From Phytoseiulus persimilis (Eukaryota > Arthropoda > Arachnida > Mesostigmata > Phytoseiidae): a stretch of DNA of 64,000 nt. Positions 1-64,000 of the stretch are shown here, one piece after another. A program made the translations under genes and the position numbers. The stretch is taken from positions 46,128,001-46,192,000 of the forward strand of contig CM075101.1 in the NCBI GenBank assembly GCA_037576195.1, written 5' to 3'. The notes under the pieces are model-generated. The model searched no databases, was not told where the DNA came from, and saw only the letters and a list, made by a program, of their open reading frames with translations. Within the stretch, counting starts at the first letter, position 1. Every line of letters begins with the position of its first letter.

Positions 1-2092
1 TAAAAAGAGATGCTCGGAGTTCAGCCAATAAACGTTCCGATCAGACAAGTCTTTCAGAGCCTGAGGAAAGGCCCTGTCACGCGTTGTCACTCCGGATTTT
101 CGAGCAACGGATTCCCATACAACGCCAACCCACGAGGCCTCTCATGGCCGCGGCATCAAACCTTGAAGAAACCACGTTCTCGTACTCTGACAAGCCGCCT
201 CGACGGGGGACCGACGACGATCTCCTCTTCCATCCGCTCTCTGTTGCCTCGCCCCTGTTGTTCTGTGATTGTGTGAGCCTCTCCGAATGATCGTGAGAGT
301 CGTGCCGGCAACACGAAACCCGCCCGGGAGGATGATCTAGTGGCAGTTCGCGATAGAGAGCGAGCAGTCTGGCGAGTATGTTTGTTGATATGAAACTGTA
401 TCAACACAGCGATGATAATTCCCGACAAATCCCTTCCGCTGTTTATCATGAGCGGGATGAGCTCGCTGGGCGCGAGGGACGGAGGCACAACGACAGCAGC
501 CGAGCAAGCTCTCAAACGCAACTCTCCTTCTTCCGTGTTCTCAGCCGCCGACTCTTGGAGAAAGTGTTGTATTTCACACCGAGCGGAGCCGTACGAGCGC
601 TAATACACGGATGGTGAAACTCTCCGATCCATCGTCTCGGATCACATCCCCGATCACGAGTTCCGCTCCGAGTGGATCGCGTTGAGCGGCTTTGTAACCC
701 GTGTCAGGAAGCGGTGACCACCCCGACAGAAATCTCCTCTATATCGCGACATTTTCTCTGAGTTTGCAGCTCGAGTTCGATCCTCGGAGTGATGACCCGG
801 TCCCGAAGATCCAGTCCATCGCTTCGTATACGGTGAGGGATAGGCCGCTGGAACGGAAGATGAGAATAAGAAACGCAGGACGAACTGAAAACTTTCTTGG
901 GCATTATCTACAACGGACGCGCTATCCGCTCCGGACTATACCGCCCGAAAACGGACAGCCCACTCTCTGGAGATCTCTCCAGAATGCGAGCTTCGGCTGC
1001 AGCGAATTATGCAGCTCTACACATGTGCTGCTAAAATGACAGGAGAACGAATTCGAGGATTACGAGGCCCAGGAGGCCTCGATCGCGAAAAAACTCGGGA
1101 CAAGCGAGACCACATCAAGATATTCAGAGGGGAAACTTGAGGAATGCGCTGTTCTAGCTCGCTGCTTCCTCTAGGAACCGGGAACAACGATCGCACCCTC
1201 GGTCCTCGTTTGATTCGCGAGTGGAGTGTGATCCCTCGGGAAGCTCTGCCGGCGTTCCCGCACTGGCTCCTCGCTGGTGCGTTTCGTGTCATGCCGAGCA
1301 ACAGCGTCCAGTCCAAGAGATACCAGCTATCATGCATCGACAGTTGATTGCGAAGAGAGTCTTCGGAGTTGATGCACTCCGCCAACATGAATTTCAGTCG
1401 CATGAGGTTTCTAACTTCCGCCCCAGTGGATGGACTCCCAGATTCTGCGGAGAAGCCTCGCGAAACTTTGTACTGGATTCAGCGATTCTCCGTTGAGAAC
1501 CGAAGAGAATAAAAGCTTCCGTTATTCTGTTTGCCTCCATCAGCGTCGTCATTGTCATTCTGATAGACCGCTCCCGCGGTGGCCGCAGCGGGGACAAGTG
1601 TGCCAACGACGACATTATTCGCGTACATGCAGTGCAGTTGTTGCGACTAAAAACGTTCTCGTCATCTTTCTCCTGAAATAGCTCAATGAACCGGAAGCGT
1701 AGTGGGGACTCAGACCAATCGATTCGGCCCCTTCCGATCGTCTGCTTCTCATACTCGTCCTGTTCTCGCGTTCCCGTCCTTAATCTTCCCGCTGCGTGAC
1801 TGCCCGTGGGCCGCTCTTCCGTTCAGTAGATCAGTGTCGGACGTTTTTCCGACACTCCGGAATTTTTAGCCATTGGCACGCCCAAAGACCAGATCGACTG
1901 ATTCTCACAAGTAATACCGATCGCTCGCGCGTCGAGCCGTCTCGATGTCTCTCCTCGTGGCGCCGTTTTCGACAAAAGGGAAGGAGGAGTTACTTCGCGC
2001 CTTTTGGTGCTCTATTCGAATCGGAAATACTTGAATTCGGATATTGGCTTCCAACCCAGACGATCAGAGTCGCTCGCCTCCCTCCGGGGAAC

Positions 2093-2110
2093 GGGGGGGG
2101 GGGGGGGGGG
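2093..2110. repeat. Poly-G run of 18
   Basis: Eighteen consecutive G on the plus strand. Its length in the assembly is probably unreliable, as for any long homopolymer. It interrupts no gene I can support. Confidence 0.95.
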
Positions 2111-2361
2111 AACTCATGCGAGACGTGCGCTGTGAGATTCCAAGATGTTTACGCGCAGGTGGCTCAAGGGTCTTAGTGGATGAGCGTCAATGGGCCGCAC
2201 GTAGATTTACTCGAATCCGACAGCGTGCGCCCACTTCCCCTTCTCAGCTCTGTTATCGTAGAACCACACACTCTGGAACTCCTAAGTAGTTTTTGGACTC
2301 ATGAATTCAATTCAATAAGTCTCTCGGTCCTGTCGCCGAGTCGATACAGCGGATGCTAGTG

Positions 2362-2460
2362 GACCTGCTGAATCGAACATGTTCAGGTATGTTTGCTAAC
2401 CTGGACATGTTCCGCTGAGCTCACTGACCTGGAATTGTTGGAGTATGTTTGCTGACTCGG
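2362..2460. repeat. Imperfect short tandem repeat
   Basis: The 11-mer GTATGTTTGCT occurs at 2387-2397 and again at 2443-2453, 56 bases apart. Related GACCT words precede each copy and GGACA-type words follow. Two CATG-centred palindrome-like decamers lie inside. It looks like a degenerate two-copy duplication with no coding content. Confidence 0.55.
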
Positions 2461-4884
2461 ACACGCTCAAATGTGCTCCAAGCCGCCGGGGAGATCAGGG
2501 CCTACTAGGGATTCGTCCTCGTACTGCATTGGAACACATGCTCGGATCTGTACAGGACTCGAACGCAGATCTCAAAGTGGTTTCTCAATGAGTTCCTGAT
2601 TGTTTCGGAAAGTGCGACCTTGTCTAACGAGCCGTCTCCGCGCATTCGCGTCGCACTCGAAAAACTCGGTGTATAGCTGAAGCCTGGGTCATCAGTTCGA
2701 GTCGTACAGCCGAGCTGAAGTCACTTGCGCTGGCGGACTCGCGAGAATGAGTCTCCTGAGGGAGGTGAAACAAAAAACATTCTCTAAGCGCTGGAATCAA
2801 GCAACGGATTGAAACCTCTGGTCTCTTCGAGACATATGAAATTGTGAGATTTTCTCGACTCAGGAACCTCCCATTTTCGATTCTATCGCGGAGGAACAGA
2901 TGTTGTTTCCAACTGTGTCGACGACGTATTTTTCCCGGCCTCCGTTGACACATGTTTTCCTCTCAATCAGCTAGAACACATGTTCTTCCAGTGAGCGACT
3001 TAGATCTCCCGGAGCATGCGATATAGACTTATTCACCGTTGAAGAACAAGATATGCACTTATTGAATACACAGGAGTTGATTTTAACCACGAGTTTGTAT
3101 TTTCCATTCTCTTCATCATTTGCCTCCACTTTATTTACATTGTTTCGAGGAACCTCCTCCTGTTGAAAAACTCTTCGTAGTTGCGACCCGCCGCGATGAC
3201 TGTACCCGACATTTATTTCTGGACTGAATTAGAAATTTGAAGTCAACCGAAGCTGTTGAGGACCAATTCTTGAGCATTCTGCATCGGCTCCTCTTCCCTT
3301 CCTGCCTTCTCAGAGTTTCACAAACGCCAGGGCTGGACGTCGAAGGCGGTGGATCGCTGTCTCAAACTGTCATCCGTGACAGCTGTCTCCTTCCGTCTCC
3401 TTCTGTCTTAGTTCAAACGAAATCGATTTGTTGAGCGGTTATCCGCCACGTCAAAACCTTTGACTTTGGCCTCAGTTTCCATCAGTCCCCGGGAAAACAA
3501 TTCTCTCCACTGTCCCATCCATCCAAACATCATCAAAGTAAACGATAGTCGTCATCAGCATCCATCGCTGTCATGTACAATACGAATCTTCGCGACAAGT
3601 CAGACTTTTCTGGCATTGTCGATACAAGCTCATCACCTGCGCTGCTGATATATCCGTAAATTCATTTATTTATAGATATTTATATATCCTCGTTTGTGAC
3701 AGCAGGAATTCAGTTATGATGATATCGTTTCCGTTTCTAGTTTCTAAGCCTCTGATATTCACAAACATGTACAACAAGTTGGAATTGAGAAATAGCAAAA
3801 AACTCTTTTGGACTTCTTGGTATTGCACGCTTGGTTTCGATTCGCGTTGTCTGTGATGCTTCCTCCGGTGGCTTCAGCGTCGAGCAAGGCCCTCATCCTC
3901 CTCCTCAGCCATCGACATCAACCCACAACGAGCATCGAGGCAATTCTGTAGCTGGGGCCGGTTCATTCTGGGAAACTTGTTTTGCATCCCTCCCCCCCCC
4001 TCCCTGCCTCGGAGTCTCCGTCTCTGATGAGCTGAACAAAATGATTCGTGTTCGCGTGGAGCCTCGGCCAGCCGGTCCTCTCCTTGTCGGGTCTCATTTA
4101 AGCAGAAGTCAAACAAAAAACAACCGATAGCTCGACAAGAGCCCCCGGGCTTTGGCAAATAGCTGTTCTGCCTCACTGGTCCGGGGCCCTCCTGTCCTAG
4201 GTAGACGGCTGGCTGGCTGGTTTGCTTACTTTCTTGAATTGAAGGTGTTCGCTCAAAAGAAGAAGTCTTCAGTCCGAGGAGAAGAACTGGCGAGCAGGAC
4301 GACAGACCGACGCACGAGCGAGTGAGCGACCGATGAGAGGTAAGGTGCTGGTGGTCCTCCGGTGCCGCCGCGGCCGCTGCAAGGGAAGAAGGATTAAACT
4401 CTTCCAAGTATGAATAGAAGGGCTCGTTATCTGCAGGCCATCCATCGGCCGAGCCGAGGAGACATCCCGTGGGGAGCGCGACTTTGTACGGCACAAGAGC
4501 ATGCTCTACTTCCAGGGACGGGGAGAATCGGTTCGAGGGCAGACAGGGTGCAAACCAACGCTCCGACCGATCCACCCACCCACCCATCTACACTCACGCA
4601 CTCGCACAAGATGATAGAGTGTACGTCAAACACGACCCGTCAACAAAAGGATTACTCTCCGAGGATAGCAATTTATTTTGTGATTCTGCTTTTCCAACGT
4701 CGCCGTTGTTGGAAACGGTCGTTGTTGTTGTCGCGCTCTTCTCTCTCTCTTCCCGAGCATAGACGCGGGACCCTTTCCGCACAGAACCAGCGGAGAATTT
4801 AGACTTCGCGGTCAGTCTGTGGGCAGTTCAGGAAAGAAGAGAAATTGTGGAAAAAAGGGTTAAAGCTTCACTGTGGTCTACTGT

Positions 4885-5110
4885 ATGATGATGAGGTAGA
4901 GGAGAAGCGAGAGGAGAAAACAGGGAGATCGGGAGCCGAGGGGAATCAGGGTGACGGGAGGAAGGAGGAAAGTGGCAGGATAACCAGCAGAACGCTGAGC
5001 GGAACACATCCCAGCAGGCAGCAGAAAGAAGGAGCTCGGGGTAAGACCGCGGGGAGAAATTGCAGAAAGGACCAGGAAGAGGGAGAGAGCGACGAGGAGC
5101 GAAATGATAA
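4885..5110. repeat. Purine-rich (GA) tract
   Basis: About 225 bases of strongly purine-biased plus strand, mostly AGG, GAG and GAA words. The strand skew leaves a spurious 90-codon Lys/Glu/Gly-rich open frame. Similar tracts of the opposite skew occur elsewhere in the window (46.7, 52.1 and 57.5 kb). Confidence 0.7.
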
Positions 5111-7974
5111 TGCTTGACCACTGAATCGCGTTCAGTGGAAAATAGAGGAAATTACTTCGACCTTTCATCTAGTAGTCGGCGCGTTCTGTCTGATGGAGGT
5201 CAACCTCCCGCCGCCTCCTGCGAAGACGCCTTCGTCGCTCTGTTCATTCCGTTCCTATCTCCCGCGCCTCGTCCCCCCTCTGCTCGGTCTGCGCCTTCCG
5301 AGCTCACATGGGCACATTCTAAGCAGAGGTTGGGCTGACGTCGGTGGAGGTAGGTATTTTGTTCCAAATTCAAAGCACATTGGAAGCACGGTGTTCTTCT
5401 CGTTTCCCCGCGTCTCACCAACGCCCACTTGCCCGCCGGGAGAGTCAGTCTCAGAACAAAAACCAGAACTTCAGATAATTACGTGTCTTGTTGGCAAGGG
5501 AAGTGCCCGACGACCAGTACAGGACTCTCTGATAATGTCCAACTCGATGACCAAGGTTGGGTCTCGCAGAGAGCGCTCCTTGCCTCCGGTAACTAGCGGG
5601 TGAAGCGTCACCACCGACCCCTGATGGAGAGTTGCATCGTTTTCGCTGTGAGTTTCGGGATTGAGCTTTTGTCAGAAGCTCTGCTCCTATGAAGTGGAGT
5701 TCGAGGGGAAGAGGAAAACACTGGAAACAGAAGAAGTAAACTCTCCCAAGGAAGTAAAAACTCTTCTCTCCCAGGAGGACACTCCCATATCGGAGATTTG
5801 AAACACCGCTTCGGAAGCTGGAGGGCGCGATGGTGTCTCGAGTCGACGGGTCCATCGGTGAACGTGTGGACGGTAGAGTGCGTGGGGATTTTGTCGGGGA
5901 GCGAAAAGACAACAACGTTGTTGGCGTTCCGGTGTGGAATAATCGATATGTTGCCCCTCATCGGAGCGCCGGTCGCCGGGCCACATCTTCCCTTTTCCTC
6001 CAGAGCTGGCAGCTCGCCTTTTACCCACCCGATTCGCCGGCCGGGTTGCTGGCAGGCTGTTAGGCTGGCGCTGGAGAGCCGCTTCCCAAACGACATTCTT
6101 CGTCGGGGCACCCAACCAGCCGGCTCGCTCAGCGTGGGGGGAAGTTTTTGTGGCTCGACACGAATGGATGGAAGAACCTCAAGTGGAAAGCTCCTTCCCA
6201 ACAGGCGTCACTCACTCGCTTGCTTGGTCGCCGATGTGAGGACTACTACTTTTCCTCTCCGCTTTGCCTTGCGTTTCGTTCTTTTCCCGTACGCACTGCT
6301 GCCGGCTCCCAGACGGGAGCAGCAAAAATTGAAGCTGGGAAAGACTAGGCGGGGGATTTCAACAAAACGCTTGCTCAACGGACGGGAATCGAGTTAAAAA
6401 ACGGATGAATCCGCCGCTGGTGCATGGGGGGCGGATAAAGAGCCAGCACAAAAACCTACAACGGATAGGGCTGATGAAGTCGTCCGATAGGACAGTCACC
6501 GGGCCCGGGAAGAACAATCGTCGGTGCGCAAAGCGTTGCGTTTCGGGAAAGTACACCGGAGAGGAAAAGGAAACGTAGCATTGCCTCCTCAATCAGAGCA
6601 GGCTGCGGTGTTTGCGAGAAAAATACGAAATTGAAGCTTGATGCGCGGGGCGCATGTACGTGCATCGCGGACGAAGTGTTCATCCTCTGAGACGATGAAA
6701 AACGGCTCGGCTGCGTCAAATCTAGCTTGCGAAGCTTGAAATGCCGTGTTGGAATACGCTAACGAGCGTCCGCGCGTTCAAAGCCACAGTTATCGGTCGC
6801 CACGAGGGAGTTAAGGCATTCAATGGCCCACTCGAGCTATTATAAAACCCATCGAATTGAATGGGCTCCGCAGAAGTCCCATGGAAGCGACCGCGAATCG
6901 AAGTCGTTCGAAAACAGTCATCAGATCTCCGAAGTCAGAACCGTTTTGAAAACGATCATGGAGGCGGCGACGCGTTCCCAGCCGAACACGGAATACGGAG
7001 TTGACGAACTCAATGCTCAACCTCTCAACGGAATTAGCTTTTGACAATGCAAAGCTTTCCGGAATCAGCAGGCGCCACAATACGTGGGTTGGAAAGAGGT
7101 CTGGAGAGCATTCTCTCTGTCGGCTCTCAGAGCGGTCAACGATTCGGTCGTCTGTCCGAGCGGCGGTGTCCTTGAGGCGGGAACGCGGCGGAAAATAAGC
7201 TCAACACTCCCACGAAATCTGAGAATTCTCACGGGCTCCGATTTCACGGGGGAGTGTCGAGGTTTTGGAGAAACGCAACTCGCCCCGGACAAACGAAGAG
7301 CGAATCGAGAAAGCTTTGGAAAAGTTCCGTCTCGTCGGCACGCCGCCGGTCGGAGGATCCGCGCAACATCCGAATGCGGCGAGTCCGTATATGTTTCCGC
7401 CGACTCGCTGTGATGAGGTCTCTAAAGTCCACGTTTTCTGCTGCTAACAAATAGCCAATGTCAGCCAAAAGCGGTCGGCGCCTCAAAAAACAGGCGACGA
7501 GTGGCTGAATGAATGAATGGTCGCCTCAACGTCCAACACCACGACAACAGACTGAGACGTAGACGACGGCGCAGTCGACCATGATGACGGCCACTGCAGC
7601 CATCGCAAGCGAGTAGCAGGCCATGTACGGGAGGCGTGTACTCGGTGCTTTCTCGTTCGCGCTGACGGACTGCTTCAGTGCTTGTTGGTCGTTTCGTTGT
7701 CGACGTCGTCGCAACCGCTTGGCTCGGTCCTCTGGTCGCGTGGTTCGTGGGATGTCTGCTGCCCGGATGGCCCGATGAGCCCTGTCTCGTACCGAGAGGA
7801 AAATTGCGAGAGATAGATCGTGGATGTAACATCTTCCCGGAAAGGAGAATTCAATCTTCAGCGGAGCAGCCAGTGTCACGCCGCCTCGCGTAGCATTGGG
7901 CGGCAGGCGGGATCGCTGGCCCACCACAATCCCTGTGCGAGTCGGATACGAGCAGGGAGAGGACAAGTCCGGTA

Positions 7975-7985
7975 GGGGGGGGGGG
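7975..7985. repeat. Poly-G run of 11
   Basis: Eleven G in a row on the plus strand, in gene-free DNA. Listed because the window shows a consistent excess of G/C homopolymers. Confidence 0.9.
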
Positions 7986-9088
7986 CGAATCTCGGACGAG
8001 CATACGGGGCTAGCCAGCCAACTAGTGACTGTCACCCGGAAGCAAACCAAGACTCGCTGACATTCTGTCCCATTTTCCGTCGTCTGCTCACAACCAGCCG
8101 TTTTCGATTAACATAATCGCAACCAGCAGATGCTAGATCCCGCACACACACTCACAAACACTCACACGTTGCATACCCCACACATGCGCTCATGCAGACA
8201 ACTACAACACCTACCTCAAAACAGCTGATAACGTGTGGTTGGATACTGGATTTCCCGGGATTCTCCTGAATCTCCACTTCCGATGATGAGGCTTTTGAAG
8301 TAAAAGTCGACTCAGCTGCAGCAGGGTGATGCCCGGCACGTGTGGTGTCGCGACTCGGCTCACTCGTCCATCAATCCATCCGAGTTGAAGACTCGGGCTT
8401 CGGTATCTGGCGATCGTTAGGGAAGGCGGAAAGAAAAGTCGAACTCGACGAAAACGTTCGACTGATCGATAACAAGAGGAACTCGACGAGGAGCTGCTGA
8501 CGGTTGATGAGCACACCAACCGAATATCCGGACGAACGTCCGAGCGGGGGATGTAGACGGAGAAGTGTGGAGCTTTGCTTCTCCTCCTTATTATACAACA
8601 ACGACGACGTCTATTGCTTCAAGGTCCAGAGCTCTCTCCTCGTTCCTCCCATGGGGGACGCTCTCACTTCGGTGGCGCAGAAAGTCCTGCTGTACGGCGG
8701 ACGAGCTACTGAGTTTGCTCCTGTATTATTTTTTCCGCGCTCATACCCTCGCTGCTTCCCTCAACCTCCTCGGTTCGGGTTATTCTCCCACTGTTGTGAG
8801 AGAGAACCGCTAAGCAGCCGAGGCTGGGTGGAAATGAACTGGGGGCCCCGATCCCCGAGCAATCGATGGAGACGCTCAGAAAATCCGGGGGGCTGATGAC
8901 GGGGTCGTGTGCGGCTTGGGCTTGATGGTGAAGTTTAGGAGAATCGGGAAGGGTTCGACGGGGGTTAGAGGCGCAATGTGGAAAATTTCAAGAAGCCAAG
9001 GAGGCCTCAGAGAAATTGGAGGGAGGCTCGGAGCGTCATTTAGAAGCAGGCGAGGGGATCGTTGTGTGTTTCTTCGGTTCCTTCATTA

Positions 9089-9244
9089 TTAATACAGAAA
9101 CGGGGGGACCATCGGGTGCTGCGGCGGCTGCTGAACCAGGGAAGCTCGTCGGACTTGAGGGTATTGTCCAACAACGTCCGCGTAGTCGGACATGCCCCCC
9201 TGGTAGACAGGGGTGTGCTGCAGCTCTTCGTCCCCCCGCTCCTG
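9089..9244 (-). other. In-frame readthrough extension of the LRR receptor tail
   Basis: After the TAG at 9245-9247 the same reading frame stays open for 51 codons and ends at TAA-TAA (the first TAA is 9091-9089). The peptide reads like a receptor cytoplasmic tail: acidic start (GDEELQH), four tyrosines, a SDYADV segment fitting the S-x-Y-x-x-V immunoreceptor-type consensus, an RRASL segment fitting the basophilic (PKA-type) phosphosite consensus, then a Gln/Pro-rich end and PPFLY. A short intron cannot remove the TAG in frame: the only local GT-to-AG options are 29 or 32 nt, too short, and both shift the frame. The base after the TAG is C, a context associated with leaky termination. Alternatives are a single-base error or polymorphism (TAC would give Tyr), or genuine termination with the extension a relic. 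The continuity is seen directly; translation is inferred. Confidence 0.55.
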
Positions 9245-9987
9245 CTAGGGAATCGTTTCGCCGGGATCCCCACCCGGAATGGAGAAATGTCGGTATGAGA
9301 TGTACTCCGGAGGGACGTCCTCTTCGTGGATGGGCCTCCGCTTCTTCCTGCGCGAACGCTTCAGTCGGACCGCCGTCACGATCACCGAGGTGAACACGAT
9401 CAGGCCCAAGCCCAGCCCGACGCCCAGCGCAACGCCCAGTTCGGGCATGCTCATTAGACGCTTGTGAATCCGCGGACTTGTTTTGACGTGCAGACATTTC
9501 CGTCCGCTGCTCTCCAGGTCACTGTCGTAGGGAATGTTGGCGTAAGCTGTCGGCTTCCCCAACGGTCTCAAGTAGCGTCCTGCAGCTGTCACACACAACA
9601 GATACTCCCGCTCAGCCGAGAGTCCCGTTAAAACGAAAGCTCTCTTCATCGCTGGCAGGGGGAACGAGTCGTTGTTCTCGGAGCAAGTTGCCACAGGACA
9701 CGGCGATGTGGGATGGGATGATAATACAAATTGGTCGACCAACGTCGAGTTGTCCGCCTGCCACGACAGGCTCACACTGCTGTGACCAACCTCGCCCGCG
9801 GTGAGCGAGCCGATAACTGGTGCGGGACAGAAATCCACCGGATGGAGAACGTTGACGTCCTGTCCGGACAGTCTTTCAGGATAGGTGCAAAACGGGTTAG
9901 ATGAGCTGTCCGTCATTTGTAGCTGTGGATGTTCTTTCAGCCACTCCCAGAAGCCCAGCATCCGGCAGTCGCATTTGAGGGGATTGC
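9245..9987 (-). CDS. atk: Artichoke-like LRR transmembrane protein, last exon (LRRCT, FN3, membrane helix, tail)
   Basis: This exon completes the giant LRR protein encoded upstream at 14265-10986. The acceptor is AATTTCAG at 9995-9988, and the split glycine codon (1+2 nt) joins LLLTG to NPLKCDC, restoring a textbook LRRCT cap with cysteines at about residues 1099, 1101, 1127 and 1147. Next come a fibronectin-III-like domain (about 1148-1243), a Gly/Leu/Val-rich membrane helix (about 1277-1300), a basic stop-transfer stretch (RLKRSRRKKRR) and a short cytoplasmic tail to residue 1340 at TAG 9245-9247. The product is therefore a type I membrane protein with its LRRs outside the cell. As I recall it, Drosophila Artichoke is described as an extracellular protein needed for sensory cilium morphogenesis, so the anchor is notable if this is the orthologue. 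Domain boundaries are by eye. Confidence 0.88.
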
Positions 9988-10985
9988 CTGAAATTGAACG
10001 ATTTTCCGTTGCACAGAATCTGTCTGAATGGACGGTGTGGCGAAACATGCCCCTTCTTCAAGAGGCACTCATGGAAGTCAATATTCGGCCGTTCCCTCTT
10101 CCGCGCAGACTATCATAGTTCCTGAACTTTCATCCGAGAACCCTTTGGGATCCAGAACCTCCCCGGTCAGACTTTCATCAAAATATCGAATCGGCACGAG
10201 AGAGAGCTCGGACGCACAGGCATGCTCCCATTTCTGGGAGGCCTTCGATCCTGGCCTCTGATTCGGAGAGCTCTTTTCAAATCATGGTCATATCAATGCT
10301 TGGACCCCGATCGCGCATCGAGAGTCGTCGCGAACCCGCCGAGCTAGCCAGATGGTGTAGGACAGTTTCCAACGCTGGGGGACAACGTCGCCAACGAAAT
10401 AAGGCCAAGTGTCACTCACTGGTTCGACCAGTCAGTCAGTCTCAGCAACGGCGGCACCGGCACTCACAGGCTGACTTCAACAATGACGTCAAAGGAGAAA
10501 GAAGTTCCAAGATAAGTCGGCCTTTTGTTGCGAGTCTACGGGGTTCACGGGCATTGTTGCTGCAGCTAAAGCGACTGTAGCTGCAGATGGCTCATTGACA
10601 TAGAAGAAAAAAGAAGCTCGCGACTTGGGAACAACCCAACCAACCAGCTCTGCTCCAGCCATTGCGATTCAGGACTCCCTCCAGTAGTCCCTCTCGGACA
10701 ACCTCATTTCTATTGGAGCAGCTCATTTCTGCACGCTTGGGAGCCGAATGACGATAACCGATAGTTCATAACTGTTTTCCAACAAAAGTATCGGAACGAG
10801 GAGGCAGGGACCCGGAAGAGCTGTGGAAGAAAGGGGGACGAGCTGATGGGGGACAGAGGGGACACGGACTAGGGAGGGGGGGGGGCAATAGAGGAACAAC
10901 GACGAGGAATTGAGTGACGAGGACGTAAACAGAGGGGCAAACTTATTCAGAGGCGGGAGAGAGCTTTGTTTGGGCAGACCCTCAC
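9988..10985 (-). other. Intron of the LRR gene
   Basis: A 998-nt phase-1 intron. The donor is AACAG followed by GTGAG (exon ends at 10986) and the acceptor is TTTCAG followed by GC (exon resumes at 9987). Joining these sites recreates the uninterrupted LRR-to-LRRCT transition, which is strong internal proof. I see no further exon inside it. The plus strand carries a tandem CAGT motif at about 10432-10441 and a poly-G stretch near 10877. Confidence 0.88.
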
Positions 10986-13900
10986 CTGTTAAGAGCAGTT
11001 TGCTGAGGCGCCGCTCGATGATGTGGAACATACTTTGGCTGAAGTACATTAGATTATTACTGCTTAGATTGAGCTCTTCTAGCACGATCAAATTGTTGAA
11101 AGCATCCGCTGCGGCCCATCGGATGTTGTTGTTGCTCAGGTCAAGTCGTTTCAGACCCACCAGAGAATCGAGAACAATCTCCTGAATTTTAACTAGTTTG
11201 TTGTTGGCGACGTCCAGCGACTCGAGCAGAGCCAAATCGACCGGAAACGCCTGCAGTTCTGTCAATTTGTTCTGGGAAAGGTTGAGATACTTGAGAGCAA
11301 ACAGTCCCTGGAGCCGTTCAGTCGGAAGCACCTCGATGTGATTCTCGCTGAGGTCAAGCGAGACGAGCCTCCGGAGCGGACGGAGCGCTCCGGGAGAGAC
11401 CTTATTGATGCGGTTGTGAGCGAACGAGAGCAGCGTCAGTTCGGGAAAGCTGTGCATGTCGTTCGTCGCTAGAATGGACACGTTCCCGAAGGACAGATCT
11501 AGCTCCTCGAGTGCTGGGAGCAGGCCGCCGCTGGCGAAATCTTCCCGCACCCTGGTCATCGGGTTGCGGGAGAGTCTGAGAACTCGCAGCTTGGCCATCT
11601 GAACGGCTCCGTCGACGATGGCGTTCGGGATGTAGGAGAAGTCGTTCCCGTCCAGGTCGAGCTGTTCCAAGCCGGTGGTGTTTCTGAATAGGTGGTAAGG
11701 CAGGGTGCGCAGGCGGTTCGAGCCGAGGTCGAGGAAGCGCAGTCCAGACTCGTCGAACACGTCGTTGTTGATTGAGCCGATCAAATTATTCGACAGATCC
11801 AGCCGTTCGAGGGCGTGGAGGCCTTTGAGGCATCCGCTCCGGAGGATGGTTATGTTGTTTCCGGCCAGACGGAGCGTTTCCACCTGGGCGTTAATTGAAT
11901 CTGTCGGAATAGCCGTGAGAGAATTGCCTTCGAGGGAAAGTTCGCGCAGAGGCAGACCACTCAGGAGCCCCTGTCGGAGAGAGGAGACGTTGTTGTGTCC
12001 CGCGCGCAGGGTGTGCAATGAGCCCAGTCGTTCGAATAAGCCCACCCGATTTAGGTTGATGTGTGACGCGGACAAGTCGAGCTCCTCGAGGGAGGTCATT
12101 TTGTCAAACAGACCCTCGACCAGTTTCGAGGGAGTCGTGCCAGCCAGCCGTAAGAGTCGCAGCTGGCTCAGACCCGAAAGGCGCAACACCTTGATGGGGT
12201 TCCCCGAGAGATCGAGCACCTCGAGGCCTGTCAGGCCGTCGAAGGCCCCGTTCTCGATCGAGTTCAAGCCCGAGTTGGATAAATTCAATGCCTGCAGGCC
12301 GGGGATGGTGCCGAACGTGTCCGGCCCGACCGCGCCGAGTTGGTTGTGGGCCAAGTCGAGCACTCGGAGTCGGCCCAAATAGGAGAACGAACCCTTCGCC
12401 ACGGTGGTCAAGTTGTTCCGTTTCAGCAAAAGCTCCTCGAGGCTCTTCAGGCCTCGGAAAGTCGAAACTCGCAGCGCTCTGAGTTGGTTGCCGCTGAGGT
12501 CGAGGAACGTGCATTCGGCGAGACTGTCGAAGGCGCCGTCCTCGATATCGGCCACGTTGTTGCCGTCGAGGTAGAGACGCGTCGTTGATGTCAGGTCCCG
12601 GAACATGTCGACCCGGAGCCGTCGGAGCTTGTTCGAGCGGATTTCGAGCATTTCGAGCTTCGTTTGTCGGCTCAGCGGCGTGCTCAGGCTGCTCAGATCG
12701 CTGAGCTGGTTCAGGCTGAGGAAGAGCGAGCGGAGGTTGGAGCCGACCCGGATGAGGATGTCGTGGATCTCGAGCAGCTTGTTGCCCTGCAGGTTGAGGT
12801 GTTGGAGGGCGGCGAGTCCGGCCAGCGCCTCGGGCTCGATCGACTCGATGCGGTTGTTCTGCAGATGGAGCTCCTCGAGATTGGCCAGCGGGAAGAACAC
12901 CCCTCGACGGACCTTTTTCAGGTAGTTGTGCTGCAGACGGAGGTCGCGCAACTCGTCGAGCTGTCGGAAAGTGCCGACTTCGAGCTCGGCGAGGAGGTTG
13001 TTGTCCAGCGAGAGCGACCTCAGCTCGCCGCTGGCCCGGAACAGGGCCGGCGACACGGACCGCAGTCGATTGAATGACAGCTGCAGTTGGCTGAGGCGTT
13101 CGAGGCCTTCGAAGGCGCCGAGCTCGATTTGCTCGATGGCGTTGTTTGGCACGAACAGAATCGATATGTTCTGGCAGTTGGTGAAGGTGTCGTTGCGCAG
13201 CCGGAGGATATTGTTATTCGATAGCAGCACCTCGCGCAGCTGCGCCATGTTTTGGAAGGGGCCGTCGTCGACGCCATGCAAATGGTTTGAGCCCAGCTCG
13301 ATGGTGCGCAGCTGGGTCAGCGGGCGCAAAATCGACGGGTGCAGCCACTGAACGAAGTTCTGGCCGAGGTCGAGCGACTCGATCTCGCGGCTGTGCTCGA
13401 ACGTCCCGTTCGTCACCTGGCTGATCTCGTTCTGGAACAGGGAGAGCGAGCGCAGGCGCGGCATCGAGGCCAGGCTCCGGTTCGTCAGCGACGTGAGCCG
13501 GTTCTGGCTCAGGTCGACCGTCTGCAGGTTGATGAAGCGCGTCAGGCCGTCGTCGATGATGTCGGCGATCAGGTTGCCGACGAGCTTCAGCACTTTGAGC
13601 GCCTGCAGCCGCCGCAACGCCATGAACGGGAACAGCGGCAACCGGTTGTTGCTCAGGTTCAGGTCCTCCAACGAGGACTCGAGCCCACCGAACGCGAACT
13701 CGGCCAGCTGGCTGATCTCGTTGTTCTGCAGCATCAACGACCTGAGCTGCAGGCCGTAGAACGAGTAGCTCTCGACGTCGACGATCGAGTTCGAGTCCAA
13801 CTCGAGCGTGCGTAACGTTTTCACGTTTTTGATGGCTCCGCGCGGAAGCTCCTTGAGATCGCAGTTGGAAATGGTCAGCGACAGCAGCGAGTTCTCGAGG

Positions 13901-14265
13901 CCGAGGAACGCGCCGTCGTCCAGTCGGTGCAGAGCGCTGTTCGAGATGTGCAGCGTCGAGATCTTCTTGCCGACGAACATCCCCTTGGGGAAGACGTTGC
14001 CCGCGACGTCAACTTTGACCAACGTCAGCTGTCTCAGCGGCCCGGTGATCTTCGACAGGGCGTTGCGGAGCCGCTGTTCGCTGACGTCGGCGCACTCGAG
14101 GAACAACGCGTCCTCGAAGTCGTAGCAGAGACACGGCGTGATGTCCACGTCAGGGCCCACGCAGCCGCTAGTTAGCCGGCTGGCGTTCTGAGCCCGGCCG
14201 AGGCCCAGCGCCAGCACGATGGTCCAGAGGGTGGCGGCCAGCGCACAGAGTTTCTGTGTCGCCAT
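10986..14265 (-). CDS. atk: Artichoke/chaoptin-type giant leucine-rich-repeat protein, main exon
   Basis: This exon encodes residues 1-1093 of a 1340-residue protein. The ATG at 14265 opens a hydrophobic signal peptide (about 1-25, ending near GLGRAQ). It is followed by a cysteine-containing N-terminal cap (Cys 35, 45, 47, 58) with a CYDFED/LFLEC pattern that I associate with arthropod Artichoke proteins. From about residue 75 to 1090 the sequence is continuous 24-residue LxxLxLxxNxL repeats, roughly 40 by length, with several N-linked glycosylation sequons. No repeat is interrupted by an intron. Codons are strongly G/C-ending. Such LRR ectodomains act in cell adhesion or in apical extracellular-matrix and sensory organ assembly. 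Length is a little short of what I recall for Drosophila Artichoke (about 1500 residues). Other candidates are chaoptin or another arthropod LRR receptor; membership of the family is much surer than orthology. Confidence 0.9.
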
Positions 14266-14386
14266 TCTTTCTCCAGCTTGTACGTTTTAGCTTGTCATCC
14301 TCCACATTAGGGCCAGCCTCCCCGTCGTCCTGGCAGCCCTTGTCCCGGTTGTCGACGGCGTCGTCACGAGCATTTTGTGCGCATAC
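14266..14386 (-). other. Probable 5'UTR part of the LRR exon, with acceptor and uORFs
   Basis: Upstream of the ATG on the minus strand, a pyrimidine tract ending CTCCCTTTCAG (AG at 14388-14387) looks like a good splice acceptor, so the coding exon probably begins at 14386 after a 5'UTR intron. The 121-nt leader contains two short upstream open frames: 14384-14364 (6 codons plus stop) and 14373-14287 (28 codons plus stop). Both end before the main ATG. The first exon and promoter lie further upstream and were not located. Confidence 0.5.
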
Positions 14387-14580
14387 CTGAAAGGGAGCGA
14401 GAGCGTCATCAGAAAGATCCCGTCTGTCTCCCGCCGGAACACGGGACTCAATCTCCCCACATCGCAATGGGAAAACCGTTCGGGCGTCGATATTCGGGGT
14501 GTTCCTAAGTGTTCCTGCTTTCGCTTCGAAGCAACTTGGCCGCGCGACGCAGTTCGCTGCGTGGGGGGACGAGCGTGGTA

Positions 14581-14582
<2 letters not shown>

Positions 14583-14611
<29 letters not shown>
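14583..14611. repeat. Poly-G run of 29
   Basis: Twenty-nine consecutive G on the plus strand, the longest homopolymer in the window. It lies about 200 nt beyond the inferred acceptor of the LRR gene, in the presumed 5'UTR intron or promoter region. Such a tract can form G-quadruplex structures and is prone to length error in sequencing. Confidence 0.95.
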
Positions 14612-17600
14612 AGGGCTCCGTACTTTATTATTCGAGGGTTTCGCGACTCTCCCAGAAGGAGCGATCTCGTGCGGCCATAATCCGAGAGGAAACTCGTTGA
14701 TCACTCGACTGTCAGAGCTCAGTCCTCCCGGGGTACATATCGGATAATGAGACGCAGTATTCTGTACGCCGGAGACTAAATAAGCATTCGGCTCTTTCCT
14801 CTGGTCTCCTTTGTCTATACGTTGGCCGGCGGGGAAGTCGATACTCGGCCAACCGCCGAACGAGAAGAAAAAGGCGGCTCTGGCGACGACGAGGAGCCAG
14901 GAGGCTTATACCGAACGTTGGCCAACGGAACCGGCGAAAGAACGAACGAACGAACTAACCAGCCAGCCTATTAGGGCTTAGCGCACCTGAGACTGTGGCC
15001 TTGTTATTATATACCTACGGTTACATTCCCCAACGCTGATGCACTTACGCGAAGGAGCACGTTTATCCGCGCACGTACGCACAGACGCCCCAAGTAATTA
15101 AGCTCAGTCATTAGCAAAGAAGATCGGTTGTATAGTTTTCATCCGTACGCTGTATGCGGTGTCGCAGATGCGCGGACCAGGCCGAGACTGCTCCCAGACA
15201 GGCCCTCGGGGCCCTCCACCTTCCCCGAGGTCCACGCTTCCCCGCGCGCCTCTCCTGCTCACGGATTCCCTCGACCGGTCACGAGGATTTTAGCGCGGTC
15301 GAAGGCTTTCGCGTTTCGCGGGTTTGCGAATGAGCCAACGGCATGAAAGTTCACGCTTTCGACTCACTCAGCTCCTAAGCGTCCGAGGCGTGCATACGGA
15401 AAGAAAGAAAGACGACGAGCAAAGAGGGCAACCGAGGTAAAAACCCCTCCACGCCAGGGCTCCTTCGCACTTGCCACTCAACGAGGGCACATCGCCGTCT
15501 CCTTTTAAGCGGCCTGCCTTACCACCCTGTAGCACTTATTAGGCAGAACGAGACCTGACCGCCACCCCGCCTGCAGCCTCCGGATAATAAACACGGAACG
15601 GGTTGTCCAAGCAGAAGCCCCTCGAACGAATCGCGGGACGGCAAGCAGCAAGATTGCCAAACCCGCCGGGCGACACACCCTCCTCCTGAGGGTGCGAAAA
15701 GGACGCATGTTCGAACAGGCCATGTCCGTGCACAGTCAGGCCCTGTTTTTCCCGGAGCCTATGTGCGTGAAAGAGTCCACCGACGCCCGGGAAGACGTAA
15801 ACAGAGAGACGACGGCAGGGTACCCCCGCCACACACGAGCGAAGGTAACTACGGCGTGATGCATGCATACATGAATGTAATGAGGCTGTATGGCGTGCGC
15901 TGTCGCTTCCCTTCATGGCCTCTCCCAGTGCTTCCGTTCGTCGTTCTCCTTGTCGGCGCATGTGCGTGTCCGCATCATGCAACGTCGTAATTCACGTGAC
16001 CGTTCAGCAGAACGGCTGTGTGGCGGTGGAGTTTCTCAGAGGAATGGCATCGCGTTGAACCTAGATGGTGCTCCGGATCGCGCGCCAGCTTCCTGCTTGA
16101 GACTCATGCGGAGACCGTTAGACTCCCAATCACCGTCAGCTCTCGGTCGATTCCGCTGATGGATTGGCAGAGGCTTTTTCGAACATATCTCGGCCAACGT
16201 TCCTGATATCAGCCATGGTCCTAGAATTTCGAATCCGAGTGAGACCTTCCGCAGAACTAGGAACATGAAAGATTTCCCGCAATGGATGCAGAGTGGTTGT
16301 TTGATGAGTGGTCGTTTTTACATTCAATCTCGTCCTCGCAGCCGTTCTTCCTCGTCGCTCGTCAAGAGCATCGGAAGAACTTTGAGTCGTCAGAAAGTTA
16401 CGGAAGTTTTGATGAAGAACGCCGGCGAATTCTGTCAGTCTGTCAGGGAGAAAATCGCTTGTTCAATCGATAGCTGTCGATAGTAGCACGCTCTTCACGC
16501 CGATGAGCGAGTGTGTGGCGACTGAGGATCGGGAGGGGCTGGGAACCCCGATGACGGAAGGGCTGAACGAATGGAAAAGGGAGAACTCACGCTTTGGGAG
16601 ACCGGGAGCCAAGATCCCGATTGCTGGCCCCGTTTCCGCCTCTGACGAATTAATTCCGCTTGATAACGCTCACGCACACAGAAACACTCGGAGCCGAGTT
16701 CCGCAGAAGAAGTGCAGAAGACGGACACCAACGCCAACAACAAGAACGCCGAGTCTCATCTCCGAGCGGCTGCTTTACCTCGCCGCTGGCATCGGGCTCC
16801 GCTTCTTCATCATAATCTTCTTCATCTGGTTCTTGTATTTTCTCTCGGTGTTCCTGTTTCTACTACGTCCGATCCCAGTCGCAATGTTAGCCTAATCACC
16901 AACTGCAGCGTCTGGCGACTTGCCGACACGGCCTAAGTAACCGAATGGATGCGTTTCCTACGTTAGCTCGCTTCTTTATACTAATTCCCCGCGCTAGGGG
17001 CTTGAGGGAACCGTTTTGGGAGAGCGGTAACCGGCGCCCTCCTCCCCCCCGGCGAATCGAAAAACTGAACGACTGCCTCGACGTCTGTCCGACGAACTGG
17101 GATTTTCATTTAATTGGATTGTATGGAATACAGCGAGATTCCTCTTAGCGGAAGTGGTCGAGCAGCGGACCTCATGGCGTGTTACGGAGCGGCGTGATCC
17201 GTACGAAACGCTTTTCACTAGCGATGCTCGCGAACCGCGGCTCAGAATTCCGAGAGCAGGAAGCCTCCGTCGACAGTTTCGAGGCTGGAGAAGGAGAACG
17301 GTGGGTAATGAAGTTCGGCTCGAGTCAGATAAAGCTTCTTCGCCTTCGTCAGTCATTCAGTGAGCTCGCCGGCCGGCCGCCCGGCAGGAAGGCGAGTTAG
17401 CGGACAGGCAGCGGCATGCGAGGGAGAAACAGGCCCGTTCGTGCGTGCGTGCTTGCGCCTCCACGCTCTCTGGATGTCTTGCTTTTGTACCAGCAGCTGG
17501 CGGCTGGGTCGTTCTGTCGCTCGGAAGAGTGGCCGGTGACTCACTAGGATATAACTAAATGTGTTGTCGTTCGCCATTGTTCTCAATGAATGGCTTGCTT

Positions 17601-18832
17601 TCGCGTTCCCTTCATCGTTTTCAGTGTCCATTTCGTTGAGAGGTTCCTTTCCTTTCTTCTTCATCTACTTAAGGTTCGCACACGTTGCCCTCTTCATGAG
17701 CATCTCAGCCGCTCCTTCACCTTGGGCCGAGACGAGCGAAATCGAAATGGCACCGCGGAACTCCAACGGTCTCTCTCAATGTCCAGGGGATAGCAACTGC
17801 TCCCGTCTGGCATGAAAGTTGTGATTCCATATTTGGGGAGCGTAGAAGGGGCGCCGAGGTTCCTCCGTCGAGTGCGCGCAGCCCTAGGATTTCTCCGGAT
17901 TCGGAACTGAGTTCCGAGCTCTCTCGCCAGCCCGCCAGCTGCGTAAATGCTTCCGCAGATAGCCTTCCTTTATGGTTACTTGGAGCAAGCAGTAAATCTG
18001 TCGACAGGCCAGGCTCGAACGTTGCCCGCGGGCATACATACTCGAGTGCCCGGAGAGAAACATACATATATACCCGCCAGCAGATATGGGAGATCTATTG
18101 AGACACAGTCATGCATGCTTGCTGGCTGGCTGTATGCACGAATGCCCGCACCTTCGTTCGCGGAGATTCCGGCCAACCACTGCGAAACAAATGAATCAGG
18201 TAAGCTGATTGCCCGTCAGCTCATCAGGGAGTCATCAACGCCGCTCTTTATTGGAAGCGAACACGACTGCGACCGTCTCTGAGGGTTAATTGAAGTGATC
18301 AAGGACACGTGACAGGCAAAATATGATGACAGGACAACGGAGCGGGAGCTGTGCCTTCTGGCGGAGCCCGAACCCTTTCCGGCTCTCGTCTCGCGCAACT
18401 TCGGCACGCAATTTGATTTTGTCTCGGTATTCTGCCCCGCGCGTTTCGGTGGAGTTTTCCATCAGAAGCTCAGCAGCTCCAAGTCGCCCCTAGCTGTTTG
18501 GCCGTTCCACTGTCTGAGCCCTATGGTTGCCGGGAGGCCGTCTAGGTGGTTTGCTAACTCAGTGACTTGCTCCCGGCCGGATCCAACGCCGGTCTGTAGT
18601 TCTGCCTGGCTGGCTCGTCGGTTGGGCAGGCGGGCGTTCGAGTAGACGGTTGACCTATCTGATATATGAGTGGAATAGAGAGCCGGGGGCTGAGGAGGTG
18701 GAGAGAGAGCGAGTCGTCCGTCCGGCCGTACATGACATCCGACAAATGAAAGACGAACCCTGTGACGACCGTTCCTTCATCAAGTTGAATCTCTCCGCGA
18801 GCCACGGCCCACCAACACAGGCCGACTAGCTG

Positions 18833-18850
18833 CGGTCGGTCGGTCGGTCG
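18833..18850. repeat. GGTC tetranucleotide microsatellite
   Basis: About four and a half tandem GGTC units. A similar repeat occurs at 43957-43975. Each lies just outside the duplicated 12.4-kb block. Confidence 0.85.
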
Positions 18851-21800
18851 TACGGCCGGGAAAGCGGACGAGCCGACATCGGAGACTAACTTGGGATCAG
18901 AGCGAGGAAAGAACAGACATGGGAAGAAGGATAGTTGACTAAAAGGTTCCGTATGCGGGGCGCCCAGCTGAGGATCTTGCGGATGACTGCCCGGATCCTC
19001 TGATGGGAAGGGGTGAAGCTGAAACGGGGCGCAAAAGGCAAATCTACTCTCGAAGAAAACTCTGACAGGCTCCGCGAGGTCGGGGGTGCCGTGGAGAAGG
19101 TTTCAACGCGCATGGAGAGACAGAACGGAGCCTTGAGGGGTCCTGGGGGGGAGAGGGAATTCTCGCGGGGCAAGAAGTAAATGGGATCTTTAAAGAAACG
19201 TATAGCCGGTCGAGGGCGCCGGAGGGACTACGAGAGGGCAGGGTTTGCAAACGAACCCTGACCCCGGCTCTCTCGTTCGCCCGGCCGCACGACTGACTGA
19301 GTGACGGCTTTCGACGCAATTACATCAGAGCAGAGGCAGGAAGAATACGAGGGAACGCAATATCTTCCTCTGTGTCTGGTTGGTATTTTGTGCAAGTGGC
19401 CGTTGGCAAAGCGATCGGGCGGGCGGGCGATTGGGCGGTCTACATGACCCGCGCTGTCGGGAGGAATGCGCCAACGAACATATTATCTTCGAGATCGCTT
19501 CGCATAGCGGCATCGCACCTCCGGAGGCGAGACTTCTCCTCCTTTGATAGACTTCCAGCCCGCGCGCCGCCCGAAGTCGGCGAATCGGGTGAGAGCAGCA
19601 GCTGCCGAGCGTCCGGCAGATGTGAGCGGGAAGAGCTCGGGGAAGTTGAGCGGGGAGGCGCTCCGACCGAGCGACCATCTATCACCTAATGGCTCTGCTA
19701 ACGAACTGTACAGCAGCCTTTTTTGCCGTCGTGAGGTGAGAGCCGGCGAGCGAAACAGCTAAACAGCTCGTTGAGTCTCCCGTTGGTTGGCTTCTTCATT
19801 CAACACCATTAGCGGCACTCTCGGCGTTTTGCCTTTCAAAAACCAGCCTCCGGTGTTCTGTTTTTTCCTCATAAGGAAAAAAAACGCTCTCCCGATCCGT
19901 TCCAGCCCCGCCACGCGCGGCCCCTCGAGCCTTGTCGGCTGCAGCGGCCTGCAAGTCGTTGTTCTCCGATGATCTCCCGGTGATCGCAAACTTGTTCTCT
20001 GCCGCACCCGTTCATTATGTCGAACGAAAATCACGCGCTCGTTCGGACTCACTTCTGGCGAAGTTCGCTTCCATCGTCTTTCCGTCATCATCTCCGATCT
20101 CGTGTTCAATTGACTTATCTTGTCGCTCTGATAATCGCATTATGAGCCCCCCACCTCCCACGCTCGCTCGTCACAACAGCATTAGTCTCCCTATGTCCAG
20201 CGCGCTCATTCTCATCAGGTCAGACACCATTATCAGTCGCGTCATGATCAAATCTCAGAGCGTAGATTGTCCTGCGGGTTTGCAGGGTTGTGTACATGGA
20301 TACATCCCCTCCGTGAGAAGGAAAGCTCCACGAAACTTGGCGCAGGAGAACCTCTCCCCCCCCTTCCAGTGCCCCTGAGGGGGGGGGGTCCTCGCCGTGC
20401 GAAACTCAGGACTTCCTTTGCTCATTCTGGACTCCAAGAGGATCTTGTTGATACACAAGCGCCCGTCCGACGACTTCCGAGCACAACCCCATGACGCAGC
20501 ACGGAATGCCCCCGCAGGGGAATCTGAAGAAGGTAAGCGCTCCTCCCAACTATTTCGAAACTTCCGCCATAATTCTCCCTGGGACCCCGTGGAGCTTTTG
20601 GCAAAGTTTCTCCTTCGAGCCCCGGAGTCTGAATCAAGCCCTCCCGCCTATGCTGAGTTGAGCTTTGAATATTTTGTCGCAGGATTTCATAACGACTCGA
20701 ATAGGTCAGAGAGTCATCTCCAATCGAGGTTCTCTGTTAGTTGCTCGCAATCAGCCCCCGCCAGCTCCCGATAAGTCTCTCCGGTGAATGCCCGCCGACA
20801 CGCGTTCATCAAAAGGCCTGGAACAGCTTCCGCTTCCGGAGTTCGACGAATCGTAGCCGCGTTTGTCACCTGCGCGACGATTGCGTGACCCGAGCTGGCC
20901 GGACAGCCCGACTGGAGAGTTAAAAAGAAGACGGAAATGCGACTGCGAATCGAGTTACCCAACGCCTCGATCCGAACATAATCCTCTTCCGGTCTGTTGC
21001 TCGTCGAACTTCCAGGCTTTCTGGCAACAGCTCTCATTAATCCACTCACCGGCACAGCGAGCCTCCGAGCGAACTAAGTGGAGAACAGTACAGCCAGAGA
21101 TAACCAGCAGACTTGGTCAAGATCGAGTTCGGATTGAACGCAGGAGAGACATCGGAGCCGAAGCTCTCACTTCACAATCTTCAAGAACACGGTCAGATGG
21201 TTCCCTCGGCGGGGGAGGGGGGAAGGAGAACGCCACGAGCTCCGTCCTCTGCCCTCAATCTCTGCGTCTTGGGTTCCGCTGTCATCTTTTTTTTTTATGG
21301 CGAACATATCGCTCAAGCCGAGACGACAGCGAGGAGTTGGAGAACGTGGAATAAGGGTGACGGATAAGGACGAACAAGGAGTTCCCTGACGGAGGGTTTC
21401 CGTCGGTATCGTTCCGGTTACCGCTCCATCTGCGAATCGCTCGACTCTGTCGCTCGTGATTCACTCAACGAGCGGTTGTTCCGTCCGAGAAGTACGGATT
21501 CCAGCAGCTGCGATCGTCGATTCCCGTTCCGGATTGCGCCAAACTCCGTCCCAGGATCAGTTCGCGAGTTTCCCGGGATGAGCTGAACGTTGGGCTCGAT
21601 TCAAACGACTTGAGCTGCGGAGGGAGGGGTCCTCTGATCGGGAGAGGTCTCACGGCAGAACTTCGGACGATGCTCTCTGCAGCGAGTCCGGTCCACCGAG
21701 AAAATGTTTCAAACTGGAGTCAAAAGGCTTCGTTGGCAAAGAGTAACAGAGCGGGGGAGACCGAAGCGACGACCGGTGTGAAAAGAAGAGGGGGAGGGGT

Positions 21801-24707
21801 CCCCGAGATGTCCTCTGTAGGTCGTTCCTTCGGTCGGCCGAATAGCCGATCAACGTCTCCAGGGAAGGAAGACTCCTGTTCGGCCGGTGGCGAAAGATTG
21901 AGTTCAGATGAAAACCGCCAAAAACCGGCCGTGGAACAGAAGCCCCGCGCGAGCACCGCAATAATCAGACATACAGGCGGAAACGAGGGAATCCGAGCCA
22001 GAATTGAAAGCGAGAGTTCAACTTCAAGGTCGGGGACGAGAATCTTACATGTGATGTTTACGAAATCTTTCCGCCCGATGAAAACATCGCTGACTCGTTG
22101 GGTAATCCCTGAGGGCGATCGCCGTCTCGAAGGATGATGGGAAGTTCGCGCGGATGTAGTCATTTCAGGAGGCTCTCAGCTCGTGAACAGGTTCAAGTGA
22201 AGCCGGCCTCTTCAAGGAGCGGGTTGGTCGCCGAGCAAAAGCGTTACTCTCCTGAATCAAACCAAAAAGTTTCTCCCCCTCCCCCCAAGCCTATGTCATG
22301 ACGCGACGGTTTATGAATGTCTCCAAGGAAAATGTTTACGATCTAGTGTAGCTTCTCTCCTCGCGAGTTGTCGCTTCTCCGCACGGTCGTCGATGCGCTC
22401 GGGGCATCCCGGTGCGCCTTTCCAACAGAAGTTTTCTGAGAGAACAGCCCCATTCTCCGATCAGGACGGAGTGAGACAAGAACGACATCGCTGAGCGATT
22501 CTGGAGCCTCCCCGAAGCGCAGCTCCGAGCCTCTCCCCAGAAACGATGTCCCCAGGTTAACACAAGCGCAGAATAATTTATGACGCTTGAAAGTACTCTG
22601 TGCTTGCATATTCCCCGCGTTCTCTCCATCTCAGATTTCCTTACGAACACATTGGTTTGTCGCTAGACTCGATGGGTAACCGAGTGGTTGGCGGGAACTC
22701 AAACCGCGATTTTTTTTCCCAACCGCGAGTTGTCCGCCCGGCTCAAGCGGCTGTCCGACAGAACTCCCCTCCCGAGCAAAAATTGTCCCGGCGGATGATT
22801 CTCCAGCACAGGAGTCTGCAACCGGAGTCGACCGGAGCGTTTTTCTCTCCCGGACACCTCCTCATCGATGGGATGCGGTCGAATGTTTTTTCGGGGAGGA
22901 GCTCAACCGGGACTGCATGGAGGTTTCTGAGAAGAGAACAGCAGGACGGCGTTCACACTTTCAGAAATTTGTCGGTGGGCCGAAAGAACGCGTGTCGTGT
23001 CCGTGTTTCCGTCACGCATTCCGTCGAGGATGAAGCGAGATGCGACGAAAGAGAACGTGTTCCGATCGCAACGCATGATTTGCATTCCGTCAACCAGGCG
23101 GCGGTTTTACTTGAGGCGCAGCGAGTCGTGTCCTTAATCCGGTGCGCCTGATCGTCCTCCCGTTCAACGGGCCCTTTTCCTCTCAGTGTTAGCGTCCGCC
23201 TTAGTAGTTCGTTCGTTCGGTTGGTCTGAAGTGTGTGCTTTATGAAGATTGTAAAGTTTGAAACTCAATCAGATGCTCTACGACCCGGAACCCGCCGTCC
23301 ACGGCGGCCGCGGCGCCGGCGGAGTTGTTCCGCATTCGTGAGCCAGCGTCTGATCTCAGATTTTTTTCGGCATTTTTCGTATCTCCAACTCCCGAGACGT
23401 CGTCGTCGCCAACGCCGCTCTCACCAGGCATATCTCAGAAAGTTTCAACACTCTTCGAGACGCCCCCTCGGTCCTGTAGCTCCTCCTGGATCTCGATGAG
23501 GATTTCCCCGAACTTTGCAGAAGCCATCGCGTTCGTTGGATAGCGGTGCAGACGTCAACTATGCATCGCCGGAAGGAGCATCCACGAACACGGGTGGCTC
23601 GTCGAGATGCGGTCGGATAAAAAAGGAGGGTGGAAGCAAGCTGGGGAAAAAATGTGAGCGCACAAACCTACTGTGTAATGGGTAGTCCGGGATCACGTAT
23701 TCCGAGTTATTTGGTTGCACGCGGTCGTTGCACACAACTTGCTTCCGTTATCTCTATGAGCTACTAACAACTGCGTCACGTTTCCAAAAACGTCGTATTC
23801 CTTTTTACATCCTCGGGCACGAGCACATCCAGAGCACAATTTCCCTCTGCCTTCCGTCCCCTCTATGGGCCGGCCGCTCCTCCGAACACCGGGAGCAACG
23901 ATGCCAGCAGCGGAACTTTCGACCACGGAAACTTCCCGGCGTCCACTTGAAGCTCCGATGCCGGATGCACTCGATCACGCTCACATCCGCCGGTTGGTCA
24001 AACGCGAACTGATGAAACTCCGATCGTGCCGGCAACGTTCAGCCGTCAAACACGATGACGACTGTGATCAGATCGTCGATTCCTCTCTGTCCACTCGAAT
24101 TGCTTGCTTTGCTCGTTGGCTTGCTTGCTGGCGGGATGGATCTGAGGAGTCAGGAGAGAGGCGCGGAAGGGAGTTGAACAACCTCCACCCGAGGGAAAGG
24201 GCCCCTAGCGGGGAAAGGGAACCGGGTGAGAGATCCGAACTTTACATGACCACCAGCCTCTGGAAGAAAAGCCCGCGATTCCACGAACCGATGGATTTCT
24301 CAGAGCCGCTGACGGAACGGGTGCATCCGGTCCCCCCTAAGAGTAATTAGGAAACGGATCGGCGGAATCGTCGCAGGTGACTCCCCACTCCGAGCTGTGA
24401 TCCCGAGCAAGTGAGCTCCACGGCAGGGGAAGGGAGCGAGACGCGCGGTGCGAATCCCCCGACACAAAATGGCGACGGGTGGGGTGGCTCCTTTGTGAGG
24501 GAGGGCGAGACGAACTCATTGAAGGAGGGTAAAGATGTGTTCCGACTGTCGGGCAGGAATGGGATAGACCCGCATCCTGGAGGGCGGCCAACTGCCGGCA
24601 TTGCGGGGTTTAGTGACCTGGGGCCTTTTGGGGGCGACAAGAGGGGGGGGGCGGCTTTTTGGAGGGGAATATCCGGATCGGAGGAAGTCGGGGTTGAGAG
24701 GGAGTGT

Positions 24708-24725
24708 GTGGTATTTTTATACCAC
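24708..24725. other. Perfect short inverted repeat
   Basis: A 7-bp perfect palindrome arm (GTGGTAT) is separated by TTTT from its complement (ATACCAC). It recurs in the second copy at 37106-37123. No gene is adjacent, so it cannot be tied to termination or regulation. Confidence 0.5.
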
Positions 24726-26954
24726 CGCCTCACTACATGTAGCCGATGGGGAGGATGCCCACTATACGAGAGGTTCCAATTCAAATCCCGCCAATCCAGC
24801 CGATTGTATACGCGGTCGAGCTTGTGACGCTGTCCCACAGAATCTTCGCTGCACGACCCTTCTCGAAAGTGAAGACGGTCGAAGGCTGAGCTTTGGACAA
24901 ACTCTACGGATTTGAGTATGTTGTCTCCGCCGTCCCTTTGTGATGCAGAACAGCGGCGTTTTTCTGTTCCGAGCGTTGACGGCCGCCGCCGAGCTTCGCA
25001 GACTGAGTGAATGTTGGAGATGCGGATCCCTGTTGAAACCTCCCGTGAAGGGTGGCCTGTAGCGCTTTCGGGAGAGAGTAACTAGTATCTGAACTTTTGA
25101 CTCGCTGGATGCAGAAGTGATTGTCGTCGATTTGTGTCCCACGGTGCAGCCTACTCCCTGAATTTGGAGACGAGTTTCCAGTCGACACAAACCGCCTGAG
25201 CGGATCGCAGACGATTCTGTTGAACATCCTTGTTCCTGTTGAACATGAAGGAAGGCAATGACCTCATTGCAGGGTGCGCTCGCGGGTGAGGCCTTGGATT
25301 GCTCAAGTTTCCCCGGTGCTCAACGGATTCCCCATGACTCCGTATCGGAGACCTCTGGTCTGAGGAGTGAGCGGTGGTTTCTCACTGCGAGACAATGCCT
25401 CGAACTCGATGCGAGCTCCACTGAACTTTCGCCACGATCGATCCCTCGAGATGAAACCACATGACTTCCCTTCTCTGATTCACGAAACACCACACTTCCC
25501 GCGCTGTTCCCGCTCAGGCTTCGAGGAGCTCGGGAGGCATTCATTTTGATCCAAGATCACGATGCAACTCGGAGGATGTCGCCCTCGGAGGGATGCGGAC
25601 TGTCCCCTCAGCCCCCCCCCCTCTCCCTGCTCGATCTCCCCAATGCTCAGGAATGTAGGCCGACTCCTCATCAATCAGCGCAGAAGCTCAAACAGGTTGT
25701 TCATTGCTGCTCACTGACGCTGCCACTGACGTCAACGATACCGTTTCCCAGATATCGGAAGATACGAAACGATCGATTCCACGCTAATTAAATGTCACTT
25801 CGTCGCCCTCGTCTCCTGTGTCGACGCAGGAGCCCGCGCCTCGGCATCTTCATCAGGGATCTTCATTATTTGACGATTAAACTAATTGTTCGCTTCGCTG
25901 AAATTCGGTTTTGAGGATTCGCGGCTTTGTACTATGTCTCCTGCTCCGTCCCGGCGGGAGAAGGGAGGGAGCGAGGCTGTGAGACGGATGACGCGCACGG
26001 GAGACCCTCAGCAGCGATGGCGGAAACACGGGCTTGCTGCGGGGCAACGGCGGCACTGACAAGAATCCGACGGAACGAAACGTCACGAAATTAGGATGGT
26101 GGCAGATCCCGGACCAAACGATACGGGATCGTAGCCGGGAAACGATATGGAGCCGAAAGACGACGCAGAGACGGAGGGGAATCGGTGGAGGAGCGCGATA
26201 TCGGTCCGGGGAGATAATTCGGAGAAGGAGGCGATGTTTCAAAATAGAGGAGGGAGCGTTCCCGACCGGAGGAGGCCGATAATTAAAACGCTCTGGGAAC
26301 TTGTTGGCGGAAGAGGGCAATAGTAGAGGGGACAAGGCGGGAACACCGCGTTTCCAATACAGCTCTCCTCATCTCTTGGATCGGTGGTTTCGAGCAAACA
26401 GAAAATCGAGGCGCCCCTGTTCTTTCTTTAAAGATGTGCTCTTTAGTGGTCAGCTAGTTCGCGAGGCTGGAGAAGGGCGAGCCAGAAGGAACTATGGGAA
26501 GAACTGAGTAGAGGAGCCAGCAGCAGTTGAGGAGGAAACTCTGACAAAACGCAGGTGTTGACTTGGCCTTCCTTCGACCGTTTGTCAAGAGAGAGCAAGT
26601 GGGAAATTTTTCAGACGTCTCCAAAAGCGCAGCAGGGCGGCTCGACCCTCAACTAAGGACTGCGCTGTCCACTGAAAGGCTCGAGGAGGACCGCGACCGG
26701 GAACCGCGATGAAGGGAACGGACAGGAGGGCCCGAAAAGAACGTCGGGAGCAGCCCCCGCGGCGCGAGGGCCAGGGGCAGTGGAATGAAACGACGTCCAC
26801 CAACACCATCCTATGAATGCCCCGTAGCTTCGCTGCTCCGAACACCCGCTCCCACCCTTGTTGTTCGGACCCTCGTAATCGTAGCTCGCACGGGACATCA
26901 TGCGAAAATTTCGTAAAACTCGGAGAAAATTTCCGTGGTAAAAAAAAAACTGTC

Positions 26955-27082
26955 ATGGCTGCGGGCGCGTTAACGAACGCTACGGGCGTGTTGGCACCAA
27001 AGCCGGCAGCTAAGACCCCGAGGGTCGTTTTCGACTCCCCGGTTCGCGAGATCCTGTCGAAGAAGAAACGGAGTCGCTTTCG
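26955..27082 (+). CDS. Candidate first exon of a small unknown gene (copy 1)
   Basis: An ATG with good context (G at -3, G at +4) opens 42 codons that are Ala/Pro-rich and then strongly basic (KKKRSRF). The exon runs into a consensus donor, CG followed by GTGAGC at 27083. Splicing to the acceptor at 27332-27333 keeps the frame open. The peptide has an RVVF tetrapeptide (residues 23-26) matching the generic [RK]VxF protein-phosphatase-1 docking pattern, though such a short match is common by chance. No family is recognised, and ORFs of this size are frequent here by chance. The identical sequence occurs at 39353-39480. Confidence 0.25.
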
Positions 27083-27333
27083 GTGAGCTGGATTCCTCGT
27101 GCAGTGACCTAATTCCGAACGATCGATGAACACCCTCTTTCCGGATGAGTTTCATCGCAGACTCCCATCGGATTAGGCGGCACGGGTCCGATAAAACTCT
27201 CCGGCGGCGGAACGCTCCCAGGCATACCGAGGACGTTCGGGCTCCCCGATCTGCATCTGAAAACAAAAGCAAACCTTCGGGCTGCATCATATTTTTCGCG
27301 ATTCCGTGAGTTGTTGCACTCCCCGGAACTCAG

Positions 27334-27532
27334 GACGAGTTTCAAAGCCGGGCTCCCGCTCCGCGAAATCCACCACGCGGTTAAACGAGGAAATACCCGA
27401 CGCCACGAGAACCGCGAGGCGTTCGACGAGACGGAATCAAGGACAGGCTCGCAAAGGTCCCATGCATTGGCAACTTCCGAGTGCGTTTACACGGCCGTTG
27501 GTTTTGCGCCGCAAGCCGCACACCGGACTTGA
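27334..27532 (+). CDS. Candidate second exon of the small unknown gene (copy 1)
   Basis: An acceptor (CCCCGGAACTCAG, ending 27333) is followed by a frame that continues the phase of the upstream candidate exon and ends at TGA 27530-27532. Together they would give a 108-residue, basic, hydrophilic protein across a 251-nt intron. The phase match is a one-in-three coincidence, and no AATAAA follows closely, so the model is weak. The duplicate lies at 39732-39930. Confidence 0.22.
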
Positions 27533-30500
27533 GAGTGCTTCACGCATATTCCCACTGAAAACTCGGAATATCAGCACAGCGAATGATGGAGGCCAGACAG
27601 GGAATGAGATCGACGGAACAAAAAGAGGATTCGCGGCTCTCATGCGAGGAATGCCGAGGGAGCAAACATGATTGAGCCGCTCTCGTCTCCGATAAGAGAA
27701 CTATGTTGTTCCCGAACGGGAAGCAAGTTCCGGGAAGCACGTGAGTGCGCACGAGGACTCATGGGCGTGTGGCTCCTCGTTGAGAGCGGCGTAATGAGCG
27801 ATTCCCCGAATGTTCCACAAAGAGGGACAGGAAGGTCGCGCGACGAGCAGGCCTTCGGCGAAGCCACGGTCTGAATGGGCTCCGATTCTCGGAGATGGAA
27901 ACGGAAGGTGAAACTCCGGTTCTTCGATTCAGATGGTTATTTTTTTTTTATCCTCGCACACCGTGTGCCGCAGAGTCGACAGTGAACTATTCAAGACTCT
28001 GCGCCATTTTTGGATCGACTCAGCCGAAGGACGTCGCTGCGACCGTCACGAGGCGTGACCTCCAACAAGAACCGAAAACGACTCCGAGCATTGATCCCAT
28101 GATCCCTTGGTACTACGTGGTATCCGTATGTCGCATGCGTGGATTCTGGACCCTTGAGAAGGAGGCAAAATGAGATGGACAGATCTCGCTGGGCTCAGCG
28201 AAGGTGAGAGAATTACCGGTCTCATCCCGTTCCGGTACCGATTTCCAGGGGCGGGACGGAATACCGATACGTCGAGAGTGCCGCTCTCGGCGCCACAGCG
28301 TTCGAGTTGCCAAGTACCTTCCGCTGCCGCTACCATTTTACTTTGGGAGGGATTCCCCATGGTCCCCGTTCTTTCCGGACGATCGAAGACTCTGAAGCGC
28401 TGCCTCAGAAACTCGAACGTTACTCGCGGAAGGCGTCACCTCAAAACCCAGTCGTTTGATCGGTCTCGCCTCCCTGATAAATCGAGTACTGAGGTGCTAC
28501 AGGTGAGCTGACCAACGCTTGTCAAGCTGGACAGTCGACCTGCCATGTGGCATTCCCAGGCTACAGGCGAAAACGGATGTGCGTCAGCGACTGCTCATCT
28601 CTGAGGTACAAAAACTCGCGTGGCACTCTTCCAGATGGCTGGCCCGTTCCGTTGGTCGAGGCTTCCATCGATCTTGTTCAGCTGGAGGGATCTGTGCCCC
28701 CGCTCGTGCCGAGCCGCCGTCTACGGGAACATACGGAGCGCAGGCAGCTATCGGCGGATCCGTCCGTCCGGTCAAGGCTTACGATGTTCTTCCGTAACCC
28801 TGCGTAGGCAGTCCACGTATGCGACCGAGCAGACTAACTGAGCGGAGGCCATCTCCCGGGTTCGTGCTAGCTCGATCTACCGATCAGTGTTCTTTTTTCA
28901 CGACATGCGTAAGACGATGGAAGTTTCCGGCAAACTCCCTTTTCATGATCCCGGACCCGACCGACGCACGATGTGCATACAAACTACCGATGGACACGAG
29001 TCGGAGGTTTTCCTCGGAGGCTCGAATCGGTCCAGATCGCTGCCCTGGAACAATGCGTCTGGCATCTCGGAACGGAAAGCTCTCGCCGCGAACTACGATG
29101 GAGTTTCCGATAAGAGCGCACAGCGAACTCAATTGCGGAACATTCATGGCGAAGTGTTTCGAATTCACGGACATAATCGCGGTGGAAAGCACCGAGCTCA
29201 TCCCTCTCTGTTTTACTTCGAACAGACTATCTCTACACAGTTGGAGCTGCTCTGGCCCGAGGGTCGAGTAGCAACGGACGGCTAACCAAGTCGAGCTCCT
29301 CTCAAATTCGGCTCTGTAGCAGAGCAGCGTTAATCCCGCGGCATCGAAGATGCTGGACGATCGTTACCCGTAGAGGGAAAAAAAGCTGACCTCCCAGGAG
29401 GAGATCGAGATCAATGGCGTATCCGGGAGGAAGACTTTCATCCGCGCCATGGGGCTCCGTGTCGATGGTTATCATCATCGACTGCCCACCCCCTCGAGGA
29501 GATGTAAAAATTGTCTCGCCGCCCTCTCCCCCCATCCTGATTACGTGATTATGTTTCCGAGGATAGGAGTATCCTGTTGTGTTTATTTTCTGTAGTGAAC
29601 TCATCGATCTCCTCTCGGCCCAAACACTCCTGTTCAACGGTCCAGAGCGTGCCCGGGCAAGGAACTCAAATCAGAAGCTGCTCGTCCCGGTTCATGTGGT
29701 TCTACCCCTGCCCCGGGCCCCTCGGCAACGGTTCTCCTCTGGCCCATGAGAATCACTGTAACTGAACCGGAAGTTAACACAGGCGAGAGGCGGAGCGCTT
29801 CAGGTAAGTTGCGATAACGTTGTCGAAATTCAATTCCCATCCTCCTCCCTTATTCTTCCCAAGCATCGCAAGTGACAGGTCAAGATGTCACGACCGAACG
29901 GTGAACGCGAACGCGTGTCATATTCTGTTCTTGTAAGGAGTCATTTCTCCCTGTTTCGCGTGAACTACTCGAGGGACTTGGAACTCGGAGCGGGAATGCG
30001 GGAACACGGGGGTGGTTCTTGAATCACCCGGATATTCCGGCCCCGAACAGCGTTGGTCACGGGTCCATGATGCTGAACATGATCCTCATGTATGCATGGT
30101 TATTATTCACGATTTCCATGACGTTACTGTACCGCAGGCGGCGAAGTGATTGATTGATCAGTCAGAACGTCCCGCATGACCTGAAATCCTGTCATAGCAA
30201 GAGCTCCTCGACCTATTATCTGGAAACGTTCGTCCGAGTGCTCTCTTCCTCCGCTTACGGCCGGAAGGAAAGTTTTCGCGCACACGCAACACAGAAAAAC
30301 ATGATGCGGTGTTTCCGCGCTCGACAGGAAAATTTGACGCAGACAGCTCGGATATTGCAACGGTTTGGGCCGAGCGTAGTTTATTGTGAGACCTCGAACA
30401 ATGTTACACAATCCGAGGACGTGTCTCGCTGTGTGCACAAACGTTACAGAGCCTCCTACCGTCCGCGGCTCGCTCATCGCCCTCCTGGTGAATATAGTCA

Positions 30501-31499
30501 TGAGTAGTTGCGGATTAGAAGGAGCTGAAGTTGTACACCGAGCCTCGATGAATAAGTGATTCGGTGAGTAATGAGCGATCGGCTAAATGGGCATGGCGAT
30601 TCACACGCTGCCGAATCCCTGATTTCTCGAAACCGATGCGCGATCCGGCGGTGCTGCGATTCTTGCGAAGGATTCTGGGCTTGTCAATCGATCCGGTGAT
30701 GTCGATGCTTGGGATCGAGCGAGTCTGAGAACTCGAGTCGAACCCATACGCGAAGTACATCTTGTTTTCATCTCTCTGTGAGCTTTGCGAACCCCCCTCC
30801 CCCCCCCCCTCTCCCGATGGGAGCGATCGTGGACCTGTTCTGAGAGGATCATCAGAACGCGAGGAGAGGAAATGACAGGTTCCAACAGAAAGAGCGACGA
30901 CAGAAGCGCGAAAATGGCGACCCCGGTAACTAATGGGGTCAACAAGTGCAATCGACGGCCGCGAACTGGAAAGACCGTTGAGAATTATCGTTCAGAGCCG
31001 CTGCGAACTTTGAACGCCGCGGCCCTACAGTTCAGAAGCAGACGAACTGTTCCAGATCTCTTTTTGGGTCATCGTCACATCTATGGACATCCACGGTGTG
31101 ATTCGTATGCAAAAAGCGAACACCCGAGCAAAGAGAAACTCCTCGCCAGTTTGATTAAGGAGATTGGCGTCGGTGGCGGCGGCAATTCAAGAAGACGAAA
31201 CTAGTCGACCAGTGAAGCGTTCGCGAGAAGAGCGGAGGCTCGACGGTGCACCACCATGCAATACCATTTTGGATAACGAAGCCAGCCAGACGAGGGAAGC
31301 GGAGACGCTCCGGCGGAGGGATAAAATAGAAGTGGGACGAATGAAACTCCAGAGTGTCGTTTCACAACAAGAGCCAATCCAACGAACGGGACGAGATCGC
31401 GCAGCCTCAAGCACAGACGGAGAGAAAGAGCGAGATTCCGATTCGATGATGACTCAGCGTCGGAGGCGAAGCTCGTGAGGTTTGCCTCGTTCCCGGGAG

Positions 31500-31500
31500 N
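31500..31500. other. Assembly gap (single N)
   Basis: The only ambiguous base in the window. It sits precisely between the two copies of the 12.4-kb repeat, as expected if two contigs with an undetected overlap were abutted with a placeholder. Confidence 0.97.
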
Positions 31501-34500
31501 TCAACGCGCATGGAGAGACAGAACGGAGCCTTGAGGGGTCCTGGGGGGGAGAGGGAATTCTCGCGGGGCAAGAAGTAAATGGGATCTTTAAAGAAACGTA
31601 TAGCCGGTCGAGGGCGCCGGAGGGACTACGAGAGGGCAGGGTTTGCAAACGAACCCTGACCCCGGCTCTCTCGTTCGCCCGGCCGCACGACTGACTGAGT
31701 GACGGCTTTCGACGCAATTACATCAGAGCAGAGGCAGGAAGAATACGAGGGAACGCAATATCTTCCTCTGTGTCTGGTTGGTATTTTGTGCAAGTGGCCG
31801 TTGGCAAAGCGATCGGGCGGGCGGGCGATTGGGCGGTCTACATGACCCGCGCTGTCGGGAGGAATGCGCCAACGAACATATTATCTTCGAGATCGCTTCG
31901 CATAGCGGCATCGCACCTCCGGAGGCGAGACTTCTCCTCCTTTGATAGACTTCCAGCCCGCGCGCCGCCCGAAGTCGGCGAATCGGGTGAGAGCAGCAGC
32001 TGCCGAGCGTCCGGCAGATGTGAGCGGGAAGAGCTCGGGGAAGTTGAGCGGGGAGGCGCTCCGACCGAGCGACCATCTATCACCTAATGGCTCTGCTAAC
32101 GAACTGTACAGCAGCCTTTTTTGCCGTCGTGAGGTGAGAGCCGGCGAGCGAAACAGCTAAACAGCTCGTTGAGTCTCCCGTTGGTTGGCTTCTTCATTCA
32201 ACACCATTAGCGGCACTCTCGGCGTTTTGCCTTTCAAAAACCAGCCTCCGGTGTTCTGTTTTTTCCTCATAAGGAAAAAAAACGCTCTCCCGATCCGTTC
32301 CAGCCCCGCCACGCGCGGCCCCTCGAGCCTTGTCGGCTGCAGCGGCCTGCAAGTCGTTGTTCTCCGATGATCTCCCGGTGATCGCAAACTTGTTCTCTGC
32401 CGCACCCGTTCATTATGTCGAACGAAAATCACGCGCTCGTTCGGACTCACTTCTGGCGAAGTTCGCTTCCATCGTCTTTCCGTCATCATCTCCGATCTCG
32501 TGTTCAATTGACTTATCTTGTCGCTCTGATAATCGCATTATGAGCCCCCCACCTCCCACGCTCGCTCGTCACAACAGCATTAGTCTCCCTATGTCCAGCG
32601 CGCTCATTCTCATCAGGTCAGACACCATTATCAGTCGCGTCATGATCAAATCTCAGAGCGTAGATTGTCCTGCGGGTTTGCAGGGTTGTGTACATGGATA
32701 CATCCCCTCCGTGAGAAGGAAAGCTCCACGAAACTTGGCGCAGGAGAACCTCTCCCCCCCCTTCCAGTGCCCCTGAGGGGGGGGGGTCCTCGCCGTGCGA
32801 AACTCAGGACTTCCTTTGCTCATTCTGGACTCCAAGAGGATCTTGTTGATACACAAGCGCCCGTCCGACGACTTCCGAGCACAACCCCATGACGCAGCAC
32901 GGAATGCCCCCGCAGGGGAATCTGAAGAAGGTAAGCGCTCCTCCCAACTATTTCGAAACTTCCGCCATAATTCTCCCTGGGACCCCGTGGAGCTTTTGGC
33001 AAAGTTTCTCCTTCGAGCCCCGGAGTCTGAATCAAGCCCTCCCGCCTATGCTGAGTTGAGCTTTGAATATTTTGTCGCAGGATTTCATAACGACTCGAAT
33101 AGGTCAGAGAGTCATCTCCAATCGAGGTTCTCTGTTAGTTGCTCGCAATCAGCCCCCGCCAGCTCCCGATAAGTCTCTCCGGTGAATGCCCGCCGACACG
33201 CGTTCATCAAAAGGCCTGGAACAGCTTCCGCTTCCGGAGTTCGACGAATCGTAGCCGCGTTTGTCACCTGCGCGACGATTGCGTGACCCGAGCTGGCCGG
33301 ACAGCCCGACTGGAGAGTTAAAAAGAAGACGGAAATGCGACTGCGAATCGAGTTACCCAACGCCTCGATCCGAACATAATCCTCTTCCGGTCTGTTGCTC
33401 GTCGAACTTCCAGGCTTTCTGGCAACAGCTCTCATTAATCCACTCACCGGCACAGCGAGCCTCCGAGCGAACTAAGTGGAGAACAGTACAGCCAGAGATA
33501 ACCAGCAGACTTGGTCAAGATCGAGTTCGGATTGAACGCAGGAGAGACATCGGAGCCGAAGCTCTCACTTCACAATCTTCAAGAACACGGTCAGATGGTT
33601 CCCTCGGCGGGGGAGGGGGGAAGGAGAACGCCACGAGCTCCGTCCTCTGCCCTCAATCTCTGCGTCTTGGGTTCCGCTGTCATCTTTTTTTTTTATGGCG
33701 AACATATCGCTCAAGCCGAGACGACAGCGAGGAGTTGGAGAACGTGGAATAAGGGTGACGGATAAGGACGAACAAGGAGTTCCCTGACGGAGGGTTTCCG
33801 TCGGTATCGTTCCGGTTACCGCTCCATCTGCGAATCGCTCGACTCTGTCGCTCGTGATTCACTCAACGAGCGGTTGTTCCGTCCGAGAAGTACGGATTCC
33901 AGCAGCTGCGATCGTCGATTCCCGTTCCGGATTGCGCCAAACTCCGTCCCAGGATCAGTTCGCGAGTTTCCCGGGATGAGCTGAACGTTGGGCTCGATTC
34001 AAACGACTTGAGCTGCGGAGGGAGGGGTCCTCTGATCGGGAGAGGTCTCACGGCAGAACTTCGGACGATGCTCTCTGCAGCGAGTCCGGTCCACCGAGAA
34101 AATGTTTCAAACTGGAGTCAAAAGGCTTCGTTGGCAAAGAGTAACAGAGCGGGGGAGACCGAAGCGACGACCGGTGTGAAAAGAAGAGGGGGAGGGGTCC
34201 CCGAGATGTCCTCTGTAGGTCGTTCCTTCGGTCGGCCGAATAGCCGATCAACGTCTCCAGGGAAGGAAGACTCCTGTTCGGCCGGTGGCGAAAGATTGAG
34301 TTCAGATGAAAACCGCCAAAAACCGGCCGTGGAACAGAAGCCCCGCGCGAGCACCGCAATAATCAGACATACAGGCGGAAACGAGGGAATCCGAGCCAGA
34401 ATTGAAAGCGAGAGTTCAACTTCAAGGTCGGGGACGAGAATCTTACATGTGATGTTTACGAAATCTTTCCGCCCGATGAAAACATCGCTGACTCGTTGGG

Positions 34501-37500
34501 TAATCCCTGAGGGCGATCGCCGTCTCGAAGGATGATGGGAAGTTCGCGCGGATGTAGTCATTTCAGGAGGCTCTCAGCTCGTGAACAGGTTCAAGTGAAG
34601 CCGGCCTCTTCAAGGAGCGGGTTGGTCGCCGAGCAAAAGCGTTACTCTCCTGAATCAAACCAAAAAGTTTCTCCCCCTCCCCCCAAGCCTATGTCATGAC
34701 GCGACGGTTTATGAATGTCTCCAAGGAAAATGTTTACGATCTAGTGTAGCTTCTCTCCTCGCGAGTTGTCGCTTCTCCGCACGGTCGTCGATGCGCTCGG
34801 GGCATCCCGGTGCGCCTTTCCAACAGAAGTTTTCTGAGAGAACAGCCCCATTCTCCGATCAGGACGGAGTGAGACAAGAACGACATCGCTGAGCGATTCT
34901 GGAGCCTCCCCGAAGCGCAGCTCCGAGCCTCTCCCCAGAAACGATGTCCCCAGGTTAACACAAGCGCAGAATAATTTATGACGCTTGAAAGTACTCTGTG
35001 CTTGCATATTCCCCGCGTTCTCTCCATCTCAGATTTCCTTACGAACACATTGGTTTGTCGCTAGACTCGATGGGTAACCGAGTGGTTGGCGGGAACTCAA
35101 ACCGCGATTTTTTTTCCCAACCGCGAGTTGTCCGCCCGGCTCAAGCGGCTGTCCGACAGAACTCCCCTCCCGAGCAAAAATTGTCCCGGCGGATGATTCT
35201 CCAGCACAGGAGTCTGCAACCGGAGTCGACCGGAGCGTTTTTCTCTCCCGGACACCTCCTCATCGATGGGATGCGGTCGAATGTTTTTTCGGGGAGGAGC
35301 TCAACCGGGACTGCATGGAGGTTTCTGAGAAGAGAACAGCAGGACGGCGTTCACACTTTCAGAAATTTGTCGGTGGGCCGAAAGAACGCGTGTCGTGTCC
35401 GTGTTTCCGTCACGCATTCCGTCGAGGATGAAGCGAGATGCGACGAAAGAGAACGTGTTCCGATCGCAACGCATGATTTGCATTCCGTCAACCAGGCGGC
35501 GGTTTTACTTGAGGCGCAGCGAGTCGTGTCCTTAATCCGGTGCGCCTGATCGTCCTCCCGTTCAACGGGCCCTTTTCCTCTCAGTGTTAGCGTCCGCCTT
35601 AGTAGTTCGTTCGTTCGGTTGGTCTGAAGTGTGTGCTTTATGAAGATTGTAAAGTTTGAAACTCAATCAGATGCTCTACGACCCGGAACCCGCCGTCCAC
35701 GGCGGCCGCGGCGCCGGCGGAGTTGTTCCGCATTCGTGAGCCAGCGTCTGATCTCAGATTTTTTTCGGCATTTTTCGTATCTCCAACTCCCGAGACGTCG
35801 TCGTCGCCAACGCCGCTCTCACCAGGCATATCTCAGAAAGTTTCAACACTCTTCGAGACGCCCCCTCGGTCCTGTAGCTCCTCCTGGATCTCGATGAGGA
35901 TTTCCCCGAACTTTGCAGAAGCCATCGCGTTCGTTGGATAGCGGTGCAGACGTCAACTATGCATCGCCGGAAGGAGCATCCACGAACACGGGTGGCTCGT
36001 CGAGATGCGGTCGGATAAAAAAGGAGGGTGGAAGCAAGCTGGGGAAAAAATGTGAGCGCACAAACCTACTGTGTAATGGGTAGTCCGGGATCACGTATTC
36101 CGAGTTATTTGGTTGCACGCGGTCGTTGCACACAACTTGCTTCCGTTATCTCTATGAGCTACTAACAACTGCGTCACGTTTCCAAAAACGTCGTATTCCT
36201 TTTTACATCCTCGGGCACGAGCACATCCAGAGCACAATTTCCCTCTGCCTTCCGTCCCCTCTATGGGCCGGCCGCTCCTCCGAACACCGGGAGCAACGAT
36301 GCCAGCAGCGGAACTTTCGACCACGGAAACTTCCCGGCGTCCACTTGAAGCTCCGATGCCGGATGCACTCGATCACGCTCACATCCGCCGGTTGGTCAAA
36401 CGCGAACTGATGAAACTCCGATCGTGCCGGCAACGTTCAGCCGTCAAACACGATGACGACTGTGATCAGATCGTCGATTCCTCTCTGTCCACTCGAATTG
36501 CTTGCTTTGCTCGTTGGCTTGCTTGCTGGCGGGATGGATCTGAGGAGTCAGGAGAGAGGCGCGGAAGGGAGTTGAACAACCTCCACCCGAGGGAAAGGGC
36601 CCCTAGCGGGGAAAGGGAACCGGGTGAGAGATCCGAACTTTACATGACCACCAGCCTCTGGAAGAAAAGCCCGCGATTCCACGAACCGATGGATTTCTCA
36701 GAGCCGCTGACGGAACGGGTGCATCCGGTCCCCCCTAAGAGTAATTAGGAAACGGATCGGCGGAATCGTCGCAGGTGACTCCCCACTCCGAGCTGTGATC
36801 CCGAGCAAGTGAGCTCCACGGCAGGGGAAGGGAGCGAGACGCGCGGTGCGAATCCCCCGACACAAAATGGCGACGGGTGGGGTGGCTCCTTTGTGAGGGA
36901 GGGCGAGACGAACTCATTGAAGGAGGGTAAAGATGTGTTCCGACTGTCGGGCAGGAATGGGATAGACCCGCATCCTGGAGGGCGGCCAACTGCCGGCATT
37001 GCGGGGTTTAGTGACCTGGGGCCTTTTGGGGGCGACAAGAGGGGGGGGGCGGCTTTTTGGAGGGGAATATCCGGATCGGAGGAAGTCGGGGTTGAGAGGG
37101 AGTGTGTGGTATTTTTATACCACCGCCTCACTACATGTAGCCGATGGGGAGGATGCCCACTATACGAGAGGTTCCAATTCAAATCCCGCCAATCCAGCCG
37201 ATTGTATACGCGGTCGAGCTTGTGACGCTGTCCCACAGAATCTTCGCTGCACGACCCTTCTCGAAAGTGAAGACGGTCGAAGGCTGAGCTTTGGACAAAC
37301 TCTACGGATTTGAGTATGTTGTCTCCGCCGTCCCTTTGTGATGCAGAACAGCGGCGTTTTTCTGTTCCGAGCGTTGACGGCCGCCGCCGAGCTTCGCAGA
37401 CTGAGTGAATGTTGGAGATGCGGATCCCTGTTGAAACCTCCCGTGAAGGGTGGCCTGTAGCGCTTTCGGGAGAGAGTAACTAGTATCTGAACTTTTGACT

Positions 37501-39352
37501 CGCTGGATGCAGAAGTGATTGTCGTCGATTTGTGTCCCACGGTGCAGCCTACTCCCTGAATTTGGAGACGAGTTTCCAGTCGACACAAACCGCCTGAGCG
37601 GATCGCAGACGATTCTGTTGAACATCCTTGTTCCTGTTGAACATGAAGGAAGGCAATGACCTCATTGCAGGGTGCGCTCGCGGGTGAGGCCTTGGATTGC
37701 TCAAGTTTCCCCGGTGCTCAACGGATTCCCCATGACTCCGTATCGGAGACCTCTGGTCTGAGGAGTGAGCGGTGGTTTCTCACTGCGAGACAATGCCTCG
37801 AACTCGATGCGAGCTCCACTGAACTTTCGCCACGATCGATCCCTCGAGATGAAACCACATGACTTCCCTTCTCTGATTCACGAAACACCACACTTCCCGC
37901 GCTGTTCCCGCTCAGGCTTCGAGGAGCTCGGGAGGCATTCATTTTGATCCAAGATCACGATGCAACTCGGAGGATGTCGCCCTCGGAGGGATGCGGACTG
38001 TCCCCTCAGCCCCCCCCCCTCTCCCTGCTCGATCTCCCCAATGCTCAGGAATGTAGGCCGACTCCTCATCAATCAGCGCAGAAGCTCAAACAGGTTGTTC
38101 ATTGCTGCTCACTGACGCTGCCACTGACGTCAACGATACCGTTTCCCAGATATCGGAAGATACGAAACGATCGATTCCACGCTAATTAAATGTCACTTCG
38201 TCGCCCTCGTCTCCTGTGTCGACGCAGGAGCCCGCGCCTCGGCATCTTCATCAGGGATCTTCATTATTTGACGATTAAACTAATTGTTCGCTTCGCTGAA
38301 ATTCGGTTTTGAGGATTCGCGGCTTTGTACTATGTCTCCTGCTCCGTCCCGGCGGGAGAAGGGAGGGAGCGAGGCTGTGAGACGGATGACGCGCACGGGA
38401 GACCCTCAGCAGCGATGGCGGAAACACGGGCTTGCTGCGGGGCAACGGCGGCACTGACAAGAATCCGACGGAACGAAACGTCACGAAATTAGGATGGTGG
38501 CAGATCCCGGACCAAACGATACGGGATCGTAGCCGGGAAACGATATGGAGCCGAAAGACGACGCAGAGACGGAGGGGAATCGGTGGAGGAGCGCGATATC
38601 GGTCCGGGGAGATAATTCGGAGAAGGAGGCGATGTTTCAAAATAGAGGAGGGAGCGTTCCCGACCGGAGGAGGCCGATAATTAAAACGCTCTGGGAACTT
38701 GTTGGCGGAAGAGGGCAATAGTAGAGGGGACAAGGCGGGAACACCGCGTTTCCAATACAGCTCTCCTCATCTCTTGGATCGGTGGTTTCGAGCAAACAGA
38801 AAATCGAGGCGCCCCTGTTCTTTCTTTAAAGATGTGCTCTTTAGTGGTCAGCTAGTTCGCGAGGCTGGAGAAGGGCGAGCCAGAAGGAACTATGGGAAGA
38901 ACTGAGTAGAGGAGCCAGCAGCAGTTGAGGAGGAAACTCTGACAAAACGCAGGTGTTGACTTGGCCTTCCTTCGACCGTTTGTCAAGAGAGAGCAAGTGG
39001 GAAATTTTTCAGACGTCTCCAAAAGCGCAGCAGGGCGGCTCGACCCTCAACTAAGGACTGCGCTGTCCACTGAAAGGCTCGAGGAGGACCGCGACCGGGA
39101 ACCGCGATGAAGGGAACGGACAGGAGGGCCCGAAAAGAACGTCGGGAGCAGCCCCCGCGGCGCGAGGGCCAGGGGCAGTGGAATGAAACGACGTCCACCA
39201 ACACCATCCTATGAATGCCCCGTAGCTTCGCTGCTCCGAACACCCGCTCCCACCCTTGTTGTTCGGACCCTCGTAATCGTAGCTCGCACGGGACATCATG
39301 CGAAAATTTCGTAAAACTCGGAGAAAATTTCCGTGGTAAAAAAAAAACTGTC

Positions 39353-39480
39353 ATGGCTGCGGGCGCGTTAACGAACGCTACGGGCGTGTTGGCACCAAAG
39401 CCGGCAGCTAAGACCCCGAGGGTCGTTTTCGACTCCCCGGTTCGCGAGATCCTGTCGAAGAAGAAACGGAGTCGCTTTCG
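39353..39480 (+). CDS. Candidate first exon of the small unknown gene (copy 2)
   Basis: Base-for-base repeat of the 26955-27082 candidate within the second copy of the duplicated block. Probably the same locus seen twice, not a paralogue. Confidence 0.22.
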
Positions 39481-39731
39481 GTGAGCTGGATTCCTCGTGC
39501 AGTGACCTAATTCCGAACGATCGATGAACACCCTCTTTCCGGATGAGTTTCATCGCAGACTCCCATCGGATTAGGCGGCACGGGTCCGATAAAACTCTCC
39601 GGCGGCGGAACGCTCCCAGGCATACCGAGGACGTTCGGGCTCCCCGATCTGCATCTGAAAACAAAAGCAAACCTTCGGGCTGCATCATATTTTTCGCGAT
39701 TCCGTGAGTTGTTGCACTCCCCGGAACTCAG

Positions 39732-39930
39732 GACGAGTTTCAAAGCCGGGCTCCCGCTCCGCGAAATCCACCACGCGGTTAAACGAGGAAATACCCGACG
39801 CCACGAGAACCGCGAGGCGTTCGACGAGACGGAATCAAGGACAGGCTCGCAAAGGTCCCATGCATTGGCAACTTCCGAGTGCGTTTACACGGCCGTTGGT
39901 TTTGCGCCGCAAGCCGCACACCGGACTTGA
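39732..39930 (+). CDS. Candidate second exon of the small unknown gene (copy 2)
   Basis: Repeat of the 27334-27532 candidate, with the same acceptor, phase and TGA stop. It is listed so that the duplicated model is recognised as one gene at most. Confidence 0.2.
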
Positions 39931-42900
39931 GAGTGCTTCACGCATATTCCCACTGAAAACTCGGAATATCAGCACAGCGAATGATGGAGGCCAGACAGGG
40001 AATGAGATCGACGGAACAAAAAGAGGATTCGCGGCTCTCATGCGAGGAATGCCGAGGGAGCAAACATGATTGAGCCGCTCTCGTCTCCGATAAGAGAACT
40101 ATGTTGTTCCCGAACGGGAAGCAAGTTCCGGGAAGCACGTGAGTGCGCACGAGGACTCATGGGCGTGTGGCTCCTCGTTGAGAGCGGCGTAATGAGCGAT
40201 TCCCCGAATGTTCCACAAAGAGGGACAGGAAGGTCGCGCGACGAGCAGGCCTTCGGCGAAGCCACGGTCTGAATGGGCTCCGATTCTCGGAGATGGAAAC
40301 GGAAGGTGAAACTCCGGTTCTTCGATTCAGATGGTTATTTTTTTTTTATCCTCGCACACCGTGTGCCGCAGAGTCGACAGTGAACTATTCAAGACTCTGC
40401 GCCATTTTTGGATCGACTCAGCCGAAGGACGTCGCTGCGACCGTCACGAGGCGTGACCTCCAACAAGAACCGAAAACGACTCCGAGCATTGATCCCATGA
40501 TCCCTTGGTACTACGTGGTATCCGTATGTCGCATGCGTGGATTCTGGACCCTTGAGAAGGAGGCAAAATGAGATGGACAGATCTCGCTGGGCTCAGCGAA
40601 GGTGAGAGAATTACCGGTCTCATCCCGTTCCGGTACCGATTTCCAGGGGCGGGACGGAATACCGATACGTCGAGAGTGCCGCTCTCGGCGCCACAGCGTT
40701 CGAGTTGCCAAGTACCTTCCGCTGCCGCTACCATTTTACTTTGGGAGGGATTCCCCATGGTCCCCGTTCTTTCCGGACGATCGAAGACTCTGAAGCGCTG
40801 CCTCAGAAACTCGAACGTTACTCGCGGAAGGCGTCACCTCAAAACCCAGTCGTTTGATCGGTCTCGCCTCCCTGATAAATCGAGTACTGAGGTGCTACAG
40901 GTGAGCTGACCAACGCTTGTCAAGCTGGACAGTCGACCTGCCATGTGGCATTCCCAGGCTACAGGCGAAAACGGATGTGCGTCAGCGACTGCTCATCTCT
41001 GAGGTACAAAAACTCGCGTGGCACTCTTCCAGATGGCTGGCCCGTTCCGTTGGTCGAGGCTTCCATCGATCTTGTTCAGCTGGAGGGATCTGTGCCCCCG
41101 CTCGTGCCGAGCCGCCGTCTACGGGAACATACGGAGCGCAGGCAGCTATCGGCGGATCCGTCCGTCCGGTCAAGGCTTACGATGTTCTTCCGTAACCCTG
41201 CGTAGGCAGTCCACGTATGCGACCGAGCAGACTAACTGAGCGGAGGCCATCTCCCGGGTTCGTGCTAGCTCGATCTACCGATCAGTGTTCTTTTTTCACG
41301 ACATGCGTAAGACGATGGAAGTTTCCGGCAAACTCCCTTTTCATGATCCCGGACCCGACCGACGCACGATGTGCATACAAACTACCGATGGACACGAGTC
41401 GGAGGTTTTCCTCGGAGGCTCGAATCGGTCCAGATCGCTGCCCTGGAACAATGCGTCTGGCATCTCGGAACGGAAAGCTCTCGCCGCGAACTACGATGGA
41501 GTTTCCGATAAGAGCGCACAGCGAACTCAATTGCGGAACATTCATGGCGAAGTGTTTCGAATTCACGGACATAATCGCGGTGGAAAGCACCGAGCTCATC
41601 CCTCTCTGTTTTACTTCGAACAGACTATCTCTACACAGTTGGAGCTGCTCTGGCCCGAGGGTCGAGTAGCAACGGACGGCTAACCAAGTCGAGCTCCTCT
41701 CAAATTCGGCTCTGTAGCAGAGCAGCGTTAATCCCGCGGCATCGAAGATGCTGGACGATCGTTACCCGTAGAGGGAAAAAAAGCTGACCTCCCAGGAGGA
41801 GATCGAGATCAATGGCGTATCCGGGAGGAAGACTTTCATCCGCGCCATGGGGCTCCGTGTCGATGGTTATCATCATCGACTGCCCACCCCCTCGAGGAGA
41901 TGTAAAAATTGTCTCGCCGCCCTCTCCCCCCATCCTGATTACGTGATTATGTTTCCGAGGATAGGAGTATCCTGTTGTGTTTATTTTCTGTAGTGAACTC
42001 ATCGATCTCCTCTCGGCCCAAACACTCCTGTTCAACGGTCCAGAGCGTGCCCGGGCAAGGAACTCAAATCAGAAGCTGCTCGTCCCGGTTCATGTGGTTC
42101 TACCCCTGCCCCGGGCCCCTCGGCAACGGTTCTCCTCTGGCCCATGAGAATCACTGTAACTGAACCGGAAGTTAACACAGGCGAGAGGCGGAGCGCTTCA
42201 GGTAAGTTGCGATAACGTTGTCGAAATTCAATTCCCATCCTCCTCCCTTATTCTTCCCAAGCATCGCAAGTGACAGGTCAAGATGTCACGACCGAACGGT
42301 GAACGCGAACGCGTGTCATATTCTGTTCTTGTAAGGAGTCATTTCTCCCTGTTTCGCGTGAACTACTCGAGGGACTTGGAACTCGGAGCGGGAATGCGGG
42401 AACACGGGGGTGGTTCTTGAATCACCCGGATATTCCGGCCCCGAACAGCGTTGGTCACGGGTCCATGATGCTGAACATGATCCTCATGTATGCATGGTTA
42501 TTATTCACGATTTCCATGACGTTACTGTACCGCAGGCGGCGAAGTGATTGATTGATCAGTCAGAACGTCCCGCATGACCTGAAATCCTGTCATAGCAAGA
42601 GCTCCTCGACCTATTATCTGGAAACGTTCGTCCGAGTGCTCTCTTCCTCCGCTTACGGCCGGAAGGAAAGTTTTCGCGCACACGCAACACAGAAAAACAT
42701 GATGCGGTGTTTCCGCGCTCGACAGGAAAATTTGACGCAGACAGCTCGGATATTGCAACGGTTTGGGCCGAGCGTAGTTTATTGTGAGACCTCGAACAAT
42801 GTTACACAATCCGAGGACGTGTCTCGCTGTGTGCACAAACGTTACAGAGCCTCCTACCGTCCGCGGCTCGCTCATCGCCCTCCTGGTGAATATAGTCATG

Positions 42901-43956
42901 AGTAGTTGCGGATTAGAAGGAGCTGAAGTTGTACACCGAGCCTCGATGAATAAGTGATTCGGTGAGTAATGAGCGATCGGCTAAATGGGCATGGCGATTC
43001 ACACGCTGCCGAATCCCTGATTTCTCGAAACCGATGCGCGATCCGGCGGTGCTGCGATTCTTGCGAAGGATTCTGGGCTTGTCAATCGATCCGGTGATGT
43101 CGATGCTTGGGATCGAGCGAGTCTGAGAACTCGAGTCGAACCCATACGCGAAGTACATCTTGTTTTCATCTCTCTGTGAGCTTTGCGAACCCCCCTCCCC
43201 CCCCCCCCTCTCCCGATGGGAGCGATCGTGGACCTGTTCTGAGAGGATCATCAGAACGCGAGGAGAGGAAATGACAGGTTCCAACAGAAAGAGCGACGAC
43301 AGAAGCGCGAAAATGGCGACCCCGGTAACTAATGGGGTCAACAAGTGCAATCGACGGCCGCGAACTGGAAAGACCGTTGAGAATTATCGTTCAGAGCCGC
43401 TGCGAACTTTGAACGCCGCGGCCCTACAGTTCAGAAGCAGACGAACTGTTCCAGATCTCTTTTTGGGTCATCGTCACATCTATGGACATCCACGGTGTGA
43501 TTCGTATGCAAAAAGCGAACACCCGAGCAAAGAGAAACTCCTCGCCAGTTTGATTAAGGAGATTGGCGTCGGTGGCGGCGGCAATTCAAGAAGACGAAAC
43601 TAGTCGACCAGTGAAGCGTTCGCGAGAAGAGCGGAGGCTCGACGGTGCACCACCATGCAATACCATTTTGGATAACGAAGCCAGCCAGACGAGGGAAGCG
43701 GAGACGCTCCGGCGGAGGGATAAAATAGAAGTGGGACGAATGAAACTCCAGAGTGTCGTTTCACAACAAGAGCCAATCCAACGAACGGGACGAGATCGCG
43801 CAGCCTCAAGCACAGACGGAGAGAAAGAGCGAGATTCCGATTCGATGATGACTCAGCGTCGGAGGCGAAGCTCGTGAGGTTTGCCTCGTTCCCGGGAGAG
43901 GTTGACAAGGTTGACTGGGGAAGAGACGCTGCCGGGACGACGACGGCTGGCTGGCC

Positions 43957-43975
43957 GGTCGGTCGGTCGGTCGGT
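43957..43975. repeat. GGTC tetranucleotide microsatellite
   Basis: Four complete GGTC units plus a partial one, about 60 bases beyond the end of duplicated copy 2. It matches the repeat at 18833-18850. Confidence 0.85.
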
Positions 43976-44745
43976 TGCATGGGAGCGCGATTGCTCCCTT
44001 TTGCTAATGAATCGAAACCAACAAGGATCGAACTGGAGTGCGATTGTCTTCCTCCGGCCGTTCTCCTCCCTCAGTTTGGAGCGAGCTCCTCACACCCCTC
44101 TGATGTCCAGATAGATCGACGGAGTTCGCGAGGGGCCGTTGCGAGAGAGGAAGCAGCCGCAAACGCATTTATATGCAAAACAGATTCGCTCACAACTGCT
44201 CACCGCTGCCAGCAGGGATCTCCTCTTTCTGTTTTCCACCCGCCGCCGGCTCGCGTGCGGACTATGAGGAGGAGACTAAGGAGATAACACAGTGGACCAG
44301 AGCAAAAAGCTCCTCTCACGGGCGGTTCCTGCTTCAAAGTTAATGGCGCAAAACGCTACGAACGACCAGCCAGATAGTCACAGCGACCAGGCGAGCGTGA
44401 AGAGCCGCAAGCCGTGCGGGATCACCCGGCCTGCCGACCTTACGCAGCAGGCCTCGCGGCGGCGTGTGCCATCCGGCGACGACGCGCGAACCAAAGGGAC
44501 CTCATGTCCGGCCAGCGGCATTAACACCGTCTTCTCTCCACCTCACCTCGGTGACTCACTGGGACCGGTTCTCGGGAAAAAGCAGCGCCGCCGCCCGTGT
44601 GTCGGGTTCATCTTGTTCGGCGCGCCTCCTCTGGGCGCATCCGTTTTCGCCGTCGCCTCATCGCTCAGGCTCTGTGCCACTTCAGTAGGCTGGCCAATAC
44701 TCGGACTCGAAGCTCTGCGTCCTACAGCTGGGCCGCAAGGCCGCC

Positions 44746-44776
44746 CCGGAGCCTCGGTCCCGGAGCCTCGGTCCCG
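44746..44776. repeat. 14-bp tandem repeat, two copies
   Basis: The unit CCCGGAGCCTCGGT is present twice in tandem, followed by a partial third. It lies in non-coding DNA and illustrates local slippage. Confidence 0.75.
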
Positions 44777-46734
44777 GAATCCACGCCGGCAGTCTCATCT
44801 TTCGAAGCCGCTTTCGATTCCAGGCTCTGCCGCGCCGCCAACAGGAACCTGTGGACAAAGTCATCATCACCTTCTCCTCGAGAGTCTGTCGCGAGATTTT
44901 CCGCCGAATCACGCGAATAGACGGGGACGACAACCCCGGTGCTTTGTCAAGTTCCATGCCGGGCAACGGAAATTCCGAGAGAACGGATTGGGTTCCCGCT
45001 TGATGACGTAACATTCCGTTGACTAATAGCTGCGTGAGGAGCGCGCCAAACGGGAGCTCCTCGCGGGAACCAGACGTCGAGAACCAAGGAATCGGACGGG
45101 CATGAAAAATGGAACCGAGCGTGGGAAGCGCACGTTCCCGGGACCCTCATCCCGTTTCCCCCAGCTCGACGTGAACTGGATGGAGAGGAGTCATTTGATC
45201 CTGCTTCCGGCAAGTTTGAGGCGGTATCATCGGCAGATATTTCATGATGCATCCAAAGAACATTCTGAAACATATGCTGCGATGATGAGCTCCGGAAGTC
45301 CTGATAACATCGTCATGTTCACCCAACAGGTCATTGCTCCAAATAGCCATCCCAACAGCCTGCGAGGAACTCGAGTCAGAGTTCCCCGCGTTTCGCCAGC
45401 GTGTTGATCCATGCTCGTCGATTTTCACGGCCTGACAGTAGGCAGGAAAACCCACGATCAGTAGTTGGCTGACTGATCAGGAAACTGGAGAGGTTTATGG
45501 GGTGGATCGGAGCATGCCCAGAATTGCGGGGGTTCCCGCTCTGCTCAACCCGATGGATTCGGCGCCCGAATTTCCCACCTCAGGACGCACCCAAACCGAG
45601 GAGGTCGAAATCATCTCTCGAGGAACCGCTGGTGGAAACCGAATGAACCCGGCTGGATCGGGTCTTTTATGATCAGAAACCCTCATCTCTAGCACGTCGT
45701 CGAGGTTTTCATGAAATTTTCTGCCGCAACGCTCAATGAAATTCCTCGGAAAATTGTTTTGGATGTTGGACCCTCGGAAGAACCCAACGGAAACACCGGC
45801 CAGACGCTCGGAAACGGAAAATCGCGAAACAACAGGAGGTAAGGGAACAAGAGAGAATTTCATCGGCGGTGGAGTGTGAACGGCATTCCGAACCCTCACT
45901 CCCCGCCCGCCGGTGAGCGTTTTCCTGGAATGACCGTCATAACTATCAATTCAACGGCCGAAAAAAGGGAATACTACTCGTCGAGTGGGCAGTCAACGTG
46001 AAATTCTCCGCGTTTACGCCACCCGTCTGCTACGGCCGCCGAGGCGCCTCCACGACTGCTTGCTGACCGAGTCCTGGAGCGGAAAGCGCCGAATCGCCGA
46101 AAGCGCCGAAGGAAAACGAAGAAATCCTCTCCCGCAGGGGAACTCGGCAAAATTCATTCATGATGTACGGGAACTCATTCATGGTGAGAACTTGTTGCCG
46201 AGATCGGATTCGGGAGATTCGAGTGATCTCGAGTCGCTCAAAAGCGCGAACATCGACGATAATAGCTCCAGGCTTGAACCTCGCAGAAAGCTTTCCGGAG
46301 GAAGCGTGCTCCCGAGACCATGGGGCCGGGGGCGAGACGAGCTTTTGTTGCCTCTCCAGGATGCGGAACGAGTTCGCAACAAAACAGAAACGTGCCCTCA
46401 TGACGAGGAATTTGAGTGGAGCCTCTCACTTGAACGATCATCGAGAGATTCCTCGAAGCGCTAATCGCAGCGGAAAATATCGTCGCTCGCTCCAGAGGCG
46501 CTTCGTGTGTTTTTCTCGAGAGGAGCGCGGAAGGGGGCGTGGTCTGTGGAATCACTTCTAGGATAATTCCCGAGAAATGAAGGTCCTCGCGCGGGGATTT
46601 CGTTCTGGGAAGAGCGATGGGGTCGTCCGACAAGCGTACTGTACCCAGAATCGTTCGCCGTGCATCTCTCGGAGAATCTGTGGCGGGGAGAGAAAATTGA
46701 GAGCTTCCTTGAAATTCCTTGAGATTCTATTTTT

Positions 46735-46985
46735 TAGTCTCCTCCTGTTTCGATGTCGTGACTCTCCCCCCCCCCCTCCCTCCCCGTTTTTGCCTCAGGT
46801 CGTACCGCCACCTTCCCTGTTGCTGCTCCTCCTTCCCCATCACTCTCTTACCCTAGCGTCCTCTCATGCCCCCCCCCCCCTTTCTCCCCGGTCTGCTCCT
46901 CAATCTCCGAGGAATAGTCCCCCGATGCCGAGTTTCTTTCTCTCGTGCAATTCTCCGCCGTTGTCCTTTTTTTTCCCTCCTCGAT
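46735..46985. repeat. Pyrimidine-rich tract
   Basis: About 250 bases with strong C/T bias on the plus strand and several C runs. The lack of purines removes stop codons and produces spurious Pro/Ser/Leu-rich frames. Confidence 0.7.
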
Positions 46986-47280
46986 AACTCTTCCAGTCGT
47001 TTATTTCTACTAGACCAGACGACCTTGAAGCATGAGCGTCGGAAAACGGCGACGGCAGAAGAGAAGTGGGGGTCTTTCAGATAGATGGTTTCGTTTTCTG
47101 ACTCCGACTCTCCGTAGCGGAACCCAGTAGACTCCCAGGATTGAGAAGAAATAAACTGAAATCGACCGTGAGATCATTCTTGTTGGACACGACCGCGTCT
47201 GAGCTGACTGCCTGTTACCCTGCGTGTGCGTGGAGTCCTTCAGATGATCGGGTCCTCGTGTTCGAAAATATTCAATAATT

Positions 47281-47299
47281 CCCCCCCCCCCCCCCCCCC
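47281..47299. repeat. Poly-C run of 19
   Basis: Nineteen C in a row on the plus strand in gene-free DNA. The count is likely uncertain. Confidence 0.95.
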
Positions 47300-50135
47300 A
47301 ACCATAAGCTGGCCATTCGGAGCCTGTTTCGTCCGGATGCTTCGCTATTTGCCGCGCCTGGAAGGACTTCCATGAGACTTTAACGATGTGGCGCACGTCC
47401 TCGATTGATTGGTTCACCACGAGGATCTGAGTAATTGCAAAGGCTTCATGAGGGCCCGCCACTCATCGGAGACAAAGCAGAGCCCTTAGCACCGGAGAGG
47501 GAGGTTCGTACTCTCAAATTCCGGGAACTTTACACTCTCGGAGCCGTGGAACTCAGTTTCGAAGCGGGGGGCGTGGCCCATTGAAGCCTCCTTAACCACC
47601 TTCCTCCCGTGGCCTTCGCGTCGCGGGTGGTGGTAGCTATAACATACCGTGAGCCTGCTGAGTGGGACAAGACACCGGAATGCACATCTGACTCGGGAGA
47701 GGTGAACAACTCGTCCTTCTCGAGGAGAACCCGCCTCTGTGAAGCCACTGCTGTTCAAGTAGGAGATCGACCGGAGCGGATCAAAGGTTGCTGAGGTATG
47801 CCTCCTGGTACGGAGTATTCATAGATTTAGTTCATATCATTACCAGAATTACCCACATTTTCGCAGGAATAAATACCAATGGGTTGCCAGTGGAAATAGG
47901 AGAGAATGACGGAGAGAATGAAAGCAGGGTTGATAGGAAAAATCTTCCCGCCAAGGCTTCATCGGTTATTACTCCGAGTCCTGGCAACGTTCCAAAGACC
48001 TCTCAGAGTTCTTGCCTCCACAGAATGTGTGGCCGGCCCGCTGGCGGCTGACTGACTGTCCGAAAGAGATATCTCACGAAGTTTCATAACTCTGAGAAAA
48101 GCCAAGGCTCGCGAGAGCTTGGCGGAGAACAGCGCCCTGCCTTGGGGCGGCCGCCACCGTCGTCGTAGGCGGCAGTCGCAATTCCCTGGTGTCGCCTTCT
48201 TCGCGGCTGCTGCTGTTGCTGGAGGAGGCGTCGCTATCGTTTGCTGTGGGAGTGGACGACGAAAAGTGTAATTAAATGGCAGCAGAGTTGGTCAGTATGC
48301 CGAACAGAGAGGGGGGAGGGGGGATCAGGGTCAGGAGGCCCACGGAAGAGTTGCTTCCATCAATCATACCGCCGCGATTAAGGACTTGGCAGGCGGAGCG
48401 TTCGTCCGATAGTGGACGAACCATCGTCTTGGACCGTACGGACAGCTCCGCGAAAATAGCAACAGCAGCTGCGCGCAATGTGTTGTTCGGACTTAATAAG
48501 TACTCTCTGACAGGTGAGTCGCCGCCGCCGACGGCTTCGTTGGTCTTCTCGTCGCCGGGAGCCATTTCCTCTAAGTTGCGAAGGAACTCAGAAACACGGA
48601 TCCTGGATGACGGAATAGGCCGACCGGGTCGATGCACTGCATCCGTGACACGGTGTCTGCGGAACCAGGATTCCTCCCCGTCGTTCCCTGGAGCGGTCAG
48701 GCGGTGTTTCTCTTGCGCTGCGATATTCTTCCGATCTGTCAGCTGCGCTCCTAATAGACTCTATCGGTCAACCGCCGCGCCGGCTTCATTTGAGCATGAG
48801 AGTAAGCGTCTTTCTCCTTTGACGATTCTCTCCGCTGGAGGGAGCGTGACGCAGAGGTTCACGTCGCCAGCTTGCGACAGATACACACGGGTGACGTCAT
48901 GGGTCCGTTCCTCGGAACCGTCTGCTTTTTCCAGGATGGATATCGCGAGCTCGTTCCCCACTTGAAACTCGTGGGGAGGACGATATGTGCATCACCAGGG
49001 AAACCGGGTACAGGAAACCAGGAAAACCATGATCATCTTCATCCAAAGGCTGATGGGACTCAACAAGATGTGATCGGTTCCGCGGGTGCGATCGCCGACA
49101 AGCATCAGATTCTCCGGCTCGGGTATCTCGGACGAGTTTCTTAGTAGATGAGTTTTGAAAGCTCCTCTGTATGAAATTCGATGCCCTCTCGATCTCGGTG
49201 GTATTAGAGGTGAGTTCCGTCGAGTATGAGGGAGTTCAGAAACCGAAGGGTTCACGAGACTGAGGCAAGGCCCATCGCGAGTCGTTCCGGATTGGGAAAG
49301 GTATTCCCCGGCGATTATTCTCACAGAAGCAACTTACCCATCGCCGAGCGAGGGAGATTCCTTCGACTTGATAGTTTCTTGGTACGAGTCCAGCCTTTCA
49401 AGCGGAACTCCTCACATCCACGAGGGCAGCGAATCCGGGTCGTCGTGACTGAACCGGAGAGTTGTAGAGAGCTTTTCACGATTTTAATCATTGTTATCGT
49501 CGGCGCGAAGCCTCCGGAACGGAGCAGACCCTCGAGAATGCGTGTGTGTTTGTGTTGCTTTCCCTCTCCTCCGTTCTGTTCCGAACCTCGGTCCGCCTTC
49601 AAGCATACATTTCGGGTCTCCGGTTTATTGTAAAATCAATCAGCAAACCGCCTGAGCGTGATTCCGGAGGACAAGGCTCTCAACTATCGATTCATTATTC
49701 TGACAGCCCGGCTGAACGGTGCTCGTCTCTTGCGCGCTCGTCGAGGCGGCGTGTGTATCATCATATAATCGTTTCGAGCCTCGAGAACGGCGGCATCGGC
49801 GGAACGAGCAGACCGAAATAGATTCGAAGAATCAAGGTGTGTGGAGGTCACTCGTCGATCGGGTCACGCGCCAAATACAATGTCGGGATGGAGGAGTCGA
49901 ACGGCCAGGAATAGATTGACTCCGATCGGACGCCGCAGTCGAGAAAGAACCGATCGAACGTTTGTCAACGCGTGCCACTCACCGAAGCGATCGGTAGGTT
50001 TCTGTGCTCCGATATTCCGTCCGAGTTACTCGGGAATGCTAGCCAGCCATGCGATCGTACGAGAGTATTCGTTTGAAAAAAAAGTCTACTCTCTGAACTT
50101 GGTTCCCGCCGTCGTTTTCGCGATTGCTGTCCTGA

Positions 50136-50178
50136 GGGACTCGCTCTCTTTGGGGACTCGCTCTCTTCGGGGACTCGG
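50136..50178. repeat. 17-bp tandem repeat, 2.5 copies
   Basis: The word GGGACTCGCTCTCTT recurs with a 17-base period at 50136 and 50153, and partially at 50170. Non-coding as far as I can see. Confidence 0.75.
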
Positions 50179-51507
50179 AGGCGGTTCTCTCATATTTGCA
50201 GAGAGATTACGAACACGCTGAAGTCGGCGGGTGAACCGGCCCGGTTGAGACGGAAGTCTTTTGAAATGGTCAGCGTTCGAATTCCTCCGTCCGAATAGCT
50301 GAGCGATATCCGTGGATCCACGATTATTTGTTGTGGACGTAGAGAACACTGCGTTGGAGAACGGAAGCCGCTCGACAGAGGTCAAAGGAGGAGCGCTTTA
50401 TGGGTCACCGCGCGGCCAGCAATAGATATTTGACAGGCCGCTCCTCGGAGCGATCATTACTGTTTCCCGGAACTTGCGGGAAACACTTTCCTCCACGCTG
50501 TTGTATTGTCCCGTTGCGGCTGCCCGGTCTCTTGGGATCGCTCCTTCGCACTTTATGTTTTCCTCCAAACGAGTGGTTTGCCTTTCCCACCTCTTCGCGC
50601 CTTCCGCATCGAGCTGACCTCTTGGAGAACTCAGGATCAGCGAACGACGCGTTTTGCGAAATTCCTCTCATCCAGGCGACGACGATCCCAGAAAGTTTGA
50701 TCAGCTCTTATCTGAACAGGAGCTATCGTCTGCGCGCTGATTCGAGTGATCTGCTTGAGGGATCGTTTCCGCACTTCACGTTACCCGAAAATTCTAGACT
50801 CTCCGGGAGAGATGACAGCGTGTCCAGAAAGGGGGGCAAGTGCCGTCACTCACGACCCGGCTCAACTTGACTCCGCCGATTCCAACAGGACTGGTCCGAA
50901 CATGGCCGGACAAACCTCGGTTTGTTCCTCCCCGTCCTCAGGAAATCGGCGGGCGAACGGCCGCAAATGAATATCAACGTTCGAGCCCCGCGACGCTCTG
51001 AGCAACGGGTTGGGCGCTCGAGTTCGCAACTGACTGGAAGGAAACGAGAGCGAGTCTCGTTGGTGAGAGTAATCGCCGAGAGCGTTGCTGCAGTTTCATT
51101 CAGTTAGCACAACGGTTCCTATTTGTAGGCTCTGGCGGGTAGATTCTAGCCCGTCTGCTCGTTGGCGCCGCCAGCGCTCGAGAGAAGCCGTTCGCGGAAG
51201 GAAGCTCGCTAGCTAGCTCCTCCGGCCACCGCCCTCGCCGTACACGAATCGACGACGACCACGGGAGTTGGTCTGTATTCCTGGTTGCGTTGCAGCGAAG
51301 TGCACCAGTGCGCGATGCGGGAATGATAGTGACTCTTGTCGGGAAAGCGCTGCTTTGTGCCTTCATCGTCTGGCTGATAAACAGACTCACTGACCTTGCG
51401 GGCTGACCTCTTGATAGTCTATCAACATAACAGCGGCCACAAGAACAGCAGCCAGCCGCGCTTACAACCACAACAACAGCGACGTCCCGCACAACCGCGA
51501 CGACGAT

Positions 51508-51858
51508 ATGAGCTACCGCAGCAGTTACGGGACCGGGTACTCGTCATCGTCGCTCAGACGACCGTACACTCCGTCGTACTCATCGTCGTACTCCCCGTCG
51601 TACTCGACGCCGTCTGTCAGCTCGTCGCTCTACAGGCCTTCTACGTACTCATCGTTCTTATCGACATACAGACGACCGTCTTTCGGCTCGACGTCTTACA
51701 GTTCGAAGAAAACAAACTCCTCAGAGGATCTTCATGGTGCGAGCGCCGAGGATACATACAATGCGACAGACTCTGAAACCCTAGCGGGCCTACGCAACTC
51801 GAAGTTTTCCAGGAGTCTGGGAAACTTGACTCGAGCGAGCGCTGAGGAGGACGATCAG
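51508..51858 (+). CDS. Ser/Tyr-rich coiled-coil protein of unknown family, exon 1
   Basis: The ATG at 51508 (G at -3) opens 117 codons ending in AEEDDQ at a consensus-like donor (CAG followed by GTCAGT, intron from 51859). Residues 1-70 are a low-complexity Ser/Tyr/Pro array with repeated PSYSSSYSPSY-type units, arginines among them, which suggests a disordered, phosphorylatable N-terminus. Residues 70-117 become mixed and acidic. The next two exons join in phase 0 to give a 213-residue protein with a central coiled coil. I do not recognise the family: the N-terminus recalls cytoskeletal or scaffold proteins only in composition. A CA-rich leader with many CAACA words precedes the ATG. Longer isoforms with unseen exons in the 5-kb first intron are possible. 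Confidence 0.7.
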
Positions 51859-54800
51859 GTCAGTTGTGAGTTATTGGATTTCGTTGTGGTTTCCGTTCTT
51901 CATTCGCCAAGTTACCGAGTCCCGATGCTTTTCCCTCTTTTCCTGGCTCCTCCGATCGCATATTGAAACACGCAGACACCCCGACGCATGAATTTATCTC
52001 TGTTCGACTCGCGGATGTACTCCCAAGAGTGTATTCCACGGCAGCGAACAGGAACACAGATTTGTATACGTTGCGCGAGCCTACTGCGGATGCCGTGGTG
52101 CCTGTCTGCGAAGACGGATGACTATCTAAATCTTTCTCTTCCCCTTACTTCCCCATTTGTTTCATCGTCTTACTCAATCTCTTTCTCTCAGCTCTTCCCC
52201 CCTCCGTTCCCCGTCCTCCTTCTTAGTTCCCTGGTCTGCTCTTCATCGCCGGATCCCCATACATACCCCATCTTCCCTGTCCCCACGTTCCTTCACCATC
52301 TTGCTTCCTGGTTCCGTCCCCCGTCTTGCTCTCCTTCTGTCCCTCCTCTACCACCTCTACTTTTCCCAACATGCACGTTTCCCCAATCTTTCCCTTGCCT
52401 TCCCTCCCCTCGTACCCCATCGTCTCCCATTCTTCCCCCGCGGTCGTCCGTTCCTCCCACTCACTGGCGACGTTCGTTCGTCCATTTGTTTCTCACTTTC
52501 TCTGTCCTTTCAAATGGCGCCACTCGATGCCCCAGCTCTGTCTCTCCCCCTTCCTTCATCACTCCTCTTGACTGCTCTAGCTGCTCACTCTTTCTCTCCC
52601 CTCCCGGTTTTTCATTCCCCTTTCCCCTGGTTCTCTCTTCCCTCGCCTCGCGATTTTCGCCGATCCTGACTCCGTGGTAGAAGTTGTTGCGGCGGCATGC
52701 GTCCGGCATCCATGGCCACGCATAACACTTTATTGCGGTGGTTTGCCCTGCGCCAGACCGTGTTAGACCTAGTGGTGGGACGTGATGAAAATAATTACCC
52801 GATTTTGCATACCACGCAACGCTGGGCGACTCTCGCTTATTACATCTCGGCTGACAAAAATGACAAACGGGGAATTAATGCTCCCACCAAACATGGCTCA
52901 CAACGATTCTCTCTATTGTTGCAGCACACACGGGACGAGTACGGGAGGACCGCAAACGAAATCAACTACAGAGAGGTATTTGCCAGCAACTTCGAAACGA
53001 GAGGGCTTGATTCTACCGGTGGAGCTCTCCCCGATCGAGCCCTTTCTGAGTTCCCACTCGTCCGAAACGGACGAGCGGTTTTCGAGTGGCAAATTCCAAG
53101 TGCCCCAATCTCCATCGACCTAACAAGAGTGTCTGGCGGGGACTCGCATGTTGATACGAGCTACAGAAAACATAGGGATCTCCGCTGACGAAGTCAATGA
53201 GAGCTTCGGCCCGCCGTCGAGGCGATGGTTATTAATTCTGGTTGATTGCAGCGACGGGACGACATCGTACGTCGTCGCAGTCGATGCAAACGATGCGGTG
53301 GCGCCGACTCGATCACAGCGACAGATATTGCTTCTCCACTCCCATGTTCCCGTTCTGCTCTTATCGCCTTTCCTCTCCACATGTTTATCAGGATCTTTTG
53401 GTTGCCCAATCTCTTTGACACCAAGCCCGAGTCTGATAAAACCGGACTCGCGAGTTCGAATGACCCTGCCAGCCAAATAGCGCTCCGATTGATAAGCAGC
53501 GCCCGCCCGCTCGATACGATTGCTGCCGGGAAAACTGGGACTACTCTCCTTGCTCCGTGTTGGGATTCCGACAAGCATTTCTGTTGAAACGGAGAGGGAA
53601 ATTCACAGTCTCAAATGATTGAAAACGAACGAATAAGTTCTGAGAGTGAGACGTGCGGACGCTGAACAGAGAACCGAATCTCATAGAGGGTGGCATTTCT
53701 ACGTCGAGGATTTTCGAGCCTGGTATTGTTCTGGACGTAATTTTGTCTATCCTTCGATTTTTTCCACAAATCGAGAAGCTGTCGAAGGTGGACTCTGGGC
53801 GGCTATTCCGGTTCTTTGTTGGAGTGGATGTGATGAGACTTGCGGCAAGGGTGTGGTTGCGGGACTGGCCCTCCTTTTTTTCCTCGAGGTCTCCTTGAAA
53901 GTGATCAGGGAAAACTCAAGTCCTATCGTATAGGACTCGCCAGGGTGATGCGCGAGACGGTCACAAGCCTGAGAATCAATGGGAGTTATCTTGGCGCCTT
54001 GAAATCGGCGATCGTATTCGCCCCTTCTTCAGACCCATGCCACTCGGCCAATCTCGTTTCCCTCGCAATTCCTCTCGTGACTCGGCAAAACTTCTTCTTG
54101 GGTGAAACAAAATTTTGGAATCGAAGGTATCTCTTCCAATGAAAATCGGGATCTCGGAAATGGCCGATTCACCCGAGAATCGAGCTGCCGCGTCAACACG
54201 ACGATTTTTTATTTTCACCGGGAATCACCCTTATTCAGTTTGTCATTCAGTTCATTCTGTCCCCGGGAGGACTCCCAACACGGAGGGAATTCTCAATCCG
54301 AACGCATGTCATTTTTCGAGTAGTCAATCTAACTTCAATAGGTTCTCTGGCTCGTGATCAGCATTCTTTCGCGCGGAAGCGAGCCCGTCAGGTCCGGACC
54401 CATAAAATTCAAGGTTTTCCTGATCACTTGGAAGACCTTGAAGAAAAAAGATGAGCCATCCTCGAAATCACGCCCTGGCCGCAATCGCCATCAAATCCAC
54501 TCCAAAAAATAATCGAAATGAGCTCCTCGGAATCCTCCATTGACTACTCATTGATCATCGAAATTCCGAGGGTTGACAAAGTAGCGGCCAGAAGAAAATC
54601 GGGCTCGAAAATTGTCGACTAGAGAATGCCACCCTATAGTATTGGAGAGCGAGTCTCATGAGAGGATTTTTCACCGCAACGAGCTCCAATATATAATGAG
54701 TATTTGTTGTTTTCATATCATTCTCCGCACGTGGTTCCCGTCACTGTGGTGCTACACAGGGTAGAACGATCAGGACCAGTCTTGCGCTGAGAGGGTCCGG

Positions 54801-56937
54801 TCATGAACTCTCTCGTCAGTCTCCGACGCTACCACGAGGAACTCGTTCAGTCTCGGAATAACGTGGGGTCTCGACTTTGCCGCAACGTTCTGCGAGCGAG
54901 AATCGGGCTTCCATGTTTTCCCTGGCTCGTATCGGAACGAAGAGACGCGGAAGAAGAAGTGTGATGATCAGAATCGAGCGGCGCAGTGAGCTGAAAAGAA
55001 GTGTTCCCCACATTCTCTTCTATTACAAAACCTTGAGAATGGAGGCGCAAACAAGGAATCAATGCTTCGGTGCTCATTGCAGAAAGCATTGTTAGGCTGT
55101 TCATGAGCGGCATCGCTTGCGGAATCGTATTGAGATCTGAAATACTGCTCTTTTGTTTGCACTCTTTCTAGTTTTTGTTTTCATAATCCAATTTCGAGAC
55201 TTGCGAAGACGATGAAGAGTAGCCGAGAGGAGAAACCGTCTTCGAAAAATCGACACGAACTTTCCCAGGAATTTCCCCAGCTCGTATCGAGGGGCGAAGA
55301 CCTAAACGAAGGATCGGTAACTGATTTTGAGCAGCGCATTGAGCAACCCCCAAGAACGCTTCGTCAAGGGTAACGAGCGAAAATCGCTTGTTGTGCACGT
55401 CGACGTGCTTGAACTGAACTCGCGAGACGAGAGCCACGACCACCATTCGACTTCCAACACAATTTGCCATCAGCACACCGCCATCACCGGCTCTATTCTC
55501 CTCGTGATAGAAGTGTTTTCATCATCCCCTCCTATCTTGCACCGGAAGGATAAGAGGGAAGAAGTCGAAACAATGGAACAATTTTTTAAAGCTTTTTGTT
55601 GTGGACTATTTCACTTCGGGTCCTGGTCGTCTATCTTCGGGATTTTACCCTCTCTCTCTTCCTGTCTGTGCGACTCTCTCTCTCCCCTCTCCTGTTTTGT
55701 TTCAGTTATTGTTCACCCGGCTCCGGGAAACAATTTAAGCGGGACTCATCAATCCGGGCGCTTGGCTCCATAGATAAGGGAATGAAAACCGTGGACTTCC
55801 TGGTTTTTGAACGGAAACTTGCTTCCACAGAGGCGGAAGATATTAGTGGGTCAATCGCGGTGTGTTACGCTTATTGGCCCTCTCCGCGTGAAGCCGGCGC
55901 GCCGTTCGCTGCGTGATGAGACTCTCAACGAGTCGGTCGACCTTGAAAGAGAAGCCGTCGGTCTCTCTCCAGAACCCGGCTGCACTCCGATCGGTTCAAC
56001 AGCGCTAGTCGAGGGTTTCATCTCGAGCCTCCCGCTGGTGAGGCGGGCCGCCAGATTCCCGAGACGTTGCCTATCCGTGAGCTCCAATGCGGTTCCATTC
56101 CGGGCGACCCTCTCGACGAGGACCTGAAGCCGACTGAGGCCTGAACTGCCGGAAGACCGAGGGAGGCTCACTCGCCCCTGCCCGCCGAGGCCATGCGTAC
56201 GTTGAAGAACTAATGGTTCGAATCACTTCAATGAGGCCTATTCATAGATATCCGGAGCGGGTTCGATGATGCTCTCCCGCCAGAGATCATGAGAAGCAGC
56301 ACTATGACTAGAATTTCTCGCGAAATTTGGTTGTTGGTGCTTGGCATCGCGATGATGGAATCAACGAGTCCCATAGGCGTCCGGATCTGGTCCCCTCGAC
56401 GCGACTCTAGTTCTCTTGCTTTGCTCTTTTTCGAGCGCTGCTCCGAGACTTTGTGCTCTGTTATGCTGGTTTTTGGCTCGTGTTTGAAACGCTCTCGTAA
56501 GTTGTGATTCAGCGATTCATCTTCTGCAGGAGTTTAACCCTGTCACTTCCAGCGTCGAAAACGGGGAGGAAGAGCGCTAACGAAAGCCCGAGCCCGGAGC
56601 GAGACAGACGGCGACGAACGCGAGCTCGGGCATTTCGGCATTAACATTAGTTACTGTGGACTGAGATCAGAGTTGTCGAGCACACTTGAATTGAACCGCA
56701 AAGACGTTGTTCTACGTTAGAAAATTTTGCTGAAGGTAGACTTGGAATGACTTTCCCTGAATACCGGATGGCGTATAACGTTCTCTAGACACGCAGCCGG
56801 CTCTCGGAAGCAGTCTGCGCCGATCGTTGCTGCGCTCCGCAAGCCCTTTCGTCCTCCGACTAGTTTGCTTCGCGTTCACTCACCCAGAATGCAGCCGTTG
56901 CTCGAGGATTCCATCAGCTAACAACTATTCGTTGCAG
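51859..56937 (+). other. Intron 1 of the coiled-coil gene
   Basis: A 5.1-kb phase-0 intron, GTCAGT to CGTTGCAG. It includes a 540-nt pyrimidine-rich tract at 52135-52675. Open frames inside it (for example 52697-53188 and 55327-55773) have no domain and no convincing splice context, so I leave them out. An additional alternative exon cannot be excluded. Confidence 0.65.
52135..52675 (+). repeat. Intronic pyrimidine-rich tract
   Basis: About 540 bases with strong C/T skew on the transcribed gene's sense strand, starting some 275 nt after the exon 1 donor. Two overlapping long open frames (230 and 170 codons) exist only because stop codons need purines. They should not be annotated as genes. 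Confidence 0.8.
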
Positions 56938-57102
56938 ATGTATGAGAACGAGCAATCCATGCGGATGTCGGAACAAGCGACGCTAATCGAGGATCTCCAG
57001 GCTCAGATCGAGCTGCGGAAAGAGATCATGCTCATCTTTGAACAACTGACGCCCGTGGACGAAGAGCTGCAGAGGGAGAAGGAGCGCTGCAGTCTTCTCG
57101 AG
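56938..57102 (+). CDS. Ser/Tyr-rich coiled-coil protein, exon 2
   Basis: The exon is bounded by a good acceptor (TATTCGTTGCAG ending 56937) and a strong donor (GAG followed by GTGAGC at 57103). It is exactly 55 codons, phase 0 at both ends. The peptide, residues 118-172 of the joined protein, is rich in Glu, Gln, Leu, Ile and Met with heptad spacing (ATLIEDLQAQIELRKEIMLI and so on) and a single TPV break, typical of a coiled coil for oligomerisation or partner binding. It has one cysteine near its end (ERCSLLE). It also starts with an in-frame ATG, so a shorter product from an internal promoter is conceivable. Function is not assignable. Confidence 0.78.
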
Positions 57103-58336
57103 GTGAGCCTCCGCTGGCTCTGAAAGAGCGGTGCCGAGCGTTAACACAGGGTCCAGAGTGGGGAGGGGGGGGGGGGCAGAAAGAGCAAGGAGGGGCGGTC
57201 ATTAGAACCTTGTGTCATTTGACATTATCTGGCCTCTCGAGCGAATGTTGGAGGGCGTTGAGCTGAGGGCCATTCGTCCGGTTGGAACGGCAAGAGGTAT
57301 CGAGATTAATGAGAGTCCCGGAAGGCTGTCATCGTCTTCTTTTCCGCCCAGGCCTCCTAGAGAGCAGCCAAATCATGTGGAAATGCGTAGAAGGTCGGTG
57401 GAACTCTTCTCCCATCTCTTCCAGCTCACTGCTTGGGGTTCGTGTCTCGGCGTTGCCTTCTGAGATTCCCCGATGCCCCGTTTCGGCACTTCAATATCAT
57501 TTTCCTCGTTTCCATGGGTTCCTCCTTCCCTGGAAATGTTTTCCCTGCTAATTCTCCCTTCTTCGGTGACTCGCTTCCGTCCTCAGATACTCCGTGCTCT
57601 CGGAAAATCGTCTCCCTCTTCCTCCTAATCCCCACGGTGCTCCCCTTAGGAGGAGGTGGAGTCCCTCTCCTCCTCAGTCTCCTCTGTCCTTACGCCTTAA
57701 TTCACCTTTTCTTCCCATCGTATCCCTCGATAACGTTCATTCTCTCCACCATCCGCTCCGGATTCCTTGTTGGCCTCCTTTCTCGCGCTTCACTCAACCG
57801 TCCCGCCTGGTTCCTCTTGTTTTTCTTCTCAGGGTGTCTCAGTCGGAGCTCTCCTTTCTCCCATGTCCCGCTCCTCGATTCCTGTAGCTACTTCGCAATC
57901 CTTCGACACCCGCATTGCTCTCCTACTCCCACGCGTTCCTCACAGTTCCTCTACGGAGGCGTTTTCCTTCCCTTTTCATCCTTCTTCCCTTCCACAACAC
58001 CGGTTCACTCTGTCAAAACAAACAGAGGCCAAGTCTACGACGTTCGGAAAGGGTCAATCGTTTATTTTTTCTGGACAGAGCCTTGCTCCCGACTAGGTGC
58101 CGAACATGAAGACAGAACGCGAGTCCCAATCGAAGACTTTTCATCGAAGATTTGAATTTTTGTTGAGCTAGAAAGCCGGTCGAACGGCTTGCAGCAAGTA
58201 CCGTCCGAACCTTTGGGGTAACCCGATGCCTGGGGAGCGAGTCTTGAAGTTTCCCGCGAACATGAAAGCTCGTGAGCAGTCCATGGAGAAGGAGATGTCT
58301 CATTCGGTATTCTCAGAGCAGATGCTTCCCTTGCAG
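57103..58336 (+). other. Intron 2 of the coiled-coil gene
   Basis: A 1234-nt phase-0 intron, GTGAGC to CTTCCCTTGCAG. It contains a 12-G run (57165-57176) shortly after the donor and a pyrimidine-rich tract at about 57500-58010. No additional exon supported. Confidence 0.72.
57500..58010 (+). repeat. Intronic pyrimidine-rich tract
   Basis: About 500 bases of C/T-biased sense strand in intron 2, the same type as the tract in intron 1. It creates a spurious 240-codon hydrophobic frame (57433-58155). Confidence 0.75.
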
Positions 58337-58462
58337 CAACTCCGCAGCCTTCGCGACGAACACGAGCGTCTCATCAGACAGCAGCAGCAGAGTTCGCAGA
58401 AACCCCAACAGAGAACAGCCGGCCAGAACAATAGACCGGCTCTAGGAAGTAGAAGATTCTGA
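58337..58462 (+). CDS. Ser/Tyr-rich coiled-coil protein, last exon
   Basis: After a strong acceptor (CTTCCCTTGCAG ending 58336) the phase-0 frame gives 41 codons and TGA at 58460-58462. The first 18 residues continue the coiled coil from exon 2 across the junction (SLLE joined to QLRSLRDEHERLIRQ), which supports the splice. A QQQQ stretch and a Gln/Asn/Arg-rich basic end (GSRRF) follow. Two AATAAA signals lie 33 and 146 nt beyond the stop, consistent with this being the true 3' end. The total product is 213 residues. The precise family is unknown to me. Confidence 0.76.
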   Translation, partial: QLRSLRDEHERLIRQQQQSSQKPQQRTAGQNNRPALGSRRF

Positions 58463-58494
58463 GAAAGACCATGGAAACCGGAGCACAGATCGGA

Positions 58495-58500
58495 AATAAA
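58495..58500 (+). terminator. Polyadenylation signal AATAAA (proximal)
   Basis: Canonical hexamer 33 nt after the stop of the coiled-coil gene. Confidence 0.65.
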
Positions 58501-58607
58501 CCTGTAGACGCAACCTTACTCGGAAACGTGACAGAATCACTCCTGAGCTCCCGATTCGCTTGAATTGGTCGAGTTCAGCTATGATGAAGGGAACGCAATA
58601 TTTTGTA

Positions 58608-58613
58608 AATAAA
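58608..58613 (+). terminator. Polyadenylation signal AATAAA (distal)
   Basis: Second canonical hexamer about 146 nt after the stop. It may be an alternative cleavage signal of the same transcript. Confidence 0.55.
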
Positions 58614-61600
58614 CTAATGACTCCGCTCCCAGAAAACGTGCTCTCCATTGGCACGAGCTCGCGAGGATGCCCCACAAATCAGCTCAGAAACGGGTTCGGA
58701 TCGCTCGCTAATTCCGGTCTCCGGACGGATTCCGTGTCTGAAGGTCACATGGAAGACTCGGAATAGAACGAAGCGCTACAGGAAATAATGCAGATGGCCC
58801 GCCAAGCCCTCATTGACTTCCTCGTCTGCTTCCACCGATGGATACCCCGGCCTCAGACCTTGCCCCCCCCCCCTCCACCTCTCTCCCATCCCGTGATCCT
58901 CGATCAGGTCTCCTGTTCCTCAAATTCTCGAGTCTCGTCAGCCATTTGTTTCGAATGCTCTCTCTCTCTCTCCGTCTCGCTATTTGCTGCACTCCTCGTT
59001 CCGGGAACAGTTCAGGGATCCTCTCTCTCTCGGGTCCGTTGGCAAGGTCCTCCCCCACAATCAATGCCTCCCTCTCCCACTCAGGGAATTACGTCTGAAG
59101 CACTGAATCTGTTCTCATTCAATCCTTGGACCCCAGTTAGGGATCGGAATCAACATCCACGATTGATATCACGATTCATGGGGGACTCTACATTACTGAC
59201 ATGGGCGGTATCACAAATATGGTTAACTTTGAGAGATTCATGAGACGCTCGAGAACCTGGTGGAATACCTTTGTGCTGTTGGTAGCCTCTTAGGGGACGT
59301 GTCGAAAGCAGAGTCTGCGTCGTTTTTTTAAGTTCTTTCCGTAACGAGGGGAAGCCGCTCAAAGTTTGAGGGAAAATCTCGAAGATTCCTCCGACTTTCT
59401 GGCCTGGCCTGACCTCCCCTCTCGTTCCTCCTCTGATCCCGTCCCGTCTCCCGAAGCCTCGCTGGCCCCGGCTTTGTGATACCCAGCTCGGTAGCATGGG
59501 GTCCCAGACTTGATCTGGCGGCGAGGCCCGGGCCTTACCTTGCCCATTCTTTCACTCCTGCATGCCACTCGATGCACACTGCACTACCACAACGCAAAAC
59601 AGACTCAGAAACAACAGAGCGAAGCGGCTCGAAGGCGTGCTGAGCCTCAATAAAAATGTTGTTTCCGATCCTCAAGTGTTCCCAAATGTTTGGCCGCAAT
59701 GTTCTGGCTCATGCGGCAGTGGAACGACGTGTATGTCCGTATGTGTTCAAACTCTTCGGAGCCGTCGCCGCCTTGCTCAAGACTTTAGCCGACCTCGGAT
59801 CGATCGATCATTTGCCGCTGTGGCCACAAACGGCCGCTCATCGGTAATCGAAGTTTCTCTCCCTCCTACTCGGATCCTCTAAACTGTCTGCAACCACGAC
59901 ATCCGGAAATGAATTATGAAACATGTGAAGCCGACCATCTTGAAACAATGCCTCCTCGCAGAACAGGTCGCGCCAGGAAACGAGCAGCCTTTAGATCCAA
60001 TAAGTACAACTGCTCCCCGGATGATTCTCAAGAACCCTCATCTGTTCAGTGGAGAACTATTGTCACGATTCGTTCGCTGACAGCGTAGTCCCCATCAATC
60101 CTCGGCCTGGAATTTCCTAATTCAGGTGGAAATTTGAATAATTTCGAGAAAATGTCCCCAGCGACTTCCCGTCTGCCTCAGTAGAAGGAGAGCGAGTCGG
60201 GCCTTTCCCAGTTATGCTCTCGCCATCATCGTTCTCCCCCGTCCCCCGTTGCTTGTCTGATCTCTCCAGCTCTGAATTAGCTTCCCCGCCCTCTGGAGCG
60301 GCGACGTTGGAGATAACATTGATATAGCTCTACTACAACATGTAACTCATCCAACGATTCAGGCTGCATTCTATGAAATTCGCCCGTTAATGAAAAAAGA
60401 TTGCCTCCTCCCCCCCGAAAATCCCGGCTTCATCTGGGAGGAGGTGGCAGACGACGATTATTCGAACAACACGATTCCCCTGCACAGCAATCCGTTGATC
60501 AGTTCCGACTCTGAGCGCCCCTTTTCTCCAGCTTGCTAATCGAGAGTGTCACAGAGCGTTTGATATTTGGTTCAGGGAGATAAATTCCTGATCTCCCTGA
60601 ACAAGATCCAACAAAGCTTTTCTGATCGGGTTCCCGAACCCGCCATCGGATCCGAACTCCCATCTCGACGCGAGGGAGAACTTGCTGAACCTGTTCGCTT
60701 AACCAGTTCTCTTCGCTTGGCATGGAGCACGGCGCTAGTTGCTTGCGGATCAAAACACTCAAACGAAGTGGGAGATTCGTTCTCCGTCCGGGTGAGATTG
60801 CTCCACGGTTTATCCTTTGTTTTCGTCCGACCCGAATTCCCCTCAGACCGACGGATGTCGTCGATCGCAACAGGCGCGACCATTCTGTGAACGAAGCGGC
60901 CCTGCCGCCAACGAGTAGACTCTTCCATCTGGCAAAATATATAAAGTGATTCCTTCCTCGCCGCTGCTCCGAGTGTCCTCGCGCTTATCGTCCCTGTCCT
61001 CATACTCGCTCCCTTTGTTCAAGGACAAAGCGGATGTGAGTTGCTTGCTTCCTGGCTCTTCCAGCGCCATCGGTTTGTTCTGGATGTTTTTCTCTCCCTC
61101 CGTTGCCCGTGGATTCGTCGCTCTCTCCCTGCTCCCCTCTTCCAATCTCGTCTCCCTGTGGCCACACTTGCTGAACGCCAACTTCTTATTCCACCACCTG
61201 CTGCAACATCTGCAACAGCATCAAAAGTGGGGCCCGCCTCGGAGATGAGGAAGAGACGACATCCCTTCGAGCCTAGTTTCGTTCTATTCAGGCGCTTCCG
61301 TAGCCTCCAGCGTACTCCCTAAGCGTGGATGCCGACACTCTCCCTGCTCGACAAGGAGCGATTCAACCAGCATCATCACCCACAAACAACGACGCATTTT
61401 CCTCCGTGCCAAGATTCCATAAATCAACATCCGCCGCGTCCGCCCGCTGTTCGGTTCGCGCAAGGGCCGTTGGAGAGCATGCAACAGGTTCTTGTTGTCA
61501 TCTCGAGAACCTCTCTAAACGGGCGTTTTTTGTTCTCGTCGGCTCTCCAAAGCTTCGAAAATCCTCGAAGCTCGATGGCGGATTTTCAGAACAGCGCTCA

Positions 61601-64000
61601 TCGCGCGCACACCTTCTTAGCGCGAAAACATACGCTCCCAATGCGGAGCTTGCTCCCAGAGCCCTGAGAGTGGATGCTATCTCGAGAACTTCAGCAAGAG
61701 CTCTTTGGCCATGTCGCGCAGCGCGTCGAAAATTCGACTGTCGCTCACTGCGTTCAATTCCGTATCATGACTTGTTCGGTCTCTCGGCCAGGAGCGAGCT
61801 CCAACGATCGAGGGGCGCTCCGTACTCCCAACTCGCGCGAGTGAAATGCCGAGATCAAAGCCTCCTTTGTGACGAGCTCACTCGTCAATGTAATCGTCCT
61901 CAGCCGACGTTGAAGGTTCCGAGGCCGGATAGAGCCGGGCACTGCCACTCGGGTCCTGACCCTCTTCTCATTGATCCAGGGAGCGAGGGATCGCGTGCCC
62001 GTCGATGAAATCGCGGAAAAGGTTCAGTGGATTCCCCGTCAACACCACGTTGATTCGGAGTAGGCCTCCGGGTGTGGATGAACGGTGGATGCAGCTGTGT
62101 TTTCTTGCCGGCTGCGCCCTGTTTGAGCGAAGCTCGGTGCATTTCGGGGGCCTCGGGAGGCGGGGGAGTGGTTATCGCTCATAAATCGTTGGGGAGTTTC
62201 AAACATCGGTGGACGATGCCTCGGAGGAACACGCTTCATCAAGCTGAACGAAGTCGGAGTGAGTGTCAAACACAGGCTTCCGGCGCACGTGATTCCAGTC
62301 ACACGCCTCGGGAATCATCGCGACGTCAGCTGAAACCTCTATTCTCCGTGCTCCCCTACCCCTCATAGCCTCATCTTCCTCCACGCGTCTTTCCCAAGTG
62401 GCGGCGTCATCCATCTTGGTCCTGGTCGAAATGGAAACGTTTTCCTGGACCGATCCGAACTGGCGATATGAACCCGCGTGGCAAGCCCCGGACAGAGGTG
62501 ACCTTTCGACTGGCTCCGCGTGTCCTCGAACCGTAAACAAGTCGCCACAGAGAGGCATCTTTCATCCGATAACACACTTCGGAGAACGCGGAGCCGACTA
62601 ACGAATATTGATCAAGAGCGCTCCTCTTCAACCTCGTTCTCGTACCGGCTGATTCTGTCGAAATCATCTGTCGCGTGAGATAGCGGGCTTTGATCCCGTG
62701 TCGCACTAATTGGCAGTATGTGTATGTTCTACGGGGGCCGAGAGTGTGCGCGAAGCCACACAAGCAAGCAGGCCCAGGCTCCGGTCGGCTGCTCCGTTGG
62801 CTGCCGGACTGGAAATCACTTTTAGCTCGTTAGGAAGCGCCACAGAAGCCTCCCCGCCAGGGAGCCGGCCATTTGGTAGGGAGCCGGGCACACTGGGCCT
62901 ATTGTTGTCAACATCGAAAGTCCGCTCGGCTCGGAACGCGGCTGCGTACAAAATGAAGTCGTTAAATCCGTTTCCCTCAGCAGCGAGGAAGTCAGCTGGC
63001 TGAGATTCGGACCGGAGCACAGGAAATCCATCGGAGGAACTCCAGACGGAAGTTTCCAACGAGGGAAGGGCGAACTCGACGGCGCCTCGACCGAACGGAT
63101 TTTTCATTGAGTGAACCCGAAGCGTCCTCTTTTGAATCATCGATCGGGATCCCTTCGAGGGCGAAAGACGAACAGTCGACACCGGCGATTAGAGTCTCGC
63201 TTCAGCTGCGCGCCTTCCGACGGAGACCGAGTTCCGCGAGGTTCGCTTCCACATTCAGGTCTGGCTTCTCTGTCAGAAATACAATTCCGCAGATACATCA
63301 CCGAATGCCGACTGGAAGGTGGGAGTGCTTTGTACGGAACTCGTTCTTCTAAAGAAACGCAATTCAGCCAGGGAGTCGAGTGGGAAGGGATCTTTTTGTT
63401 CCGCTTCGAATTCGGCGGAAGAGCTGAGTTCCTCTCCCTTCCGAGGAATCTCCATGCAGTGGAGATGTGTATCACAGACTCGCTAACAACTCTCCCTGAG
63501 AATAGGAGGTTAAGTTAGTCCAGCCCGCCTCGTCATGATGGCCTCCAGCTAACTTCGATGAAATCCCACCACGGACCGGTCTCGATCGTGAAACGTGGCC
63601 GAGATTATTCCCGCCTTCTCTCTGCGGCCTCGTCGGACGTATTTTACGGTTACGGGAGGAGCTCGGAGGGCGTCGGGACTGGCTTTCGACAGCCGATTGA
63701 CGAACTGAAGGCAGGCTTGTTGCTATATCGATGTTAACAGTCAGACCAGTGCGGCGGTCGAACAGCGTTGCTGCTGACTTTGTTGTTATTGCTGTCGGTG
63801 GAGCCGGTTTCGTTGTCGTCTATTCCGTTTCTCCGTATTCCGCTGACTTCCTGGTTTCCCGATGAGATCCTCAGAAGAACAAGTCGGCCGGTCGGTCCCG
63901 CTTCCCCGTCTCATGGCGGGCGGATGGATAAATGAATGCCCGTCTGTTCAGTCAGGATAACTGGCAGACAGTTTTTTCCTCGGCACTCCCAACGAAGGTC
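58614..64000. other. Gene-free stretch at the right end
   Basis: No exon I can support. C/T-rich sequence at about 58860-59060 and a minus-strand frame at 62706-63182 are noted under findings and rejections. No RNA gene, mobile element or long repeat is seen. Confidence 0.5.

Follow-up and report, generated by a model that had tools for sequence, protein, structure and literature searches.

The leucine-rich repeat (LRR) receptor gene on the minus strand of the 64,000-nucleotide stretch of Phytoseiulus persimilis DNA analysed here (the window) raises the question of whether its translation stops at the first in-frame stop codon or continues, in a fraction of passages, into the open stretch behind it. 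The stop is a TAG (9245..9247, minus strand; context CCC TAG CAG GAG), and the first-pass annotation, in which a candidate for readthrough was proposed at this site, correctly placed 51 open in-frame codons after it (candidate extension, 9092..9244, minus strand; QERGDEELQH...PPFLY). Frame, stop and openness can be read directly from the DNA. The terminator of the open stretch had been described as a double TAA; TAA TAA is indeed present, but as part of three consecutive stops, TAA TAA TGA (9083..9091, minus strand).

The gene model follows directly from the sequence and comprises two exons on the minus strand. Exon A (10986..14265) starts with the ATG at 14265 and a signal-peptide-like segment (MATQKLCALAATLWTIVLALGLGRAQ) and contributes 1093 codons and one further base, most of it encoding leucine-rich repeats. 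Its frame is open for 1187 codons (10723-14286, minus strand), and the repeat array matches Pfam LRR_8 in 24 stretches with an E value of 3.1e-180. A phase-1 intron (9988..10985, minus strand), inferred from the sequence, is bounded by the donor AACAG/GTGAGG at 10985, which is the top donor in 11100-10000 (score 10.8), and the acceptor TTTCAG/GC at 9987, the sole acceptor scoring >3 in 10750-9960 (3.4); the splice-site scores given here derive from generic matrices. The phases of the two exons match (phase 1 in both), the spliced protein reads ...LLLTGNPLKCDC..., and the junction runs the last LRR into the LRR C-terminal cap GNPLKCDC. The coding part of exon B (9248..9987, minus strand; the receptor's 3' end is contained in the open frame 9245-10057) comprises this cap (GNPLKCDC...), with weak PDB matches to LRR caps (best E 0.0025), an FN3-like region (about 9808-9581; fn3 E 1.3e-4, 22.5 bits, under the Pfam cut-off of 25), a hydrophobic span, and a short cytoplasmic tail ending in ...GGDPGETIP. 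The likely membrane span (LGVALGVGLGLGLIVFTSVIVTAV; 9368..9439, minus strand), a by-eye reading of the translation, is followed by a basic stretch. The product is thus likely to be an LRR type I membrane receptor with a cytoplasmic tail of about 40 residues, its signal peptide, span and tail being predicted by eye from the translation. Counting from the ATG at 14265 to the codon preceding the TAG, with the phase-1 intron, reproduces the 1340 residues given previously, and translation past the TAG would yield 1392 residues, in agreement with the long isoform of about 1392 proposed earlier. The short tail also contains, at 9302-9313 (minus strand) near YRHF, a PPEY (PPxY-type) motif, which is presumably a WW-domain ligand motif.

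The peptide that readthrough would add contains two YxxPhi motifs, YADV and YPQV, as well as the site RRAS, and it ends in a proline-rich segment. We take the YxxPhi motifs to be tyrosine-based sorting-like signals and RRAS to be a PKA-like site. Of 1341 non-coding windows that are open, 16 likewise contain at least two YxxPhi motifs and 139 contain RRx[ST]; these frequencies have to be read with caution, since the motifs were picked after the peptide had been seen. Neither AATAAA nor ATTAAA occurs on the minus strand from 9250 down to 4678 (4.5 kb 3' of the receptor stop); the first AATAAA 3' of the stop is at 4677 (minus strand), and weaker variants lie at 9087, 9074, 8727 and below. A search of the window against Rfam returned nothing at gathering score.

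Searches for relatives covered viral and prokaryotic collections as well as the mite's own genome. No relative of the last exon was found in viral_contigs or genome_contigs (one scan each), none of the extension in viral_contigs (one scan), and none of the LRR exon in genome_contigs; because these collections hold viruses and prokaryotes only, the lack of matches carries no information on conservation in mites. In the mite's own genome, the search for paralogues of exon B gave just two weak matches, with E values of 0.158 and 2.15, and the receptor tail has no further relative there.

The extension codons had been called protein-like. They are coding-like, roughly to the same degree as the gene's own last exon, and only modestly above non-coding sequence, in that 0.7-2.2% of open non-coding 51-codon windows match them. 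A codon score trained on 29 kinase domains (7508 codons; 30 loci were fetched, and L058 was dropped due to a stop inside the matched stretch) is reached by 0.66% of open non-coding windows, and 14.5% of 131 true coding pieces fall below the extension. The corresponding fraction of non-coding windows is 1.3% when the score is trained on the receptor gene itself, and 1.4% when it is trained on kinase plus other loci. With respect to synonymous-codon choice alone, the extension is unremarkable under the kinase-trained model, being matched by 16% of open non-coding windows; under the receptor gene's own codon usage the value is 1.2%. The GC content at the three codon positions is 0.80/0.37/0.73; 0.3% of open non-coding windows show as strong a contrast. 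All of these measures are mutually non-independent, and the backgrounds of the kinase- and gene-trained codon scores include both copies of a 12.4-kb duplication, one of which is omitted from the classifier background.

The classifier, a logistic model of phased mono- and dinucleotides trained on 386 coding windows from 40 loci and 1341 open windows of non-coding sequence, with a cross-validated AUC of 0.95, assigned the extension a score of 1.58, with 2.2% of non-coding windows above and 28% of coding windows below it, corresponding to a likelihood ratio of about 8. Its other frames scored -3.2 (+1) and -8.4 (+2). Four windows from the final 612 bases of the gene's last exon ranged from -0.31 to 2.52; the extension outscores three of these four, and one of the 21 in-frame 51-codon windows of exon A, all 21 of which were classed as coding (1.2 to 7.4). 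Among second ORFs following kinase frames, none of the 12 with at least 20 codons matches the extension's score, while three of 6-8 codons do. When the minus strand from 9090 to 4000 was scanned for an alternative last exon, three separate windows outscored the extension. An open 51-codon window at 7541-7693 (minus strand), to which no gene is assigned, has a coding score of 3.5, which is above that of the extension.

Two features of the sequences used for these comparisons deserve mention. The duplication spans 19103-43898 of the window as a near-perfect tandem repeat of about 12.4 kb, with an offset of 12398 that changes to 12399 near the end; it arose either by segmental duplication in the very recent past or as an artefact of assembly, and the receptor gene lies outside it. 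Many of the kinase domains listed for the mite's own genome match nearly the whole profile inside a single open frame, a possible sign that introns have been lost extensively in this lineage.

Openness by itself is common in this genome. In the background, 5801 of 23056 windows of 51 codons (25%) are open, and a second ORF of at least 51 codons follows the kinase reading frame in five of 29 cases, although some of the kinase frames may be closed by an intron and not by the genuine stop codon; the openness of the extension therefore means little alone. Taking the about 15,190 genes given for T. mercedesae in PMC5467014, a long second ORF in 17-25% of them, and a score this high in 0.66-2.2% of those, roughly 20-80 genes genome-wide are estimated to resemble the receptor by chance, of which 3-14 would also have C at position +4 (C follows the stop in five of the 29 kinase frames). 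This estimate has to be weighed against the genuine readthrough genes of the clade, which appear to be few. The GC content of the window is 55%; the 52% of M. occidentalis is the highest among the arachnids tabulated in PMC5467014.

Ordinary termination at the TAG, followed by a stretch that is open by chance, is the single likeliest account of the locus, and we favour it over readthrough, tentatively and at slightly less than even confidence. Translation of the receptor mRNA would end normally at 9247-9245, giving the type I membrane protein of 1340 residues, and the next 51 codons would be 3' untranslated sequence, open and protein-like by chance as expected for tens of genes in a GC-rich genome. 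We infer that the extension is under no protein-coding selection. Any readthrough would then be low-level leakage aided by the C at +4. Leakage without selection is also possible because readthrough in Drosophila, as reported from ribosome profiling in PMC3840789, is more pervasive than predicted and much of it is recent. Counted against an ordinary stop are the coding score at the level of the last exon, the GC contrast between codon positions, the synonymous score under the gene's own usage, the failure of all 12 kinase second ORFs to match the extension, the two YxxPhi motifs, and the three stops that close the stretch.

Programmed readthrough, in which a near-cognate tRNA would decode the TAG during some ribosome passages and add 52 residues to the cytoplasmic tail, giving two receptor isoforms, is a possible but rather unlikely alternative. 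Besides the preserved frame and the coding-like composition, it is favoured by the +4 position of the stop context. The C at +4 (TAG C), which the first-pass annotation had regarded as typical of leaky stops, is confirmed; C is over-represented at readthrough stops and, according to PMC5100048, follows the stop in 49-63% of readthrough candidates, depending on the group. UAG ranks next to UGA, the leakiest stop, in PMC12233894, where a preceding A or G is described as favouring and a preceding U as lowering readthrough; the base before the receptor TAG is C, i.e. not one of the favourable bases.

UAG-CAR-NBA is a known strong context for UAG readthrough. Many readthrough genes are without the CAR-NBA motif, which is therefore not essential. 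The receptor sequence CAG GAG provides CAR as the next codon, but not NBA, and +9 is G instead of the A found in the Drosophila gene dfr (PMC13170385). The RNA downstream gives a divided picture. Among five windows tried in total, the first 60 nt from +4 and the 50 nt from +7 are not structured beyond chance (z +0.60 and -0.75 relative to shuffles), which speaks against readthrough, whereas the fold is mildly better than that of shuffles in the longer windows from +4 (z -1.33 for 80 nt, -1.67 for 100 nt and -2.21 for 120 nt), the 100 and 120 nt values being in its favour. Since a stable 3' RNA structure is present at 9-10% of mosquito and fly readthrough candidates, such structure is an optional criterion. 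Further points on the side of readthrough are that no good splice alternative spares the membrane span, and that Drosophila offers precedents: 2mit is an LRR receptor with a predicted readthrough isoform carrying an endocytic motif (PMC3786989), and the UAG of dfr is decoded as glutamine (PMC13170385). By analogy with dfr, the receptor TAG, too, would most likely be read as glutamine. Because the extension has YxxPhi motifs, the RRAS site and the proline-rich end, it is plausible that the long form would be trafficked or would signal differently.

Against programmed readthrough, the coding signal is at the level expected by chance in some tens of genes, and the prior for the clade is low, judging from PMC5100048. 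Regulated readthrough had been put forward as documented in many arthropod genes. This applies to most insects tested and to one crustacean, but not to the non-Pancrustacean species tested, including an arachnid and a centipede, none of which had abundant readthrough in that survey; two insects were likewise below the abundance line, and, according to the authors, incomplete annotation can mask readthrough (PMC5100048). The genome analysed here looks like that of a mesostigmatan mite, outside Pancrustacea, and probably of a phytoseiid-like one. It measures 181 Mb, with four large sequences of 54.7, 52.0, 38.9 and 28.1 Mb, and four chromosomes are frequent in phytoseiid mites. Insect odorant receptors, odorant-binding proteins and chemosensory proteins gave 0, 0 and 0 matches in it, in a search whose controls lack these families, so that the zeros are no proof of absence, although other families did match. 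Among the ten arthropods in Table 2 of PMC5467014, this triple zero is found only for two mesostigmatan mites, and Daphnia, the tick and the centipede have chemosensory proteins. In the literature on mites, ticks and Chelicerata, none of the matches listed dealt with readthrough in a gene of a mite or tick. The most novel possibility, at the rather low probability given above for readthrough, is programmed UAG readthrough in an arachnid: a large LRR receptor would have two cytoplasmic tails, the longer one carrying 52 additional residues with motifs for sorting and phosphorylation, in a lineage for which the survey in PMC5100048 reports no abundant readthrough.

Less probable still, and unlikely in our judgement, is that the extension represents the present or former normal tail, the TAG having arisen by recent nonsense mutation, segregating as one allele, or reflecting a single wrong base in the assembly. 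A single substitution turns any TAG into one of several sense codons, the tail has a natural reading both before and after the stop, and a stop so late within the last exon should be mild in its consequences. Such cases were subtracted by Jungreis et al., with an estimate of 17 in D. melanogaster given in PMC5100048. No positive pointer to such an event was found, however, and the C at +4 would have to be coincidental. Only one copy of this DNA is available: a genome-wide search matched the DNA of the TAG region once, and hence the assembly has no second allele or copy of it.

Removal of the TAG by alternative splicing, via an in-frame intron or an upstream donor joined to another acceptor in some transcripts, is very improbable. 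It had been argued previously that splicing cannot remove the TAG in frame as only 29- or 32-nt options exist. The conclusion stands, as candidate pairs score poorly, but the premise does not: between 9990 and 9095 there are 200 in-frame GT-AG pairs of at least 25 nt, whereas the 29- and 32-nt introns starting at donor 9273 are out of frame, in agreement with the first-pass annotation. These two introns were rejected, as they lead into a reading scored as non-coding. Individual sites count in favour of splicing, such as the donor CGG/GTGGGG at 9273 (6.1) and the acceptor CCTGTCTACCAG at 9200 (3.5, similar to the 3.4 of the inferred true acceptor). However, the best 25 of the 200 pairs all use donors upstream of 9368 and would delete the membrane span or the basic stretch following it. 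Only 15 pairs (48 to 213 nt; donors 9357, 9316 and 9273) remove the TAG and spare the span, and none scores well; their best sums are about 1.8 (9273 with 9154) and -0.6 (9316 with 9200), versus 14.2 for the inferred real intron. The in-frame acceptors available to donor 9273, the best GT near the TAG, score only -9.2, -4.3 and -6.9; the nearest of them, defining a 48-nt intron (9226..9273, minus strand), was rejected for its acceptor score of -9.2.

The two leading readings, ordinary termination and readthrough, differ in what the locus would teach. Should the extension be translated, this type of recoding, which is known chiefly in insects and a crustacean, would gain a receptor gene, and readthrough in arachnids would seem to have been under-counted. 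If it is not translated, the locus illustrates that coding-like in-frame stretches of 50 codons after stops are to be expected by chance in tens of genes of a GC-rich genome; for this reason, the reading of a single genome cannot call readthrough.

As to known systems, the receptor, with its very long LRR array and C-terminal cap, may belong beside the large arthropod LRR receptors of the chaoptin, artichoke and convoluted kind, which share these features. With the conserved readthrough genes of Drosophila and Anopheles described by Jungreis et al. (2016; PMC5100048), it shares the in-frame second ORF, the coding-like composition and the C after the stop. Those genes, however, rest on codon conservation across multiple species and usually have TGA as the stop, whereas the mite receptor is represented by one genome, has TAG, and belongs to another clade (PMC5100048). 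The Drosophila protein 2mit is likewise an LRR type I membrane protein for which a longer tail with an endocytic motif is predicted by readthrough. According to PMC3786989, it has 16 repeats and would be extended by 13 residues, in contrast to the about 1090 residues, mostly repeats, and the 51-residue candidate extension of the mite receptor. The resemblance to dfr (drifter/ventral veins lacking) is confined to the stop context, UAG followed by CAR. In dfr the sequence reads UAG CAA UCA and, as stated in PMC13170385, the stem-loop of a structure element between +10 and +58 promotes readthrough, whereas in the mite receptor it reads UAG CAG GAG and the first 60 nt show no structure beyond chance.
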